The notes beneath the pieces were generated by a model. It saw nothing but the letters and a program-made list of their open reading frames with translations. It was not told where the DNA came from and searched no databases. From positions 1-64,000 of the forward strand of contig DAHUZB010000030.1 in the NCBI GenBank assembly GCA_027306785.1: 64,000 nucleotides of DNA. Direction: 5' to 3'. This stretch comes from Vulcanimicrobiota bacterium (GTDB lineage Bacteria > Vulcanimicrobiota > Vulcanimicrobiia > Vulcanimicrobiales > Vulcanimicrobiaceae). Both the position numbers and the translations under genes were made by a program. Below, in pieces: positions 1 to 64,000 of the stretch; within the stretch, counting starts at the first letter, position 1; every line of letters starts with the position of its first letter.

Positions 1-704
1 CCGCGCTCACCGCGGTCGCAGGGCTCTACGATCTCTGGCACGAGGCGCAGCGCGACGGTCTCGTCGATATCCCGCGCGAACTCGTCTCGTTCTTCATCTC
101 GCCCTATGCCGACGAGGTGACCGTGAACATGACGCGCGTGACGAACGTCGATCCGCTCGATCCCGACGATCTCACCCGCGCGGAGGTCGAGGCGCGCCTC
201 CAGGTGATGCAGCTGCTGCGCTTCTTTCGCGAGCGCGTACCGGGATTCGCACAGGCGCGTCTCGCGGCGACCGGCGCGCAGGTCGGCATACGCGAGTCGC
301 GGCGTATCGTCGGCCGGTACACGCTCGGTGCAGCCGATATCTTGGAGGGGCGCACCTTCGACGACGCCGTGGCGCGCAGCGCCTATCCGATCGACATCCA
401 CAATCCGTCGGGCAGCGGAACGACCACGTATCGGTTACCGCCGGGCGCGACGTACGAGATTCCCTACCGTTGCCTCGTGCCCGCGCGGCGCGACGGACTG
501 CTCGTCGCGGGCCGCTGCATCTCGACGACGCACGAAGCGCTCGCATCGACGCGCCTCACGCCGACGGTGATGACGCTCGGTCAGGCAGCCGGAACTGCGG
601 CTGCGCTCGCGAATGAACGCGGCGTGCGTGTGGGCGACATTGATACGACCGAACTCCGAGCGCGGCTGATCGCCGACGGAGTCGACCTACGGAGAACCAT
701 TTGA
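1..704 (+). CDS. FAD-dependent oxidoreductase, C-terminal part (cut by window start)
   Basis: The reading frame is open from base 3, so the N-terminus with the Rossmann FAD motif lies outside the window. The visible 233 residues match the C-terminal half of the FAD_oxidored family (often annotated 'FAD-dependent oxidoreductase' or 'xanthan lyase-like'). Family landmarks seen are VNMTRV, the stretch LAATGAQVGIRESRRIVG, the HNPSGSGTTTYRLPPG segment and the closing FAD-contact segment LLVAGRCISTTHEALAS followed by GQAAGTAAALA. The substrate is not known for most members; many sit beside sugar-catabolic genes, which fits the amino-sugar genes downstream. The stop overlaps the next start by four bases (TTGA), so the genes are probably cotranslated. 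The truncation is a window artefact, not a pseudogene. Confidence 0.88.
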   Translation, partial: ALTAVAGLYDLWHEAQRDGLVDIPRELVSFFISPYADEVTVNMTRVTNVDPLDPDDLTRAEVEARLQVMQLLRFFRERVPGFAQARLAATGAQVGIRESRRIVGRYTLGAADILEGRTFDDAVARSAYPIDIHNPSGSGTTTYRLPPGATYEIPYRCLVPARRDGLLVAGRCISTTHEALASTRLTPTVMTLGQAAGTAAALANERGVRVGDIDTTELRARLIADGVDLRRTI

Positions 705-1003
705 ACACGGCACTTCGCCTCGCGCGCGAATACGGCATCACGATCCATTTCGCCGATCTCGGTGATTGGGGCATCGACGAACTTCGTTCGGAGTACGATC
801 CGAGCGGTCCGACGATCCGCGTCAACAGTCGCGTCGCCGAGCAACTCACCGCCGACGAACTGGGCGAGTTTCTCTGCCTGACGATCGGACACGAACTCTA
901 CCATCATCGCGAAGCGATCGGCGAGATCGAGCGGCTGCCCGAGCGTAAGGATCGCGAGATCGCGGCGAACGCCTTCGCTCGCGTCTTGATGGAGCGCGAG
1001 TAG
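701..1003 (+). CDS. ImmA/IrrE-type small zinc metallopeptidase
   Basis: This 100-residue protein carries the zincin motif HELYHH (H64, E65, H68) and a downstream E87 in REIAANAFA, the arrangement of the ImmA/IrrE (DUF955) peptidase family, where two histidines and the distal glutamate bind zinc. Family members usually cleave a DNA-binding repressor encoded next door. Here no HTH/Xre gene adjoins it, and the protein is only the catalytic core, shorter than most members. The start is TTG, overlapping the stop of the oxidoreductase. It is followed within 7 bases by the kinase gene, so it lies inside an apparent sugar operon, an unusual place. The fold assignment is good; the target is unknown. 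Confidence 0.75.
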   Translation: MNTALRLAREYGITIHFADLGDWGIDELRSEYDPSGPTIRVNSRVAEQLTADELGEFLCLTIGHELYHHREAIGEIERLPERKDREIAANAFARVLMERE

Positions 1004-1010
1004 CGCGCCG

Positions 1011-1910
1011 ATGCTCGTCGCAGGGATCGACGGCGGCCAGAGCTCCACGACGGCGGTCGTGGCGGACGAGCGCGGCACGATCCTCGGCTACGGCTACGCC
1101 GGCGCCGCCGACGAACTCGGCGAAGCGGCGGGCTCGACGCGTCTGCGCGATGCGCTCGAAGGCGCGCTCGCCGATGCGATGCGGGCGGGTGGGCTCGCGC
1201 CGCAAACGCGCTTGGCGGCGATCGTCGCGGGCGTCTCGGGATACGAGGGGCAACTGATCGGCGAGCCGCCGCGGATGCCGACCGATCGTTTCGTACTCGT
1301 GCACGACGCCCCGATCGCACACGCGGGCGCGCTGGGCGGCGCGGACGGCGTCACCGTGATCGCCGGAACGGGCTCGGTCGCCTATGCCACGGCGAGCGGC
1401 GGACGCACGCGGCGCCGCGGCGGCTTGGGCTACCTCTTCGGTGACGAAGGCAGCGCCTTCTGGATCGCGCGTCGGGCCGTCTCGGCGGCCGCGCGGCACG
1501 AGTCGTGCAGTGGGGCGGAGCGGCTGCTCAGCTTCTTCGATCTGCATAGCGTGCGCGCGATCGTCGATGCGTTCTACGCGGGAAAGATCGCGCGGCACGA
1601 CCTCGCGGCCTTCGCGCCGCTCGCGCTCGCGGCGGCCCGCGAAGGCGGCGTCTGCGGCTGCATCGCCGAGGGGGCGCTCGAGGCGCCCGACGCGCTCGCG
1701 GGCCTCGCGCTCGAGGCGGCGATCGATCCCCACGACGGGATGTGGCTCGCCTTCGCGGGCGGACTCACCCGCGATCCGTGGCTCGCCTCCCGGCTTACCG
1801 AGGCGGCGGCGGCCCGTTTTGCCGAGGCGGGGGTACGGCCGCGTATCGTGGAGCCGCGCGCCGAACCCGCGGTGGGTGCGGCGATCCTCGCGCGACGGGC
1901 GGTCGGATGA
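1011..1910 (+). CDS. BadF/BadG/BcrA/BcrD-type ATPase, probable N-acetylglucosamine kinase
   Basis: This 299-residue protein has the ASKHA (actin-like) kinase fold. The phosphate-1 loop is GIDGGQSSTTAVV near the N-terminus, the phosphate-2 loop is VIAGTGSVAYA (about residues 120-130), and GLGYLFGDEGSAFWIAR (about 140-156) is characteristic of the N-acetylglucosamine kinase branch of the BadF family. The expected reaction is ATP-dependent phosphorylation of GlcNAc (or a related amino sugar) at O6 in the cytoplasm. Its stop overlaps the start of nanE (ATGA), and NanE acts on hexosamine 6-phosphates, which supports an amino-sugar substrate. A 2-hydroxyacyl-CoA dehydratase activator is the alternative within this superfamily, but that branch carries an Fe-S cluster motif not seen here. 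Confidence 0.85.
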   Translation: MLVAGIDGGQSSTTAVVADERGTILGYGYAGAADELGEAAGSTRLRDALEGALADAMRAGGLAPQTRLAAIVAGVSGYEGQLIGEPPRMPTDRFVLVHDAPIAHAGALGGADGVTVIAGTGSVAYATASGGRTRRRGGLGYLFGDEGSAFWIARRAVSAAARHESCSGAERLLSFFDLHSVRAIVDAFYAGKIARHDLAAFAPLALAAAREGGVCGCIAEGALEAPDALAGLALEAAIDPHDGMWLAFAGGLTRDPWLASRLTEAAAARFAEAGVRPRIVEPRAEPAVGAAILARRAVG

Positions 1911-2590
1911 GCCTGCTCGCCCGGCTGCGCGGCGGACTCATCGTCTCGTGCCAAGCCTGGCCCGGCTCGGCGATCGACGATCCGCACGTGCTGGCCGCGA
2001 TGGCGGCGGCCGCCGCGGCCAACGGCGCGGTGGCCGTGCGCATGCAAGGGAGCGAGAATTTGCGCGCGGGGCGGGCGCGCGTCGCCGTTCCGATCATCGG
2101 GCTCGTGAAGCGCGGGTACGACGGCTTCGAACCATATATCACGCCCACGCTGCGCGAGGTCGACGAGGTGGTTGCGACGGGTGCGGAGATCGTCGCCTTC
2201 GACGCGACCGAGCGCGCGCGGCCGCACGGCACCACGGTTGAAGCGCTGGTCGAGGCGATTCATGCGGCCGGACGCCTGGCGATGGCCGACTGCGCGACGA
2301 GCGCCGACGCACTCTGCGCGCAAGCGGCGGGTGCCGACATCGTCGCAACCACACTCTGCGGCTACACGTCCGCAACGCAAGGAGTCACCTTGCCCGCGCT
2401 CTCGCTGGTGCGCGAATGCGCGGAATTGGAAACGTTCATCATTTGCGAAGGCGGCGTGCACCGGCCCGATCAGGTAGCCGAGGCGATCGCGGCGGGCGCC
2501 GACGCGGTCGTGGTTGGAACCGCGATCACCAATATCGATTGGCTGGTCGGGGAGTTTGCGGCCCGCACGGCAAAAGAATCTCACCGCTAA
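1907..2590 (+). CDS. nanE: N-acylglucosamine-6-phosphate 2-epimerase
   Basis: A 227-residue TIM-barrel protein of the NanE family, which interconverts N-acetylmannosamine 6-phosphate and N-acetylglucosamine 6-phosphate in sialic acid/ManNAc catabolism. The expected segments are present: VSCQA at the first strand, VRMQG, the catalytic lysine in IIGLVKR (K68), the ICEGGVHRP loop with the second catalytic acid (E181), and the phosphate-binding VVVGTAIT near the C-terminus. The ATG at 1907 overlaps the kinase stop by four bases; the frame is open further upstream, but that part lies inside the kinase gene and shows no family similarity. No sialic acid lyase or NagA/NagB is visible in the window. 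The frame closes the first operon. Confidence 0.93.
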   Translation: MSLLARLRGGLIVSCQAWPGSAIDDPHVLAAMAAAAAANGAVAVRMQGSENLRAGRARVAVPIIGLVKRGYDGFEPYITPTLREVDEVVATGAEIVAFDATERARPHGTTVEALVEAIHAAGRLAMADCATSADALCAQAAGADIVATTLCGYTSATQGVTLPALSLVRECAELETFIICEGGVHRPDQVAEAIAAGADAVVVGTAITNIDWLVGEFAARTAKESHR

Positions 2591-2591
2591 A

Positions 2592-2630
2592 GTAGGTGCG
2601 TGCCCAGCACGCGCGCTACTATAGTTTTAG
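2592..2630 (+). promoter_or_regulatory. Hairpin and -10-like element between nanE and the oxidase operon
   Basis: In the 70-base gap, GCGTGC (2598-2603) pairs with GCACGC (2607-2612), and GTAG/CTAC can close the base of the stem. This is followed by TATAGTTTTAG (2620-2630). It can be read as a weak terminator for nanE or as a -10 element (TATAGT) for the oxidase operon; I see no convincing -35. The strong ribosome site AGGAG at 2647-2651 follows. Confidence 0.35.
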
Positions 2631-2660
2631 GGAACACGCGGGTTTCAGGAGTGACTATCC

Positions 2661-3800
2661 TTGGTTGAACATCGCACCTCGGCCGTAACGCTCGGCCGCG
2701 GATTTTGGACTGCTACGGCCGTTTTTGCCGTGTTGTCGGCGCTCGCGATCTGGTTTTGGACGACGACGCCGCTCGACATCATTCTTCCGCCCGTCGCGGC
2801 GGAGCCCGGCGCGCAGATCGATTCGCTGCTGCGCTTCATGGCGGCATGCGGCTCGGCGCTCTTCATCTTCGTAGCGGGATACATCGTCTATTTCGCGATC
2901 GCGTTCCGCGTGCGCAAGGACGACGCGCCCGATGCGATCGGCGTGCAAGTGCACGACAATCACAAACTCGAATTCTGGTGGACGATCATCCCGACGGCCT
3001 TCGTCGTGCTGCTCTCGATTCTGTCCGTCCGCATTTGGTACGGAATTCAGATCGCGCAGCCCGCGAACGGACTGACGGTCGAAGCGCTCGGTCATCAGTG
3101 GTACTACACCTTCCGCTACCCGCAGATCCACGGTGAGATCACCGACGAGATGCACGTGCCGGTCAATCAGCCGGTCGTGCTCAACGTCACCTCGGCCGAC
3201 GTCATTCACTCGTTCTGGGTGCCGGCGTTCCGTCTGAAGGCCGACATGGTGCCGGGACTCATCAACACGATTCGCTTCACGCCGACCAAGGTCGGTCGCT
3301 ATCCGATCGTCTGCACCGAGTTCTGCGGCACGCGTCACGGCGAAATGGACGCGGAGATTCCGACCGAGAACGGCAAGCCGAACCCCGGCGCGCAGTACTT
3401 CGTCGTCGATACGCCGGCCAATTTCGAGAAGTGGTATCACGGCTGGCAGGTCAAGAACGCGAACGCGAGCGATGCGCTCCCGACGGTCTCGACCGGCGCG
3501 ATCAGCCTGGCGGGCGGCGATGCCAAAGCCGGCGGAGCGCTCTTCGCCCAGAAGTGCAGCGCCTGTCACGCGGTCGGCCCGTTCTCGCAGCGGATCGTCG
3601 GCCCGGGCCTCAAGGGCGTGCTTCACGACCCTGCTCACCCGAATCTCGTCGACGGCGATCCGGCGACGCCTGAAAACGTCGCGAAGATCCTTCAGAACGG
3701 CTATAAGGGCGATATCGGTGTGATGCCCAACGAAGCGGCCAACGGCCTCTCTGATAAAGACATCGCGAATCTGGTCGCATACTTGAGTTCGTTGAAGTGA
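2661..3800 (+). CDS. coxB: Cytochrome c oxidase subunit II fused to cytochrome c (caa3 type)
   Basis: A 379-residue subunit of the terminal oxidase, in the membrane with its CuA and heme domains facing the periplasm. There is an N-terminal hydrophobic segment (about 13-35), two further membrane helices (about 58-82 and 106-128), then the cupredoxin domain with all six CuA ligands: H183, C218, E220, C222, H226 and M229 (CTEFCGTRHGEM). A C-terminal cytochrome c domain follows, with the heme site CSACH (C299, C302, H303) and a likely axial methionine in VMPNEA (M355). The fused heme domain makes this a caa3 oxidase that can take electrons directly. Start TTG at 2661 is chosen because AGGAG lies nine bases upstream. 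It is the first gene of a five-gene operon ending at the 6598 terminator. Confidence 0.97.
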   Translation: MVEHRTSAVTLGRGFWTATAVFAVLSALAIWFWTTTPLDIILPPVAAEPGAQIDSLLRFMAACGSALFIFVAGYIVYFAIAFRVRKDDAPDAIGVQVHDNHKLEFWWTIIPTAFVVLLSILSVRIWYGIQIAQPANGLTVEALGHQWYYTFRYPQIHGEITDEMHVPVNQPVVLNVTSADVIHSFWVPAFRLKADMVPGLINTIRFTPTKVGRYPIVCTEFCGTRHGEMDAEIPTENGKPNPGAQYFVVDTPANFEKWYHGWQVKNANASDALPTVSTGAISLAGGDAKAGGALFAQKCSACHAVGPFSQRIVGPGLKGVLHDPAHPNLVDGDPATPENVAKILQNGYKGDIGVMPNEAANGLSDKDIANLVAYLSSLK

Positions 3801-3816
3801 CCGGGAGTAACCAATA

Positions 3817-5487
3817 ATGTCAACCACAGTGGAACACGCGGGCGGCATTGCCGACCACATCCATCCGGAGCCGCAGGGCTTCATCCGTCGGTACGTCTTC
3901 TCGCTCGATCACAAGATCATCGGGATCCAGTACCTGATCACCGGCTTCGTCTTCTTGGTGCTCGCCGGTCTGCTCGCCGAGGTCATTCGCACGCAGCTTC
4001 TGCACGCGAACGGCGGCTTCGTGAGCAACGACACGTACAACGAGGTCTACACGATGCACGGGTCGGCGATGGTCTGGCTCGTCATCATCCCGCTCATCAC
4101 CGGCGGCTTCGGTAATATCATCATGCCGCTGCAGATCGGTGCGCGCGACGTCGCGTTCCCGTGGCTCAACATGTTGAGCTTCTGGATTTTCCCCGTCGCG
4201 GGTCTGATGCTGTTCTCGTCCTTCCTGATCGGTGCGCCGGTCGCCGGTTGGACGGAGTATCCGCCGATGTCGCTGCAGGCGGGCCCGGGTACCTCGATGT
4301 GGGCCGCCGCGATCTTCCTGGTCGGCGTCAGCTCCACGCTCACCGGCATCAACTTCGTCGTGACGATGTTCCAGATGCGCGCGCCCGGTATGACCTTCAC
4401 GCGCATGCCGCTCTTCTGCTGGGCGCAGCTCGCCACGGCGCCGCTGCTCATGATCGCGACCACGGCGCTCGCCGCCGCGCTCGCCGCGCTCTTCATGGAG
4501 CGCCAGTTCGGCGTGCCGTTCTTCGATCCGACCAAGGGCGGCAGCCCGCTCATGTGGCAGCACATGTTCTGGTTCTACTCGCATCCGGCCGTCTACATCA
4601 TGATCTTGCCCGCGTTCGGCATGATCTCCGAGATCATCCCGACCTTCTCGCGCAAGCCGATCTTCGGCTACAAGATGATCGCCTTCTCATCGATGGCGAT
4701 CGCGCTCGCGGGCATGATGGTCTGGGCGCACCACATGTTTACGTCGGGTCTCGCCCCGTATCTGCAGCTCCCGTTCATGATCCTCACCTTCACGATCGCG
4801 ATTCCGACGGGCGTGAAGATCTTCTCGTGGGTCGCGACGCTGTGGGGCGGTAAGATTCACTACACGACCTCGATGCTGTTCGCGCTCGGATTCCTCGCGC
4901 TCTTCACGCTGGGCGGTATCACCGGCGTCTTCCTCGCGGCGGTGCCGTTCGATCTGCACGTGCACGGCACGTACTTCGTGGTCGCGCACTTCCACTACGT
5001 GCTCGTCGGCGGCTCGCTCATGGGTGTCTTCGCCGGTATGTACTACTACTTCCCGAAGATGACGGGCCGCCTGATGAGCGAGAAGCTCGGCAAGTGGCAC
5101 TTCTGGCTCTTCTTCATCGGCTTCAACGGCACGTTCTTGCCGCAGCACTGGCTCGGTATGCTCGGTATGCCGCGCCGCGTGCCGGTCTACGATCCGCAGT
5201 TCCAGTTCTGGAACGACGTTTCGACGTTCGGCTCGTACGTGATGACGTTCTCGATCCTGCTGTTCTTCATCAACGTGCTGGTCAGCATCCGCAACGGCAA
5301 GAAGTCGGGTCCGAATCCGTGGGGCGCGCGTACGCTCGAGTGGCAGATTCCTTCGCCGCCGCACTACTACAACTTCAAGAACATCCCGACGGTCTACGGC
5401 CTCCCCTACGATTTCTCGCAGCCGTTGCCGTATAAGGGACTCGAAGAAGAACTCACCGACTCGCCCGTCCACGTCGGCGCGCACTAG
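3817..5487 (+). CDS. ctaD: Cytochrome c oxidase subunit I, A2-type
   Basis: A 556-residue, 12-helix catalytic subunit that reduces oxygen to water and pumps protons. Visible ligands are the low-spin heme His in YTMHGSAMVW, the CuB His and cross-linked Tyr in YSHPAVY (H256, Y260), the CuB pair WAHHMF (H305, H306), and the heme a3/heme a histidines in VAHFHYV (H391, H393). The D-channel glutamate of A1 oxidases (HPEVY) is replaced by alanine, and a Tyr-Ser pair (Y254, S255) precedes H256. This is the signature of A2-type heme-copper oxidases such as those of Thermus and Rhodothermus, which agrees with the caa3-type subunit II next to it. The gene lies 16 bases after coxB; ATG follows a GGGAG site. 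Confidence 0.97.
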   Translation: MSTTVEHAGGIADHIHPEPQGFIRRYVFSLDHKIIGIQYLITGFVFLVLAGLLAEVIRTQLLHANGGFVSNDTYNEVYTMHGSAMVWLVIIPLITGGFGNIIMPLQIGARDVAFPWLNMLSFWIFPVAGLMLFSSFLIGAPVAGWTEYPPMSLQAGPGTSMWAAAIFLVGVSSTLTGINFVVTMFQMRAPGMTFTRMPLFCWAQLATAPLLMIATTALAAALAALFMERQFGVPFFDPTKGGSPLMWQHMFWFYSHPAVYIMILPAFGMISEIIPTFSRKPIFGYKMIAFSSMAIALAGMMVWAHHMFTSGLAPYLQLPFMILTFTIAIPTGVKIFSWVATLWGGKIHYTTSMLFALGFLALFTLGGITGVFLAAVPFDLHVHGTYFVVAHFHYVLVGGSLMGVFAGMYYYFPKMTGRLMSEKLGKWHFWLFFIGFNGTFLPQHWLGMLGMPRRVPVYDPQFQFWNDVSTFGSYVMTFSILLFFINVLVSIRNGKKSGPNPWGARTLEWQIPSPPHYYNFKNIPTVYGLPYDFSQPLPYKGLEEELTDSPVHVGAH

Positions 5488-5495
5488 AGGAGATT

Positions 5496-6128
5496 ATGGC
5501 AGTAGCAACTCTTCCGCACGGTGCGACCGCGGGACACGCGGATCACGGTGAAGTCGATCAGCTCTACGTCGAGACGCGGGCGCTGCGGCTTCAGGGCTTT
5601 CTGCTCTTCCTGATCTCCGACTGCGTCCTGTTCTCGTCGTTCATCTTCGCCTATCTCTACATGCGTAACAGCGGCCAGAGCTGGCCGCCGCCGGGGATCA
5701 ACCACCTCGACGTCGCGTTCGCGGCGCTGAACTCGGTGGTGCTCTTCGGATCGGGTGCGACGATGCACTACGCGCTCGAGAACTGGAAGCATAACAACTT
5801 CGGGCGCTACGCGTTCTTCATGATCGCGACGATCGTTCTCGGCATCCTCTTCTTGAGCGGTCAGGCCTACGAGTACACGAACCTGTACTTCAAGGAGCAC
5901 GTCTCGTGGGCGGGCAGCGGCATCTTCGGTGCGTCGTTCTTCACGCTCACCGGCATGCACGGCTTCCACGTCACGGTCGGCGTGATCTACCTGACCGTGC
6001 TCTTCCTCCAGTCGGTCCACGGCGTCTACACCAAGGACAAGTACTTCGGCCTCACCGCGGGCACGCTGTACTGGCACTTCGTCGACGTCATCTGGGTCGC
6101 GCTCTTCACGATCTTCTACCTGATCTAA
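5496..6128 (+). CDS. ctaE: Cytochrome c oxidase subunit III
   Basis: A 210-residue membrane protein of the subunit III family, with about five hydrophobic helices beginning at LQGFLLFLISDCVLFSSFIF and the family-typical segments FLSGQAYEY, TGMHGFHVTVGVIYL and YWHFVDVIWVALF near the C-terminus. It is shorter than the seven-helix mitochondrial-type protein, matching the short five-helix form in many bacteria. Subunit III supports assembly and sustained proton uptake of the oxidase. The start ATG is 8 bases after the ctaD stop with an overlapping AGGAGA ribosome site, so translation is probably coupled. Confidence 0.95.
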   Translation: MAVATLPHGATAGHADHGEVDQLYVETRALRLQGFLLFLISDCVLFSSFIFAYLYMRNSGQSWPPPGINHLDVAFAALNSVVLFGSGATMHYALENWKHNNFGRYAFFMIATIVLGILFLSGQAYEYTNLYFKEHVSWAGSGIFGASFFTLTGMHGFHVTVGVIYLTVLFLQSVHGVYTKDKYFGLTAGTLYWHFVDVIWVALFTIFYLI

Positions 6129-6135
6129 GGAACGC

Positions 6136-6360
6136 GTGAACGTAATGGACATCGCAAACATCGAACGCATCATCGCCATCGTCGGCGGCATCATCGTCGC
6201 CATCGTCTCGGCGATCGCGCTCAAGAACGACTGGAAGACGCCCGGCCTCGACAATCAGGTCTTCAAAGTCATGCTCGCGCTGCTCTTCGTCGGCGCGGTG
6301 ATCGCGCTGCTCGCGGGCGCGCACGTGCTCGGTAACTTCCCGAGCCCGAAGGGAGCCTAA
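6136..6360 (+). CDS. Small two-helix membrane protein of the oxidase operon (subunit IV-like candidate)
   Basis: A 74-residue protein with two hydrophobic helices (about residues 11-30 and 43-64) joined by a short polar loop (KNDWKTPGLDNQ). It has no motif that I can assign to a family. Its position 7 bases after ctaE, ahead of the operon terminator, suggests a small structural or assembly subunit like the unrelated subunit IV proteins found at this place in other bacterial oxidase operons. GTG at 6136 or ATG at 6145 could be the start; the AAGG site at 6127-6130 favours the GTG. Function is inferred from context only. Confidence 0.75.
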   Translation: MNVMDIANIERIIAIVGGIIVAIVSAIALKNDWKTPGLDNQVFKVMLALLFVGAVIALLAGAHVLGNFPSPKGA

Positions 6361-6363
6361 ACC

Positions 6364-6573
6364 ATGATCGTCAGCGATAACGAATATCTCGACTTCAGCA
6401 CCGTCCCGCAGTCGAAGGGGCTGAACAAGTTCACGATCGGGCTGATCATCGTCGGCCTCGTCATGATCTTCATGGTGGGCGGAATGGTCATCGGGTTCGC
6501 AAGCTCGGGGCACATGTGGCCCTCGATGAGTTCGATGCGCATGCCGCTCGGCTCGATGCCCACCATTCAGTAA
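6364..6573 (+). CDS. Small single-helix membrane protein of the oxidase operon
   Basis: A 69-residue protein with one clear membrane helix (about residues 24-46, IGLIIVGLVMIFMVGGMVIG) and a methionine-rich C-terminal tail (HMWPSMSSMRMPLGSMP). Methionine-rich tails can bind copper, so a copper-related or assembly role in the oxidase is conceivable, but nothing in the sequence proves it. The ATG lies 3 bases after the preceding stop, and the gene is the last before the terminator at 6598. I do not recognise a named family. Confidence 0.72.
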   Translation: MIVSDNEYLDFSTVPQSKGLNKFTIGLIIVGLVMIFMVGGMVIGFASSGHMWPSMSSMRMPLGSMPTIQ

Positions 6574-6597
6574 CGCGCATTCGCGCGAGAGCGAAAT

Positions 6598-6640
6598 AGA
6601 ACGGGCCCGGCGCTTCGACGCCGGGCCCGTTCTCGTTTTA
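6598..6640 (+). terminator. Intrinsic terminator of the cytochrome oxidase operon
   Basis: A perfect 15-bp stem (AGAACGGGCCCGGCG at 6598-6612 with its complement at 6619-6633) closes a six-base loop (CTTCGA) and is followed by CGTTTTA. The T run is on the plus strand, so it serves the oxidase operon; the opposing operon ends just beyond it at 6654 and may also use the stem. Confidence 0.9.
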
Positions 6641-6653
6641 ACTTTGCGCGCAG

Positions 6654-7322
6654 CTAGCGATAGAAGCCGTCGAAGACCAGAAAGCGATGGATGCGCAGCA
6701 GCGTCTGTTCGCTTCCGCGCCCGTGATAGACCGCTTCGACGTTGCGGAAGCCGTCGGCGCAGACGCGCAGACGGCACTCATCGGCGAGATATCGGAACAT
6801 CTCGGCATACGCGCGTACGCGCGCGTCGGTGAAAAGGCCGCGCAGGGCGCCTGCCGCCCGCAAGCGCGCGAGATTCGACCACGCGCTCGCGGCATCGCGG
6901 CGCAAAAGCGTGGGGTGCTGCCACAGAGAGTCGGCGAGCGCCCCGTGCGTGACGACGATGAGCACCGGTACGTTCGGACGACATTCATCGCAGACGAACG
7001 GCCCGGCGATCGCCGCGCGGATCGCATCGGCGTGCGGGGCGAGGTGCACGAGCTGTCCGTGCGGGATCGCTCGTGCGAACGCCCCGAGCGCGGCGCCGCT
7101 CCCGGCGCGCGTGTAGCCGGGGGCGGCGAGCTTGCGCACGTAGACGACCCCGTTGCGCTCGCAGGCGGCGGACGAGCAACGGCGCTCGACGATGATGGTG
7201 TCGGGCGCGACGTGTCCGGAGAGATGGGCTTCGTAACGGTGCACCGCCGTGAAGCCCGGATCGACCGCGAACGCGGCGGCGAGGGCCAGAGCCGTCGCCG
7301 CCGCCGCGCCCGCGAGGGTCAT
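6654..7322 (-). CDS. Secreted protein of unknown function
   Basis: A 222-residue protein starting with a signal-peptide-like stretch (MTLAGAAAATALALAAAFA). I recognise no family. The mature part contains paired cysteines (CSSAAC and CDEC) that could form disulfides or a metal site, and ends in RIHRFLVFDGFYR. The start at 7322 is set by the four-base overlap (ATGA) with the stop of the upstream propeller gene; the frame is open further upstream, but that part is antisense-like to the propeller codons. It is therefore the third gene of a minus-strand operon with two exported lipoproteins and is probably extracytoplasmic too. Confidence 0.7.
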   Translation of the reverse strand: MTLAGAAAATALALAAAFAVDPGFTAVHRYEAHLSGHVAPDTIIVERRCSSAACERNGVVYVRKLAAPGYTRAGSGAALGAFARAIPHGQLVHLAPHADAIRAAIAGPFVCDECRPNVPVLIVVTHGALADSLWQHPTLLRRDAASAWSNLARLRAAGALRGLFTDARVRAYAEMFRYLADECRLRVCADGFRNVEAVYHGRGSEQTLLRIHRFLVFDGFYR

Positions 7323-10099
7323 TGGAGAGGCTGCGTGGAGCGCAGCAATCCTTGACCGACGGTCGCGGTGTAGAGGTACCCGTTCATCCACTCGATCTTG
7401 GCGAAGCGGCGCGAGATCGTGGTGGCGTTGCTGCCGCCGTCGATCTCCGTCCACGTCGTGCCGAGATCCGTGGATGCGAAGAGTCCGAAGCCGGTTGCGA
7501 GCGCGAGGATCGGCTGCGATCCGGCGGGCGGGCTCGGGTTGAACTCGAGCGAGGTGGTGTACTGCGGCGCGATCGTTCCGTCGGCACCGATCATCACGTG
7601 CATCGGGGATGTCGGAATCCCGAACATCGTGTGCAGATAGAGCGGATGCGGCGGACCGAAGCGTAGTTTGAGCGGCGCCAACTGATCGATCGACGCACCC
7701 ATCATGCGACGAACGATCTGCAGCGGCGCGGGTGTGGTTGAGGTGAACGTCGCGCCGCCGTCGGTCGAGACGTAGACGGTGAGCGTCGGCGCTCCCGCGA
7801 CGTAGACCACGTGCGTGCCGTCGACCGGATCGATCGCGATCGAGCCGAAGAGATCCGACGACGAGGTTCCGGTCGAGGTATGCCACGTCGTCCCCGCGTC
7901 CGTCGAGTACAGGACCAACGAGTATCCCGCCGGATTGCTGTCGACGACCACGATGTGGCTGTCGTTGCCGGGATCGACGCGAACCTCGGTGACGGAGTTT
8001 CCGCCCGCGACGAGCGTCGCGTTACCGGCGACGAGTTGGGCGGTGGCGCCGTAGTCGCGCGAGACGAGCAGGCCCGAGGTGCCCGCCGCGACGTAGACCG
8101 TGCCCGCGGTCTTGCGATCGAAGGTCATCGAGGTCGCGTTCACGAGCGCGGTCGATCCCGTCGAAGCCGTGAACGTCTTGCAGCCGTCGGTCGAGTACGC
8201 GAGTCCGAGCGAGCCGGGATTGTTGGCGATGAGGCATTTGCTCGGATCGTTCGGAGCGATCTCGGCGTCGCCGCCCTCGCCTAGCTGCGAGCCGGCGGTG
8301 CCGTTGAAGGTGCCGCTCCAGTTGGCGACCGTTCCACCGCCGTTCGTGCCGAGCGCCGGTCCGAAGTCCTGATCGGTCGTGAGCAGCTCTTCGCTGCCCA
8401 CGCTGCCGCCCACGCCGAAGCCGTACAGGTAGTTCGTGGAGAGGCCTGCGGTGAGCACGCGCGGCAGCACGGTCGACGAGCCGGTGCGCCCGCAGGTGCC
8501 TTGGAAGTAGAGCCCTTGATCCGAGGCGATGTAGCATGCGTCGCCGCCGCTGCCGTTGGAGACGACGGTGAGGCCGCGCATGTCGCCGTAGGTCGAGCCG
8601 ATCGTCTGGCTGCTCTGTCCTCCGACCGGCGTGAAGACCGGCGGCGTGCCTGGCGTGACCGACCACTGCTCGAACTCGGCGCCCACGTAGATGTTGTCGT
8701 TAAACGCCACGCTCGGTGCGATCATTTGCGCGCCGTACCAGCCCGTCGGCGTGCCGTTCGGTGTCGTCGTGCTCGTGGATGCGCTGGTGACGTGCGCCCA
8801 GGTCGCGCCCGCGTTCTGCGAGAGGTAGAGCTCCTGCGAGACCGCGTTGCCGCCGAGGGTGCACGACCACGCAGTCGCCCAGATCACGTTCGCGTTGTTC
8901 GGATCGATGACGAGCGTGTGAATGCCGCCCGGGCTCGGCGGGCCGGTGGTGCAGCCGACCGCGCTCGGCGCAACCGCGACCGGGCCCGTCCAGGTGGCCG
9001 AGGTTACGCTGTAGACGTAGATGTTGCCGTTCTGATCGCCCGCTACGAGTTCGGAGGGCGTGGATGCGAGCGCGTTGGCCTGCGCGATCGGCTGGAAGAG
9101 GCTCCACGATGCGCCCTGGTTGGTCGACATCTCGACCCCGCGCGAATCGACCGCGTAGAGCGTACCGCCGATCGCCGCGAAGTGCACCGCGCCCGCCGTC
9201 GACGAGACGTTCGTGAACGAGGCACCGCCGTCGATCGAGCGATAGATGCCGCCGAATTGGGTCGCCGCGAGCACGACGTCCTGACTCGTCGTCGCGCCCG
9301 GAAAGACGTAGAGATCGTTCACGCGCGTGTCGACGAGGCCGTTGTCGTAGCCGATCGGCGACCACGACGAGCCCGCGTTCGTCGTCTTGTAGATGCCGCT
9401 CGAGGTGTTGACCTCGAAACCGTTGCCGTCGCCGCCCGCGATGTAGATCACGCTCGCGGGTGCGCTCGCGCTGGTCGCTCCGATCGGCACGACGGTCTGA
9501 ATCTTACCGGAACCGGCCAGATCACCCGAGATCGTCGTGTTGTCCAGGACGCTCTGCCAAAGCGGCCCCAGGTTGGTGAACTGGACGTTGCTGAGCGGCG
9601 CCGGTGCCGAGAGTGTGATCGTTCCGCTGCTGCCGCCGAAAATTTTACCCGCGTCCCCGGTCGGCGCGTTCACGGTGCCGGTGCCGGTAAACGAGGTCAG
9701 CACGCTGCCGGTGCCGATGGTCGCGCCGCTGTTGCACGGTCCGCTCCACGACTGCACGACGAGCGTGTCGGTGCCGTAGGGTGCGGTGAGCGAGAGCGTC
9801 GCCGACGTGCCGCCGGTGAAGGCGGCGCAGGTGGCCGAGACCGCGCTGCCGCTCGATGCGCTGCCGACGTAGATCGCGGCCGAGACGGACTGCGCGTTGT
9901 TGGGAATCAGCTGCGGCGAGCGCGCGGGGCGCGACGCGGGCTGCGCCGAGCTCTTGGTGACGGTCAGTTTGAGCGCGGCCGATTGCGTGCCGGAATGTGG
10001 CGGCAGCGCGTTGCCGCTCGCGCCGCCGTGACACCCGGCGGCTGCGAGCGCGGCGGCGAGCGCACCGATGCGCAGCGTGGTGAAGAAGCGCTGATTCAT
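7319..10099 (-). CDS. Lipoprotein with BNR/sortilin-like beta-propeller
   Basis: A 926-residue exported protein. The N-terminus has a signal peptide ending in a lipobox (LAAAGC), so it should be lipid-anchored. After a low-complexity Ser/Thr/Ala region (about 25-190), the body is built of repeated Asp-box (BNR) turns such as SIDGGASFTN, STNQGASWSLF, SQNAGATWAHV, STDAGTTWHTS, STDGGATFTS and STDLGTTWTEI, typical of VPS10/sortilin- or sialidase-like seven- to ten-bladed propellers. No catalytic sialidase arginine triad is evident, so a binding or structural role is more likely. It begins one base after the stop of the upstream lipoprotein and overlaps the downstream gene. Confidence 0.88.
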   Translation of the reverse strand: MNQRFFTTLRIGALAAALAAAGCHGGASGNALPPHSGTQSAALKLTVTKSSAQPASRPARSPQLIPNNAQSVSAAIYVGSASSGSAVSATCAAFTGGTSATLSLTAPYGTDTLVVQSWSGPCNSGATIGTGSVLTSFTGTGTVNAPTGDAGKIFGGSSGTITLSAPAPLSNVQFTNLGPLWQSVLDNTTISGDLAGSGKIQTVVPIGATSASAPASVIYIAGGDGNGFEVNTSSGIYKTTNAGSSWSPIGYDNGLVDTRVNDLYVFPGATTSQDVVLAATQFGGIYRSIDGGASFTNVSSTAGAVHFAAIGGTLYAVDSRGVEMSTNQGASWSLFQPIAQANALASTPSELVAGDQNGNIYVYSVTSATWTGPVAVAPSAVGCTTGPPSPGGIHTLVIDPNNANVIWATAWSCTLGGNAVSQELYLSQNAGATWAHVTSASTSTTTPNGTPTGWYGAQMIAPSVAFNDNIYVGAEFEQWSVTPGTPPVFTPVGGQSSQTIGSTYGDMRGLTVVSNGSGGDACYIASDQGLYFQGTCGRTGSSTVLPRVLTAGLSTNYLYGFGVGGSVGSEELLTTDQDFGPALGTNGGGTVANWSGTFNGTAGSQLGEGGDAEIAPNDPSKCLIANNPGSLGLAYSTDGCKTFTASTGSTALVNATSMTFDRKTAGTVYVAAGTSGLLVSRDYGATAQLVAGNATLVAGGNSVTEVRVDPGNDSHIVVVDSNPAGYSLVLYSTDAGTTWHTSTGTSSSDLFGSIAIDPVDGTHVVYVAGAPTLTVYVSTDGGATFTSTTPAPLQIVRRMMGASIDQLAPLKLRFGPPHPLYLHTMFGIPTSPMHVMIGADGTIAPQYTTSLEFNPSPPAGSQPILALATGFGLFASTDLGTTWTEIDGGSNATTISRRFAKIEWMNGYLYTATVGQGLLRSTQPLQ

Positions 10100-10100
10100 G

Positions 10101-10610
10101 TTATTGCACCGTTCCAGTGATCGACGCGGGGGCGTCGAGTGTCAGCGTGGCCGAACCGAAGCCGCTCGCGCCGGTGATCTGCAGGGTGCACGTGGCGCCC
10201 GCCGCCGTCGCGTAGACGGTGAACGTCGTGCCCGCGTTCTGGTTGAGCGAGAAGGACGCGCAGCCCGTGCCGGTCGCCGGCGTTCCGAGCGCGGCGCTGA
10301 AGGCGCCCGCGTAATTGCTCTGCGACGGGGTCACGGTGACCGTGGTGGTACTGCCGTAGGCCGGAAACTCGACGGGTGTCGCGGCCGTGCCGCTGGTCGG
10401 CGTGGAGCCGCTCGCCCACGATCCCTGCCAGGAGAGTCCGACGGTCCCCGGTGTCGCGGTCGCGCTCGCGGTCGGGGTCGGGGTGGGCCCGCCGCCGCCA
10501 CCGGTGCCGCCGGGAATCGTGCTACCGCCGCCTCCGCCCCCGCCGCCGCAGGCCGCCACGCCGCACAGCACAACGAGGCCGAGCGACAAAGAATAGATCG
10601 CTTGCTTCAT
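10101..10610 (-). CDS. Glycine-rich lipoprotein of unknown function
   Basis: A 169-residue lipoprotein: signal peptide and lipobox (GVAAC, modified Cys at about 21) followed by an eight-glycine run, a flexible Gly/Pro/Thr linker, then a domain of about 120 residues (TVGLSWQGSW... TITGTVQ) with two cysteines that look like a small beta-sandwich. The same pattern of short carbohydrate- or matrix-binding-like repeats occurs in the N-terminal part of the next protein, for example SATCAAF against TGCASF. It is the first gene of the propeller operon; the stop at 10101 lies next to the downstream start at 10099. Function unknown. Confidence 0.75.
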   Translation of the reverse strand: MKQAIYSLSLGLVVLCGVAACGGGGGGGGSTIPGGTGGGGGPTPTPTASATATPGTVGLSWQGSWASGSTPTSGTAATPVEFPAYGSTTTVTVTPSQSNYAGAFSAALGTPATGTGCASFSLNQNAGTTFTVYATAAGATCTLQITGASGFGSATLTLDAPASITGTVQ

Positions 10611-10676
10611 GCACGATCATTGTCCCCGGCGGGCGAAATTACCCCTTTTGTGGCACTCCGGATGCCTCGGCCTCGG

Positions 10677-11402
10677 CTAGCGGCAGATATCGGCTACGCG
10701 GGTCAGCAGGGTCGCGGCGCGGTGCTCCTCGGGTTGCTCGGCGCGGACACTCCACGTTAAAAATTGGGCCGTGTGGAAGTACGGCGCATTGAGATCGAAG
10801 TCGGTCAGCCGCCGCATCGCCGCCATTTCGTTCGGCGGTACCTTTGCCGCGCCGTAAAACGGTGGCAGCACCGGCTTGAGCGACTGGTGCTTTTGTTGAT
10901 CGGGGCCTTTGGCGGCGTCGCCCGCCGGATCGGGAGCCGAGATCAACATATGCCGCGCCTTGGTATCGACCGCGCTCGAGATGGTGTTCAACTCCGCCTT
11001 CTGCACGAGGAGGACCGTTTCGAGATGGAGTTTGAGTGCCGCGACGGAGCGATCCATTGCGTTATCGCTCTTCGCCAAACGTGCGTCGTCGAGGAGCGTC
11101 TCGGCGGAGATGATGTTCTGCGCGATCTGATTCTCCGGGTCTTCGAGCTGCATCATGTCAAAGGCGAGCTTCGGGTCCCCGGGGACATTCGTCACCTCGT
11201 AGTGCGCCGCGTTGACGAAAATTGCGCCGCTGCGTTCGACGAGAAGGTCGTTGATCAGCACGGCACGCACCGCCGGCGCGATGCGCTCGCGAAACGCTTG
11301 GCACGCCGGGCTCGAGTGCTCGATGACGATCGTCGGCGGCGTAGCGCTCGCAGCGGGCGTTGCGGTCGCGAGTGCGACCCGGAAGAGCGGAGCAAGAAGC
11401 AT
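10677..11402 (-). CDS. Secreted protein, SSPxC family (paralogue of 16968-17720)
   Basis: A 241-residue protein with a short signal peptide (LLAPLFRVALATATPAASA) and a mature start containing HSSPACQAFRER. I do not recognise a named family, but the start of the mature part resembles the protein at 16968-17720 (RSSPLCTAFATH), and both contain a long helical middle and a cysteine near the C-terminus, so they look like two members of one lineage-specific family. The start is placed at ATG 11402 because AGGAGG lies eight bases upstream; a GTG at 11411 touches that ribosome site and is less likely. It is read on its own between the propeller operon and the aidB operon. Confidence 0.7.
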   Translation of the reverse strand: MLLAPLFRVALATATPAASATPPTIVIEHSSPACQAFRERIAPAVRAVLINDLLVERSGAIFVNAAHYEVTNVPGDPKLAFDMMQLEDPENQIAQNIISAETLLDDARLAKSDNAMDRSVAALKLHLETVLLVQKAELNTISSAVDTKARHMLISAPDPAGDAAKGPDQQKHQSLKPVLPPFYGAAKVPPNEMAAMRRLTDFDLNAPYFHTAQFLTWSVRAEQPEEHRAATLLTRVADICR

Positions 11403-11465
11403 CGTATACACCCTCCTGTGCGCAAAAGCGTGCGCCCCGTTGCTGAGAGTCGACTGAGCGACCGG

Positions 11466-12059
11466 TTAGCCGCGGGGGTGCGGCCCGTGTCGCGGCGCGA
11501 TGCCGATTGCGAGCGGGGGCAGATCGTCGGGGAGCAATCCGGTCGAGCGTCCGTCGATGCGATGGATCCCCGCGAAGACGGAAAACTCGACGAGCGCGGG
11601 GATCGTGCGGTTGGGCAGTTTCTTCGTGCCGAAACATTCCCATTCGCAGGCGATCGAGCGATCTTCGAAGAGCGTCGCGACATAGCCGACACCGTCGAGA
11701 TCGGAGGCGTCGTCGGGTTCGCGGTAGCGCACGTAGCCGTCGATGATGTAGATCGGCTTGAAGGTCTGCATATACGCGAGCACCGGTGCGACCAGCACCG
11801 CGACGAAGTAGCCGAGAAACGCGATCGCGCCGATCGCGAAGATCCATGCGATCTTGATCAGATCTCGATCCGCGGGCACGTGCTGCGAACGGTAGATGAT
11901 GCCGAGCGTCAGAAACGTCATGAAGACGGTCCCGAGCAGCGGTTCGATCGCGATCGCGAAGCGCCCGGTGAGTCCGCGCCACACGACCTTACGCTCGCGA
12001 TCGGTCCACGCGCGCTGCGCGAGCATGCGCGCGCGATCGTTGAAGATGCGGTGTTTCAT
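11466..12059 (-). CDS. Two-helix membrane protein of unknown function
   Basis: A 197-residue protein with a cytoplasmic-looking N-terminus rich in Arg/Lys, two adjacent hydrophobic helices (about residues 36-56 and 69-92) and a C-terminal soluble domain of about 100 residues (beginning TFKPIYIIDGYVRY). The helix pair followed by a beta-rich tail resembles membrane-anchored PH-like proteins, but the match is only in layout. The start ATG at 12059 overlaps the aidB stop by four bases, so it is the last gene of the ctaA-ctaB-MFS-aidB transcription unit. Confidence 0.72.
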   Translation of the reverse strand: MKHRIFNDRARMLAQRAWTDRERKVVWRGLTGRFAIAIEPLLGTVFMTFLTLGIIYRSQHVPADRDLIKIAWIFAIGAIAFLGYFVAVLVAPVLAYMQTFKPIYIIDGYVRYREPDDASDLDGVGYVATLFEDRSIACEWECFGTKKLPNRTIPALVEFSVFAGIHRIDGRSTGLLPDDLPPLAIGIAPRHGPHPRG

Positions 12060-13723
12060 CGCTCCACTGCGTACAACGCGTCGTTCGGCGCCGGAGTTTC
12101 CCGCGGCGCGGCGCGATCGACGATGCCGCGCAGTGCGGTCTTGATCGGCAAGGTACCGAGCGTGTGTCCCCAGTTGCCCGCAACGCGGCTCTCGATGAAG
12201 CCGTCGCTCACGTAGTTGGGCGCGTGCTGTAAGAGGAGCGAGCCCTGCCAAAGGATCGCCATACGTTCCACGAGCGCGCGGGCCCGCCACTCGAGTTCGT
12301 CGAGCGCGCCGAGATCGCGATCGAGGGCGTGCACGGCTTCGCGCATGCGGCGATCTTCGAGCGCGGGCGCGAGTTCGAGGCGCAGCGCCTCCACCGCCTC
12401 GGGCTGCTTCTGCAGCACGCGCAGCACGTCGAGCGCGTTGATGTTGCCCGAGCCTTCCCAGATCGAATTGAGCGGCGCCTCGCGATAGAGGCGCGGCAGC
12501 ATCGACTCTTCCACGTAGCCGTTGCCGCCCAGGCATTCGAGCGCCTCGGCGCTCGCAGCGGCGGCGCGTTTGCACACGTAGTATTTGCCGATCGCGGTGC
12601 CGATGCGCTTGAGCGCGGCGGCGGTCGGGTTGCTCGGCGCGTCGTCGACGGTGCGCGCGAGGCGCAGAAAGAGCGCGGTCGCGGCCTCGGATTCGAGCGC
12701 AAGGTCGGCGAGGACGTTCTGCATCAGCACGTGGTCGCGCAGCGCCGCGCCGAACGCGCGGCGATAGGTGGTGTGATGGATCGCCTGCGAAAGCGCCTGA
12801 CGCAGCAGCGCGGCGGAGCCGATCACGCAGTCGAGCCGCGTCTGATTGACCATCTCCACGATCGTCTGCACGCCGCGGCCTTCGTCGCCGACGAGCCACG
12901 CGAGCGTGCCGTCGAATTCGATCTCGGCCGACGCGTTGCTGCGGTTGCCGAGTTTGTCTTTCAAACGCTGGATCGCGAAGGGATTGCGCGTCGCATCGGG
13001 CAGCACGCGCGGCACGAAGAAGCACGAGAGTCCGCGATCGGCTTGCGCGAGCACCAGGAACGCGTCGCTCATCGGCGCCGAGCAGAACCATTTGTGTCCG
13101 CGCAGTAGATACTCGCCGTCCCGTTCCGTACGCACGGCACGCGTCTGATTGGCACGCACGTCGCTGCCGCCTTGCTTTTCGGTCATCGCCATGCCGCAGA
13201 TCGCGCTCTGTTTCTGCTCGATCGGCAACAGGCGCGGATCGTACGCGAGCGCGGCGAGTTTCGGCTCCCAGCTCTGCGCGAGCGCCGCGTTCGCGCGCAG
13301 CGCGGGAACGGCGGCATACGTCATCGAGATCGGGCAGCCGTGCCCGGCTTCGACCTGCGACCAGACGTAGAATTTCGCGGCGCGTCGCACGTGCGGATGC
13401 GCGCGCTCGTCGCTCCACGGAGCGCCGTGCAGGCCGCGCCCCGCGGCCGTCGCCATGAGCACGTGCCACGACGGGTGAAAGCGGACTTCGTCGATGCGAT
13501 TGCCGTAGCGATCGTGCGTGTGGAGCTCGGGCGGGTGTTCGTTCGCATCGAAGCCGAGCGAGATCACGTCGGGATGTCCGGCGATCGTGCCGAGCTCGAT
13601 CAGTTCGTCGTGCGCGGCCGACGGCGCTTCGCGGGAGACGCCCTCGACGAGCGCGCGATCGGCGGAGAACACGTTGTAGTCGGCGAGCGGAGGAGCTTGG
13701 TTGGTGACGACGTGCGTGTCCAT
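12056..13723 (-). CDS. aidB: AidB-type acyl-CoA dehydrogenase family flavoprotein
   Basis: A 555-residue protein that matches the AidB branch of the acyl-CoA dehydrogenases in length (E. coli AidB is about 540) and in landmarks: the long N-terminal extension with NVFSADRALVEGV, the FAD segment CGMAMTEKQGGSDVRANQT, HKWFCSAPMSDAFLVLAQ, RLKDKLGNRSNASAEIEF, and ECLGGNGYVEE followed by SIWEGSGNINALDVLR. AidB binds FAD and double-stranded DNA and is induced in the E. coli adaptive response to alkylation; whether it repairs DNA directly is unsettled. Here it has no ada/alkA neighbour and instead sits downstream of the heme A genes and an MFS exporter, which is unusual. Confidence 0.92.
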   Translation of the reverse strand: MDTHVVTNQAPPLADYNVFSADRALVEGVSREAPSAAHDELIELGTIAGHPDVISLGFDANEHPPELHTHDRYGNRIDEVRFHPSWHVLMATAAGRGLHGAPWSDERAHPHVRRAAKFYVWSQVEAGHGCPISMTYAAVPALRANAALAQSWEPKLAALAYDPRLLPIEQKQSAICGMAMTEKQGGSDVRANQTRAVRTERDGEYLLRGHKWFCSAPMSDAFLVLAQADRGLSCFFVPRVLPDATRNPFAIQRLKDKLGNRSNASAEIEFDGTLAWLVGDEGRGVQTIVEMVNQTRLDCVIGSAALLRQALSQAIHHTTYRRAFGAALRDHVLMQNVLADLALESEAATALFLRLARTVDDAPSNPTAAALKRIGTAIGKYYVCKRAAAASAEALECLGGNGYVEESMLPRLYREAPLNSIWEGSGNINALDVLRVLQKQPEAVEALRLELAPALEDRRMREAVHALDRDLGALDELEWRARALVERMAILWQGSLLLQHAPNYVSDGFIESRVAGNWGHTLGTLPIKTALRGIVDRAAPRETPAPNDALYAVER

Positions 13724-13757
13724 GGGTGCTGCTTCGCGCCGCGCGGGGGAATACGCT

Positions 13758-15125
13758 CTAGGCTGCGTCTTCGAGCGGTTCGCGTCGCTCGGCCGCGCGG
13801 GATTTCAGCGTTGCGGAGATCACGAGCGCGACGAGCGCGACGCCGCAGAAACACAGATACGCGTCGCGGTATCCGGCCATCTCGCTCTTGGCGAGGCCGA
13901 TCACGCCGCCCGCGAGCGAACCGCCGAGAATCTGCCCGACGATGAGCGCTTGGCTGAGCAGCCCCACCGCCGTGCTGCGCGTTCGTTCGCTCGTCTGATT
14001 GGTGACGATGTAGCGCGTCGGCGCTCCGAGCAGCGCGCCGAAGCCGCAGCCGGCGACGACCATCGCGAGCAGCGTGATCGGCAGCGATTGGAAGCCGAGC
14101 GCGAAGATCGCGAGGCCGATCTCCGTGAGCACGGTGCCCGCCAGCAGCACGTCGCGGCTGCCGATGCGGTCGAGCGCGCGTCCCGAAATCGGAATGACGA
14201 CCACGAACATCAGCGCGCCGAGGGCGGCGACGAGTCCGGCGATCGCATACGACAGCCCCTGTGCGCCCACGATGACGGTGGGGATGAAGAAGAGCGAGCC
14301 TTCCAGGATGCCGATCGTGATCTCGAGCAGATAGGTCTTCGCGAGCTGCGGCTCGGTGAAGAGGCGCGGCGGAACGATCGGATTGCGGGCCCGGCGCTCC
14401 CAGTACGCGAACGCGACGAGCAGCGCGGCGCCGAGCGCGCCGACAAGCACGCGCGCCGTGGTGAGGCCGTCCATCAGCAGCAGCAGCCCGCTGCAGAGCA
14501 GTGCGAGCCCGGCGAGATCGAGCGGACCGCGCGCGCGGGGTGCGTTGCGCGGAACGTGACGCAGCGCGAGCACGATCACGATCGCCGCGAGCGGAAAGTT
14601 GAACGCGAAGATCCAGCGCCACGAGACGAAGTGCGTGACGAGGCCGCCGAAGGTCGGACCGATTACCGCCGCGAGTCCCCAGGTCGCGGCGACCATGCCG
14701 AGCGCGGCTCCGCGGCGCTCTTTGGGCACGACGTCGGCGATCGCCGCAGTCGCGACCGGAAAGATACCGCCCGCTCCGAGCGCCTGCAGCGCGCGCGCCA
14801 GCAGAAAGACCTCATAATTCGGCGCCAGCACCGCGAGCAGGCTGCCGAGCGCGAAGAGCGAGACGCACGACACGTAGATCAGGCGACGGCCGTAGCGATC
14901 GGCGAGGGTGCTCGCGATCGCGATCGACGCGACGTTGACGAGCAGGTAAAGCGTGAAGATCCACGCGAGATCGCCGGTGAGCACGCCGAAATCGCGTGCG
15001 AGCGCGGGCAGCGCCGGCGAGAGGACGCCCAGATCGAGTGCGCCCGCGAAGACGCCGAGCCCGAGCGTGAGGAGTAACGGCAGCGTCGAGCGATCGACGG
15101 GGTGGCCCGCGAAGGTTTCTTCCAT
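13758..15125 (-). CDS. MFS transporter, DHA2-like (14 TM)
   Basis: A 455-residue major facilitator with about fourteen hydrophobic segments by eye, which is the count of the drug:H+ antiporter-2 (DHA2/EmrB) family. Motif A is recognisable between helices 2 and 3 (LADRYGRRLIYV), and helix 5 carries the antiporter-type motif C-like AATWGLAAVIGPTFGG. The substrate cannot be read from the sequence; export of drugs or other small molecules driven by protons is typical. It starts 13 bases after the ctaB stop and is followed by aidB after 34 bases, so it is in the same transcription unit. Confidence 0.85.
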   Translation of the reverse strand: MEETFAGHPVDRSTLPLLLTLGLGVFAGALDLGVLSPALPALARDFGVLTGDLAWIFTLYLLVNVASIAIASTLADRYGRRLIYVSCVSLFALGSLLAVLAPNYEVFLLARALQALGAGGIFPVATAAIADVVPKERRGAALGMVAATWGLAAVIGPTFGGLVTHFVSWRWIFAFNFPLAAIVIVLALRHVPRNAPRARGPLDLAGLALLCSGLLLLMDGLTTARVLVGALGAALLVAFAYWERRARNPIVPPRLFTEPQLAKTYLLEITIGILEGSLFFIPTVIVGAQGLSYAIAGLVAALGALMFVVVIPISGRALDRIGSRDVLLAGTVLTEIGLAIFALGFQSLPITLLAMVVAGCGFGALLGAPTRYIVTNQTSERTRSTAVGLLSQALIVGQILGGSLAGGVIGLAKSEMAGYRDAYLCFCGVALVALVISATLKSRAAERREPLEDAA

Positions 15126-15138
15126 CAGCCTTTCACGC

Positions 15139-16008
15139 TTAGGAGGGCGTAATGATGCGATCGAGCACCATGACCGCGCACATCAGCGCGAGGTAGAGCA
15201 GCGAAAACTTGAAGGTGTGACGCGCCCAGGTCGTGCCGGGATCTTTCCACGTGCGCACCGTGTCGTAGAGAAAGATTCCGCCGAGCACGGCGGCCGCCGC
15301 GGTATAGACCGGTCCCATCACGTGCAACGGGTAAAGCGCGAGCGACGCGACCACGAGCAGAATCGTGTAATAGATGATCTCGCGTTTGGTGCGTTCGTCG
15401 CCGCTGACGTTGGGCATCATCGGAATCTTCGCTTTGTGATAATCGAGCTCGGTCATCAGCGCGAGCGACCAGAAATGCGGCGGCGTCCACAGGAAGATCA
15501 GCGCGAAGAGCCCGAGCGCGGGGCCGCCGATCTGATGCGTGACCGCGGCCCAGCCGACGAGCGGCGGCACCGAGCCCGCCGCGCCGCCGATGACGATGTT
15601 CAGCGGCGTGATGCGTTTGAGCCACATCGTGTAGATCACGACGTAGTAGATGTTCCCGGCGAGCGAGAGCCATGCCGCGAGCGGATTGACGAGAAAGAAC
15701 AGGATCGCGAACGACGCCGTGCCGAGTACGACCGCGTAGATCACGGCATCGCGAATGCCCACGCGCCCTTGCGGAATCGGGCGATCCATCGTGCGGCGCA
15801 TGAGGCCGTCGATGTCGGAGTCGTAGACGCAGTTGAGCGCGCCCGCCGAACCCGCCGCGAGTGCGCCGCCGAGCAGCGTCCAGAAGGTGATTCCGAGCGG
15901 CGGCAGGCCGCGCGCCGCCATGATCATCGCCGCCGCCGTCGTGATCAGCAGCAGGACGATGATGCGCGGTTTCGCGAGCGCGAAGTAGTCGCGCGCGACC
16001 GCGAGCAC
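15139..16008 (-). CDS. ctaB: Heme O synthase (protoheme IX farnesyltransferase)
   Basis: A 289-residue UbiA-superfamily membrane prenyltransferase that adds a farnesyl group to protoheme to make heme O. The aspartate-rich Mg-prenyl-diphosphate motif is present (NCVYDSDIDGLMRRTMDRP, about residues 63-81), as are the second conserved loop WTPPHFWSLAL and the cytoplasmic YHKAKIPMMP segment that are typical of CyoE/CtaB. Start is GTG at 16008, overlapping the ctaA stop by one base. Together with ctaA it supplies heme A for the caa3 oxidase encoded at 2.7-6.6 kb. Confidence 0.96.
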   Translation of the reverse strand: MLAVARDYFALAKPRIIVLLLITTAAAMIMAARGLPPLGITFWTLLGGALAAGSAGALNCVYDSDIDGLMRRTMDRPIPQGRVGIRDAVIYAVVLGTASFAILFFLVNPLAAWLSLAGNIYYVVIYTMWLKRITPLNIVIGGAAGSVPPLVGWAAVTHQIGGPALGLFALIFLWTPPHFWSLALMTELDYHKAKIPMMPNVSGDERTKREIIYYTILLVVASLALYPLHVMGPVYTAAAAVLGGIFLYDTVRTWKDPGTTWARHTFKFSLLYLALMCAVMVLDRIITPS

Positions 16009-16913
16009 TATTCGGCCACCGCGCGCAGGTTCAGCTCGCGCGCGTCGAGCATCGCGAGCAGCGTCGCCGTAACGAACGACAGGAAGACGAGCGCGGCATT
16101 GAAGGCGTGCGCTTCACGCAGATCCATCGGCAATCGCAGTGCGACGTTGAGCAATCCCAAGACCACCTGTACGAAGACGAGCGTCAATCCCGTGCTCACG
16201 GCGAACCGTACGCGCCCGGACGCCGGTCGCATCCACGCGAAGGCGAACGAGGTAACCGCGCTGAGCAGCGTCGCGGCGGCGATGATGCGGTGCAGCATTT
16301 GCACGAATTGACCTTGGTTGTATACGACGACGTTGCCCGCGCATCCCGGAAGCGAAAGGCACGCGAGCCCCGCGCCGCTCGAACTAACGTATGCGCCCAC
16401 GCACATGGTCGCGAATGCGATGACCGCGGTTCCCGCCAACATGCCGACGAGCGCCACTTCGGCGGGCTTCGCGTCGCGCACGTCGTCGCTCTCCGCGCGC
16501 GAGAAAATGTACATCGCCACGAGCGAGCCGACGAAGGCCATCGCGGTGCCCCAGTGGAGCACGACCGAGATCGGGCTGTTGCCCAAATGCACGGTCGCGG
16601 CGCCGAGCGCGACTTGGATCGCGAAGAGCACGCCCATCACGAGCAGTGTCGGGCGCACCAGCGGCATGCGGTCGCGCACGCGCCAGGCGGCGACCATCAC
16701 CGCGACGACGAGCGGCGCCACGAGAAAGGCGAAGAGGCGGTGGGACCATTCCCAAATCGTGCCGTCGGCGAACGAGGGAATGAGTTTGCCGTGGCAGAGC
16801 GGCCAGTCCGGGCAGGTCATGCCCGCGCCGTTGATGCGCGTCCAGCTGCCGAGCAGAACCGTACCGAGCGCGACCAGTATGGCCGCGGCGGAGAGGCGTC
16901 GCAGAGTCTTCAT
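16008..16913 (-). CDS. ctaA: Heme A synthase (COX15/CtaA family)
   Basis: A 301-residue, roughly eight-helix membrane enzyme that oxidises the C8 methyl of heme O to a formyl, giving heme A. Landmarks are the N-terminal GSWTRINGAGMTCPDWPLCHG with its cysteine pair, EWSHRLFAFLVAP with a heme-ligand histidine, GAATVHLGNSPISVVLHWGTAM, and the C-terminal repeat GAYVSSSGAGLACLSLPGC and QMLHRIIAAA. Both pairs of loop cysteines of the Bacillus-type enzyme are visible. It is the first gene of the minus-strand unit ctaA-ctaB-MFS-aidB-membrane protein. Confidence 0.96.
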   Translation of the reverse strand: MKTLRRLSAAAILVALGTVLLGSWTRINGAGMTCPDWPLCHGKLIPSFADGTIWEWSHRLFAFLVAPLVVAVMVAAWRVRDRMPLVRPTLLVMGVLFAIQVALGAATVHLGNSPISVVLHWGTAMAFVGSLVAMYIFSRAESDDVRDAKPAEVALVGMLAGTAVIAFATMCVGAYVSSSGAGLACLSLPGCAGNVVVYNQGQFVQMLHRIIAAATLLSAVTSFAFAWMRPASGRVRFAVSTGLTLVFVQVVLGLLNVALRLPMDLREAHAFNAALVFLSFVTATLLAMLDARELNLRAVAE

Positions 16914-16967
16914 GGTTGGGACTTTCAGGGTACGGGTCGGCGCCGAGGCACGGCAACGACAGTGGTC

Positions 16968-17720
16968 TTAACAGCCGTTCCCCGCCGCGTCGATCTGCTC
17001 CGCTGCGTGTAACTCGTCCTTAACGATTGCTGGGATTCTCCGCTCGAAATCCTGAGAAGCAAGGGCACCCAAGCGTATATCGTCGTGCGGACTCTCGTCG
17101 CCCGGGAAGCTCGGCGTATCGACGAACTGCTCCGCGTAGCCGCGCGGGACCCACAGGGTGATCGGTCCGCGTTGCTGTGGCTCCCACGACCCGTCGAAAT
17201 CGGGCGCGAAGGCCTGGTTCATATCGGCCTGGGCTCCGCTGATGTCGGAACGCATATCGGCGGTGTCGAGAAAGGCGACGAAGCCGTCGAGATCGCGTTG
17301 AATCAAATGCTGGCGGTAGAGCGCGCCGCCGAGGGCGTCGGCTGAGGCTTTGACCGCGGCTTTCTCGGCGGGGCTGCTTGCCGTGGCGGCGAGCGCCCGC
17401 AGCTTGTTGATTTCGTTCATCCCGCTGCGGTACTCGCGATAGATGCCGTCGGCCAGATTGCTCAGGCGTTGCTCGGCATTCGAGCGCGTGATCGAATTCT
17501 CGCCGAGCGCTCTCGTGCGCAGCGTGCTCACGACCGATCCGAGCGCGGCGTCGTTTCGCACCGCGGAGCCGATGGCGGCGTTTACATGGGTCGCAAAGGC
17601 CGTGCACAACGGCGACGACCGTAGCGTGATGATGGTTTTGAGCGTCTCCGGGGCCGCCGACGCCGTCGGCGTGGGAGCGGGCGAGCCCGAGACGAGGACG
17701 GCGAGAAGTACGGCGATCAT
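16968..17720 (-). CDS. Secreted protein, SSPxC family (paralogue of 10677-11402)
   Basis: A 250-residue exported protein with an N-terminal signal peptide (MIAVLLAVLVSGSPAP) and a Pro/Thr/Ser-rich linker. The mature part opens with LRSSPLCTAFATHVNAA, which resembles the corresponding region of the 10677-11402 protein, and continues as long probably helical segments; the last residue is cysteine (AAGNGC), which may pair with the first. I know no family name. A TAGAAT -10-like box (17738-17743, minus strand) and an ACAGGAC ribosome site precede the ATG. It stands alone upstream of ctaA and is divergent from the 17790 lipoprotein. Confidence 0.68.
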   Translation of the reverse strand: MIAVLLAVLVSGSPAPTPTASAAPETLKTIITLRSSPLCTAFATHVNAAIGSAVRNDAALGSVVSTLRTRALGENSITRSNAEQRLSNLADGIYREYRSGMNEINKLRALAATASSPAEKAAVKASADALGGALYRQHLIQRDLDGFVAFLDTADMRSDISGAQADMNQAFAPDFDGSWEPQQRGPITLWVPRGYAEQFVDTPSFPGDESPHDDIRLGALASQDFERRIPAIVKDELHAAEQIDAAGNGC

Positions 17721-17789
17721 GTGTATGTCCTGTAACGATTCTAACGCCTCGGCGGTGACGAAAGGAATGTCTGCGGCCGATCCGGGCGA

Positions 17790-18233
17790 ATGCGAGGTGC
17801 CGTGAAGCGGTGGTGGGCCCTAGCGGCGCTCGTGCTCCTGGCCGGATGCCGAGAGGTGCGCGTCAAGACCTATGCGGTGGGAACGACGACGGTGGTCGGC
17901 GGCGATCAGATCGTGGTCGTGCGCAACCGCGGCGCGCTCGAACGCTTGGGGATCAAGGAGCCCGTGCAGTTCCGCGGTGAGTTCGGGGTGGTGTTGCTGA
18001 TGGGGCCGCACGATCGGACCGGTTACCGCCAGATCATCGAATCGATTCGCGCGAGCGCCGAGCGGGTGCGCGTGGTCGCCTTCGAAGAACCGCCCGCCGA
18101 CGGCGGCGAACCGTCGACCCCGTATCGCACCTACACGCTGTGGGTCGTCCCGAACGCGGTCTACCGCAGCGGGATCGGGGTCGACGTCGTCACGCCGAGC
18201 GATCAACCGATCGCTCGATCGGTACTCCCGTAA
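17790..18233 (+). CDS. Lipoprotein of unknown function
   Basis: A 147-residue protein with a lipobox (ALVLLAGC, modified Cys about 19) followed by a compact mature domain of about 125 residues starting REVRVKTYAVG. The mature part looks beta-rich with one helix (GYRQIIESIRASAERVRVV), and no family comes to mind. ATG 17790 and GTG 17802 are both possible; GAGG just before the GTG could favour the shorter form. Its position 28 bases before the GH130 gene suggests it opens that operon. Confidence 0.68.
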   Translation: MRGAVKRWWALAALVLLAGCREVRVKTYAVGTTTVVGGDQIVVVRNRGALERLGIKEPVQFRGEFGVVLLMGPHDRTGYRQIIESIRASAERVRVVAFEEPPADGGEPSTPYRTYTLWVVPNAVYRSGIGVDVVTPSDQPIARSVLP

Positions 18234-18261
18234 CGACCCGGAAAGGACGATAGAACTAACC

Positions 18262-19323
18262 GTGATCGATCCGCTCGTGGAGCTCCAGGCGTCGGTCGAG
18301 CGACTCGGCCTCGTGCTCGAGCCCGACGGCGACCCCGCCGAAGTGGAAGGCGTGCTGAACCCCGCGTGCGCGCGCGGGCGCGACGGCGTCTTGCTGCTCT
18401 ACCCGCGCGCGGTCGCGAAGAGCAACGTCTCGCGCGTGGGCCGCGTGCGCGTGTCGCACGGCTCGAACGGCGCCTTCGCGGCGGCGCGCGACGGCTTCGC
18501 GCTCGAACCGCGCGCCGAGTATGAAGTGCGTCCGCATCCGGGCTACGGCTGCGAGGATCCGCGCGTGACCTACGTACCGGTTCTCGATGCGTACGTGATG
18601 GCGTACACCGCCTTCGGCCCGCAGGGGCCGCGCATCGCGCTCGCGCTCTCGGCCGACGGCATCACGTGGGAGCGGCTGGGGCTGATGCGTTTCGAGCAGC
18701 CGGGCATGGCGCAGGGCGACGACAAGGACGCGGCGTTCTTTCCCGAGCCGGTCGTCTCGCCGACCGGCGTCGTCTCGCTCGCGTTCTACCATCGCCCGAT
18801 GCTGCATCTCTCCGCGGTGGACGGACGCGCGGCGATTCCGATGATCGAGCGCATGCCGTTCGAGGATCGCGAATCGATCCGCATCGGCTACGTTCCGCTC
18901 GAACCGGCGCTGCAGGACCGCAATCGGCTGCTCGACGTCGCCGAGAGCGTGCTCGTGCTCTCGCCCGACGATCGCTGGGGATCGATCAAGATCGGTGCCG
19001 GCACGCCGCCGGTGCGCGTGGCCGAGGGCTGGATGTCGCTCTTTCACGCGGTCGATCTGCTCGACAACAGCGGCGCGAAGCCGAAGTTTCGCTACTGCGC
19101 GGGCATCGTGATTCACGACCTCGAGCAGCCGCATCGCGTGCTCTACCGCTCGCCCAAACCGGTGCTGGTGCCCGAATCCGAACTCGAACGCACCGGCATC
19201 GTGGACAACGTCGTCTTCCCCACCGGAATCGACGTGCGCGACGATCTCGGCGCGCGCGTCTTCGACGTGTACTACGGCATGGCGGACTACACGATCGGTG
19301 CCGCACGTCTGACGCTCGGGTAA
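18262..19323 (+). CDS. Glycoside hydrolase family 130 protein (mannoside phosphorylase/hydrolase-like)
   Basis: A 353-residue five-bladed-propeller enzyme of family GH130, which mostly contains inverting beta-mannoside phosphorylases plus some beta-mannosidases. Recognisable are VEGVLNPACARGRDGVLLLYPRA near the N-terminus, GYGCEDPRVTYVPVLDAYVMAYTAF carrying the catalytic aspartate in EDPR (about residue 96), DDKDAAFFPEP, and the C-terminal DNVVFPTGIDVRDD with ...VYYGMADYTIGAARL. The exact donor and acceptor sugars cannot be read. Start GTG at 18262 with AAGGA about 14 bases upstream is only moderately placed. Downstream genes follow with almost no spacing up to the dehydratase at 22782. Confidence 0.9.
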   Translation: MIDPLVELQASVERLGLVLEPDGDPAEVEGVLNPACARGRDGVLLLYPRAVAKSNVSRVGRVRVSHGSNGAFAAARDGFALEPRAEYEVRPHPGYGCEDPRVTYVPVLDAYVMAYTAFGPQGPRIALALSADGITWERLGLMRFEQPGMAQGDDKDAAFFPEPVVSPTGVVSLAFYHRPMLHLSAVDGRAAIPMIERMPFEDRESIRIGYVPLEPALQDRNRLLDVAESVLVLSPDDRWGSIKIGAGTPPVRVAEGWMSLFHAVDLLDNSGAKPKFRYCAGIVIHDLEQPHRVLYRSPKPVLVPESELERTGIVDNVVFPTGIDVRDDLGARVFDVYYGMADYTIGAARLTLG

Positions 19324-19339
19324 GCGGAGTCCGTCGCTC

Positions 19340-19843
19340 GTGACCATGCCGCGCGCTCTCGCGCTCGCAACCGTCATCGTGCTCGCGATCGTCGTGCTCG
19401 CGACGGCATGGACGCACCTCGGAAAGCTGCGCATCTCGATCGCGCCGACGCAGGGGCCCGACAAGCCGAAGCTCGCACGCGGCAGCGACGGCCTGGGGCG
19501 CAGCGAGGGAGCGTTCGTGGGGAGCGGCGGATGGGTGCTCTCCGCGTTGCCCGACTGCGTGACGCAGCTCTCGGTAACGCACGGTCCGCCCGCGTACGTC
19601 CGCGCGCATCTGCCCGCGGGTGCGACAATCGTCGAGAACGGCAGTACGCTCGTCTACGGGCCTTGCACGATTTCGGTGCGCAACGGCGAAATCGAGATCC
19701 GGCGCGGTGCGGATCGGCTTGCCATCCCGCCTCCCGCCGTGTTGTACCGCGCGGGGCGCATCCTCGCGCTCCTGCAGGTGAAGGGCGCCAACGAAGAGTT
19801 GCGCACCTACGCACCATCCTCGCTCTCCGAATCGAACCGATGA
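19340..19843 (+). CDS. Membrane-anchored protein of unknown function
   Basis: A 167-residue protein with one N-terminal membrane anchor (about residues 5-25, LALATVIVLAIVVLATAW) and an exported domain of about 140 residues that looks beta-rich and contains two cysteines (PDCVTQL and YGPCTIS). No family recognised. GTG 19340 or ATG 19346 may start it. Its stop overlaps the prfC start (ATGA), so it is translated together with RF3, although nothing suggests a shared function. Confidence 0.72.
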   Translation: MTMPRALALATVIVLAIVVLATAWTHLGKLRISIAPTQGPDKPKLARGSDGLGRSEGAFVGSGGWVLSALPDCVTQLSVTHGPPAYVRAHLPAGATIVENGSTLVYGPCTISVRNGEIEIRRGADRLAIPPPAVLYRAGRILALLQVKGANEELRTYAPSSLSESNR

Positions 19844-21480
19844 ACATCACCGACGAAGTCCGCAAACGCCGCACATTCGCGATCATCTCGCATCCCGACG
19901 CCGGGAAGACCACGCTCACCGAGAAGCTGCTGCTCTACGGCGGAGCGATTCATGTCGCGGGGCAAGTCTCCGCGCGTAAGAGTCGACGCGCCGTGACGAG
20001 CGACTGGATGGAGCTCGAGCGCGAACGCGGTATCTCGATCACCTCGACCGTGCTGCAGTTTCCGTACGACGGTCACACGATCAACCTGCTCGACACGCCG
20101 GGCCACCAGGATTTCGGCGAGGATACCTATCGCACGCTTCTGGCCGCGGATGCGGCCGTGATGCTCATCGACGCCGCCAAGGGCGTGGAGCCGCAGACCA
20201 AAAAGCTCTTTGCGATCTGTCGCGAGCGCAAGATTCCGCTCTTCACCTTCATGAACAAGATGGATCGTCCGAGTCGCGATCCGCTCGAACTGCTCGACGA
20301 ACTCGAGAGCGTGCTCGGGATCGGTGCATTCGCGATGAATTGGCCGCTCGGCAGCGGCGAGACGTTCAAAGGCGTCTACGACCGGGAGTCGCGCGAACTG
20401 CACCTCTTCGAGCGCAGCGCCCACGGCGCGAAACGCGCGGCCGAGAGCGTCGCCGATGCGCGCGATCCGAAGATTCGCGACATGGTCGACGAGATGACCT
20501 ATCGACAGTTCATCGACGGGATCGAGTTGCTCGAAGGAGCGGGCGAAGCATTCGATCGCGAGGCGATGCTGCGCGGCGAGATCACGCCGGTCTTCTTCGG
20601 GTCGGCGGTAACCAACTTCGGCGTGCAGCTCTTCCTCGATCGCTTCATCGCGATGAGTCCGCCGCCCGCCGCGCGCCCCCTTCGACAAGCTCAGGATGAC
20701 ACCGGCGCTCGGGGTGACGCCGGGGCGGTTCGGCCGGATGCCGATCAGTTCAGCGGGTTCGTGTTCAAGATTCAGGCGAACATGGATCCGCGCCACCGCG
20801 ACCGCATCGCCTTCGTGCGCGTCTGTTCGGGGCGCTTCGAGCGCGACATGACGGTGCGCAACGCGCGTACCGGGAAAGACGTGCGCCTCTCGCGCGCGAT
20901 GAAGCTCTTCGCCGACGAACGCGAATCGCTCGACGCCGCCTACGCGGGCGACGTGCTCGGCTTCGCCAACCCCGGCGTCTTCGCGATCGGAGACACGCTC
21001 TTCGAGGGTGCGTCGATCGAGTTTCCGCCCATCCCCGCTTTCCCGCCGGAACATTTCGCCTCGGTGCGGAGTATCGACACCGGAAGCTACAAATCGTTCG
21101 GCAAAGGCATCGCGCAATTGCGCGAAGAGGGAGCGGTGCAGATCTTCTATCCGTGGGGCTCGCCGCGCAGCGAACCGATCGTCGGGGTCGTCGGCGAACT
21201 GCAATTCGAAGTCGCGAAGCATCGCCTGCAGTCCGAGTACGGCGTGAAGACCGTCTTCTCGAATCTTCCTTTCAGCGTGGCACGCCGTATCGACGGCGAT
21301 CCCGCCGTCGCCGCGCGCGCGCAGCTGCCGAGCAACGCCAAGCTCGTCGAGGACTGGGAAGGCCGGCCGGTCGCGCTCTTCGAGAGCGAGTGGAGCCTGC
21401 GTCTCGCGCAGGAGTGGAATCCGAGCCTCGTCTTCGCCCCCTTCGTCGCCGACGTATCGCAGGAGACCGTACCATCGTGA
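19840..21480 (+). CDS. prfC: Peptide chain release factor 3
   Basis: A 546-residue translational GTPase that recycles RF1/RF2 from terminated ribosomes. The G domain shows P-loop AIISHPDAGKTT, switch I with SRRAVTSDWMELERERGISITS, LLDTPGHQDFGEDTYR (G3) and FMNKMDRPSRDPLELLDELE (G4), all RF3-type rather than EF-G-type. Domain 2 begins FSGFVFKIQANMDPRHRDR, also diagnostic. Between the G domain and domain 2, where E. coli RF3 has a short linker, this protein carries an in-frame stretch encoded by a repeat-like sequence (20676-20727). ATG 19840 overlaps the preceding stop; the open frame before it is antisense-like filler. The end overlaps the next lipoprotein start (GTGA). Confidence 0.95.
   Translation: MNITDEVRKRRTFAIISHPDAGKTTLTEKLLLYGGAIHVAGQVSARKSRRAVTSDWMELERERGISITSTVLQFPYDGHTINLLDTPGHQDFGEDTYRTLLAADAAVMLIDAAKGVEPQTKKLFAICRERKIPLFTFMNKMDRPSRDPLELLDELESVLGIGAFAMNWPLGSGETFKGVYDRESRELHLFERSAHGAKRAAESVADARDPKIRDMVDEMTYRQFIDGIELLEGAGEAFDREAMLRGEITPVFFGSAVTNFGVQLFLDRFIAMSPPPAARPLRQAQDDTGARGDAGAVRPDADQFSGFVFKIQANMDPRHRDRIAFVRVCSGRFERDMTVRNARTGKDVRLSRAMKLFADERESLDAAYAGDVLGFANPGVFAIGDTLFEGASIEFPPIPAFPPEHFASVRSIDTGSYKSFGKGIAQLREEGAVQIFYPWGSPRSEPIVGVVGELQFEVAKHRLQSEYGVKTVFSNLPFSVARRIDGDPAVAARAQLPSNAKLVEDWEGRPVALFESEWSLRLAQEWNPSLVFAPFVADVSQETVPS
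20676..20727 (+). repeat. Dispersed-repeat-like insertion inside prfC
   Basis: The core CCCTTCGACAAGCTCAGG (continuing to base 20700 with ATGAC) is a sequence I remember as a recurring intergenic element in genomes from several environmental phyla. Here it lies in frame in the RF3 linker and encodes about 17 residues (RPLRQAQDDTGARGDAG). Only one copy is seen in this window, so repeat status rests on recollection. Confidence 0.5.
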
Positions 21481-21839
21481 AGTTTCGCATCGCACTCGCC
21501 TCCATGCTTGCCGCGGTCGCGCTCGCAAGCTGCTCGTTTCAGAACAAGTACGAACGCGAGGCCGACCGCATTACGCGCGCCGTGATGGCGAACGACCTCT
21601 CGCCGATCAAAGACGATCTGACGCCGGGCCTGAATATCTCGCGCGTACAGGTAGCGGAATGGTCCGACGAACTCAACGCGCAGGGCAAACTGCTCTCGCT
21701 CAAAGAGAGCAAGAATTGCGCGCCCGGCTTCCACTGCTTCACGGTGAAATTTCAGAAACACGAGTATCTGGAGCGCCTGCAGATGGACGACCGCGGCCGC
21801 GTCACCTACTGGCACTTCAAGATGGCGGAACATGGTTAG
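21477..21839 (+). CDS. Small lipoprotein of unknown function
   Basis: A 120-residue lipoprotein: signal peptide MKFRIALASMLAAVALASC with the lipid-modified cysteine at about 19, then a compact domain with an Arg/Glu-rich helix (KYEREADRITRAVMAND) and two more cysteines (NCAPGFHC). The layout, a helix followed by a short beta-sheet, resembles small periplasmic DUF4878-like or NTF2-like proteins, but I cannot assign it. GTG 21477 overlaps the prfC stop, with AGGAG 11 bases upstream. The final eight bases overlap the dehydratase gene. Confidence 0.75.
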   Translation: MKFRIALASMLAAVALASCSFQNKYEREADRITRAVMANDLSPIKDDLTPGLNISRVQVAEWSDELNAQGKLLSLKESKNCAPGFHCFTVKFQKHEYLERLQMDDRGRVTYWHFKMAEHG

Positions 21840-22782
21840 CTACGACGACGTGCGCGCCGCATCGGCGCGCATCTCGGGGGTCGCGCACCGCACGCCGGTC
21901 GTGCGCTCGCGCACGCTCGACGATCGCGTCGGAGCGAGGCTCTTCCTGAAATGCGAGTCGCTGCAGCGCATGGGCGCCTTCAAATTCCGCGGCGCCTACA
22001 ATCGCCTCGCGCAGTTGACGCCCGACGAACGTCGCGCGGGCGTCGTCGCCTATTCGAGCGGCAATCACGCGCAGGGCGTCGCGCTCGCGGCGCAGTTGCT
22101 CGAGATTCCGGCGACGATCGTGATGCCGCGTGACGCGCCCGCGAGCAAGCTCGCCGCGACGCGCGGCTACGGTGCCGAGGTGGTGCTGTACGAACGTTCG
22201 GAAGAGAATCGCGCGGTGATCGCCAAGGGCATCGCCGACGAACGCGGCGCGACGATCGTGCCGCCCTACGACGACGAACGCATCGTGGCCGGTGCCGGCA
22301 CCGCCGTGCTCGAGCTCATCGAGGAGACGGGGCCGCTCGATCTGGTGATCGTGCCGGTCGGCGGCGGCGGGCTTTTTTCGGGAAGCGCGCTCGCGGCGCA
22401 CGGCATCGATGCGCGCACGCAGGTGTGGGGTGTGGAGCCGCAGGCGGGCAACGACGTGCAGCAGTCGCTCGCGCGCGGCGAACGCGTCGTGATCGACGTA
22501 CCGCGGACGATCGCCGACGGGCTGCAGACGCAGTCGCCCGGCGAGATCACCTTCGCCGTGCTGCGCGAACACGCCGCGGGCGTGGTGACGGTGAGCGACG
22601 ACGAATTGATCGAGACGATGCGCGTGCTCTTCGAGCGCTGCAAGCTCGTCGTGGAACCGAGCGGCGCTGCCGCGCTCGCCGCGGTGCTCTACGAAAAGAT
22701 TCCGGTGGCGGGCAAGCGGGTCGGCATCGTGCTCAGCGGCGGCAACGTGGACCGCGCGCGTTTCGCCGAGCTTATCGCGTAG
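21832..22782 (+). CDS. Threonine/serine dehydratase family PLP enzyme
   Basis: A 316-residue fold-type II PLP enzyme. The Schiff-base lysine is in GAFKFRGAYN (K51), the substrate loop is SSGNHAQG, the phosphate-binding glycine loop is VGGGGLFSG, and the C-terminal SGGN closes the site. The length, without a C-terminal ACT regulatory domain, matches catabolic threonine dehydratases and serine racemases rather than long IlvA. The likely reaction is threonine to 2-oxobutanoate (or serine to pyruvate) plus ammonia; racemase activity cannot be excluded. It overlaps the lipoprotein by eight bases and runs 11 bases into the convergent AhpD-like gene. Confidence 0.92.
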   Translation: MVSYDDVRAASARISGVAHRTPVVRSRTLDDRVGARLFLKCESLQRMGAFKFRGAYNRLAQLTPDERRAGVVAYSSGNHAQGVALAAQLLEIPATIVMPRDAPASKLAATRGYGAEVVLYERSEENRAVIAKGIADERGATIVPPYDDERIVAGAGTAVLELIEETGPLDLVIVPVGGGGLFSGSALAAHGIDARTQVWGVEPQAGNDVQQSLARGERVVIDVPRTIADGLQTQSPGEITFAVLREHAAGVVTVSDDELIETMRVLFERCKLVVEPSGAAALAAVLYEKIPVAGKRVGIVLSGGNVDRARFAELIA

Positions 22783-23356
22783 CGTCGCGCCCCATCGCGT
22801 AGAATTCGGCGTTGGGGCGCATATCCATCAGCCCCGCCATGCGGTTGGAGAACCCGAAGAAGGCCGCGATCGCCGCGATATCCCAGATATCGTCGTCGGA
22901 GAAGCCCGCCGCGCGTAGCGCCCCGATCTCGTCGTCGCTCGCGGCGAAGCCCGGCTCGTTCACGCGTGAGGCGAAGGTGAGGATCGCGCGCAGGCGCGGG
23001 GTGAGATCGGCGGTGCGCCAGTTGTTCGCGATTTGCTCGGCGAGGAGCGGATCTTTGCCGAGAATGCGCAACGCCGCGCCGTGCGCGGTCATGCAGTACT
23101 GACAGCGATTCTCCGAGGAGACCGCGACGACGATCGCTTCGCGCTCGGCGCGCGAGAGGTTGCTCGGTCCGCGCATCAGCACGTCGTGGTAGTGCATGAA
23201 AGCGCGAAAGTGCTCGGGACGGCGCGCGTACGCGCGAAAGACGTTCGGAACGAAGCCGAGCTTCGTCTGATTCGTCTCGTAGATGTCGCGAATGTCGTCG
23301 GGCAGTGCGTCGAGCGAAGGCTCGCCGAAGCGCGAAGCGGGCGAAGGACGTTCCAT
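22772..23356 (-). CDS. AhpD-like peroxidase-related protein (carboxymuconolactone decarboxylase family)
   Basis: A 194-residue protein of the AhpD/CMD superfamily. The redox site CQYCMTAHG (C85, C88, H92) has the CxxC...H arrangement of alkylhydroperoxidase D, and the FLxxPNVFRAY opening and FFGFSNRMA ending match the 'uncharacterised peroxidase-related enzyme' subgroup. It should reduce peroxides or act as a disulfide carrier in the cytoplasm; the physiological partner is unknown. Its start codon lies in the loop of a 14-bp hairpin (23337-23376) in which codons 3-7 pair with the region containing the ribosome site, so initiation may be regulated. The 3' end overlaps the convergent dehydratase by 11 bases. 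Confidence 0.87.
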   Translation of the reverse strand: MERPSPASRFGEPSLDALPDDIRDIYETNQTKLGFVPNVFRAYARRPEHFRAFMHYHDVLMRGPSNLSRAEREAIVVAVSSENRCQYCMTAHGAALRILGKDPLLAEQIANNWRTADLTPRLRAILTFASRVNEPGFAASDDEIGALRAAGFSDDDIWDIAAIAAFFGFSNRMAGLMDMRPNAEFYAMGRDATR

Positions 23357-23376
23357 ACGCGGCGTCCTTCGCCCGC
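23337..23376 (-). promoter_or_regulatory. Start-codon hairpin of the AhpD-like gene
   Basis: GCGGGCGAAGGACG (minus strand, 23376-23363) is perfectly complementary to CGTCCTTCGCCCGC (23350-23337). The 12-base loop contains the ATG (23356-23354). The upstream arm holds the only good ribosome site (GAAGGA), nine bases before the ATG, and it pairs with codons 3-7. Folded, the mRNA would hide its ribosome site. A terminator for the upstream gene is the alternative, but no T run follows. Confidence 0.7.
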
Positions 23377-23391
23377 AACCGGGCGGGAGCC

Positions 23392-24294
23392 CTACCGCGC
23401 GTGCGCGGGCGTCGCGCTCGGCGCCGGCGTCGGCTTTGCGAAGATCCGCGGGTCGACGCTCGCGGGGAACTGCAGATCGCTGAAGGTCACATCCCCGACA
23501 ATGTGCTTGAAGGCGATCGCGAATGCGTGCACGGTGAGGTCGAAGCGCTCGTGATCGACGACCGTGTACGAGCCTTCATCGGTCAAGTCGAGCGTCATAT
23601 CGCCGGAAGCGCTCAGGATACCGGCTTGGTGAAAGCCGAAGTTCAGCGTGCAGAGGCCGCCGCGGCGCAGATCGATCACGGCATCGGTGAGCGGATGCGC
23701 CTGCGGATTTTCGCGCGCGACGAGATGGACGCGATGCCCCGTATCGCCGTTCGCGCAGGCTTGAGGTCCGCCGTCGTACACGTTGTAGTACGCGACTCCG
23801 ATCGCATGAATGACGGCGATGACGGGAGGCGAGGCGTTCGCCGCGAGCGGTGCAGGTGACGACACGGCGGCGGCGGCCGGTTCGGGCGGACCGTTAAAAC
23901 CGAAGCGGATGAGCGCGTCCACGCCGTTCCAGGTGGGATCGAGCGGCGGGAAGCTCGTCGTTCCCCAGCCCTGCGGCGTGTCGATCGCAACGAGCCGATC
24001 GCTCGCGCGATACGCGCCCCGAAAATCTCCGTAGGGCTTCAGACTCGAATCGCCGATGTTGAATCCGAAGTCGACGCGTCCGCTCTTGGATCGCGTCAAC
24101 AGGAAGTTGGCGCCGCGTACGGCTACGTGCGCACGATACGTCGCGAACGAAGGCTCCGCGACCCGGCGCATCTGCGAGAGCGCGCTTTCGTAGAAGGATT
24201 CTGCCGACGGGGCTTGCTGTGCGGGCGCGGGACGGGTCGTGCAGAGAGCGGCGAGAGCGAATGCCGTAACGGCGCGCGAAAGAAGCAGACGCAT
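23392..24294 (-). CDS. Secreted protein of unknown function
   Basis: A 300-residue protein with a cleavable signal peptide (about 1-25, ending RPAPAQ). The mature part has no motif I can name; it contains an Ala/Pro-rich linker in the middle (about 138-155), a glycine- and cysteine-containing segment (GGPQACANGDTGHRVHL) and a beta-rich end (GDMTLDLTDEGSYTVVDHE), then a Pro/Ala tail. The pattern fits a periplasmic or surface-bound beta-sandwich protein. It precedes the AhpD-like gene by 35 bases on the same strand. Identical layout proteins seem to be lineage-specific, but this is an impression only. Confidence 0.68.
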   Translation of the reverse strand: MRLLLSRAVTAFALAALCTTRPAPAQQAPSAESFYESALSQMRRVAEPSFATYRAHVAVRGANFLLTRSKSGRVDFGFNIGDSSLKPYGDFRGAYRASDRLVAIDTPQGWGTTSFPPLDPTWNGVDALIRFGFNGPPEPAAAAVSSPAPLAANASPPVIAVIHAIGVAYYNVYDGGPQACANGDTGHRVHLVARENPQAHPLTDAVIDLRRGGLCTLNFGFHQAGILSASGDMTLDLTDEGSYTVVDHERFDLTVHAFAIAFKHIVGDVTFSDLQFPASVDPRIFAKPTPAPSATPAHAR

Positions 24295-24351
24295 GCAGCC
24301 TGTACGAGTGGGCGGCTCCGAAAGTTTCGCGAGGGCCTCGCCGAAATGCAG

Positions 24352-24385
24352 ACGGCGCCCGCGGCCGATGGGCCGCGAGCGCCGT
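24352..24385 (-). terminator. Probable terminator hairpin between two secreted-protein genes
   Basis: ACGGCGCCCGCGGCC (24352-24366) pairs with GGCCGCGAGCGCCGT (24371-24385) around a GATG loop with one mismatch. It sits just downstream of the 24412-24825 gene on the minus strand. The T run after it is weak (TCTGCATTTCG), so termination strength is uncertain. Confidence 0.55.
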
Positions 24386-24411
24386 TCGTCGAGGGTGCGT
24401 TCGTGCGGTGG

Positions 24412-24825
24412 TTACGCCTTGATGTTGCCGCAGGAGACGTAGACGCCAAGCCCCTTCGGCGTTGCGTCCTTATGCACGTTGATCGCGTAGTGCATCTTCA
24501 GGAGGTCGCCGAGCTGCACGCCCTTGACCGTCGAGCTGCCCTTGCCGTCGACCGTGTTCTGCAGCGCGTACTCGGGCGCTTTGTTGATGTTGCCGCAGGT
24601 GCCGATGTGGATGTGCGTCGGCTGTGCGATGTCGGGCGCACCTTTGAGGTCGACGACGATGTGCACGCCGTCGCTCTCCTGCGTGAGGACGGCGGTGCCG
24701 TTCTCGCCGCTGCCGCTCAGGGCTTTCATCGGGATCGTGATGCTCTTGGGCGTCGCGGCGATCGCGACGGTGCCGAGGCTCGCGCCGAGCGCGGCGACGG
24801 CGAGAAGCGTACGAAGATGACGCAT
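24412..24825 (-). CDS. Small secreted CHRD-like protein
   Basis: A 137-residue exported protein with a clear signal peptide (about 1-23, ending VAIAA). The mature beta-rich domain (ITIPMKALSGSGENGTAVLTQ... GVHIVVDL... QPTHIHIGTCGN... YAINVHKD... YVSCGNI) follows the plan of CHRD-type and periplasmic Cu/Zn-SOD-like beta-barrels. It has the HIHIGTCG strand where CHRD proteins have HLHxG, but not the full set of metal ligands of superoxide dismutase. Two cysteines (TCGN and SCGN) may bridge. AAGGAG is placed six bases before the ATG. It is read alone, and the function is unknown. Confidence 0.72.
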   Translation of the reverse strand: MRHLRTLLAVAALGASLGTVAIAATPKSITIPMKALSGSGENGTAVLTQESDGVHIVVDLKGAPDIAQPTHIHIGTCGNINKAPEYALQNTVDGKGSSTVKGVQLGDLLKMHYAINVHKDATPKGLGVYVSCGNIKA

Positions 24826-24878
24826 GATAACTCCTTATGCCGGTTGAGTATTCGAATGGAAGTACGAAGCGAAGGACC

Positions 24879-27851
24879 TTACGGATTGCACCAAGGGTTG
24901 CGCACCGGGAGTTTGTGCTGCGCGTTGAGCGACTGCTGCCGCAGCGTGCAGTAGGCATGCAGGCCCGCGGCCGTCACCGGCGCGTCGGCACCGTCGATCA
25001 CCTCGAGCAGCGCGCCGAACTCGCCGTTGAACGATGCAAAGCGCGCCTCGCCCTTCGCGTCGTGTCGCTGCCCGGCCGCCTGCATCGCCGCGTAGCTGTC
25101 GTCCATCAGTCCGGTGATGTCGTGGGCGATCGCGTACTGCTCGTCGAGGGCGCGCTGCGTCATGTGCACGCGCGGATCCATCGCGAGCGCGAGCGGCTGC
25201 GAGGCGGTCACGCCGTCGACGTCGAGCACCACGGTGTAGTGTCCCGGGGCGACGATCGCGCCCTGCGGCGTGTACGGCGTGTCGCGATCGTTCGCCGAGA
25301 TCGGCAGATCGACGTTGGCCGCGCGCGGCGCCGCTTCATGCAGATCCCACACGAAGCGATGCATGCCTGCGGCGGCCGAAGGCGCGCGGAACGGACGAAG
25401 CCAGTACGACGGCTTGTCGAGTTCGACCGGCTTCGGCGCGACATCGGTACTCGAGAAGCTGCGCACGATTGCGCCGCGCGCGTCGCGGATCGTGAGCGTC
25501 ACCCGCCGGGCGGCGTGCGGCAGCGTGTAGTAGAGGATCGCGCCGTCGGGCGGATTCATGCCGTGCGGCACTTCGGGCGGCAGCGGCGTATCGGTATTGG
25601 TGTTCCGCCGCACGCGGTAGGCGAGTTCGGGGGTGAAGAGGTGCGGCGCGTTCCAACGTGCGGTTCGCGCGAGTTCGCGCAGCGGCTCGATATCGTCCAT
25701 GATCCAGAAGCCGCGCCCGTGCGTCGCGACCACGAGATCGTTGCCGTGCACGATGATGTCGCGCATCGAGGTGTGCGGCAGATTCATCTGCAGCGACTGC
25801 CAGTGCGCGCCGTCGTCGAACGAGACGTTCACGCTATCCTCGGTCGCGGCGTAGAGTAGGCCCTTGACCTTCGGATCTTCGCGTACCGCGTTGACGGGCT
25901 GATTCGACGGGAGGCCGTTCACGATCGCCGTCCAGTGCGCGCCGCCGTCGTGCGTGCGGTAGACGTACGGATGCAGATCGTCGAGCCGGAAGCGATTGAC
26001 CGCGACGTAGGCGGTCCGATCGTCGAAGTGCGATGCGTCGATCTGCGAGATCTTGCTCCACGGCGTGAGCGCGGGCGGAGTGACGTTCTTCCAATGCTTC
26101 GCATCGTGCGTGAGCCACACGAGGCCGTCGTCGGTTCCCGCCCAGATCGTGCCTTCGTGCACGTACGAGGGCGCGAGCGCATACACGACGCCGCGGCGTT
26201 TGCTCTTGCGCGGATCGGCGCTCTCGAACGCCGCGATGACGCTCGGCATCGCCCAATTCGCTCGCGCGAGATCGGGGCTCACGGTCGTCCACGTCGCGCC
26301 GCCGTCGCGGGTGCGATAGACCCGATTCGCGCCGAAGTAGAGCGTGTGTCCGTCGAGCGGATCGAAGGCGAGCGGTTCGGTGCGCACGACGCGGTAGCCG
26401 TTCAAACGCAGCGGGTTGGGCGAGACTTCTTGCGTCTGCCCCGTGCGCTCGTCGAACTTCTCCACTTTTCCGCCGTAAAAGACGCCCGGATGCAGCGGAT
26501 CGGGCACGACATACCCGTACTCTTCGGCTCCGACCGGATGCCAATCGCGTTCGTTGACCTGACCCCACGGGCCGCGGCTGCTCACGCAGGCCGAGCCCGA
26601 TTCTTGCTGCCCGCCGCAGACCCAATAAGGAAAGCGGTTGTCGGCGTTCACGTGATACATCTGCGCGGTGAGCTGGTTGTACCACGAACTCCACGTCTTG
26701 CCGTGATCGACCGAGATCGTCGCGCCCTGATCGCTGCCGAGCAAGATGATATTCGGGTTGTTCGGATTGATCCAGACGTTCTGGTAGTCGTCGCCGCCGG
26801 GCGCGCCCTTGATCGCGACGAAGGTTTTGCCGCCGTCGGTCGAGCGGTAGGTCGAGGTGTTCGTCAGGTAGAGCGTCTGCGAATCTTTGGGATCGGCCGC
26901 GATCGCGACCAGATCGTCGCCGCGCTGCCCGATCGTGGTTTGATCGTCGTTCGTCATCGTGAAGTGCGCGCCGCCGTCGTCGCTGCGATAGACCGCGCCG
27001 CCCGCATCTTGGAACGCGTCGACGTAAGCGTAGACGACGTTCGGGTTGGAGCGCGCGATCGCGATCTCGGCGCGTCCCATGCGCGCGGGCAACCCGCCGC
27101 CCAGACGCGTCCAGTGATCGCCGCCATCGGTCGATTTATAGATGCCGCTGCCGGGAATCTCGAACGAGCTGCCGATCTCCCACGGCGCTTGACGCGCGGC
27201 CCACAGCGTGGCGTAGACGATTCGCGGATCGTGCGGATCGATCTGCACGTCGTAGCCGCCGACGTTCTCGTTCAGGTAGAGCACCTTGCGGAAGCTCTTG
27301 CCGCCGTCGGTGGAGCGAAAGATGCCGCGCTGCACGTTCGGTCCGTACGGATGGCCGAGCACCGCCACGAAGAGGCGCTGCGGATTCGTCGGGTCGATCG
27401 CGATCTGCGGAATCTGCTCGCCGTCGCGCAGGCCGAGATGCGTCCACGTCGCACCGGCATCGGTCGATTTGTAGATGCCGTTGCCGATGGCGAGATCGGG
27501 GCGCTGCAGCCCCTCACCGCTGCCCGCGTAGATCACGTTCGGATCGCTCGGCGCGACCGCGAGCGATCCGATCGACTGCGTCGAGTGTCCCTCGAAGATC
27601 GAAGTCCACGTTCGCCCGGCGTCGTCGGTACGCCGGATCCCGCCGTTGACGGCGGCGATGTAAAAGCGGTTGGGCATCGAGGGCACACCCGCGACGGCCT
27701 TGGTGCGTCCGCCGCGCAGCGGTCCGATCTCGCGCCAGCGCAGCCCCGCGAACTGCGACGGCGCGACGGTGTCGGCCGCGGCGGGCGCGGGAAGCAGGGT
27801 GGATGCGAGCGAGCAGAGCGCCGTCAGGGCGAGCAGTCGGTGCAGCTTCAA
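24879..27851 (-). CDS. Secreted sortilin-like BNR beta-propeller protein
   Basis: A 990-residue exported protein: signal peptide (about 1-26, ending APAAA), then FAGLRWREIGPLRGGRTKAVAG, the hallmark opening of a large family common in Acidobacteriota and similar soil phyla ('VPS10/glycosyl hydrolase BNR-repeat protein'). At least eight Asp-box turns follow (for example TDDAGRTWTS, STDAGATWTH, STDGGKSFRK, STDGGDHWTR, SDDGGAHFTM, RDGGATWTTV), forming one or two propellers in the first 700 residues. A C-terminal region of about 250 residues looks like a beta-sandwich plus helix bundle. Enzymatic activity is doubtful. Start is TTG, eight bases after a GAGGG site. Confidence 0.9.
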   Translation of the reverse strand: MKLHRLLALTALCSLASTLLPAPAAADTVAPSQFAGLRWREIGPLRGGRTKAVAGVPSMPNRFYIAAVNGGIRRTDDAGRTWTSIFEGHSTQSIGSLAVAPSDPNVIYAGSGEGLQRPDLAIGNGIYKSTDAGATWTHLGLRDGEQIPQIAIDPTNPQRLFVAVLGHPYGPNVQRGIFRSTDGGKSFRKVLYLNENVGGYDVQIDPHDPRIVYATLWAARQAPWEIGSSFEIPGSGIYKSTDGGDHWTRLGGGLPARMGRAEIAIARSNPNVVYAYVDAFQDAGGAVYRSDDGGAHFTMTNDDQTTIGQRGDDLVAIAADPKDSQTLYLTNTSTYRSTDGGKTFVAIKGAPGGDDYQNVWINPNNPNIILLGSDQGATISVDHGKTWSSWYNQLTAQMYHVNADNRFPYWVCGGQQESGSACVSSRGPWGQVNERDWHPVGAEEYGYVVPDPLHPGVFYGGKVEKFDERTGQTQEVSPNPLRLNGYRVVRTEPLAFDPLDGHTLYFGANRVYRTRDGGATWTTVSPDLARANWAMPSVIAAFESADPRKSKRRGVVYALAPSYVHEGTIWAGTDDGLVWLTHDAKHWKNVTPPALTPWSKISQIDASHFDDRTAYVAVNRFRLDDLHPYVYRTHDGGAHWTAIVNGLPSNQPVNAVREDPKVKGLLYAATEDSVNVSFDDGAHWQSLQMNLPHTSMRDIIVHGNDLVVATHGRGFWIMDDIEPLRELARTARWNAPHLFTPELAYRVRRNTNTDTPLPPEVPHGMNPPDGAILYYTLPHAARRVTLTIRDARGAIVRSFSSTDVAPKPVELDKPSYWLRPFRAPSAAAGMHRFVWDLHEAAPRAANVDLPISANDRDTPYTPQGAIVAPGHYTVVLDVDGVTASQPLALAMDPRVHMTQRALDEQYAIAHDITGLMDDSYAAMQAAGQRHDAKGEARFASFNGEFGALLEVIDGADAPVTAAGLHAYCTLRQQSLNAQHKLPVRNPWCNP

Positions 27852-27882
27852 AACAGTGGCCCTCGTTCGGTGAAGAAACGGC

Positions 27883-28551
27883 TTAACGGTGACGACGACG
27901 GCGTTTCGGTTGGAACGCGGGGCCGACCTTGAACGCGCCCTTGCGCGGCAGATCGGTGTCGACGTCCTGGCAGCCGATCGGGGTGAAATCGCGACAGTCG
28001 TGCGGCCGCGCCTCGTAGATGCCGCAGTAGTATTTGCCGCTCTTGCCGCCCATGAGAAAGACGCAGTTGTCGGCGATGTCGTCGGTGACTTTGCGCACCC
28101 AGCCGACGTGATAGCCGTCCGCCGAGGGACGCTTGACGATGTACTCGTCCATCACGTCCTGATAGGTCATGCCGAGATGCTCGGCGATACGCTGCACGTC
28201 GGCTTTGCTCACGAAGGGTTCGTAGCCGCTGCAGCATTCCGCGCAGCCCGGCGGGCAGGCGAGATTTTCGGGGAGATCGGTGAGGTGCTTGCGCGAGAGA
28301 TCGATCACCTTCGCGATCGCTTTGACCATCTCGGGATCGTCGTTGTACTTGTAGACCCACTCGCGGTTGACGGTTTCGTTGACGTTGTAATACCGCGTGA
28401 CCGACTCGTTGTAGGTGATCGTGATGAACTCTTCGGTGATCTCGATCTCCTTGACGTGCTCCATCGGGCGCGCGTCGAGCAGTTCGGGATGCGTGGGCTG
28501 GCCGGTCGCGCGCGTGAAGTCGCGCAGGGCGATGAGGTCGATGGTTTCCAT
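27883..28551 (-). CDS. YkgJ-family cysteine-cluster protein
   Basis: A 222-residue cytoplasmic protein with the cysteine-cluster signature of the YkgJ/UPF0153 (CxxCxxxCC) family: CPPGCAECC around residue 127-135, followed by C(VFLMGG) and the closing YYCGIYEARPHDCRDFTPIGC segment, where RP-x-x-CR is typical. Such proteins probably bind zinc or an Fe-S cluster; their role is unknown. The N-terminal 110 residues form an extra domain not usual in short YkgJ proteins. The ATG at 28551 is preceded only by antisense-like sequence. It is divergent from the ROK kinase gene, with 63 bases between the starts. Confidence 0.87.
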   Translation of the reverse strand: METIDLIALRDFTRATGQPTHPELLDARPMEHVKEIEITEEFITITYNESVTRYYNVNETVNREWVYKYNDDPEMVKAIAKVIDLSRKHLTDLPENLACPPGCAECCSGYEPFVSKADVQRIAEHLGMTYQDVMDEYIVKRPSADGYHVGWVRKVTDDIADNCVFLMGGKSGKYYCGIYEARPHDCRDFTPIGCQDVDTDLPRKGAFKVGPAFQPKRRRRHR

Positions 28552-28614
28552 AGTCCGGCGAAGGTTCGCTGCACGTTGCGGGTATGGCCTCGCGCGGTGG
28601 AAAAGAAAGGTCGT

Positions 28615-29574
28615 ATGCGTACGGCTATCGGTGTCGATCTCGGCGGCTCGCATGTGACCGCGGCGGTGATCGGCGAGGACGGAAAGATCTATCGCCAGCA
28701 CGAGGTCGATCTCGACGATCGCTCGTTCAAGAACGTCACCGAGGTGCTTGTCGAGACGATCGAGCAGGCGCTCAAGGATCCCGAAGCCACGGACGTGGTC
28801 GGGATCGGCATCGGCTCGCCCGGCAACATCGAGCCGCGCTCCGGGGCGGTCCTCTACAGCCCGAATTTCGGCTGGACCGACGCGCCGCTCGGCGAGGCGC
28901 TGCGGGCGCACTTCGAACATCCGCTCTTCGTCGCCAACGACGCGCGCTGCGCGACGCTCGGCGAGTACACCTTCGGCACGGGCAAAGGCACGAAAAATTT
29001 CGTGCTGCTCACACTCGGCACGGGCATCGGCGGCGGCATCGTCTCGGGCGGCGAACTCGTGCTCGGCAACCGTTTCGGCGCGGGCGAGATCGGACACCAC
29101 CAGATTCGTCCGACCGACGGCTTCATCTGCAGCTGCGGTAAGGTCGGCTGCTTCGAAGCGCAGGCCTCGGGCACGGGCTTGATCCGCCACGCCTTTGCGG
29201 TCGCGCCCTCGTTTCCGCGCAGCACCCTGCTCGACGTCAACCGCGATAAACTCGGCTCGAAGAAGATTCGTAAGGCGGCGCAGGCGGGCGATCAACACGC
29301 GCTCGCCGCGTGGAAGCGCTTTACCGAAGATCTCGCGCTCGGTCTCGCCAACATCGTCGCGTTCGTCAATCCCGAGCTGATCGCGCTCGGCGGCGGCGTC
29401 TCGAGCGCCGCGGATTTCATGCTCGACGCGGTCCGCGGCCGCGTCGACGACCTGACGACGATGGTGCCGCGCGGCACCACGCGCATCGCGGTCGCGCAGC
29501 TCGGCAACGACGCGGGGCAAGTCGGTGCGGCGACGATGGCGTTCCGCGGCGGCCTCACGACCGGCCGTGCGTAG
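28615..29574 (+). CDS. ROK-family glucokinase/sugar kinase
   Basis: A 319-residue kinase of the ROK family. Visible are the ATP phosphate-1 loop GVDLGGSHV (about 6-14), the catalytic aspartate in VANDARC (D109), the phosphate-2 loop TLGTGIGGG, and the ROK zinc site GHHQI...CSCGKVGCFEAQASG (histidine about 161, C172, C174, C179). The GIGSPG segment fits a glucokinase- or fructokinase-like sugar site. The reaction would be ATP-dependent phosphorylation of glucose or a similar sugar in the cytoplasm. Start ATG 28615 follows AAAGG by about five bases. The gene overlaps the next small membrane protein. Confidence 0.93.
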   Translation: MRTAIGVDLGGSHVTAAVIGEDGKIYRQHEVDLDDRSFKNVTEVLVETIEQALKDPEATDVVGIGIGSPGNIEPRSGAVLYSPNFGWTDAPLGEALRAHFEHPLFVANDARCATLGEYTFGTGKGTKNFVLLTLGTGIGGGIVSGGELVLGNRFGAGEIGHHQIRPTDGFICSCGKVGCFEAQASGTGLIRHAFAVAPSFPRSTLLDVNRDKLGSKKIRKAAQAGDQHALAAWKRFTEDLALGLANIVAFVNPELIALGGGVSSAADFMLDAVRGRVDDLTTMVPRGTTRIAVAQLGNDAGQVGAATMAFRGGLTTGRA

Positions 29575-30010
29575 AGCCGACGCGCTCGGCGTCGCGCTCG
29601 CGATCGCGCTCGCGTTGCTCTACGCGGTCGACGCGCTGCGCCACGGTTGGGCTTTCCTCTGGCATCTGCCGTTGCTCGGCGTCTTCGCGGCGCGCGCGCT
29701 CAACGACGCGATCCACGGGCTGCCGCTCGATGCCTACGAGCGTGAGGGCACGCGCGAGTACTACATGCGCTACGCCGGACTGAGCGTTACGGCCGCCGAT
29801 GCGCGGATCGCGGATGCGCGCCGCTTCGCGCGCGATCTGCTTGCGGCGATCGCCGTCGTCGTCGAATCGCTCTTCGCATTCGATGCGCTCGGCCGCTTCG
29901 GGGGGCCGTATCCGAGCGTCATCATGTGGGTCTCTTTCGGCGTCGGCGCCGTGATGCTCGGCGTCATGATCTTCGGCATCGTCTATGCCGTGCGGAGGGT
30001 TCGATCGTGA
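29567..30010 (+). CDS. Membrane protein of unknown function
   Basis: A 147-residue protein with about four hydrophobic helices: two near the N-terminus (LGVALAIALALLYAVDAL and WAFLWHLPLLGVFAA) and two near the C-terminus (LLAAIAVVVESLFAFDAL and SVIMWVSFGVGAVMLGVMIF), with a charged loop (AYEREGTREYYMRYAG) between. No family recognised. GTG 29567, overlapping the ROK gene end by eight bases, is preferred; earlier in-frame starts would lie deep inside the kinase gene. Its end overlaps the SDR start (GTGA). Confidence 0.72.
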   Translation: MRRADALGVALAIALALLYAVDALRHGWAFLWHLPLLGVFAARALNDAIHGLPLDAYEREGTREYYMRYAGLSVTAADARIADARRFARDLLAAIAVVVESLFAFDALGRFGGPYPSVIMWVSFGVGAVMLGVMIFGIVYAVRRVRS

Positions 30011-30765
30011 AGGCACTTGTTACCGGGGCATCGGGAGGCATCGGCCTCGAATTCGCGCGGCTGCTCGCCGCCGATCGCTGCGATCTCGTGCTCGTTGCGC
30101 GCTCGGCCGATCGCCTCGATGCGGCGGCACGCGACCTACGCGAACGGCACGGCGTGCAGGTGGAGACGATCGCGATGGATCTCGGCCGGCTCGACGCCGC
30201 CGCCGAACTCTTCGCGCGCGTGCCCGACTGCGACGTGCTGATCAACAACGCGGGCTTTGCGAGCAACGGCCGCTTCGACGAGTTACCGCAAGAGCGCACG
30301 CGCGAGGAGCTGCTGCTCGACGTGGTGACGCTCACCGAGCTCACGCGTTCGTATCTTCCGGCGATGCGCGCGCGAGCGAGCGGGCGCATTCTCAACGTCG
30401 CGTCGACGGCGGCATTTCTGCCGGGACCGTTCATGGCGGTGTACTATGCGTCGAAGGCCTACGTGCTCTCGTTCTCGCTTGCGCTCTCCGAGGAGCTACG
30501 CGGCAGCGGCGTGAGCGTGACCTGTCTCTGCCCGGGCGCGACCGCGACCGGCTTCGTCGATCGCGCGAAGATGCACGACACGCTGCTCAATCGCCTGCCG
30601 CTCGCCGATGCTGCCGGCGTCGCGCGCGCTGGCTACCGCGGCATGCTGCGAGGCAAGGATCTGGTTGTGCCGGGCTTCAGCAACAAATTCGTTGCGTTTT
30701 CACCCAAAATCACGCCGCGACGCGTGCTCCTGTGGAGCTCGCGCAAAGCGGTCGAACAGCGCTGA
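30007..30765 (+). CDS. Short-chain dehydrogenase/reductase
   Basis: A 252-residue classical SDR. The NAD(P) loop is TGASGGIG (residues 6-13), followed by NNAG (80-83), the catalytic Ser133, and the YxxxK pair (Y146, K150); LCPGATATGF fits the cofactor-binding end. An Arg/Ser after strand 2 (ARSADRL) suggests NADP preference. The DltE/YqjQ-like subgroup acts on lipids or acyl chains, and the neighbouring glycolipid-type genes would fit that, but the substrate is not deducible. The start is GTG, overlapping the previous stop. Confidence 0.9.
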   Translation: MKALVTGASGGIGLEFARLLAADRCDLVLVARSADRLDAAARDLRERHGVQVETIAMDLGRLDAAAELFARVPDCDVLINNAGFASNGRFDELPQERTREELLLDVVTLTELTRSYLPAMRARASGRILNVASTAAFLPGPFMAVYYASKAYVLSFSLALSEELRGSGVSVTCLCPGATATGFVDRAKMHDTLLNRLPLADAAGVARAGYRGMLRGKDLVVPGFSNKFVAFSPKITPRRVLLWSSRKAVEQR

Positions 30766-30775
30766 GGAGCGTGCG

Positions 30776-31972
30776 TTAGAGCGAGGCGACGGCGCGTAGG
30801 CCGCCGAGCGCCATATCGTCTTGCGCGGGGATCGTGCCTTCGTTCGCGATTTGGGCGATCAGGGCGGCGATCCGGCGCGAACTGCGCTTGGGTGCGACGA
30901 TCTCCTGGTTGCGGCGAATCTGCGCGAGGCGTTCGGGGGTGCGGATCATGTTGCGCACCGCTTGGACAACCTCGCCCGCGCCGTGCAGCGCCACCGCGCC
31001 GAGGCCGTTGTGCCGCACGAAATCCACGTTGCCGCGCTCCTGACCCGGCACGTAGTCGTACACCACGACCGGAAGCTGGGCGGCGTTCGCCTCGGCGAGC
31101 GTGCCCGGACCGGCCTTCGTGACGAGCAGATCGACCGCGCGGAAATATTCCGGAATCTTGTCGGTGAAGCCGAGCACGGTCATCGGGGTGGGAAGCAGTG
31201 CCGAGGCTTCGTCGAGCTTCTGGCGCAGCGGCTCGTTACGCCCGCAGACGACCAGCAGGTGGATCGGCAGCCGCGCCCGCGCGAGCGCCAGGGTGGTGGG
31301 AAGCAGCTTGCCGCCGCCTTCGCCGCCCGCCATGAGCATCACCACTAGGCGGTCCTGCGGCAGGCCGAGGGCGTTGCGGAGCTGTTCCTTAGTGCCGTCC
31401 ACGTCGTCGAATTTGGGATGGATCGGCTGGCCGAGCAAGCGCAGGCGCGAGGGCGAGATGCCGCGCGAGAGCGCGCGCTCGTAGACTTCGCGGGCGGGCA
31501 CGACCACTGCGTCGGCCTCGGGAGTGAGCCACGATTCGTGCACTTTGCCGAGGTCGGTGATCACGGTCACGATCGGAACGTGCTGCATCTCGGCATCGGC
31601 CCGGGCGCGCAGCGCCGCATGGTTGAGCAGCGGGTGCACCGAGACGATGACATCGGGTTGGTAGCTGATGAAGAGGTCGCGCAGGCGCTCGCGGTAGAGC
31701 GGCTCGCAGAAACGGACCAGCGCACGATAGCGGCGGCGGCCGTTGGTCGCATAGTAGAGCGCGCCGTAGACCGGCGGGGCGTAGCGCAGGGCCATGCTGT
31801 AGCCGAGGCCGAGCTGTGTGAGCGGGAACGCGCAATGAGCGGCGACGTCCTCGATCCGGTGCTCGAAGGCGAAGGGCTCTTGGATCTCATCCAGAGCGGC
31901 TGCGATCGCGTTGGACGCGCTGCGGTGGCCGCCACCGGTGTCCGAGATCAGGAAGAGTGCCCGTTTGGTCAT
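30776..31972 (-). CDS. MGDG synthase/UgtP-like glycosyltransferase (GT28)
   Basis: A 398-residue GT-B glycosyltransferase of the monogalactosyl-/glucosyl-diacylglycerol synthase branch, related to MurG. The opening ALFLISDTGGGHRSASNAI is typical of MGDG synthases, as are PDVIVSVHPLLNH, TDLGKVHESWLTPEADA, MLMAGGEGGG (acceptor to donor linker), and the nucleotide-sugar end with FTDKIPEYFRAVDLLVTKAGPGTLAEA. It should transfer a sugar from a nucleotide sugar to a lipid acceptor, most likely diacylglycerol, on the cytoplasmic membrane face. The ATG at 31972 is set by homology of the first strand. It is read together with the hydroxylase-like gene 16 bases upstream. Confidence 0.88.
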   Translation of the reverse strand: MTKRALFLISDTGGGHRSASNAIAAALDEIQEPFAFEHRIEDVAAHCAFPLTQLGLGYSMALRYAPPVYGALYYATNGRRRYRALVRFCEPLYRERLRDLFISYQPDVIVSVHPLLNHAALRARADAEMQHVPIVTVITDLGKVHESWLTPEADAVVVPAREVYERALSRGISPSRLRLLGQPIHPKFDDVDGTKEQLRNALGLPQDRLVVMLMAGGEGGGKLLPTTLALARARLPIHLLVVCGRNEPLRQKLDEASALLPTPMTVLGFTDKIPEYFRAVDLLVTKAGPGTLAEANAAQLPVVVYDYVPGQERGNVDFVRHNGLGAVALHGAGEVVQAVRNMIRTPERLAQIRRNQEIVAPKRSSRRIAALIAQIANEGTIPAQDDMALGGLRAVASL

Positions 31973-31988
31973 CGATGCTCCGTCGAGG

Positions 31989-32519
31989 CTACGCCTGCGC
32001 CGGGACCCGTTGCTTGGCTCGGCGCGCGGCCGCGTTACGCGTGCGACGGCTCGTGGGGGCAAGTTTGGCTAAAAGTGCCCGAGCCGGTGCATCGTAAAAG
32101 CGGAAGATATCGCCAAACTCGATATCAGGGTTTCGGTGGTGGCCGTCGTGGTCCTCGGGCAGCACGATTTGGAGGGGCCGAGCGACCGCCCGCACCCACT
32201 GCGGGGTCTTCCAACCGAGCTCGGTCGTGTGGCGCCACCAGACGTGCAGTTGGCCGAGCACGAGACCGAGCAGCGAGCCTTCCCACGAGAGGTGCCAGGT
32301 GAGACCGGCGACGACCAGATAGGGGACCGCGCCGAGAAAGCCGTCGAGCAGCACTTCGAAATTGGTCGAGAGCACCGCGTGATCCCAATACGAACGCTTG
32401 CGATCGTGATGCGTGCGCAAATGCAGCGTGAACCAGAGATGTTGCGGCACGTGGTAGAAGAACGTCGACGCGAAGTCTCCGACCACGAGAACGATCAATA
32501 TTGCCGCCGCGAAAGCCAT
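31989..32519 (-). CDS. Fatty acid hydroxylase/desaturase-like di-iron membrane protein
   Basis: A 176-residue integral membrane protein with the histidine boxes of the fatty acid hydroxylase superfamily: H23 and H27, HLRTHH (H33-H38), H92 and H97 around WWRH, and EDHDGHH (H124-H128), followed by FGDIFRFYD, typical of the family end. About three to four hydrophobic segments lie between. It probably uses a di-iron centre to hydroxylate or desaturate a lipid, at the cytoplasmic membrane. The neighbour downstream is a glycolipid synthase, so a modified membrane lipid is a reasonable guess. Start ATG 32519 with AAGGA upstream; it overlaps head-to-head the divergent transglycosylase start. Confidence 0.83.
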   Translation of the reverse strand: MAFAAAILIVLVVGDFASTFFYHVPQHLWFTLHLRTHHDRKRSYWDHAVLSTNFEVLLDGFLGAVPYLVVAGLTWHLSWEGSLLGLVLGQLHVWWRHTTELGWKTPQWVRAVARPLQIVLPEDHDGHHRNPDIEFGDIFRFYDAPARALLAKLAPTSRRTRNAAARRAKQRVPAQA

Positions 32520-33235
32520 TCTTGGGATTCCTTCATTCGAACTCGGCCGTTGGTGCGTGTATCGCCCTCGCAATCTTGTGCGGTTGCGGGCAATCCACCT
32601 TTGGAAATGCGCAAAACGCGGGGATCGCACAACCCGCGATCGGGCGCGTGCTTAACGCCGTGTTAAGCTGGCCTTCACCGTCGTCGGTCGACGCGCTCAA
32701 AGGCGCGCGCGTCTTCGAGGGCGGTGCGCGCGTCCGCGCACCCGAGCTCGCGATCGCGCGCGCGGTGCTGCGCACGAACGCGCGCATCACGCCGATCGGC
32801 GCGCTCGAGCTCGCATGCGACACCGTGCGCGCCGCGCGCCGCGCCGCGATTCCGCCCGACTTTCTCGGCGCGACGCTGCTGCAGGAATCGGCGTACGATC
32901 CGCGCGCGATCTCGTCGGCGGGCGCGATCGGCATCGCTCAATTCGAACCCGGTACGGCCGAAGAGTACGGCGTGGACCCGTTCGCTCCGGCCGATGCGAT
33001 CGCAGGCGCGGCGCGAGTCCTCGCGTCGTACGTGCGCGCCTATCGCGATCGCTTCGACGACCCGTACGCCGCGGCTTACAACGCCGGGCCCGGTGCCGTC
33101 GCCTACTACGGCGGTATCCCGCCCTATCCCGAGACGCGCGCGTATATCACGCTCATCTACGAGCGGTGGATGCGTATCGGCTCGTACGAACGCACGGGCG
33201 GAGATCGTCGCGGCGCGCAGAAGCGGTCGGGATGA
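32501..33235 (+). CDS. Lytic transglycosylase (SLT domain)
   Basis: A 244-residue exported protein. The N-terminus has a hydrophobic signal with a cysteine cluster (ALAILCGCG) that could be a lipobox. The SLT domain occupies about residues 110-235: the catalytic glutamate in ATLLQESAYDP (ES motif), SSAGAIGIAQFEPGTA, and AAAYNAGPGAVAYYGGIPPYPETRAYI, the full goose-lysozyme/Slt signature. It cleaves peptidoglycan glycan strands non-hydrolytically in the periplasm. The start is uncertain: TTG 32501 gives the signal but overlaps the divergent gene by 19 bases. The stop overlaps the next lipoprotein start (ATGA). Confidence 0.87.
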   Translation: MPPRKPFLGFLHSNSAVGACIALAILCGCGQSTFGNAQNAGIAQPAIGRVLNAVLSWPSPSSVDALKGARVFEGGARVRAPELAIARAVLRTNARITPIGALELACDTVRAARRAAIPPDFLGATLLQESAYDPRAISSAGAIGIAQFEPGTAEEYGVDPFAPADAIAGAARVLASYVRAYRDRFDDPYAAAYNAGPGAVAYYGGIPPYPETRAYITLIYERWMRIGSYERTGGDRRGAQKRSG

Positions 33236-33714
33236 AGATCAACCGCATCGTGCTTGCAGCCGCCGCCCTCGTCGCGCTCGCCGCGTGCGGCAGCGTTACC
33301 GATTCCGTCACGTTCAAGGCGCCGGCGGGTTTCGCGCCCAAGGCCTCGCTCGGGCCCTTCATGCAAGTCTGGACGACCGCCGACAAACACAGCGCGCTCG
33401 TGCTCGTACAAATGCCGACGGCGATGAAGCTCGACGACATGATTCGGAAATCCAACGTCCGGGACGCGCAGGTCCGTGTGAAGCGCAAGATCACGATCTG
33501 CGGATCGCAGCCCGCGATCTACGCCGAGATGACCGGAACGACCGGCATCGCCGATGTCGGAGCGGAGAAAGGCTCCGTGAATCCGCGCGGCGACGTGGAT
33601 TTCTTGGGGACCAACGTGAACGGACATACCTACATGGCGATGTACGTGCGCGAGTTGAAGGGCGCACCCGATCCCGCCGCCCTCGCAGCCATCCACGACA
33701 TCTGCGCGCGATAG
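33232..33714 (+). CDS. Lipoprotein of unknown function
   Basis: A 160-residue lipoprotein: signal MKINRIVLAAAALVALAAC with the lipid cysteine at 19, then a beta-rich domain with two more cysteines (KITICGSQ and IHDICAR). No family recognised; it resembles small lipoproteins that accompany cell-wall hydrolases only by its location. Translation is coupled to the transglycosylase through an ATGA overlap. The gene ends 82 bases before egtD, and a promoter-like sequence lies in that gap. Confidence 0.72.
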   Translation: MKINRIVLAAAALVALAACGSVTDSVTFKAPAGFAPKASLGPFMQVWTTADKHSALVLVQMPTAMKLDDMIRKSNVRDAQVRVKRKITICGSQPAIYAEMTGTTGIADVGAEKGSVNPRGDVDFLGTNVNGHTYMAMYVRELKGAPDPAALAAIHDICAR

Positions 33715-33736
33715 AATCGCCGCTCGCGCGAAACCG

Positions 33737-33766
33737 ATTGTTACGTTCGCGCGTTCGGGGGTATAA
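33737..33766 (+). promoter_or_regulatory. Candidate sigma-70 promoter of egtD
   Basis: TTGTTA (33737-33742) and TATAAG (33761-33766) are separated by 18 bases, a good sigma-70-type arrangement in a GC-rich gap. A start about 7 bases later would leave a leader of roughly 24 bases carrying the AGGAGG ribosome site (33788-33792) of egtD. Confidence 0.55.
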
Positions 33767-33796
33767 GACGCAGACCGGGTGCCTGCAGGAGGTGTG

Positions 33797-34795
33797 ATGT
33801 TCGAACCGCCCACGACCGTTGAGCCGCGTTTACAGATCGTGGAGCTGCCGCGCACCGGCGCCGAGCATCGCTTTCCCGACGACGTGCGCGCGGGTCTCGC
33901 GTCGCGCCCGAAGACGCTGCCGTCGAAGTATTTCTACGACGATTTGGGATCCGCGCTCTTCGATGCGATCACGCATCTCCCCGAGTATTACCTGACGGAA
34001 GCCGAGACCGAGATCCTACGCGAGTGGGGCTGGGAGATCGTACGGATGCTCGACGGTCCGCTCGAGTTCTTGGAACTCGGGAGCGGGAGCGCGGTGAAGA
34101 CCCGCCTGCTCATCGACGAAGCGCTGCGCGTGCAGCCGACGCTGCGCTACAGTCCGATCGACATCTCGCTCGATGCGCTGCGTTCCTCGTCTAACGCCCT
34201 CATCGAGCGCTTCGGCGGCCTCGGCGTGCGGGCGTACGCGGGCGATTACTTCGCGGTGCTCGCCTCCGATGCGCTACGGTTCGAACATCGCGTGCTCGCG
34301 ATGCTGATGGGCTCCAACATCGGCAACTACTCGCCCGCGGAGGCGCGCGCGCTCATCGCCCTCGTCGGGGCGAAGCTGCGCCCCGGCGACGCGTTGCTCC
34401 TCGGAGCCGACCGCAAGAAGGATCGCGCGACCCTCGAGCTCGCGTACGACGATCCGACCGGCGTCACCGCTTCGTTCGATAAGAATATCCTCGCTCGCAT
34501 CAATCGCGAGCTCGGCGGAACGTTCGATCTACGCGCGTTCGATCACGTGGCGACCTACGATACGGAGCGCGGTTGCGTCGATTCGTTCCTGCGCTCGCGC
34601 TTCGCGCAGCGCGTGCGCGTGGCGGCCCTCGAGCTCGAGCTGTCGTTCGAACCGGGCGAGACGATCCACACCGAGTCGTCGTACAAATTCGACGAACGCG
34701 ATATCGCGCAACTGGCCGCGGCGGGGGGCTTCACGCTCGAGAAGGCGTGGTCCGACGCGCGCAAGCGCTTCGGCGTCTACCTGCTCGTCCGTTAA
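33797..34795 (+). CDS. egtD: L-histidine N-alpha-methyltransferase EgtD
   Basis: A 332-residue SAM-dependent enzyme that trimethylates histidine to hercynine, the first step of ergothioneine synthesis. Landmarks: LPSKYFYDDLGSALFD near the N-terminus (substrate tyrosine), the SAM loop ELGSGSAVKT, GSNIGNY (about residues 172-178, with the substrate asparagine), and ETIHTESSYKF, whose E293 and S295 match the residues that select histidine in mycobacterial EgtD. ATG 33797 is chosen because AGGAGG lies five bases upstream; an in-frame GTG at 33779 precedes that site. No egtB lies in the window. The stop runs four bases into the convergent OpuB-type permease gene. Confidence 0.95.
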   Translation: MFEPPTTVEPRLQIVELPRTGAEHRFPDDVRAGLASRPKTLPSKYFYDDLGSALFDAITHLPEYYLTEAETEILREWGWEIVRMLDGPLEFLELGSGSAVKTRLLIDEALRVQPTLRYSPIDISLDALRSSSNALIERFGGLGVRAYAGDYFAVLASDALRFEHRVLAMLMGSNIGNYSPAEARALIALVGAKLRPGDALLLGADRKKDRATLELAYDDPTGVTASFDKNILARINRELGGTFDLRAFDHVATYDTERGCVDSFLRSRFAQRVRVAALELELSFEPGETIHTESSYKFDERDIAQLAAAGGFTLEKAWSDARKRFGVYLLVR

Positions 34796-35400
34796 CGCAA
34801 CGCGCGTTCGGCGCCGCGCAGCCCGAGATCGACCGCGATCGCGAGCGCGCCCGATGCAACGCTGCCCGCGACGATCTCGTCGCTATGATGCAGCGCGAGT
34901 CCGTTGAAGATCAGGGCGCCGAGGCCGTTCGCTCCCACATACCCCCCGAGCGTCGCAAGCGCGATCATGGCGACCGCCGCGATGCGTAAGCCGCCCACGA
35001 TCACCGGCAGCGCGAGCGGGAGTTCGACGCGGAGCAGCAAGTCGCGCGGCGTCATCCCGATCGCGATCGCGGCCTCGCGTTCGATCGGATCGACCCCGCG
35101 AATCCCCGCGGCGACGTTGCGAACGAGCACGAATTGCGCGTAGGCGACGAGCGCGACGAAGATCGGCAGCGTGCCGAGTCCGAAGAGTTCGACGAGCACG
35201 GCGAGCAACGCGAGGCTCGGGATCGTATAGAGCGCTCCCAGGATGCCGAGGATCAACGTGGAGCCGCGCGCGCTACGCGCCGCGACGACGCCGAGCGGGA
35301 GCGAGATCGCGAACGCGAGCGCGAGCGCCGCGAGCACGAGCTCCAGATGCGCACCGGTGAGCGCGAGCACGTGCGCCCAATGCGTGCCGAGATAGCTCAC
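34792..35400 (-). CDS. OpuB/OsmU-type ABC transporter permease
   Basis: A 202-residue inner-membrane permease with about five to six helices and the MetI-like loop (EAAIAIGMTPRDLLLRVELPLALPVIVGG), typical of glycine betaine/choline/carnitine importers of the OpuB/OsmU class. It is the fourth gene of the operon permease-binding protein-ATPase-permease; GTG 35400 overlaps the ATPase stop. The first permease (37009-37650) is a related but distinct copy, so the channel is probably a heterodimer. It ends four bases inside egtD on the opposite strand. Confidence 0.92.
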   Translation of the reverse strand: MSYLGTHWAHVLALTGAHLELVLAALALAFAISLPLGVVAARSARGSTLILGILGALYTIPSLALLAVLVELFGLGTLPIFVALVAYAQFVLVRNVAAGIRGVDPIEREAAIAIGMTPRDLLLRVELPLALPVIVGGLRIAAVAMIALATLGGYVGANGLGALIFNGLALHHSDEIVAGSVASGALAIAVDLGLRGAERALR

Positions 35401-36137
35401 CGTTCCTCCGCGAAGAGATCGCGCACGAACGGCGTGGCGGGAGCGGAGAGGATCTCATGCGGCGTCGCGCACTGCTCGATCGCGCCGTCACGCAGCACCA
35501 CGATCCGGTCGGCCAGTCGACGCGCCTCGTGCACGTCGTGGGTGACGAAGAGCGTCGTCGTTCCGACGTCGTCGACGATACGCGCGAGTTCGCGCTGCAG
35601 GTCGCGCCGCACGATCGCATCGAGCGCGCCGAAGGGCTCGTCCATCAGCAGGACGCGCGGCTCGGCGGCGAGGGCGCGCGCGACGCCGACGCGCTGCGCC
35701 TCGCCGCCCGAAAGCTCGCGCGGGCGTCGATCGCGATAGCGCGCCGGATCCAGCCTCACGAGCGCGAGCATGTCGTCGACGCGCGCCGCGGTGCGCTCGC
35801 GCTCCCAGCCGAGCAGTTCGGGCACGATGCCGACGTTGCGGGCGACGCTCATGTGCGAGAAGAGGCCTGTCGCCTGGATCGCATAGCCGATCGTTCGCCG
35901 CAGCGCCACCGGATCGAGCGTCGCGATATCGGCGCCGTCGATCGTGATGCGTCCGCCGTCGAGCGGCGTCAGGCGATTGACGGTACGCAGCAGCGTGGTC
36001 TTCCCGCAGCCCGACGCCCCGACGAGCGCGACGAATTCGCCGGGCGCGATCGTGAGGTCGATGCCGCGCAGCGCGTCGCGATCGGCACCGCGGTAGCGCA
36101 CGCGTACCGATTCGAACGCGATCGCGGCGGCGCTCAT
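35397..36137 (-). CDS. OpuB/OsmU-type ABC transporter ATPase
   Basis: A 246-residue nucleotide-binding subunit: Walker A GASGCGKTT (about 39-47), Q-loop YAIQATGLF, signature LSGGEAQR, Walker B VLLMDEPFGALD and H-loop VTHD. The IGYAIQATGLFSHMSVARNVG segment is typical of the ProV/OpuCA group of quaternary-amine importers. It lacks the C-terminal CBS domains that sense ionic strength in OpuA/OpuC-type ATPases, so osmotic gating at the ATPase is unlikely. ATG 36137 and the final GTGA both overlap neighbouring genes. Confidence 0.93.
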   Translation of the reverse strand: MSAAAIAFESVRVRYRGADRDALRGIDLTIAPGEFVALVGASGCGKTTLLRTVNRLTPLDGGRITIDGADIATLDPVALRRTIGYAIQATGLFSHMSVARNVGIVPELLGWERERTAARVDDMLALVRLDPARYRDRRPRELSGGEAQRVGVARALAAEPRVLLMDEPFGALDAIVRRDLQRELARIVDDVGTTTLFVTHDVHEARRLADRIVVLRDGAIEQCATPHEILSAPATPFVRDLFAEER

Positions 36138-37012
36138 CGCGTCGCTTTCAGAAACGCCGATGCCACCTCGCTCGGATCGCGGCCGTCGTCTTCGACCGCA
36201 GCGTTCATCTGCTGCGCGCGCGCGCTCGTGATCGCGGGGGCGATCGCATCGAGCACGCGGGCGATCTTCGGCTCGCGCGCGAGCACCGCGTTGCGCACCA
36301 CCGGCGCAACGTTGTAGGGCGGCCAGAGATGCTTGTCGTCCTCGAGCAGCACCAGATGCGCGTGGGCGATCTCGCCGTCGGTGGTGAAGGCGGTCGCCAC
36401 GTCGGCGCGGCCGTCGAGCAGTGCCTGGTACTTCAGCGCGATGTCGTACGTACGCACGCTCGCGAAGCGAAAACCGCCGTAGCGGCGCTGCAATCCGGGC
36501 AGACCGTCGGGGCGGCTGAGGAACTCGGGGATCGTCGCGAGCCGCAGGTGCGGTGCGGCGACGGAAAGATCGGAGAGCGTGCGCAGGCGGTAGCGCTCGG
36601 CGATCGCGCGGGTGGTGGCGAGGCCCTGCGAATCGTTCATCGGTGACGGCTGCAGCCATGCGAGCGCGTACTCGCGCGCGAAGGCGTCGCGCACGGTACG
36701 GTAGATCTCCGACGGCGACGCGAGCGGCGCGTGATGAAGCACGTCGATGAGCGCGGTACCGGTGTATTCGGGGTAGAGATCGATGCTGCCGCGTCGAAGC
36801 GCCGCGAGCGCGATCTCGGTCGAGCCGAGATTCAGATGCCGCTCGACGCGCATCCCGGCGCCTTCGAGCGCCTGTGCGTAGATCTCCCCGATCACGATCG
36901 ACTCGGTGAAGTTCTTCGAGCCGACGCGGATCGCGGAGGTGCCGCCGGAGCAGCGCGCGAGCGCGGGAGCGGCGGCGAGCAGCGCGAGCGCGCGCGCGCG
37001 GGTGATCGTCAC
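36134..37012 (-). CDS. OpuBC/ProX-like substrate-binding lipoprotein
   Basis: A 292-residue binding protein of the OpuAC-like (glycine betaine/choline/carnitine) family. It has a short signal with a lipobox-like cysteine (APALARC), then IRVGSKNFTESIVIGEIYAQ, GSTEIALAALRRGSIDLYPEYTGTAL, DSQGLATTRAIAERY and YDIALKYQALLDGRADVATAFTTDGEI, all diagnostic. Such proteins bind quaternary amines through aromatic and acidic residues; EgtU-type ergothioneine receptors belong to the same family. GTG 37012 overlaps the stop of the upstream permease. The ligand cannot be assigned by eye, but egtD next door makes hercynine or ergothioneine attractive candidates. Confidence 0.92.
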   Translation of the reverse strand: MTITRARALALLAAAPALARCSGGTSAIRVGSKNFTESIVIGEIYAQALEGAGMRVERHLNLGSTEIALAALRRGSIDLYPEYTGTALIDVLHHAPLASPSEIYRTVRDAFAREYALAWLQPSPMNDSQGLATTRAIAERYRLRTLSDLSVAAPHLRLATIPEFLSRPDGLPGLQRRYGGFRFASVRTYDIALKYQALLDGRADVATAFTTDGEIAHAHLVLLEDDKHLWPPYNVAPVVRNAVLAREPKIARVLDAIAPAITSARAQQMNAAVEDDGRDPSEVASAFLKATR

Positions 37013-37650
37013 GTTACACGTACCTCGAGCGCGCGGACCACGCGCGCAAAGCAGAGTTCCGCCGCGAAGGCCATCGCGGCGACGGTGATGCTCGCGGCGG
37101 CGAGCAGGGCCGGGTCGTTCGTTTGCAGCGCGCGCACGATATCGTCGCCGAGCCCGCCCGCGCCGATGAACGTGGCGAGCGTCGCGCTTGCGATCACCTC
37201 CACGCTCGCCGTGCGAACGCCCGCGAGGGCGACCGGAAGCGCGAGCGGCACCGTCACGCGCGCGAAGCGCTGCCGCGCGTTCATGCCGAGGCCGTCGGCG
37301 GCGTCGAGCACCGCGGCCGGGACGCCGCGGATGCCGAGATCGACGTTGACGACGATCGGGGGAAGCGCAAGCAGCACGAGCGCGACGAGCGCGGGCGCGG
37401 TGCCCACGCCGAGCAGCGGGAGCAGCAAGGTAAGCAGGGCGATGCTCGGAATCGTCCGCCCCACCGCGGCTGCGGCAAGGAGCACGCCGCGCAACCGCGC
37501 GCGCGTGGCCGCCGCGGCGGCGAGCGGCGCGCCGATCGCGATCGCGAGCGCGAGTGCTTGGGCGCAGAGTTCCGCGTGGCGCACCGCGTGCTGGAGAATG
37601 CTCGCCCACATGTTGCGGGAGAGGTTTGGCCATGCACCGCGGAAACTCAT
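37009..37650 (-). CDS. OpuB/OsmU-type ABC transporter permease (first copy)
   Basis: A roughly 213-residue permease with about five helices and a MetI-like coupling loop (DAADGLGMNARQRFARVTVPLALPVALAG). It resembles the 34792-35400 permease in plan but not closely in sequence. It is the first gene of the four-gene importer. ATG 37650 is chosen, which overlaps the divergent ppk start by 19 bases; ATG 37611 would avoid the overlap but shortens the cytoplasmic N-terminus. The two starts leave no ordinary promoter space, so the promoter of each must lie within the other's coding sequence. Confidence 0.88.
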   Translation of the reverse strand: MSFRGAWPNLSRNMWASILQHAVRHAELCAQALALAIAIGAPLAAAAATRARLRGVLLAAAAVGRTIPSIALLTLLLPLLGVGTAPALVALVLLALPPIVVNVDLGIRGVPAAVLDAADGLGMNARQRFARVTVPLALPVALAGVRTASVEVIASATLATFIGAGGLGDDIVRALQTNDPALLAAASITVAAMAFAAELCFARVVRALEVRVT

Positions 37651-39761
37651 CGGTGATGCTCTCGCACGAACGCGCCGGCCGCGCGCCCGCACCCGTCTCG
37701 CTCGACGACTCGTCGCTCTACTTCAGCCGCGAACTTTCGTGGGTGGAGTTCAACGATCGGGTGCTGGAGGAGGCGCTCGACGAGCGCAACCCGCTCTTCG
37801 AACGGCTGAAATTCGTCGCGATCTACGGCACCAATCTCGACGAATTCTTCATGATTCGCGTCGCGGCGATCAAGCAGCAGATCGAGGCGCAGGTGGTGCG
37901 TCGCTCCGAGGACGGCCGTCTGCCGGTCGAGCATCTGGCCGCGATCTCCGAACGTCTGCGCCGCTCGCTCGGACTGCAGATGCGCGTGCTGCGCGACGAT
38001 CTGCTCCCGGCGCTCGAACGGCAGGGCATCCGCATCCGCCGCGTCGCCGATCTCGACGAGGCGACGCAGGCGGCGCTCGAGCGCACCTTCGACGATCGTC
38101 TCTTTCCCGTGCTCACGCCGCTCGCGGTCGACAGCGGGCATCCGTTTCCGTACATCTCGAACCTCTCGCTCTCGCTCGCCGTCGAACTCGAAGAGCCGAC
38201 CGCCGAAGGCGTGGAGCTCCACTTCGCGCGCGTGAAGATTCCGCCGATCCTGCCCCGCTTCGTGCCGATCGGCGATGCGCGGGACGGCGAGCGCGAGTTC
38301 GTGCTGCTCGAAGATCTGATCGCGCACCATCTCGACGGGCTCTTTCCCGGCATGAAGGTGCGCGAAGCCTATCTCTTCCGCGTCACGCGCGACGCCGACC
38401 TCGATCTGCAAGAAGACGAAGCCGACGATCTGCTGCGCGCGATCGAATCCGAACTGCAGCGCCGACGCTTCGGCGAACCGGTGCGTTTGGAGATCGAACG
38501 CGGCATGCCCGAATACATGCGCGATTTTCTGTTGCAGGCGCTCGACCTCACCGAAGTGGACTGCTACGAAGTCGACGGTATCATGGCGCTCTCCGATCTC
38601 TGGCAGATCATCGGTCTGCCCGATTACGAGACGCTGCGCGACGCGCCGTTCATGCCGACGATTCCGCGTAAGCTGCTCGGCAAGAGCGATCTCTTCGCGG
38701 AGATTCGCGAGGGCGATCTGCTGCTGCACCATCCGTACGAATCGTTCGATCCGGTCGTGCAATTCGTCGCACAGGCCGCCGAAGATCCCGACGTGCTCGC
38801 GATCAAAGCGACGCTCTACCGCACCTCCGGCAAGAACTCGCCGATCGTGCGCGCGCTGCTGCAGGCGGCCGAGAACGAGAAGCAGGTCGCGGTGGTCATC
38901 GAGCTCAAGGCGCGTTTCGACGAAGAGAACAACATCGAATGGGCGCGCCGCCTGGAGCGCGCGGGCGTGCACGTGGTCTACGGCTTCCCGGGGCAGAAGG
39001 TGCACGCTAAAACGATGATGGTGGTGCGTCGCGAAGAGGACGGCATTCGCCGGTACATGCACTTCGGAACCGGCAACTACAACGAGAAGACGGCGCGGCT
39101 CTACACGGATTTAAGCCTCTTCACGTGCCGTCCCGAACTCGGCAACGACGTCACGCAGCTCTTCAACGCGCTCACCGGCTTCGCCAAGATCACCGACTAC
39201 GAGGATCTGCTCGTGGCGCCGGTTACGCTGCGCCGCGAGACGCTCGCGCTCATCGAGCGCGAGACCGAGCACGCCCGCGCGGGGCGCCCGGCGGGCATTC
39301 GCGCCAAGCTCAACGCGCTGACCGACGGAGAGATCGTGCGCGCGCTCTATCGTGCCTCGCAGGCGGGCGTCCCGATCGACCTCCTGGTGCGCGGGATGTG
39401 CGTGCTGCGCCCGGGGCTGCCGGGCGTGAGCGAGAGCATCCGCGTGCGCAGCATCGTCGGGCGCTTCCTGGAGCACTCGCGCATCTACGTCTTCGAGAAC
39501 GGCGGCGACCGCGAGCTCTACATCTCGAGCGCCGACTGGATGGGACGCAACCTGGATCGCCGGGTCGAGCTCGGGATCCCGGTGCTCGACCCCGTCCTCG
39601 CCGAGAGCGTGAACGGGCAGATCCTCTCGGTGCTGATGGCCGACAACGTGAAGACCCGCGAACTGCTCCCCGACGGGTCCTACAAACGTCGCGGGCGCGG
39701 CCCCGACGAGATGCCGGTCGATGCCCAGCGCATCTTCCTGACCCAGGCGCAGGCGGTCTGA
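37632..39761 (+). CDS. ppk: Polyphosphate kinase 1
   Basis: A 709-residue PPK1, which reversibly moves the gamma phosphate of ATP to polyphosphate chains. Landmarks are FSRELSWVEFNDRVLEEA (N-terminal domain), IYGTNLDEFFMIRVA, KATLYRTSGKNSPIVRAL, HAKTMMVVRRE, the autophosphorylated histidine in YMHFGTGNYNEKTARLY (H477), and the second conserved histidine in FLEHSRIYVF (H615). The length and all five family blocks are intact. ATG 37632 follows GGGAGAGG by eight bases. Polyphosphate is often linked to stress survival; nothing in the neighbourhood narrows that here. Confidence 0.96.
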   Translation: MHRGNSSVMLSHERAGRAPAPVSLDDSSLYFSRELSWVEFNDRVLEEALDERNPLFERLKFVAIYGTNLDEFFMIRVAAIKQQIEAQVVRRSEDGRLPVEHLAAISERLRRSLGLQMRVLRDDLLPALERQGIRIRRVADLDEATQAALERTFDDRLFPVLTPLAVDSGHPFPYISNLSLSLAVELEEPTAEGVELHFARVKIPPILPRFVPIGDARDGEREFVLLEDLIAHHLDGLFPGMKVREAYLFRVTRDADLDLQEDEADDLLRAIESELQRRRFGEPVRLEIERGMPEYMRDFLLQALDLTEVDCYEVDGIMALSDLWQIIGLPDYETLRDAPFMPTIPRKLLGKSDLFAEIREGDLLLHHPYESFDPVVQFVAQAAEDPDVLAIKATLYRTSGKNSPIVRALLQAAENEKQVAVVIELKARFDEENNIEWARRLERAGVHVVYGFPGQKVHAKTMMVVRREEDGIRRYMHFGTGNYNEKTARLYTDLSLFTCRPELGNDVTQLFNALTGFAKITDYEDLLVAPVTLRRETLALIERETEHARAGRPAGIRAKLNALTDGEIVRALYRASQAGVPIDLLVRGMCVLRPGLPGVSESIRVRSIVGRFLEHSRIYVFENGGDRELYISSADWMGRNLDRRVELGIPVLDPVLAESVNGQILSVLMADNVKTRELLPDGSYKRRGRGPDEMPVDAQRIFLTQAQAV

Positions 39762-39865
39762 GCGGCCCGAGAGATAACGTCGCCTTAAACTTCTAACGCT
39801 ACACTCATGACGTACCTGCGGCAGTCGTCGCGGGACTTTCCATTGCTAACCCATCTGGAGGATGT

Positions 39866-42787
39866 GTGAGGATTTTCGCTCGCATCCTGGCCGCGATTGC
39901 GATCGCGGCGTTCGCCGTTGGACCCGTCAGTGCGGCAACGGCCACGAACGCCTCGACCTACGTGGCTCAGGCTGGAACGACCGGTAGTCTCTCCGGCACG
40001 GCGCTCGACGAGACCGGAGCACCCGTTACGGGTGCCGCGGTCGTCGTTCGCGCCGGCTCGACGACCTACCAAACCACCACCGATGCCAAGGGTGCGTTCT
40101 CGATCGAGAACATCGCCCCGGGCCTCTACACGATCTCGGTGCGCAAGCCGGGCTTCGACGCCGCGATCCAGCCGGATTTCGCGGTCTTCGCCGGTGAGAA
40201 CGACAAGGTCTCGGTGACGATGCACACCGCGACGCTCACCTCGCTGCGCACGATCGCCACGGTTCGCACCGCGGGCCGCGGCACGTTCAACACCTCGACG
40301 GCCTCGGTCAATACCGTGTCGTCGCAGGTCTTCGCCGATCAGGCGCAGCCGCAGGTGACGCGCGTGCTCAACCAGATCCCGGGCGTGCAGATCAGCCTGC
40401 CGCAGACCAGCGGCAACGGCGCGGTGCCCGGCGCGATCACCTTCCCGAACATTCGCGGTGCCCTCTCGAACGAGACCGCGACGCTGATCGACGGCCATCC
40501 GCTCTCGGTCGGCACCTACGGCGACTACGTCACGACCTTCCTCAACAGCTTCATGCTGAGCGGCGCCGACGTGATCAAAGGCCCGGGCGCGATGTCGCCC
40601 GAGACCAACTACGCGATCGGCGGTACGGTCAACTTCCGCACGAAGGACCCGACGCTCAAGCCGACGCCCGATTACACGATCGGCGTCACCAACCACGGCG
40701 GCACCTACTCGAACTTCGGCATCTCCGACACGATCGACAAGGGCCGTCTCGGCTTCGTCGCCGACGTCGCATCGATCAACGAAGCGTCGGCGGTGCACGG
40801 CTACCAGGCCAACTACGCGCCGAGCGGCGGCGTCGCCAATTGGAACGGCGCGAGCGGCACGGTGCTCAACTACAACGACTCGCAGGTCGGCATTCCGGGT
40901 ACGGCCTCGGCCAACTACTCGTCGTACCAGCTGTATGCGTGCTGCTACACGGTCGACGGCGACTACAACTCCACCTCGGAGCTGCTCAAGGCGCGCTATA
41001 AGTTCTCCGGTTCGACGACCGCGACGGTGAGCTACCTCGGCAGCCAGACCTTCGCGAACCAGAACGGCAACACGTCGTCGCAGATCGAAGGCACCTTCGA
41101 TCCGAACGGCCTCGGCAAGAGCCCGTCGACGCCGCTGCTGATCACGGCCATCCATCCGGGCGGTACCGATCAGGAGATCAACAACGAGCCGATCCTGCAG
41201 GCCGAGGTCAGCACCACGCTCGGTAATGACACGATCCTCGCGCGCTACTACCATGCGTCGATCGATCGTCTCGTCTTCCAAGGCAACGCGAACCCGCTGC
41301 AGCCGACGGTCGTGACGCAGAACCTCTTCGGCAACAACTACAAGAACGGCGTCTCGACGAACTTCAACGGTCCGACGCAAGTCGCGTTCTTCGATCACTA
41401 CAATCAGGCCGAGATCGACAAGCTCGCCGGTCTGTCGTTCGAGTACGATCACCCGATCGGCGACGACGACATCACCTTCGCGGTCGATCAGACCAACTCG
41501 ACGACCACGTCGTACAGCCAGGGCGTGAACGTCAACACGGTCAAAAACTCCGATCAATTCGGCAATGCGCAGCTCGCCAACCCGAGCGTGGCGCTGCCGA
41601 CCGGTTCGGGTCAGCTCTTCACCACGTATCTGCTGCGCGGCCGCGCGGTGCTCGGTCAGAAGCTGACCGGCACGCTCAGCCTCTACGACAACACCTATCG
41701 CAACACGTACCCCGTCTCGTGCGTCGGTGGCTACTACAAGTGCAGCGTCGACGGGTCGAACGTCACCTTCCAGACCTCGAACACCTCGCACTTCGACGAG
41801 CGTCTCGGACTCGAGTTCCGCCCGCGCACCAACCTCGCGGTCCGCTTCTCGGCGGGTTCGGCGATCGCGCCGCCCTACCTGAAGCTCCTGAGCCAGGTGC
41901 CGTCGCTCAGCTACAACTCGAACCTCGGCGTCGCGACGCTCACGCAGATCAACAACGATCTGCAGCCGGAGACGGCGTTCGGGTACGATCTCGGCGCGAG
42001 CCTCGGCCTCAACGATCACGTGACGTTCGTCTCGGCCGATCTGTATCTGACCAATCTCTACAACCACTTCATCACGAGCTACGCGCCGAGCCCGTACACC
42101 TGCGGTTCGCTGCCGGTCGGCTCGTCGTCGTGTCCGGGATACGCCGGTGCCAACACGCCGATCTTCTACGCGAAGAGCGACAACCTGAACAACGCGCGCT
42201 TCGAAGGTTTCGAGCTCTCGATCAAGCGCACGCCGGAGTACGGCTTCGGCTACGAGCTCTCGGGCGCGATGCAGCGCGGCTACGCGTATAATCTCCCGAC
42301 GTGCTTCTACGCGATCAACAAGAGCGCGCCGAACTGCGCGAGCCTGTATCAGACCAACCTCGCGATCATCCCGGGTCAAAACTTCACGGGATACGCGTAC
42401 GGTCCGCCGAGCAAAGGCCAGTACGCCGGCCTCGGCTACAACGGGTTCTCGAATCAGAACATCCCGTATCTGCAGGGCAACGTGGAGGTGAACTTCCACG
42501 CGAAGAACGGTCTCTACGCCGCCTTCGGTGAGACGCTCTACGGTAAGAACAACTCGCTCAACGAGCCGCCGTTCGGCGTCGCGTATGCGAGCGTGCGCTA
42601 TCCGGTGTCGAAGACGATTGCGCTCCAAGTCTCGGGCGACAACATCTTCAACGCCTATAGCGGACTCTTTCCGCTGCAGGGTCAAGGCGTGGCGATTCCG
42701 CTCGCCAACGGCACGATGGGCGCTACCCAGGCAAACGTGCTCGGGCCGGCCACCTATCGCTTCGTCCTGACCAAGGCGCTTCCGTAA
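39866..42787 (+). CDS. TonB-dependent outer-membrane receptor with N-terminal carboxypeptidase-like domain
   Basis: A 973-residue outer-membrane beta-barrel receptor. After the signal peptide (about 1-23), a CarboxypepD_reg-like Ig fold (GSLSGTALDETGAPVTGAAVVV... AFSIENIAPGLYTISVRKPGF, about 40-105) precedes the plug (VLNQIPGVQISLPQTSGNG..., INRVDV-like PGAMSPETNYAIGGTVNF). The C-terminal barrel ends with the family-typical aromatic ... YRFVLTKALP. It needs TonB/ExbBD from elsewhere. The substrate is unknown; no adjacent SusD, siderophore or cobalamin gene is visible. GTG 39866 has GGAGGA five bases upstream. A perfect terminator follows at 42813. Confidence 0.9.
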   Translation: MRIFARILAAIAIAAFAVGPVSAATATNASTYVAQAGTTGSLSGTALDETGAPVTGAAVVVRAGSTTYQTTTDAKGAFSIENIAPGLYTISVRKPGFDAAIQPDFAVFAGENDKVSVTMHTATLTSLRTIATVRTAGRGTFNTSTASVNTVSSQVFADQAQPQVTRVLNQIPGVQISLPQTSGNGAVPGAITFPNIRGALSNETATLIDGHPLSVGTYGDYVTTFLNSFMLSGADVIKGPGAMSPETNYAIGGTVNFRTKDPTLKPTPDYTIGVTNHGGTYSNFGISDTIDKGRLGFVADVASINEASAVHGYQANYAPSGGVANWNGASGTVLNYNDSQVGIPGTASANYSSYQLYACCYTVDGDYNSTSELLKARYKFSGSTTATVSYLGSQTFANQNGNTSSQIEGTFDPNGLGKSPSTPLLITAIHPGGTDQEINNEPILQAEVSTTLGNDTILARYYHASIDRLVFQGNANPLQPTVVTQNLFGNNYKNGVSTNFNGPTQVAFFDHYNQAEIDKLAGLSFEYDHPIGDDDITFAVDQTNSTTTSYSQGVNVNTVKNSDQFGNAQLANPSVALPTGSGQLFTTYLLRGRAVLGQKLTGTLSLYDNTYRNTYPVSCVGGYYKCSVDGSNVTFQTSNTSHFDERLGLEFRPRTNLAVRFSAGSAIAPPYLKLLSQVPSLSYNSNLGVATLTQINNDLQPETAFGYDLGASLGLNDHVTFVSADLYLTNLYNHFITSYAPSPYTCGSLPVGSSSCPGYAGANTPIFYAKSDNLNNARFEGFELSIKRTPEYGFGYELSGAMQRGYAYNLPTCFYAINKSAPNCASLYQTNLAIIPGQNFTGYAYGPPSKGQYAGLGYNGFSNQNIPYLQGNVEVNFHAKNGLYAAFGETLYGKNNSLNEPPFGVAYASVRYPVSKTIALQVSGDNIFNAYSGLFPLQGQGVAIPLANGTMGATQANVLGPATYRFVLTKALP

Positions 42788-42812
42788 GATCGGATTCGCC
42801 CGTCGCTACGAT

Positions 42813-42847
42813 GAAGGGAGCCGCGTCTGCGGCTCCCTTCTCTCATT
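42813..42847 (+). terminator. Intrinsic terminator after the TonB receptor gene
   Basis: GAAGGGAGCCGC (42813-42824) pairs perfectly with GCGGCTCCCTTC (42829-42840) around a GTCT loop, followed by TCTCATT. It ends the receptor transcript and may also serve the convergent EVE gene that stops at 42862. Confidence 0.88.
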
Positions 42848-42861
42848 CCGTACGGCGCGCG

Positions 42862-43326
42862 TTACTCGGCGCGCTCGCTCAACTCGAGCACGATCGCCCA
42901 CTCCTGGGGCGTGATCGGCTGCACCGAGAGGCGCTGTCCGCGTTTGAGCAGCGGCATCCCGACCAAGCGCGGCTCGGCGCGCATGCGCGCGAGCGTGACC
43001 GGATGCTTCAGCGGCTGCTCGTACGCAACGTCGACCATCATCCAGATCGGCTTGGACTCGGTGCTGCGCGGATCGTAGTACTCGCCGCCGCGCTCGAATG
43101 CCGTGAAATCGGGGTACGCGGTGCGCACCACCTTCACGATGCCGACCGCCGCCGGTTCGGGAATGCTCGAATGATAGAAGAGCCCGAGATCGCCGACGCG
43201 CATCTCCGTCATATTGTTACGCGCCTGGTAGTTGCGCACGCCGCTCCACGGCGTGGTTCGCTCCGTGCGCAGGCGTTCGAAACTGTATGCATCGGGTTCG
43301 CTCTTGAAGAGCCAGTGGCGGGACAT
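42862..43326 (-). CDS. EVE-domain protein
   Basis: A 154-residue single EVE domain, a PUA-like fold that binds modified bases in RNA or DNA. Landmarks: HWLFKSEPDAYSFERL at the N-terminus, WSGVRNYQARNNM, VGDLGLFYHSS, AVGIVKVV, and KPIWMMVDV. Cytoplasmic; related proteins are widespread and short like this one. AAGGAG lies six bases before ATG 43326. The gene is divergent from the phosphoesterase pair with a 30-base gap. Its biological target is not known for this branch. Confidence 0.93.
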   Translation of the reverse strand: MSRHWLFKSEPDAYSFERLRTERTTPWSGVRNYQARNNMTEMRVGDLGLFYHSSIPEPAAVGIVKVVRTAYPDFTAFERGGEYYDPRSTESKPIWMMVDVAYEQPLKHPVTLARMRAEPRLVGMPLLKRGQRLSVQPITPQEWAIVLELSERAE

Positions 43327-43356
43327 CGCGACTCCTTCGATTAACCGCGTTCGGGC

Positions 43357-44817
43357 ATGGTACGCGCTCTGGCCTTCGTGCTCTTCTGCTGCTCGCTCCT
43401 CGTGGGACCGCTCGCCTCCATGGCGGGGGCGCCCGCAACCCAACATTGGCTGGTGGTGAGCGACGTACACTTCGACCCCTTCACCGATCCTCGCGTCGCC
43501 GCGCGTTTGGCGGCCGAGCCGGTGAATCGCTGGCGCGACATCTTCGCGGCGAGCGGCGAGCGCCCGTACGCATCCTACGGCTCGGATACGAACGATGCGT
43601 TGCTCGAATCGGCGATGGAGGCGATGCACGACACCGTCGCCGATCCCGCGGTCGTGATCGTGGACGGCGACTTTCTCGCGCACGGGTTCCGTGAAAAGTT
43701 CGACCGCACGTTCGCGCATCACGACGAGGCCGCCTACGACGCCTTCGTCGATAAGACGATCGCCTTTCTCGCGCGCGAATTTCAACTGGCCTTCCCCCGC
43801 GCGCGCATTCTGCCCGCGATCGGCAACAACGATAACGCGTGCGGCGATTACGCGAGCACGCCGAGCAGTCCGTTCCTCGCGCACATGGCCGCGCAGTGGG
43901 CGGTGGCGACGGGGGTGGGCGATCCGAGCGCCTTCGCCGCGCAGTTCGCGACGGGCGGCTACTACACGGCGCCGCTGCCCGCGGGCGGCGCGCAGGCGGT
44001 GGTGCTCAACGACGTGCTGTGGTCGGCGAAGTATCGCAACGCGTGCGGTGCGCCCGGGAGCGATCCGGGGGGCGTTGAGTTCGCATGGCTCCAGCAGACG
44101 CTCCATGCGATCTCGGGCCCGGTCTGGATTATTGCGCACATACCCCCGGGAATCGACGTCTACAGCACGCTGCACGCGCACGACGAGACGATCGTGCCGT
44201 TTCTCGCCGATCGCTACAATCGCGCGCTGATCGACGTGCTGAACGCACCCGCGCCGCGCGTCGTGATGGCCCTCTTCGGGCACACGCACATGAGCAGTTT
44301 CGGCGTGACCGGTGTGACCGCGCCCACCACGCCGTTTCTCGACGTACCGTCGGTGAGCCCGATCTTCGGCAACAACCCGTCGTTCACCGTACTCGACGTC
44401 GACGCCCGAGATGCCGCCGTGCAGGACGAGCAGGTCTTTACGCTCGCCGATCTGCCGATGCTTGCAAAGAACGGCACGCGCAAGGCGGTGTGGAGACGCG
44501 ACTACGCGTTCGGGAGCATCTACGGGCGCGGCGTGCTCGACGCGCGTCATCTCGCCGCGGCGCAGGCGTTGATCTTTTCCGACGAGCGCGTGCGTCGCCG
44601 TTTCAGCGAACTCTACGACGGGGCGAACCCCGCGCAGGACGCGATGCCCGACGACTCGTGGCGCGCCTATTGGTGCGGCGGCGTCGCGCTCGACGCGACA
44701 CGGTATCAGGCGTGCGCGCGGCCGGTGATCCAGACCGCGCTACCGACGCATCCCCCCGCGCCGCCGATCCCTTCGCTCGCACCGAGTCCGTCGCCGAGTC
44801 CGAGTCCGAGCCCATGA
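43357..44817 (+). CDS. Sphingomyelinase-like exported metallophosphoesterase (copy 1)
   Basis: A 486-residue calcineurin-type phosphoesterase. A signal peptide (about 1-28) is followed by the metal motifs VVSDVHFDP (D36, H38), VDGDFLAH, ILPAIGNNDNACGDY, IIAHIPPGID and ALFGHTHMSSF, in the order of the acid sphingomyelinase-like branch (the GNNDxxCGDY form is typical of secreted members). The C-terminus carries a long Pro/Ser tail (SLAPSPSPSPSPSP). It is expected to cleave a phosphodiester or phosphomonoester outside the cytoplasm; the substrate is unknown. Its stop overlaps a second, related copy (ATGA), so the two are cotranslated. Confidence 0.87.
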   Translation: MVRALAFVLFCCSLLVGPLASMAGAPATQHWLVVSDVHFDPFTDPRVAARLAAEPVNRWRDIFAASGERPYASYGSDTNDALLESAMEAMHDTVADPAVVIVDGDFLAHGFREKFDRTFAHHDEAAYDAFVDKTIAFLAREFQLAFPRARILPAIGNNDNACGDYASTPSSPFLAHMAAQWAVATGVGDPSAFAAQFATGGYYTAPLPAGGAQAVVLNDVLWSAKYRNACGAPGSDPGGVEFAWLQQTLHAISGPVWIIAHIPPGIDVYSTLHAHDETIVPFLADRYNRALIDVLNAPAPRVVMALFGHTHMSSFGVTGVTAPTTPFLDVPSVSPIFGNNPSFTVLDVDARDAAVQDEQVFTLADLPMLAKNGTRKAVWRRDYAFGSIYGRGVLDARHLAAAQALIFSDERVRRRFSELYDGANPAQDAMPDDSWRAYWCGGVALDATRYQACARPVIQTALPTHPPAPPIPSLAPSPSPSPSPSP

Positions 44818-46103
44818 TACACGCGCTGTTCGCGGCGGCCTTGATGCACTACCTGGTCGTTTCGGACGTGCACCTCGATCCCTACGACGCGCGCACCCGT
44901 ATCGTCTACGCGCACGACGCGAATCGCACGCTGCTGCGTTCGGCCGTCCGCGCGATGCGCGCCGACGTGCCGAATGCGCGCGTCGTGATTCTGGGCGGCG
45001 ATCTGCTCGCGCATCACTTCGACGGGCTCGCGCGTGCGGCGCATCAGGATCCCTATGCGGCGGGCCTGGCCGCCACGCGCGAGGTGACCGACGCGCTCGC
45101 GCGGGCGTTTCCGAAGGCGCAATTCCTGGTCACGTTGGGGAATAACGACGATCCGTGCGGCGACTATCGCGCGGAGACGGGCGGGCCCTACCTGCGCGCG
45201 CTCGCGGCGCTCTATGCCCCGCTCGTCGATCGCGGCGGCGCCGCACCGGGCTTTGCGCGGGCGTTCGAGCGCGGCGGATACTACACCGCCCGCTTGCCGA
45301 ACGGCACGCGCGCGATCGTGCTCAACACGGTCTTCGATTCGATCGTCTTTCGCGGCGGCTGCCGATCGCACGCCCACGGTGCCGCGCACGCGCAAGCGGC
45401 GTGGCTCGCGCGCGAGCTCGCGCGCAGCCGCAATGCCGTGCTGCTGATGCATATCCCGCCCGGCTACGATCCGGGCAGTACCACGCTCGCGCGCGATCTC
45501 GTCGCGGTGCCGTTCCTGCGTGCCGGATCGAACGCATCGCTGCTCGCCGCGCTGCGAGCGGAGCGCGCGCACGTGCGCTTCGCCGTCGCGGGGCACGTGC
45601 ATCGCTACGACCTGCGCATCGCGGGCGGCGTGCCGCTGCTGATCGCTTCATCGATCTCGCCGGTCTATCGCAACAACCCGGCCTTTTTCGATCTGCTCGT
45701 CGCGCCCGACGGGTCGCTGCGCGATGTCGTTCCGTACGTGTACGACCCGCGCTCGGAACGGTGGCACGCCGAACCGAGCTTCGATCGAACCTACGGTGTC
45801 GACGGCTTCACGGCTGCGAATCTGCGGCGCGCGCACGCGGAGATCGAGCGCGATCCCGACGTTCGCGCGCGCTGGATCGCGGCGTACGACGTGTGGTCGG
45901 CGCGCATGGGGGACATCAGCGACCATCGCTCGCGCGTCTTTTGGTGCGCGCAAACCGAGCTCGGATCGGGATACGGCGCGTGTGCGGGAACGCGTCGGCG
46001 CTCCCGCATCGCGCTGATCGCCGCCGCGATCGCCGGCATGGCGATCGTCGCGACGATCGTGTTACTCGTGCGGCGTCGCCGCGCCCGTCTCGACCGGGTG
46101 TGA
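44814..46103 (+). CDS. Sphingomyelinase-like membrane-anchored metallophosphoesterase (copy 2)
   Basis: A 429-residue relative of the preceding protein with the same metal motifs: VVSDVHLDP (D18, H20), LGGDLLAHHF, LGNNDDPCGDY, LMHIPPGYDPG and VAGHVHRYDL. It lacks the first copy's long region between the first two motifs and has only a short N-terminal leader, but adds a C-terminal membrane helix (about 403-422, IALIAAAIAGMAIVATIVLLV) with a basic tail, so the catalytic domain should be tethered outside. Tandem duplication followed by divergence is likely. It runs 42 bases into the convergent sulfurtransferase gene. Confidence 0.87.
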   Translation: MIHALFAAALMHYLVVSDVHLDPYDARTRIVYAHDANRTLLRSAVRAMRADVPNARVVILGGDLLAHHFDGLARAAHQDPYAAGLAATREVTDALARAFPKAQFLVTLGNNDDPCGDYRAETGGPYLRALAALYAPLVDRGGAAPGFARAFERGGYYTARLPNGTRAIVLNTVFDSIVFRGGCRSHAHGAAHAQAAWLARELARSRNAVLLMHIPPGYDPGSTTLARDLVAVPFLRAGSNASLLAALRAERAHVRFAVAGHVHRYDLRIAGGVPLLIASSISPVYRNNPAFFDLLVAPDGSLRDVVPYVYDPRSERWHAEPSFDRTYGVDGFTAANLRRAHAEIERDPDVRARWIAAYDVWSARMGDISDHRSRVFWCAQTELGSGYGACAGTRRRSRIALIAAAIAGMAIVATIVLLVRRRRARLDRV

Positions 46104-46919
46104 AGGATCGGCGACCCACTCGCTCCACGAACCGGCATAGACACGCGATCCGGTAAGCCCGGCGCGCTCCATGGCGAGCAGGTTCGCCGCGGCCGAAACG
46201 CCCGATCCGCATTGATGCACGATCGCGGCGGGATCGCCGTAGGCGCCGAATGCGGCGCGCAATTCGTCCGCGGGTTTGAAACGCGCGTCGGCGGAGAAGT
46301 TCGTCTTGAACGGACGATTGCGTGCGCCGGGAATGTGCCCGGCGACGGGATCGATCGTCTCGTTCTCTCCGGCGAAGCGATCGGCACCCCGCGCATCGAG
46401 CAGACGCATCGCATCGTCGCGCAGATGCGCGAGTACGTAGTCGGCGTCGACGATCAACTGCGATCGCAGCGCGACGCGCAGGTCTCCGGGCGCGCGCGGC
46501 GCCGGAGCGGCCGCGGTCGTCGGCAGGCCCGCCGCGTCCCAGGCGGCGAGGCCGCCGTCGAGCACGGCGACGGCATCGTGTCCGATCCAGCGGCACAGCA
46601 GCCAGAAGCGCGCGGCGAACATATCCGCGCCCGCATCGTACGCAACCAGCTGCGTCTGTGCGGAGACGCCGATACCGCGCAAAAACGCGGCGAAGCTCTC
46701 CGGATCGGGCAGCGGATGACGTCCGTTGCGGCCGGTCTTCTCACCCGAGAGATTGTGTTCCATGTCGGCGAAGACGGCGCCGGGCAGATGCGCTTCGTCG
46801 TACATCCGACGCCCCGCGGAGAAATCCGCGAGCGTGTGACGGCAGTCGACGATGACGAAGCGGGGGTCGTCGAGATGTGACGCGAGTGCGTGCGCGTCGA
46901 TGAGCGTCGTGTAGGCCAC
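46062..46919 (-). CDS. Thiosulfate/3-mercaptopyruvate sulfurtransferase (two rhodanese domains)
   Basis: A 285-residue tandem-rhodanese protein: an inactive N-terminal domain (FVIVDCRHTLAD... AHLPGAVFADMEHNLSG) and an active C-terminal domain with the persulfide cysteine C237 in HQCGSGVSAA. The CGSGV(S/T) loop is of the mercaptopyruvate type, as in SseA, rather than the CRKGVT loop of thiosulfate rhodanese. It transfers sulfur to thiols or cyanide in the cytoplasm. Start is GTG 46919, three bases after the glutaredoxin gene stop, forming a sulfur/Fe-S cluster with BolA and glutaredoxin. It overlaps the convergent phosphoesterase by 42 bases. Confidence 0.93.
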   Translation of the reverse strand: MAYTTLIDAHALASHLDDPRFVIVDCRHTLADFSAGRRMYDEAHLPGAVFADMEHNLSGEKTGRNGRHPLPDPESFAAFLRGIGVSAQTQLVAYDAGADMFAARFWLLCRWIGHDAVAVLDGGLAAWDAAGLPTTAAAPAPRAPGDLRVALRSQLIVDADYVLAHLRDDAMRLLDARGADRFAGENETIDPVAGHIPGARNRPFKTNFSADARFKPADELRAAFGAYGDPAAIVHQCGSGVSAAANLLAMERAGLTGSRVYAGSWSEWVADPSHPVETGAATPHE

Positions 46920-46922
46920 GGA

Positions 46923-47279
46923 TCAGCGCAGGTTGATCGTGGTCTTCGGCTGCGCTTCGCCGCCGAACGTCTCTTTGAGGATCTGCTGCAACTCGCCGTT
47001 CTGCGCCATCGGCCCGAGGATGTCGGTATCGCCGTAGAACTTGCCGTTGATGAAGACCTTCGGCAGGGTCGGCCAGTTGGTCATCTCGGAGAGCACGTCG
47101 CGCTTCTCCATGTTCTCGAGCACGTCCACGACTTCGAACGGATAGCCGAAGTGATCGAAGAATTCGATCGTCTCCAGGGTGAAGCCGCAGCGCGGCATCG
47201 TCTTCGTGCCCTTGCCGTAGACGAGAATCTTGTTCGCGGCGATCTCCGCGTCGATTTGGGCCTTGAGTTGCTCCGACAT
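46923..47279 (-). CDS. grxD: Monothiol glutaredoxin, Grx4/GrxD type
   Basis: A 118-residue single-domain glutaredoxin. The active site is CGFT (C31-T34) where the family normally has CGFS, followed by the family's WPTLPKVFINGKFYGDTDILGPM (cis-proline and glutathione-binding segments). Monothiol glutaredoxins bridge a 2Fe-2S cluster between two subunits or with BolA and help deliver clusters. The serine-to-threonine change keeps a hydroxyl but is uncommon. The bolA gene lies eight bases upstream on the same strand, as expected for interacting partners. Confidence 0.93.
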   Translation of the reverse strand: MSEQLKAQIDAEIAANKILVYGKGTKTMPRCGFTLETIEFFDHFGYPFEVVDVLENMEKRDVLSEMTNWPTLPKVFINGKFYGDTDILGPMAQNGELQQILKETFGGEAQPKTTINLR

Positions 47280-47287
47280 GCTGTTTC

Positions 47288-47524
47288 CTAGCTCTCGCTG
47301 ACGATGGTCTTGAGTTCGACGGCATGCACGCGGCCGTCTTTGAGCGCGGCGCGCAGCGTGCCGTAGACGAGCTGATGCTGCTCGATGAGCGTTTTTCCCG
47401 CAAATGCCGTCGAACGCACGGTCACGTTGAAGTGATCCATCGTTCCGGTGCGGTCGTAGACCGTCACCTCGGCGTCGGGAATATCGGTTCGGATGAGCGC
47501 GATCAGCGACTCGGTATCGATCAT
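47288..47524 (-). CDS. bolA: BolA family protein
   Basis: A 78-residue BolA/IbaG-type protein with the two-strand, helix layout: MIDTESLIALIRTDIPDAEVTVYD, FNVTVRSTAFAGKTLIEQHQLVY and ALKDGRVHAVELKTI. The invariant histidine in EQHQLVY is present; it can ligate the 2Fe-2S cluster shared with a Grx4-type glutaredoxin. It is read directly into that glutaredoxin gene. ATG 47524; a small membrane protein gene precedes it by ten bases. Confidence 0.92.
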   Translation of the reverse strand: MIDTESLIALIRTDIPDAEVTVYDRTGTMDHFNVTVRSTAFAGKTLIEQHQLVYGTLRAALKDGRVHAVELKTIVSES

Positions 47525-47534
47525 AACCGCTATT

Positions 47535-47789
47535 CTACGGATTTAGTCGCGGACGGTCACCGCGTATGGTCTCCGCCAAGCCGCGCGCCTCGCGCAGCGT
47601 CTCGGGCAGCCGAGCGGCACCCTTGGAGAGCATCGAGGCGACGCCGCCCGCCACGACGACGCCGGTGACGGCCATCAGAATGGCAGGCACGCCGGTCGCG
47701 CGCAGCGGGCCGACGTCGATCGTGAACGACTCCTGCATGCGTGCGATACCCTTGAAAACGGCCTTTACGAGCCCCGTGCGACGTGCCAT
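47535..47789 (-). CDS. Small single-helix membrane protein
   Basis: An 84-residue protein with a basic N-terminus, one hydrophobic helix (about residues 33-53, VPAILMAVTGVVVAGGVASML) and an Arg-rich tail. No family recognised. It is the first gene of the BolA-Grx-sulfurtransferase run and is divergent from the second TonB receptor, 63 bases away. Coding status is supported mainly by the tight ten-base spacing to bolA. Confidence 0.6.
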   Translation of the reverse strand: MARRTGLVKAVFKGIARMQESFTIDVGPLRATGVPAILMAVTGVVVAGGVASMLSKGAARLPETLREARGLAETIRGDRPRLNP

Positions 47790-47852
47790 AGGCGCGGTTT
47801 ATCGCGCCCGCCTCCCAGGGTCCTCTCAGGGTACCTGGCGCACTTTATTCGG

Positions 47853-50204
47853 ATGCATGCCTTGCTTCTCGCCGTTTGCTGCCTCGTCTCCGGCCACGTT
47901 CATGCCGCCTCCGGTGCCCCGCTCGCGGGCGCGCGCGTGGTGCTGCGCGGGCCGGTGACGATCGTGCTCAGCTCGGATGCGACGGGAGCGATCGCGACGC
48001 ACGTGAGCCCGGGCGATTACCAAGTCAACGCGGTCGCGAACGGCTACACGCCGGTGTCGACCGACGTGAAGATCGATCGCGACGTCGCGCTCGATTTCTC
48101 GCTCGAACCGCTCGACGCGCCGACGTTGCGCACGATCAGCGTGGTGACGGTCGACGGGCGTCTCGCGCCCAATCGCGGAGCGATTCCGTCGATCACCGTC
48201 ACCCGCGCGGATATGGAGCGGCTCGGTGACGATCGCATCGTGCAGGCGCTGCAGACGCTACCGGGCGCCACCTTCGCGCGTCCCGACGGCGGCGGCGCGA
48301 ACGCGGTCTCGGTGGTCGCGCTGCGTGGGCCCGATCCGTCGGAATCGCTCGTCACGCTCGACGGGCAATTGCTCAACGACGGCAACACCGGCGATCTCGA
48401 TCTCTCGCGTCTGCCGATCGCCGCATTCGCCGCGGTCGACGTAACCGAAGGTCTCGGCCCCGAGGACAGCAACGGCAGCAACACCTTCGGCGGCTCCATC
48501 AACCTCGTGTCGCTCGCGCCGACGCAGAAGCCGCACTGGGCGTTCTCGCAGTCCGCGGGCTCCTTCGGGCACACCGAGACGTGGGCGAATGCGACGGGCA
48601 GCCGCGGACGATTGGGCTACGCCTTCGCGCTCGACAATACGCATCAGCTCGGTTACGCCAACGCCGTGGTGCCGCTCTACTCGTCGGTCGACCCGACCTG
48701 CTCGCCGTGCACGACGTTGCTCGGCTCGAGCGTCGCGTCGCATGCCGCGCTCGGCAACGTCTCGTGGTCGTTCTCGCAGCGCGCGAACGTGACCGCGCGC
48801 GTCTTTCTGCTCGGTGATTCGCGCGATCAGAGCGGCTCGATCAACGGCATCAACGGGCTCGCGGGCACCCTCGATGCCAAGGGCGACGCGGTTCCGGTCG
48901 GCGCGTTCATCGGTCCCGGAGCGCAGACGTTCTCGCAGAACATTCGCGCCTACCAGGTGCGCGGTCAGGCACCGCTCGGCGCGGGCGAAGTGATCGCGAA
49001 CGCGTACGCGAGCAACAACGACATCGGGCTCGCCGGCAATCCCTCGAACCCCGCGTACGACGTCACGCACGTCGATCATCGCTACAACGGCGAAGTGAGT
49101 TGGCAGCGCACGTTCGATCGATCGAACTACTCGATCGGCGGGTACACGCGCTACGAATCACTGCAATTTCTCGCGCCTCCGTCCTCCGACGGATCGACCC
49201 TGACGTCGTTTCAGCAGCAGCCGCTCCTGGGGCAGACGATCGATACGTTCTACGTGCGCGGCGGTCTGCAAGCGACGAAGGAACTGCGACTCGACGCGGG
49301 CCTCTTTCAGACGCATTACTCGACCTTCGGCTCCAACCTCGATTCGCGCATCGGCGCGATCTACTACCTCGATCCGAAGACCTCGCTGCGTGCCTCGTTC
49401 GGGACGGGATTCCGTCCGCCGCTGCTCTTCGAACGCTACGTCTTTCCGCTAAGCCAGCTCGCGCAGGATCAGTACGGCGTCTTCGTCGGGCAGGGCAGCC
49501 CGAACGAACGGCCCGAGCACGCGACCGAATACGAACTCGGACTCTCGCATCATTTCCAATCGGCGACGCTGGACGTCTCGCTGTATCGCACCAATCTGCG
49601 CAACCCGATCGAGATCTACTATCCGTACCAACGCGCGCTCGCAAACGGCTGCGTGGGTCAGACGCCGCAGGCGCCGATCGCGGGCTGCACCTCGTATCAG
49701 AGCAACATCGGGAACGCCGTCTACCAGGGCGCCGAGCTGCGCTTCGTGCAGCGCTTCGCGCCGCAGCATCTCTTCTTGACCGCGATGTACGGTCTCAACG
49801 TCGCCTATCCGAAAGATCTCACCGCCGATTTTTCGAACCCGACATCGGGCGCGAATCTCGTGGATAATCGCCAGTTCGGCGGCATTCCGCAGCAACAGGG
49901 ATCGCTCGAACTCGATTGGGTGAAGGGCGATTGGCACGCCGCCGCGAGCGCCGTCTTTCGCGGCACCAACAACGAACTCAACACGGGCCCGTTCACCCGG
50001 GTGAACGCCTCGGTCGGCGTCAAACTCGATCCGATGATGGACCTCACCTTCGCGGGGACGAACATCTTCAACGACGGCGCGGGACGCTATACGATCTTCG
50101 GCGCGGGCGTGCCGTATCTCGGCATCGACAACGCGCCGATTCCGAGCGACCGTTACGGCGTCGAGCCCTTCGGCCTGCGAATGATCCTCACGATCCGTCA
50201 CTAG
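47853..50204 (+). CDS. TonB-dependent receptor with carboxypeptidase-like N-domain
   Basis: A 783-residue outer-membrane receptor. The signal peptide (about 1-19) leads into a short Ig-like CarboxypepD_reg domain (GAPLAGARVVLRGPVTIVLS... VSPGDYQVNAVANGY), then a plug (RADMERLGDDRIVQALQTLPGATF, LDGQLLNDGNTGDLDLSRLPI, SNTFGGSINLVSL) and a barrel ending RPYGVEPFGLRMILTIRH-like, with a terminal aromatic region. It shares its plan with the receptor at 39866 but not close sequence. No substrate gene adjoins. It starts with ATG at 47853 in a compact 63-base divergent gap. Confidence 0.88.
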   Translation: MHALLLAVCCLVSGHVHAASGAPLAGARVVLRGPVTIVLSSDATGAIATHVSPGDYQVNAVANGYTPVSTDVKIDRDVALDFSLEPLDAPTLRTISVVTVDGRLAPNRGAIPSITVTRADMERLGDDRIVQALQTLPGATFARPDGGGANAVSVVALRGPDPSESLVTLDGQLLNDGNTGDLDLSRLPIAAFAAVDVTEGLGPEDSNGSNTFGGSINLVSLAPTQKPHWAFSQSAGSFGHTETWANATGSRGRLGYAFALDNTHQLGYANAVVPLYSSVDPTCSPCTTLLGSSVASHAALGNVSWSFSQRANVTARVFLLGDSRDQSGSINGINGLAGTLDAKGDAVPVGAFIGPGAQTFSQNIRAYQVRGQAPLGAGEVIANAYASNNDIGLAGNPSNPAYDVTHVDHRYNGEVSWQRTFDRSNYSIGGYTRYESLQFLAPPSSDGSTLTSFQQQPLLGQTIDTFYVRGGLQATKELRLDAGLFQTHYSTFGSNLDSRIGAIYYLDPKTSLRASFGTGFRPPLLFERYVFPLSQLAQDQYGVFVGQGSPNERPEHATEYELGLSHHFQSATLDVSLYRTNLRNPIEIYYPYQRALANGCVGQTPQAPIAGCTSYQSNIGNAVYQGAELRFVQRFAPQHLFLTAMYGLNVAYPKDLTADFSNPTSGANLVDNRQFGGIPQQQGSLELDWVKGDWHAAASAVFRGTNNELNTGPFTRVNASVGVKLDPMMDLTFAGTNIFNDGAGRYTIFGAGVPYLGIDNAPIPSDRYGVEPFGLRMILTIRH

Positions 50205-50245
50205 CGCGGAGGTGATCGCGGCCCCCGCGGGCTATGATGTTTCGC

Positions 50246-51208
50246 ATGAAAGCCGTTCGTTTACACGCGGTCGGAGAGCCGCTTCGCGTCGAAGAGATCG
50301 AAACACCGCAGGCGCGCGACGGTGAAACGCGCGTGCGCGTGCGCGCCGCGGCATTCAACCGTCGCGACGTCTTCATCACGCAGGGGCTCTATCCGGGCAT
50401 CGAACTGCCGCGTACGCTCGGCTCCGACGGTGCGGGTGAGATCGAGGACGGCCGCGCGGTCGTCATCGATCCGATGCTCGACTGGGGTGACGATCCGCAC
50501 GTCTGGTCGCCGAAGGCATCGATCCTCGGGATGCCGCGTGACGGAACGTTCGCGCAATACGTCGTCGTGCCGAGCGGCAACGTCTATCCGAAGCCGCCGC
50601 ATCTCACCATGGAGGAAGCGGCGGCGCTTCCGCTCGCGGGACTCACCGCCTATCGCGCGATCGTCACGCGCGGCGAGCTGCGCCCGGGTGAGACGATTTT
50701 GATTCCGGGCATCGGCGGCGGCGTGCAGACCTTCGCGCTCCTCTTCGCCAAAGCGATCGGCGCGCGCGCGATCGTCACCTCGGGAAGCGACGAGAAGCTG
50801 GAGCGCGCGCGCGCACTCGGCGCCGACGTCACGATCAACTACGCGACCAATCCCGACTGGAATAAGGCGCTCAAGCGCGGCGAGGTGGATGCGGTCGTCG
50901 ATTCGTCGGGCGGCGATACGCTGAACAAAGCGCTCGGGGTGCTGCGTCCGGGCGGACGCGTGGTGATCTACGGCGGCACGCGGCTCGAAGCAACGTTCCG
51001 GCTCTTTCCGCTCTTCTGGAACCACATCGACATCCGCGGAACCTCGATGGGGAGCCCGGCCGATTTTCGCGCGATGCTCGAATTCGTGAACGCGCACGAG
51101 ATTCGTCCCGCCGTCGATCGTGTCTACCCGATGGAGCAGGTCAACGACGCCGCCGCGCGCATGGCGCAATCGGAGCAGTTCGGCAAGATCGTGCTCGCCA
51201 TCGACTAA
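50246..51208 (+). CDS. Zinc-independent medium-chain dehydrogenase/quinone oxidoreductase-like protein
   Basis: A protein of about 320 residues of the MDR superfamily: GroES-like N-half (KAVRLHAVGEPLRVEEIETPQ, FNRRDVFITQGLYPG, LGSDGAGEI), NADP-binding half with IPGIGGGVQTFALLFAKAIGARAIVTSGSDEKLERARALGAD, and AVVDSSGGDTLNKALG. The catalytic zinc cysteine of alcohol dehydrogenases is absent, so it belongs with quinone reductase-like or enoyl reductase-like MDRs. Start at 50246 (MKAV) is the family norm; ATG 50234 and 50237 are in frame. A TATGAT box (50233-50238) just upstream might be a -10 for a leaderless mRNA. The end overlaps the convergent regulator gene by four bases. Confidence 0.9.
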   Translation: MKAVRLHAVGEPLRVEEIETPQARDGETRVRVRAAAFNRRDVFITQGLYPGIELPRTLGSDGAGEIEDGRAVVIDPMLDWGDDPHVWSPKASILGMPRDGTFAQYVVVPSGNVYPKPPHLTMEEAAALPLAGLTAYRAIVTRGELRPGETILIPGIGGGVQTFALLFAKAIGARAIVTSGSDEKLERARALGADVTINYATNPDWNKALKRGEVDAVVDSSGGDTLNKALGVLRPGGRVVIYGGTRLEATFRLFPLFWNHIDIRGTSMGSPADFRAMLEFVNAHEIRPAVDRVYPMEQVNDAAARMAQSEQFGKIVLAID

Positions 51209-51963
51209 CGCGCGATCGCGCGCACCGCGTCGCCGTACCGGCGGCTCGATTGGATCTTGGTGCCGTCGCGCAGCACGAGCAGGTACTCGCCGCTGCCCCA
51301 TGGTTCGATGCGGAAGACGCGGTCGCGATTGACCGCGTAGGTGCGGTGGATGCGCACGACGCCCGCCGCGGCCACGCGTTCGCACAACTCCGAAAACGCC
51401 TCTCGCACGCGCAGGGTCGCGGGTCCGACGTGCAGCAGCGCGTAGTTGCCGTCGCTTGCGATCCAATCGATCTCGCGCGGATCGACGAGATGCACGCCTT
51501 CGCGGGTGCGGCACGCGATCGGATCGATGCGTTCCGTTCGTCGCCCCGCGGCGAGAAGCCGTTCGATCGCGCGGCGCCCGGCATCGCCTCCCGCGATCGA
51601 GCGGCGCGCGCGCGCGATCGCTTCCGCAAACCGCTCGTCGGTATACGGCTTGAGCAGATAGTCGATGGCCGCTTCTTCGAACGCACGCACGGCATAGGCG
51701 TCGTGCGCGGTGACGAAGACGATCGCCGGCGGACGCTCCGTCGTTTCGAGCAGGCGCAGAAGGCCGAACCCGTCGAGCTCGGGCATCCGCACGTCGAGGA
51801 GCAGCAGCTTCGGGCGGAGGATGCGCACGCGTTCGAGCGCGCGGCTCCCGCTCTCGCACTCGGCCACGATCTCGATATCGGGCTCGGCCGCGAGCAGCGA
51901 ACGCATGCGCAGGCGCGCGGGCGGCTCGTCGTCGGCGAGGATGACCGTGATGCGCTCAGACAT
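51205..51963 (-). CDS. LytTR-family response regulator
   Basis: A 252-residue regulator: receiver domain (ILADDEP acid pair, phosphorylated D57 in LLLLDVRMPELDG, the Thr in FVTAHD, and the lysine in YLLKPY) and a C-terminal LytTR DNA-binding domain (VHLVDPREIDWIASDGNYALLHVG... FRIEPWGSGEYLLVLRDGTKIQSSRRY). It should be phosphorylated by the kinase encoded upstream in the same operon and bind DNA as a transcription factor. ATG 51963 is the first with homology; it overlaps the kinase stop by eight bases. Confidence 0.94.
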   Translation of the reverse strand: MSERITVILADDEPPARLRMRSLLAAEPDIEIVAECESGSRALERVRILRPKLLLLDVRMPELDGFGLLRLLETTERPPAIVFVTAHDAYAVRAFEEAAIDYLLKPYTDERFAEAIARARRSIAGGDAGRRAIERLLAAGRRTERIDPIACRTREGVHLVDPREIDWIASDGNYALLHVGPATLRVREAFSELCERVAAAGVVRIHRTYAVNRDRVFRIEPWGSGEYLLVLRDGTKIQSSRRYGDAVRAIAR

Positions 51964-53026
51964 GCAGCACCCGGCGCGGCACGCGCAACGCGGCAACCGC
52001 GCCGCCGCCGGTTCGCGGAACGAGCGCGAGCGAGGCGCCGTCGCCGTACATGCGCTCGATCCGCCGCCGTGAATTGCCGATCCCGATTCCTTCGGCGGGC
52101 GCGTCGCCGCGCAGCCCGACGCCGTCGTCGCTCACGGTGAGAAGGATCGCGTGCTCGCCTTCGAGACGCGCGGCGATCTCGACCGTGACCGTGCGGGCGA
52201 GCGGCTCCGCGCCGTGCTCGATCGCGTTCTCGACCAGCGGTTGCAGCACGAAGCTCGGTACCCGTTCGTCGCGTAGCTCCGGCGGCACGTTCACGCGTAC
52301 GGCGAGTCGCTCGCCGAAGCGCACGCGCATGATGCCGAGATAGGCGTCGAGGAGATCGAGTTCGCGTCCGAGGCGCTGCTCCTGCGACGGCGAGCCGTCG
52401 AGCGTGGCACGCAGCAGTGCGCCTAGGCGCGCGAGCATCTCTTCGGCCGCCGCGGGATCGTGGCGCAGGAGCGCGCTCACGCCGTTGAGCGTGTTGTTGA
52501 CGAAGTGCGGATCGAGTTGCGAACGCAGGGCATCGAGTCGGGCGTTAGCGAGCTCGGTTTCGAGACGCGCCGCGTGTACGTCGCGCTCGCGCGCGAGGCG
52601 CGCGTGTTCGTAGGCGATGATCGCGGCGAAGACCGCGGCGTTGCCGAATGCATACGAGAAGAAGTCGAACGCGAACCCCGTTGCGATCGAGGCATTGCCG
52701 CCGAAGAGGCGGTTTTCGAGCGGGATGTAGAGTAGGCTCTCGATCAGAAATCCGAAGACGATCCCGATCGCGTAGATTGCGAAGGCGAGCGGCGGCGAAT
52801 AGTCGCGCCGCTGCACGAAACGCACGAGCACGATGTAGAACGGTGTAACCGCACCCGCCGTGTACCATTCCAGCAGGCGTTCGCCCAGAATGTGCGGGAT
52901 CGCGATCGGCTGATGCGTGTAGGCGCGCTCGGCGATCTCCTGCGCGGCGCGCAGCAGTCCGAGCGAGGTCCAGATCGCGATCCAAATCCCGATCCCGCGC
53001 AGCAGCGCGGCCCGCCCGCGCGTCAC
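51956..53026 (-). CDS. LytS/YehU-type sensor histidine kinase
   Basis: A 356-residue membrane kinase with about four hydrophobic helices (residues 10-25, 56-70, 81-103, 124-140), a short coiled region, and a His_kinase domain (HATPase_c with ENAIEHG, DDGVGLRG and GIGIGNSRRRIERMYG). The phosphoacceptor is H174 in LRSQLDPHFVNNTLNGV. In most family members this reads QLNPHFLFNTLN, so the asparagine to aspartate and FLFN to FVNN changes are atypical but keep the histidine. Signal unknown. GTG 53026 overlaps the upstream hydrolase stop and the end overlaps the regulator gene. Confidence 0.92.
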   Translation of the reverse strand: MTRGRAALLRGIGIWIAIWTSLGLLRAAQEIAERAYTHQPIAIPHILGERLLEWYTAGAVTPFYIVLVRFVQRRDYSPPLAFAIYAIGIVFGFLIESLLYIPLENRLFGGNASIATGFAFDFFSYAFGNAAVFAAIIAYEHARLARERDVHAARLETELANARLDALRSQLDPHFVNNTLNGVSALLRHDPAAAEEMLARLGALLRATLDGSPSQEQRLGRELDLLDAYLGIMRVRFGERLAVRVNVPPELRDERVPSFVLQPLVENAIEHGAEPLARTVTVEIAARLEGEHAILLTVSDDGVGLRGDAPAEGIGIGNSRRRIERMYGDGASLALVPRTGGGAVAALRVPRRVLHV

Positions 53027-53988
53027 GGCTCCGTCACCGCCCGAAAGAATGCCTCCGCGTTCTCATCGCAGGTCAGCGGTCGCTGCATCCACATCTGATG
53101 GCCGACGCCGGGGATCCGTAGATACTGCGCGTGCGGCAGCAGCTTCGCGAGTTCGTCGTCGATCAAGCGCAGAAACGGGTAGGTCTCCTCGCCCGAGATC
53201 ACGAGCGACGGTGTCTCGATCGAGCGCACTTGCGCCGCGGTGATCCTGGGAAAGAGCGTTCCGCGGGTCATCATCACATCCCATTCGTGCGCGTCGCGCA
53301 TCGTCTCGTCGCGATCCGCCTGCGACCACGACGCCCAGCGATGCGGATCGTCGAAGACATAGTCGATGAAGTCGGCCACGCCCTGCTCGCGCGCGCCCGC
53401 CCGAAAGTCGCGCTGCATCGGAATCACCATATCGCGGTAGATGTCGCGGTAGGCCGCGCGACCCTCGGATGCGTGCGGGGGTTCGAGTTCTCGCAGCAGC
53501 GAGACGGCGGGCGGCTCGGCGAGCACCATCGCGCGCAGCAGATCGGGGTGTCGCAGTGCAAAGAAGAGTGCGACGAAGGCGCCGTATGAATGGCCGACCA
53601 GCAGAATCTTATGCAAGTGCATCACGCGCACGAACGCGGCAAGATCGTCGGCATCGGCGATCGCCGAATAGCCGTCGATCGGCGCGTTGCGGTTGGGCGG
53701 GTTATAGCGGCGACTGTAGGCGATCGCGCGGTAGTGCGGCGCGAACGCGTTGAGCGCGCCGTTCCAGTACGACATATCGGAGATCGAGCCGTGCACGAAG
53801 ACGACGGGCGTGCCGTGCCCTTCCTCGGCGTAGTGGAGTCTCACCCCGTTCCCGATGTCGGCGACGCCGAAGGTGACCCCCGGCGGAACGCCCGAGGCGA
53901 GGCAGCTCGCCGCGCCGAGCAACTGCAGGAGCGCCGCGATGAGCAGGATGAGTGCGATTGTCGTGAGGCGTGCGAGGAACGTGTTCAT
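53023..53988 (-). CDS. Alpha/beta hydrolase, probably exported
   Basis: A 321-residue alpha/beta-hydrolase with a hydrophobic N-terminus (about 1-30, TTIALILLIAALLQLLGAASC) that is a signal peptide or anchor. The fold is clear: VVFVHGSISDMSYW (oxyanion loop), LVGHSYGAF (nucleophile Ser), and GVGHQMW (catalytic His), with a likely acidic residue in TPSLVISGEE. Substrate unknown; epoxide hydrolase-, haloperoxidase- or lactonase-like activities are possible. It is the first gene of the hydrolase-kinase-regulator operon, so the hydrolase may process or respond to the sensed molecule. Confidence 0.85.
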   Translation of the reverse strand: MNTFLARLTTIALILLIAALLQLLGAASCLASGVPPGVTFGVADIGNGVRLHYAEEGHGTPVVFVHGSISDMSYWNGALNAFAPHYRAIAYSRRYNPPNRNAPIDGYSAIADADDLAAFVRVMHLHKILLVGHSYGAFVALFFALRHPDLLRAMVLAEPPAVSLLRELEPPHASEGRAAYRDIYRDMVIPMQRDFRAGAREQGVADFIDYVFDDPHRWASWSQADRDETMRDAHEWDVMMTRGTLFPRITAAQVRSIETPSLVISGEETYPFLRLIDDELAKLLPHAQYLRIPGVGHQMWMQRPLTCDENAEAFFRAVTEP

Positions 53989-54064
53989 GTCCGCAGTATG
54001 GCGCGAGCCGAGCGGCGCGCCCAGGCCTACGGGACGAACCGCATCGGCGGCGTGACGAACGGCG

Positions 54065-54988
54065 CTACGCCGTGCGCAGGCGATATTCGTAGAGCGTATC
54101 GAGCGTGAGCATCGCGCCGAGTTCTGCTTCGATGAGCGGCGCGTGTTCGGCGCCCACGATCGATTCCCACGCCGGATTGAGGATCGCGGTCTCGTCGTCG
54201 GTCATCGCGCGTGCGAGCGGACGGGCATCGACGCGCCCTTCGTGGGTGAGCGCGAGCAGATAGGCGAGCATCTGACGCGCCATCGCGGGCCACAGGATCG
54301 GCCGCGCGCTCCCGTAGATGGCGAGTACCAACTGCGGAATCGTCCGCGGCCTGCCGCGCAGCGCTTCGATCAGCTCCGCTTCGCGCGCGCGGCGATGCTC
54401 GATATACTCCGCGATCTTCGCCTGCGCGTCGTCGACGATCGGGCCGTGCCCACCGTAGATGCGACGCGCGTTCGCGAATTCGCTCGCGAAACGCGCGAGC
54501 GTCCGTTGATAGGGGCGCATCGCTCCGCCCGGCGGAGCGATCACGACCGTACCTTCGCCGAGGATCACGTCGCCCGTGAAGAGCGCGCCCTCGTGCGGTT
54601 CGTAGATCGCGAGATGTTCGAAGGTGTGTCCGGGGGCATCGATGATGCGCAGCGCGAGCTCGCCGACGCGAAGATCCTCATCGAGCGTCACGTCCGCGTC
54701 GCGCGGAACCTCGGAGTTCGGATGCGCGAGCACGCGTGCCCCGGTGCGTTCGCGCAGCGGCGCCGCCCCCGGCGCGTGATCGGGATGTCCGTGCGTCACC
54801 ACGATCGTCGAGATGCGCAGGCCCCGTTCGCTCGCGTTCGCTTCGAGCGCGTCGAGATGACGCGGTATGACGGGGCCGGGATCGACCACGATCGCTTCGC
54901 CGCTTCCGGCATCGATCACGTAGGAGTTGGTGCCGGAGAGCGTCATCGCCGACGGATTGGGCGCGCGTACGAGCGCGATACGGCTCAC
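54065..54988 (-). CDS. MBL-fold metallo-hydrolase (LACTB2-like)
   Basis: A 307-residue metallo-beta-lactamase-fold hydrolase. The metal motif THGHPDHAPG is intact, with ALFTGDVILG, GHTFEHL, and the later histidine IYGGHGPIV. The N-terminal segment NSYVIDAGSGEAIVVDPGP and the helical C-terminal half (about 220-307) with a winged-helix-like region match the LACTB2/RNase-type branch, some of which cleave RNA, although many similar proteins hydrolyse other esters. GTG 54988 overlaps the NUDIX stop (GTGA), so the two hydrolases are coupled. Confidence 0.9.
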   Translation of the reverse strand: MSRIALVRAPNPSAMTLSGTNSYVIDAGSGEAIVVDPGPVIPRHLDALEANASERGLRISTIVVTHGHPDHAPGAAPLRERTGARVLAHPNSEVPRDADVTLDEDLRVGELALRIIDAPGHTFEHLAIYEPHEGALFTGDVILGEGTVVIAPPGGAMRPYQRTLARFASEFANARRIYGGHGPIVDDAQAKIAEYIEHRRAREAELIEALRGRPRTIPQLVLAIYGSARPILWPAMARQMLAYLLALTHEGRVDARPLARAMTDDETAILNPAWESIVGAEHAPLIEAELGAMLTLDTLYEYRLRTA

Positions 54989-55668
54989 CACGCACCTTCG
55001 AGTTCGGCCGGCATCACGAAGCCTTCGGAGGGCGCGCGGTCGGGCATGATCGTGAGGATCGGCTTTGCCTGCGCGAAGGCAAGCGCGTCGTCGACGTTTG
55101 CGTGCGCCGCGAGACGTTCGAGATGTTTGACCGTGGGATAGACGAGGTGCAGCCGACCGTCGGCGTGCTCGCGTAAGGCCTGCGCGGGTGCGATCCAGCG
55201 CTCGTCGTGCGTCTCGACCGCGTCGGCGACGCCCGGTTGCTCGCTCGGGGCGCGAGCGATGAAAAAGTGCGTGTTGTAGCGACGCAGCTCGGTCGGCGGG
55301 GTGATCCAATGCGAGTAGAGCACGAGCGCAACCGGATCGAGCTCGACGCTCGCTTCTTCGCGCAGTTCGCGCACCGCGGCGTGCACGAGCGCCGAGGCGT
55401 CGAAGCCGCCGACGGGCGGCTCGCTCGTGCCGAGCGCGGCGGGCACCTTCGCGCGGAATTCGCGAGCGATGCGCTCGCCCGTCCACGAGGCGGGGGTGGT
55501 GTAGTCGCGCGGATCGACCGTGCCGCCCGGAAAGACGAAGGCATCGGGTGCGAAGCTGCTGCGGGCACTGCGGCGCAGCATGAGGACCTCGAGGCCGCCC
55601 GCGGGCAGATCGCGCACGAGCATAACGGTGGAAGCCAGACGGATTCTCGGGAACTCGGGGTGGTACAC
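54985..55668 (-). CDS. NUDIX hydrolase
   Basis: A 227-residue NUDIX protein. The nudix helix is recognisable as AAVRELREEASVELD (REx2EE core present), with LRRSARSSFAPDAFVFPGGTVDPRD in front, the arrangement of NUDT19-like enzymes that hydrolyse CoA and other nucleotide derivatives. Start GTG 55668 is chosen because residues before it are antisense to the neighbouring secreted gene and show no similarity; the first family strand begins at TVMLVRD. It is divergent from the 55688 gene, with about 20 bases between them, and coupled to the MBL hydrolase. Confidence 0.85.
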   Translation of the reverse strand: MYHPEFPRIRLASTVMLVRDLPAGGLEVLMLRRSARSSFAPDAFVFPGGTVDPRDYTTPASWTGERIAREFRAKVPAALGTSEPPVGGFDASALVHAAVRELREEASVELDPVALVLYSHWITPPTELRRYNTHFFIARAPSEQPGVADAVETHDERWIAPAQALREHADGRLHLVYPTVKHLERLAAHANVDDALAFAQAKPILTIMPDRAPSEGFVMPAELEGAW

Positions 55669-55687
55669 GCTGCGTTTCTCCTCAACG

Positions 55688-56095
55688 ATGAACACGCGTC
55701 TTACCGCCCTCGCCGCGGCCGTCCTGTTGCTCGCCGCCTCACCCGCGCCGAGTCCGACCCCCTCGCCTTCGCCCTCGTCGGCGATCGCCGTGCCGACGAT
55801 TCCGCCCGGCGTCGGCGGCGCCGTCGAACGCATCTTGGAGAAAGTCGCGGGCGACGCGATCGCACCGCTCGGCGTCGATCCCAATCACGTGCGCGGTACC
55901 GTCACGTTCTTTCGACGCTTCGATCTGCAAGTACGCATGCCGCTCGATACCTACAAGCAGATCCGTCTGCATCAAGGCACGATCATTAACCCGCGCGGCG
56001 CCACGCTCGCGCCCGGACAGTTCGTCGACGTGCGCGGCCAGGTCAACGCCGACGGATCGATGAACGCCGACGAGATCACGATCCTGCATTCGTAA
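55688..56095 (+). CDS. Small secreted protein with OB-fold-like domain
   Basis: A 135-residue exported protein: signal peptide (about 1-22), Pro/Ser-rich linker (SPAPSPTPSPSPSS), a short helix (GGAVERILEKVAGDAI) and an approximately 60-residue end (VRGTVTFFRRFDLQVRM... LAPGQFVDVRGQVNADGSMNADEITIL) resembling DUF5666-type small beta-barrels. No catalytic residue or ligand site is evident. It is read divergently from the NUDIX gene and is followed by the RpiB-like gene after 16 bases. Confidence 0.72.
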   Translation: MNTRLTALAAAVLLLAASPAPSPTPSPSPSSAIAVPTIPPGVGGAVERILEKVAGDAIAPLGVDPNHVRGTVTFFRRFDLQVRMPLDTYKQIRLHQGTIINPRGATLAPGQFVDVRGQVNADGSMNADEITILHS

Positions 56096-56111
56096 CGGAA
56101 GGGACCCGCGC

Positions 56112-56552
56112 ATGCGCGTCGCGTTCGGAAGCGACCTGACGAACGAACTCACCGCGGCGCTGCAGCGCGACTTGCGCGAACGCGGCTGCGAGGTGCTTGC
56201 ATTCGGCGCGCTGCGTGACGACGGCGATGACGCGTGGCAACACATGGCGCGCGAGGTCGGCGAAGCGGTGGCGAGCGGCGCGTGCGCGTTCGGCATCGTG
56301 TGTTGCTGGACGGGAACCGGTGCGAGCATTGCCGCGAACAAGGTGGCGGGCGTGCGCGCCGCGCTGTGCGGCGATGCGACGACGGCCGCGGGCGCGCGCG
56401 AGTGGAACGACGCCAACGTGCTCGCGCTCAGCCTGCGTACGACATCAGTCGCGGTCGGCCGGGAGATTCTCGACGCGTGGCTCGCCGGGCGCCCGACCGA
56501 GGACGCGCACTACCGGGCGATGATCGCCGACCTCGCCGCGCACGATTGTTGA
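56112..56552 (+). CDS. RpiB/LacA/LacB-like isomerase, catalytic histidine replaced
   Basis: A 146-residue protein with the whole RpiB fold: VAFGSDLTNEL, GIVCCWTGTGASIAANK, VRAALC and NDANVLALSL. The enediol-forming cysteine is kept (C65 aligns to E. coli RpiB C66). However, the ring-opening histidine of SRQHNDTNVL is tryptophan here (AREWNDANVL, W98), and the DH pair of the first loop is DL (L9). These changes make ordinary ribose 5-phosphate isomerase activity doubtful. The consistent hydrophobic substitutions look like a separate subfamily with another substrate rather than decay. The gene stands between two secreted-protein genes. Confidence 0.85.
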   Translation: MRVAFGSDLTNELTAALQRDLRERGCEVLAFGALRDDGDDAWQHMAREVGEAVASGACAFGIVCCWTGTGASIAANKVAGVRAALCGDATTAAGAREWNDANVLALSLRTTSVAVGREILDAWLAGRPTEDAHYRAMIADLAAHDC

Positions 56553-56616
56553 ATCCGCCTACATCCAAAGCGGCGCGTCCTCCGTTTCATGGGGCACAGG
56601 AGGATTCGCACTACTT

Positions 56617-57228
56617 ATGAATCGCATTTTTGCAGCGCTCGCATGCGCAGGTCTCATCGCCGCCTCGGCGGCTTCCGCTTCGGCGAAACTCATGCCGAAC
56701 GTGACCGATCAGGCGTCGCGTTTTTCGGGCCCGGGCGTCTACACCGGCGCACCCGCGCTCCCGGTCACGCTCTCGATGGTGATCGCCGGCGGCGGCCCCT
56801 CGAACTTTCAGACCGTCACCCTCGTGAAGACGCTCGCGGGCGACAAGACGCAAGCCGAGCTCGCGTCGCTCACCAAGAAGTTCGGGAAAGAGAAGATCGG
56901 CAACTTCGTCAAGGTCTTCAACTTCGTCGTCGCCGACACGCTCAAGATCGTCAAGGAGAAGCACATTGCGCTCCCCTCGACGCCCAACCCGAATCCGAAG
57001 GACGGCAAGGCGCTCGCGGCCGCGCTCTGGGGCGCCGGTCAGACCGGTAACGGCTTCAACGTCGAAGTGATGCTCGATCGCGCGGTCTCGCACGGCATTC
57101 ACGATCAGGTCATGAAGGACATCGATGCCAAGTACGGCATCGCGGCGGACGCCGACTACCACGCGGTGCTCAACCAGGCGATGCACGATCTCGCCTCGGT
57201 CTACGGACTCGACAAGAGCAGCATGTAA
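56617..57228 (+). CDS. Secreted protein of unknown function
   Basis: A 203-residue exported protein with signal peptide (about 1-23, ending ASASA). The mature part is mostly helical and weakly charged, with long segments (TLAGDKTQAELASLTKKFGKEKI..., VADTLKIVKEKHIALP...), and no cysteines. No family recognised. The gene has its own terminator (57255-57285) and a 64-base upstream gap, so it is probably monocistronic. Lineage-specific proteins of this kind are typical of the genome, but that is an impression. Confidence 0.68.
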   Translation: MNRIFAALACAGLIAASAASASAKLMPNVTDQASRFSGPGVYTGAPALPVTLSMVIAGGGPSNFQTVTLVKTLAGDKTQAELASLTKKFGKEKIGNFVKVFNFVVADTLKIVKEKHIALPSTPNPNPKDGKALAAALWGAGQTGNGFNVEVMLDRAVSHGIHDQVMKDIDAKYGIAADADYHAVLNQAMHDLASVYGLDKSSM

Positions 57229-57254
57229 CTCGCCGCGCGCGAGGAGCAAGCAGA

Positions 57255-57285
57255 AGGGCCGCGCACTCGCGCGGCCCTCGTGTTT
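57255..57285 (+). terminator. Intrinsic terminator after the 56617 secreted-protein gene
   Basis: A perfect 10-bp GC-rich stem (57255-57264 with 57269-57278), four-base loop and the following CGTGTTTCC make a typical terminator on the plus strand. Confidence 0.8.
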
Positions 57286-57400
57286 CCTGCCGCTCGTGAT
57301 CGTGCAGAACTCGTGCTGCGGCGACCCTCGATACCCTCCGGCGGCGCGCGAAGCATCTTTCACATCCGGACCGGAGACGTGGATGATAGCAGAGGCGCGG

Positions 57401-57439
57401 GGGCGCTGCCAATATGATAATTTGAAAAAAGCAGCGCCC
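57401..57439 (+). promoter_or_regulatory. AT-rich inverted repeat upstream of the VTT gene
   Basis: GGGCGCTGC (57401-57409) and its exact complement (57431-57439) flank 21 AT-rich bases (CAATATGATAATTTGAAAAAA), in an otherwise GC-rich genome. The loop holds TATGAT (57413-57418), which could be a -10 box, without a clear -35. It may be an operator, a promoter within a palindrome, or a transcribed hairpin. The gene 92 bases downstream starts the VTT-RNase D-aconitase operon. Confidence 0.4.
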
Positions 57440-57530
57440 GGGGGGAGCTCGCAAGGATGAAAAGCGAGGCGGAGAGACCAACTTCGCAGAGCACCGTGAT
57501 GACGCACCGCCCGGTCGGTCCAGCCGCCGC

Positions 57531-58166
57531 TTGAACTCGCTCGTCAAACGCTTGGGAGCGCTCGCCCTGCTTGCCGCATCGTTTACGATCGCGGCGCTTG
57601 TCATTCGCTTCCAGCCGGCGGTCGAGCACGAGATCCGGTCGATCGGCGGATTCGCCTACCCGCTTGCGATCGCGGTCTTCGCACTCGTCGCCTCGGCGCC
57701 GTTCTCGGTGACCGACGCGCTCGCCATCATGAACGGCGCGCTCTTCGGACCGCTGTGGGGCTCGATCGTGAACGCGGTCGGCCTCGTTTTCGCGGCGCTG
57801 CTCGGCTACTGGATCAACCGGCACGCCTCGCGCATGCTCGATCTCGACGCGTACTTGGACCGGCTCCCGCGGTGGGTGAAGCGCTTTCCGGTCGGATCGC
57901 CCGCCTTCTTGCTCTCGGTGCGCGTGATCCCGGGCTTCGGCGGCACGGTCGCGACCGCGAGCGCGGCCGCCTTCCGCGTGCCGGTCTGGGTTCACGTCTG
58001 GACGATGTGTGCGATCGCCATCCCCATCTGCACGGTGCTCGCCATCTTCGGCGACCGCGTGACCGTGCTCGTGCACTCCTACGAACATCGCGCGCACGTG
58101 TACTGGGAGCAGCACCACCCGCATTTCCATTTCACCCGCCATCCGAAAGCGACACCGAAACCGTGA
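57531..58166 (+). CDS. VTT/DedA-family membrane protein with His-rich tail
   Basis: A 211-residue TVP38/TMEM64-type (VTT/SNARE-associated) membrane protein with five to six hydrophobic segments and the family core FSVTDALAIMNGALFGPLWGSIVNAVGLVFAALLGYW followed by RVIPGFGGTVATASAAAF. Such proteins are thought to be lipid scramblases or carriers, which would act on the cytoplasmic membrane. The C-terminal tail is strikingly rich in histidine and aromatic residues (HRAHVYWEQHHPHFHFTRH), which suggests metal binding. Start is TTG 57531; the stop overlaps the RNase D start (GTGA). Confidence 0.85.
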   Translation: MNSLVKRLGALALLAASFTIAALVIRFQPAVEHEIRSIGGFAYPLAIAVFALVASAPFSVTDALAIMNGALFGPLWGSIVNAVGLVFAALLGYWINRHASRMLDLDAYLDRLPRWVKRFPVGSPAFLLSVRVIPGFGGTVATASAAAFRVPVWVHVWTMCAIAIPICTVLAIFGDRVTVLVHSYEHRAHVYWEQHHPHFHFTRHPKATPKP

Positions 58167-59347
58167 CTGCGACCGAGAACGTTCCGATGATCGACACCGC
58201 CGATACGCTCGCGGAGCTCTGCGAGCGCGTCGCGCGCAGCGAACGCGTCGCGCTCGACACCGAGTTCCACACCGAGCGCAGCTACTCGCCGCGGTTAATG
58301 GTGGTGCAACTCGCGTTCGACGACGGCGCCGTGATCGTGGACCCGCTCGCGCTCCCCGACCTGCGGCCGCTGCTTGACGCGCTCGGCGATACGATCGTCA
58401 TCGGGCACGCGCTCTCGTCGGATCTGAAGATCTTCGCCGACCGCTTCGATCGCGTGCCTTCGAGCATCTTCGATACGCAGGTAGCGGCGGCGTTTCTCGG
58501 CTACGGCATGCAGGTCTCGCTCGCCGATCTCGTGCGCGATCTGGAACACGTGCGCCTGGCGAAATCGCAGACGGTGAGCGACTGGTCCACGCGCCCGTTC
58601 ACCGCGCGGCAGATCGAGTATCTCGTCGACGACGTCGCGCATCTGCTGCCGATGTACGACAAACTCGTGCAGCGTCTCGAGAATTCCGGGCGCCTCACCT
58701 GGGCGCTCGAGGAGTGCGCGCCGCTCGGTGATATCGAACGCTTCCGGGCCGACGAGCGGCGTGCGTACATGCGCATCCCCGGCGCCATGCGTATGAACCG
58801 ACGCGAGCTCGGCGTGCTGAGCGAGATCGTGAAGCTGCGCGACCGTATGGCGCGCGAGCGCGACCTGCCCCTGAAGTACATCATCGCCGACGACGTGGTG
58901 GCGGGTCTCGCCACGCTGCGTCCCAAGCGCGTGGAGGAGCTCGACCAATTGCGCCGTCTCGATGCGGGTGCGCGCAAGTCGCTCGGCCGGGCGATCATCG
59001 ACGCGGTCGCGCGCGGCGAGGCGATGCCCGAAGAGGAGCTCCCGCAGCGCCCGCAGCGGCCGCTCGGTACCAGCCGCGACACGCTCGCCTCGTTGATGGG
59101 GGTGGTGGTCGGCGAGATCGCGCGCGCGAACGACCTGCCGCAGAGTCTGCTCGTGCCGCGGGCCGGGCTCGAACGGGTCGCCCGCGAGGTTCCCCGCAGC
59201 CGCGAAGCCTTCGAGGCCGCACTCGAGCTTTCGCAGTGGCGGCTCGGCCTCGTGGCCGAACCGTTGTGGCGACTTTTGTCGGGCGAAGACGCGCTGCGGA
59301 TCGAAGGCTACGCCCACGGCGATCCCAAAATACGCTTAACGCCATGA
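58163..59347 (+). CDS. rnd: Ribonuclease D
   Basis: A 394-residue 3'-5' exoribonuclease of the DEDDy type, which trims tRNA and other stable RNA precursors. DEDD residues: D and E in VALDTEFH (Exo I), D in [11 protein letters not shown] (Exo II), and the Y/D pair in [13 protein letters not shown] (Exo III). A C-terminal HRDC-like region follows, including [26 protein letters not shown]. Start GTG 58163 overlaps the VTT stop. Its own stop overlaps the aconitase start (ATGA). Confidence 0.93.
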
Positions 59348-62091
59348 ATCAGCACGCGAATAGCTTCAATGCGGTCGACACCCTGCGCGTCGGCGACCGT
59401 TCGTACACATTTTTCCGCCTCGACGCGGTCGAGCGCGCCGGCCTCACCAAGCTCAGCCGGCTGCCTTTCAGTCTGAAGATTCTGCTCGAGAATCTGCTGC
59501 GTTTCGAAGACGGCCGTTCGGTGACGAAGACCGACATCGAAGCCCTCGCGCACTGGAATCCGAAGAGCGCCTCCGAGAAAGAGATCGCGTTCCGCCCCGC
59601 GCGCGTGCTGCTCCAGGATTTCACCGGCGTTCCGTGCGTCGTCGATCTCGCGGTGATGCGCGATGCGATGAGCGAGATGGGCGGCGATCCCAAGAAGATC
59701 AACCCGCTGCAGCCGGTCGAACTCGTGATCGATCACTCGGTGCAGATCGATTACTTCGGCTCGAACGATGCGTTCCAAAAGAACGCCGATCTCGAATTCG
59801 AGCGTAACCGCGAGCGCTACGCGTTCCTCAAGTGGGGCCAATCGGCGCTCGACGGTTTCCGGGCGGTTCCGCCGGACACGGGCATCGTGCACCAAGTCAA
59901 CATCGAGTATCTCGCGCGCGTCGTTTTCGGCGCGGGCGGCGCGGGTATCGCGTTCGACGAGAAGAGCGCGACCGCGTACCCCGACACCGCGGTCGGCACC
60001 GATTCGCACACGACGATGGTGAACGGCCTCGGCGTGCTCGCGTGGGGCGTCGGCGGCATCGAGGCCGAAGCGGCGATGCTCGGCCAGCCCGTCACCATGC
60101 TCATTCCCGAAGTGATCGGCTTCCGTCTCGACGGCAAACTGCGCGAGGGCGTTACCGCGACCGACCTCGTGCTCAAGATCACCGAGATGCTGCGCAAGAA
60201 GGGCGTCGTCGGCAAATTCGTCGAGTTCTTCGGCAAAGGACTCTCGGCGCTGCCCGTCGCGGATCGCACGACGATCGGCAACATGTCGCCCGAGTTCGGA
60301 TCGACCTGCGCGATCTTCCCCGTCGACGATCGCACGCTCGAATACCTGCGCCTGACCGGTCGTTCGGCCGAGCATGTCGCGCTCGTGGAAGCCTACGCGA
60401 AGGCGCAGGGACTCTTCCGCACCGACGAGATGCCCGACGCCGAGTATAGCGACGTGCTGCACCTCGATCTCGGCGAAGTGGAACCCAATCTCGCCGGTCC
60501 GCGCCGTCCGCAGGATCGCGTGAGCCTGAGCGAGGCGAAGTCGTCGTTCAACGCCGCGATGCAGGAATGGATGGCCGCGCGCTCCGCGAGCAACGGCGCT
60601 GTCGCGCGCTTCGAAAGCGAAGGCGGCGGCGGTACCGCGACCGTGGCCCTCACCGAGAAGGACGTGGCCGACGGCTCGGTCGTGATCGCCTCGATCACCA
60701 GTTGCACGAATACCTCGAACCCCTCGGTGCTGATCGGCGCGGGCCTGCTCGCGCGCAATGCGGTGGCGCGCGGCCTCAACCGCAAGCCGTGGGTGAAGAC
60801 CTCACTTGCGCCGGGTTCGAAAGTCGTCAAAGATTATCTCGCCAAGGCGGGACTGCAGGATTCGCTCGACTCGCTCGGCTTCAACATCGTCGGCTACGGC
60901 TGCACGACGTGCATCGGGAACTCGGGCCCGCTGCCGACCGACGTGGCCGAGACGATCGCCGAACAGGATCTGATCGTCGCGGCGGTGCTCTCGGGCAATC
61001 GCAACTTCGAAGGGCGCATCCATCCGCAGGTGCGCGCCAACTATCTCGCTTCGCCGCCGCTCGTCGTCGCCTACGCGCTCGCGGGCCGCATGGATATCGA
61101 TCTCACCACCGAGCCGATCGGCGAAGACGGCAACGGCAACGCCGTCTATCTCAAAGACATCTGGCCGTCGAACGACGAGATCGCGAAGACCGTCACCGCG
61201 TGCGTGACCGACGACATGTTCAAGGCGCGCTACTCCGACGTCTTCGCGGGCGATACCAACTGGGCGAAGCTCGACGCGACGCCGAGCGAGCGCTACGCGT
61301 GGGATCCGAAGTCGGAGTACGTGAAGCGTCCGCCCTACTTCGACAACATGCCCGCCGAGCCGGCGGCACTCGCGGAGATCAAGAACGCGCGCGTGCTCGC
61401 GGTCTTCGGCGATTCGATCACGACCGATCACATCTCGCCCGCGGGCAACATCGCGAAGACCTCGCCCGCCGCGAAGTATCTCATGGAGAAAGGCATCGAG
61501 CCGAAGGACTTCAACTCGTACGGTGCGCGCCGCGGCAATCACGAAGTGATGATGCGCGGCACGTTCGCGAACGTGCGCTTGAAGAACCTGATGGTGCCCG
61601 GCGTCGAAGGCGGCGTCACGCGCTACCTGCCGACGAACGAGCAGATGTCGATCTTCGATGCCTCGATGAAGTACAAGGCCGACGGCACGCCGCTGGTCGT
61701 GATCGCGGGTAAGGAGTACGGATCGGGTTCGTCGCGCGACTGGGCGGCGAAGGGACCGTATCTGCTCGGCATCAAGGCCGTGATCGCCGAGTCGTTCGAA
61801 CGCATCCACCGCAGCAACCTGATCGGCATGGGCATTCTGCCGCTGCAGTTCGTCGACGGCGCCGATCGCTCGACTTATGCGCTCACCGGCGAAGAGATCA
61901 TCGAGATCACCGGCATCGAGGCGGGCATCACGCCGCGCATGCACGCGCACGTGAAGGCGACCGATCCGCAGAGCGGCAAGTCGCTGCAATTCAAGGTGCT
62001 CGTGCGGATCGACACGCCGGACGAGGCCGAATACTACCGCCACGGCGGCATCCTGCAGTACGTGCTGCGCCAACTGCGAGCCAAGGGCTAA
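59344..62091 (+). CDS. acnA: Aconitate hydratase A
   Basis: A 915-residue aconitase of the AcnA/IRP type, citrate to isocitrate in the TCA cycle. The 4Fe-4S cysteines are C454 in [17 protein letters not shown] and C520 and C523 in [13 protein letters not shown]. The other landmarks are [51 protein letters not shown] in the swivel domain, and GSGSSRDWA. Full length, with no truncation. ATG 59344 overlaps the RNase D stop by four bases; the gene is followed after ten bases by the TMEM175-like channel. Coupling of a TCA enzyme to an exoribonuclease is unusual. Confidence 0.97.
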
Positions 62092-62101
62092 CGACGACGC
62101 G

Positions 62102-62809
62102 ATGAGCGCGGCGTGGCTACGCTCGCCGTTTCAACCGGTGCGGGGCGAGGCGCGTCGCGTGGTCGAGCGCCTCGAATCGTTCTCCGATATCATCATCGGC
62201 TTTGCGCTTGCGCAAACCGCGCTCACGCTCGTCATCCCGCCGAATCCGATGGATGTCTACCTTCATCCGATCGGCATCTTCGGCTACCTCGTCACCTTCG
62301 CGGCCCTCGCGCGCTTTTGGTGGATGCACGCGGAGATCTTTCGGCACTACTTCGTGCCGATTCGGATCGCGGTCTTCCTGAATTTCGCGGCGCTCGCGTC
62401 GCTCGGACTCGTCGTCTTCTCGCTGCAGCTTTGGCTGCATCCGGGGCAGTCCACCGCATCGGAGAACGCGGTGGCGAAGGCCTACTTCGCCACCCTCGCG
62501 GTCACCTACACGCTGCTCTCGCTCTTGCGCCTGCTCGGGGTCCGGCTGCGCTATCGGGAGCTCGACACGGCGATGCGGCGTGACGGCGTGGTGCGGTCCG
62601 TACGTACGATCTGCACGATGCTCGGGGTGTTCGCGGGAGCGACGCTGCTGCCGCCGATCGGCGACGGGAACGTCATTTTCGGCACGTCGCGGGTGGCCGT
62701 ACTCCCGATGGAAATCGTATTCGGGCTGATGGCGGGTTCGATCGTCGGGCGAGTCGCCGCGATCGCACTGCAAAAGAGAGATTGGGGCGCCCCCGAGAAA
62801 GCATCATGA
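62102..62809 (+). CDS. TMEM175-like cation channel
   Basis: A 235-residue membrane protein with about six hydrophobic helices. The N-terminal RLESFSDIIIGFA matches the R-x-x-x-FSD signature at the start of helix 1 in TMEM175/DUF1211 proteins, which form potassium-selective (and in lysosomes proton-leak) channels without the usual selectivity filter. The large hydrophobic residues around IIIGFALAQTALTLVIP would line the pore. It starts 10 bases after acnA and its stop overlaps the histidine decarboxylase start (ATGA). A signal that couples it to histidine decarboxylation is not visible in the sequence. Confidence 0.78.
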   Translation: MSAAWLRSPFQPVRGEARRVVERLESFSDIIIGFALAQTALTLVIPPNPMDVYLHPIGIFGYLVTFAALARFWWMHAEIFRHYFVPIRIAVFLNFAALASLGLVVFSLQLWLHPGQSTASENAVAKAYFATLAVTYTLLSLLRLLGVRLRYRELDTAMRRDGVVRSVRTICTMLGVFAGATLLPPIGDGNVIFGTSRVAVLPMEIVFGLMAGSIVGRVAAIALQKRDWGAPEKAS

Positions 62810-63936
62810 CGATGATCACCCAGGACGCGCGCGTTGCGTTGGACGCGCTTTTCGAACGGATGCGCGACGCCAACGAACGTTCGCTCGGCTATCCGTCGGC
62901 GAAGGACTTCGATTACTCCGCGCTCGAGCGCTTCCTACGCTTTCCGATCAACAACGTCGGCGATCCGTTCGCGGATGCGACCTACCGCGTGGAGACGCGC
63001 GAGTGCGAGCGCGAGGTCGTCGCGTTCTTCGCCGACATCTTCCGCGCGCCGCAGGACGATTGGTGGGGCTACGTCACGAACGGTGGCACCGAGGGCAATC
63101 TCTACGGCCTCTACCTTGCGCGCGAACTGCTCCCGAACGGCATGGTCTACTATTCGGAGCAGACGCACTATAGCGTCGCGAAGAACCTGCACTTTCTCGG
63201 CATGCGCCACATCACGATCCGCTCGCAGCGCAGCGGAGAGATCGATTACGAGGATCTGCGCGAAACGCTCAAGATCCACCGCGACGTGCCGCCGATCATC
63301 TTTGCGAACATCGGCACCACCATGACCGAGGCCCGCGACGACATTCGCACGATCGCCGCGATTATGGACGACCTCGCGATCCGCCAACGCTACATCCACT
63401 CCGACGCGGCGCTCTCTGGAGGCTATGCCGCCTTTCTCGATCCGAGACCGGCCTTCGACTTCGCCGACGGCGCCGACTCGATCGCGGTGAGCGGACATAA
63501 ATTTCTCGGGGCGCCGATTCCCTGCGGCGTCGTGATCGCGCGCAAGCACAACGTGCAGCGCATCGCGCGCGCGATCGACTACATCGGCTCGCTCGATACG
63601 ACGATCAGCGGGTCGCGCAACGGCTTCTCGCCGCTCATGCTGTGGTACCGCCTGCGCGAGCTCGGCGTCGAGGGCATCCGCGAGCGCCTGTCGCGCTCGC
63701 TCGAGCTCGCCGCCTACCTCGAATCGGGCTTGCGGGCGATCGGGATCGACGCCCGGCGTAACCCGAACGCGATCACCGTCGTGCTCCCGCGCGTGAGCGA
63801 CGCGATTCGCGCCAAGTGGCAGCTCGCGACGGCGGGAAACATTTCGCACGTCATCGTGCTACCCAACGTCACCCGTCCGCAGCTCGATTCGTTCATCGCC
63901 GATCTCGCCGCCGAACGTGCGGTTCAAGGGGTGTAA
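62806..63936 (+). CDS. hdc: Pyridoxal-dependent histidine decarboxylase
   Basis: A 376-residue group II PLP decarboxylase, the length of bacterial histidine decarboxylases. The PLP lysine lies in SGHKFLGAPIPCGV (K232), with YSEQTHYSVAKNLHFLG, GTTMTEARDDI and HSDAALSGGYAAFLDP around the cofactor. All are of the histidine decarboxylase branch rather than glutamate or aromatic. It converts histidine to histamine plus CO2, consuming a proton. ATG 62806 overlaps the channel gene stop. The next gene starts five bases later, and the histidine theme recurs at egtD 28 kb away, though the two are probably unrelated. Confidence 0.9.
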   Translation: MTMITQDARVALDALFERMRDANERSLGYPSAKDFDYSALERFLRFPINNVGDPFADATYRVETRECEREVVAFFADIFRAPQDDWWGYVTNGGTEGNLYGLYLARELLPNGMVYYSEQTHYSVAKNLHFLGMRHITIRSQRSGEIDYEDLRETLKIHRDVPPIIFANIGTTMTEARDDIRTIAAIMDDLAIRQRYIHSDAALSGGYAAFLDPRPAFDFADGADSIAVSGHKFLGAPIPCGVVIARKHNVQRIARAIDYIGSLDTTISGSRNGFSPLMLWYRLRELGVEGIRERLSRSLELAAYLESGLRAIGIDARRNPNAITVVLPRVSDAIRAKWQLATAGNISHVIVLPNVTRPQLDSFIADLAAERAVQGV

Positions 63937-63940
63937 GTCA

Positions 63941-64000
63941 ATGCGCAGCATTCGCGTCATCGTTCCCAACCGTCAAGGGTTGCTCGCCGAGCTGACCGAG
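63941..64000 (+). CDS. Probable ACT-domain protein, N-terminal 20 codons
   Basis: Only the first 20 residues are inside the window (MRSIRVIVPNRQGLLAELTE). The pattern of a beta-strand followed by a P-x-R-x-G-L/V-L-A-E/D turn is the opening of an ACT domain (VPNRQGLLAELTE). It begins five bases after the histidine decarboxylase stop, so it is probably cotranscribed and could sense an amino acid, but the family cannot be fixed from this fragment. Confidence 0.6.
   Translation, partial: MRSIRVIVPNRQGLLAELTE

Follow-up and report, generated by a model that had tools for sequence, protein, structure and literature searches.

What does an ABC importer of the osmoprotectant type carry when its genes run head-on into a gene for hercynine synthesis? 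The question arises in a 64,000-nucleotide stretch of a Vulcanimicrobiota genome (the window), where egtD converges on an OpuB-type importer. An earlier note, made from the sequence alone, proposed that the system imports hercynine, ergothioneine or their precursor. The best-supported reading of our analysis is that the importer has been coupled by evolution to hercynine synthesis. Its ligand is probably ergothioneine or a closely related betaine made from hercynine, for instance selenoneine, and its role would be to salvage the product class of the EgtD pathway. Four lines of evidence argue for import of the ergothioneine type: linkage to egtD across the class, a constant binding pocket, relatives within operons for ergothioneine degradation (Ert), and retention of the four residues (Lys, Thr, Arg, Glu) through which pneumococcal EgtUC contacts ergothioneine.

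Gene layout of the locus

The egtD gene (33779..34795, + strand) encodes L-histidine N-alpha-trimethyltransferase, the enzyme that converts histidine to hercynine. Its product matches PF10017 at 326 bits and passes the curated cut-off of the TIGR03438 equivalog model (312.7 against 290.9 bits). It aligns over nearly its full length to structures of M. smegmatis EgtD and keeps all of Y56, N166, E282 and S284 (numbering and roles as we take them to be in that enzyme). Upstream of egtD, a small lipoprotein gene (33183-33714, + strand) has no Pfam match and is conserved in about 10 relatives.

The importer consists of four separate genes on the - strand (34792-37650), with mutual overlaps of 4 to 19 bases. 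These are permease 1 (34792..35400), the ATPase (35397..36152), a substrate-binding lipoprotein of the OpuAC family with a Gln-type pocket (36134..37012; PF04069, 218.9 bits) and permease 2 (37009..37650). Both permeases were identified as open reading frames with a BPD_transp_1 profile match. The reading frame of permease 2 opens at 37692, and the start that gives 37650 is its second Met. All five genes are thus present as the earlier note described them, including the 4-bp overlap between egtD and the importer: two convergent stop codons share the motif TTAA at 34792-34795, with the egtD TAA at 34793-34795 and the permease 1 stop at 34792-34794 on the opposite strand.

The same architecture of four genes and the OpuAC fold are found in OpuB/OpuC, AfProX and OsmF/YehZ. 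The main alternative is a general importer of osmoprotectants (glycine betaine, choline, carnitine) that sits beside egtD for historical reasons, a reading that we consider unlikely. It gains from the fact that the binding protein is the only OpuAC-family protein in the whole genome (3.1 Mb, estimated 96% complete); the cell may have no other betaine importer of such a type. The ATPase speaks against it. Osmosensing importers of the OpuA/OpuC type carry CBS domains on the ATPase, whereas a profile search of the window's ATPase (251 aa) found no CBS match and the ABC domain alone, in agreement with the earlier note. The best NCBIfam match of the ATPase is the ProV subfamily, with a score under the cut-off of that model.

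Linkage across the class

The earlier note had made its reading depend on conservation of the pair in related genomes. Our census covered 96 genomes of the window's class, each at least 80% complete, and the families PF10017 and PF04069. Both families are present in 92 genomes, and in 79 of these egtD and the importer are convergent and at most 8 kb apart, which rules out chance adjacency. The spacing is below 1.7 kb in 34 of the 79, leaving room for a permease and the ATPase only. The remaining 13 genomes comprise seven of genus g19, one in which about 70 kb separates the two genes, and five that have them on different contigs. Among the matches listed, relatives with names are usually filed under Candidatus Eremiobacterota.

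Conserved order can also reflect slow rearrangement of a larger region. Family f1, to which the window belongs, has a longer common block of lytic transglycosylase, glycosyltransferase and polyphosphate kinase genes, and this block could hold the pair together passively. In family f2, the polyphosphate kinase gene (ppk) is found beyond egtD; in family f3, ppk is absent and no other neighbour is in common with f1. The egtD gene and the importer are still convergent in both. These changing neighbours act as an internal control for the linkage, and since f1 and f3 have no other neighbour in common, neutral synteny is ruled out as its sole cause. An osmoprotectant importer left beside egtD by history does not account for linkage that persists where all other neighbours have changed.

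Simple co-occurrence of the two families is a weaker argument than it appears. Genus g19 keeps egtD without a linked importer in seven genomes, a point against import of the ergothioneine type, and in the g19 genomes scored for both families the binding protein is a different one, with a Tyr cage (four of the seven were examined). One further genome (G024) has no importer and no full-length EgtD, but it lacks urocanase too and so is a generally reduced genome. Both cases weaken the apparent correlation.

Binding pocket and its relatives

An AlphaFold2 model of the binding protein (pLDDT 96) has as its best PDB folds OpuBC-type sensor binding proteins and H. pylori EgtU (TM-score 0.91, Z 35.3 for the latter). 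Comparison with F-III structures gives Z of 30-35, which, with the PF04069 match, places the protein in the OpuAC family, subcluster F-III. Apo structures of the EgtU type and of the OpuBC type fit the model to much the same degree, and the fold therefore cannot discriminate between ligands. Fold and family are common to OpuBC, OpuCC and ProX, as the osmoprotectant reading would have it, and they are also those of EgtU from S. pneumoniae and EgtUV from H. pylori. Its gene organisation differs from that of EgtU: each permease and the binding protein has a gene of its own, whereas EgtU has its binding protein fused to the permease, and, unlike EgtU, the importer is linked to a biosynthesis gene.

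To compare pockets, we aligned 39 egtD-linked binding proteins and numbered the ligand residues on S. pneumoniae EgtUC through PDB alignments. The full EgtUC sequence was obtained with a hybrid query made of the window protein and a stretch of EgtUC, and nothing else from that query was used. Full aromatic cages of the ProX/OpuBC type have Tyr at position 341; here the residue is Gln in 39/39 aligned proteins. The same holds for 76/76 linked loci (two genomes counted twice), where Gln is constant together with the Lys, Thr, Arg, Glu (the E375 equivalent) and three cage aromatics. In the PDB relatives with readable residues this site is occupied by Tyr, as in EgtUC and the sensor proteins, or by Trp, as in OsmF. 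The earlier note had held that a close match to a glycine betaine/choline cage would speak against its proposal; the pocket is not a normal cage of that kind. The carboxylate triad and the three cage aromatics do occur in glycine betaine binders, and the Lys/Thr/Arg set is the carboxylate-binding one described for AfProX. The invariant Gln in place of the fourth cage Tyr is harder to reconcile with a general osmoprotectant importer, since Tyr appears only in a genus whose importer is not beside egtD.

Five loci lie clearly away from egtD, and none has the Gln: four in genus g19 (L238-L241) have Tyr, along with a different gene order, and one (G121, L242) has Glu. These are few independent events, perhaps two, both in the same direction. 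Four further loci keep Gln, with a contig layout that leaves their linkage to egtD unjudgeable.

Published residue roles allow a direct comparison with EgtU (PMC9732360). In S. pneumoniae EgtUC, K242, T296 and R379 bind the ergothioneine carboxylate and E375 contacts the imidazole (PMC9732360). All four are kept in 39/39 linked proteins, as are D381 and Y443, and T275 is kept in 34/39. Besides the Gln at Y341, the changes are G244 to Phe, F293 to Tyr and Y419 to Phe in all 39, N339 to Asp in 36 and Y337 to Met in 33. The EgtU determinants Gly244 and the F293/Y337 switch are thus absent from the window's clade. Together with the absence of the fusion, this rules out plain membership of EgtU and is evidence against ergothioneine as the ligand. 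The EgtU paper also describes the H. pylori transporter, which lies outside the pneumococcal subcluster and still contributes to ergothioneine uptake at lower affinity. Absence of the EgtU determinants therefore does not exclude ergothioneine. The earlier proposal is in this respect partly upheld: linkage, pocket and relatives favour it, but the importer is not an EgtU by published determinants.

The relatives were sampled by scanning species genomes for Gln-type proteins. Among the matches listed, the closest outside the phylum come from Aeribacillus, Brevibacillus, Cohnella, Paenibacillus and some cyanobacteria (50-52% identical), with Lederbergia at 46%. In Bacillales, importers with the same Gln pocket, whose binding proteins are 46-52% identical to that of the window, lie in operons of the Ert route, the known pathway of ergothioneine breakdown. 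Their setting is catabolic: the neighbours are urocanase-, thiohydantoin-desulfurase- and histidine-ammonia-lyase-like genes, a hydantoinase and a carbamoylase. The Lederbergia operon, the only one scanned with NCBIfam, has thiourocanate hydratase (1013 bits, cut-off 930), thiohydantoin desulfurase (608, cut-off 440) and ErtE (581, cut-off 520), and its hydantoinase matches ErtD best, under the cut-off. Lyases of the Bacillales operons lack the Ala-Ser-Gly (MIO) cofactor motif; ergothionase is reported to be without the MIO cofactor (PMC13405746). Cohnella pontilimi has a more distant Gln-type importer inside another Ert operon. This setting of the relatives speaks against a general osmoprotectant importer.

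These relatives have limits as a guide. In a tree of 108 proteins, the Ert group joins other Firmicutes proteins and does not by itself form the sister group of the window's clade, so the ligand is being carried over across the subfamily. Gln-type proteins of the cyanobacteria, Chloroflexi and anaerobic Firmicutes tested had no thiohydantoin desulfurase above cut-off with them, which means that the ligand cannot be read from the Gln alone. Near one desulfurase locus the binding protein has a Tyr cage, which also counts against import of the ergothioneine type. Gln-type importers at four loci of anaerobic Firmicutes and spirochaetes (L195, L201, L202, L206) adjoin an O-acetylhomoserine sulfhydrylase gene, and two of these also adjoin a 4Fe-4S protein gene; sulphur salvage from ergothioneine is possible there.

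In a second alternative, the importer brings in hercynine or histidine and so supplies the pathway with the EgtD product or an earlier compound. We think it improbable. The importer does adjoin egtD and not egtB, and Asp and Gln in place of the EgtUC cage Asn and Tyr could hydrogen-bond a less methylated amine. Against this, the change from Tyr to Gln does not by itself indicate a ligand without a trimethylammonium group, and the Ert operons of the relatives include thiohydantoin desulfurase, an enzyme whose substrates are sulphur-containing intermediates.

In the window's class, thiourocanate hydratase is above cut-off in 0/72 genomes and the matches fit ordinary urocanase. Uptake that serves breakdown along the Ert route is therefore unlikely there. 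We infer that in this class the importer serves salvage of an ergothioneine-like ligand. More tentatively, the Gln-pocket proteins may form a distinct class of ergothioneine importers, apart from EgtU and spread over several phyla, which one class of bacteria joined to EgtD as a module that makes and salvages ergothioneine or selenoneine.

Fate of hercynine in the same genome

The earlier note saw no egtB and suggested that EgtD might stop at hercynine or work with distant genes. A search of the whole genome bears out neither the absence of egtB nor an end at hercynine: it finds two proteins with the DinB_2 and FGE-sulfatase architecture of the EgtB family outside the window. Neither reaches the EgtB equivalog model TIGR03440 (306 and 178 bits, cut-off 360). 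One is SenA (483 bits, cut-off 420). It is accompanied by SelD (367 bits, cut-off 125) and, beside senA-selD, by a match to TIGR04348 (358.6 bits, cut-off 300), which we take to be the SenB model. In this cluster (L005 9160-11563 and L216; G000 contig C13 57.2-60.4 kb), senA is followed by selD and senB is divergent. As judged from sequence, senB, senA and selD form with EgtD a complete candidate set for selenoneine in an uncultured phylum.

The second protein (L003 1495-2790, G000 contig C23) is EgtB/OvoA-like and below all curated cut-offs. Most relatives have similar matches. In one of them (G020, L124) a 60% identical homologue lies divergent from egtD at a distance of about 140 bp, which supports a role after EgtD. 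With the SenA/SenB/SelD set and this protein, an EgtD without any downstream enzyme is ruled out.

The complete sen set raises the further alternative that the importer is specific for selenoneine, which we consider very improbable: SenA is above cut-off in only 15/60 relatives whereas almost the whole class has the importer, and the Ert operons indicate a sulphur compound.

EgtD converts histidine to hercynine. Under the preferred reading, the convergent ABC importer would bring ergothioneine, or a closely related betaine made from hercynine, into the same cell, which would both make and salvage antioxidants of the ergothioneine class. Hercynine is probably converted further by the genes elsewhere in the genome: the SenA/SenB/SelD set should yield selenoneine, and the second EgtB/OvoA-type protein may yield ergothioneine. 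Bacterial uptake of ergothioneine is known chiefly from EgtU-type importers in non-producers, and none of the papers searched names the phylum together with ergothioneine. If the reading is true, exchange of ergothioneine and selenoneine would reach into uncultured environmental bacteria, through a lineage that is probably a producer and has an importer of its own for the purpose. There would also be a second pocket chemistry, with one residue as the mark in the sequence by which importers that now carry an osmoprotectant annotation could be recognised.

In four genomes, a gene for a peptidase C26 of the gamma-glutamyl hydrolase type adjoins egtD (L099 7682-8434 and its equivalents in L105, L119 and L123). 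The peptidase is a possible substitute for EgtC.
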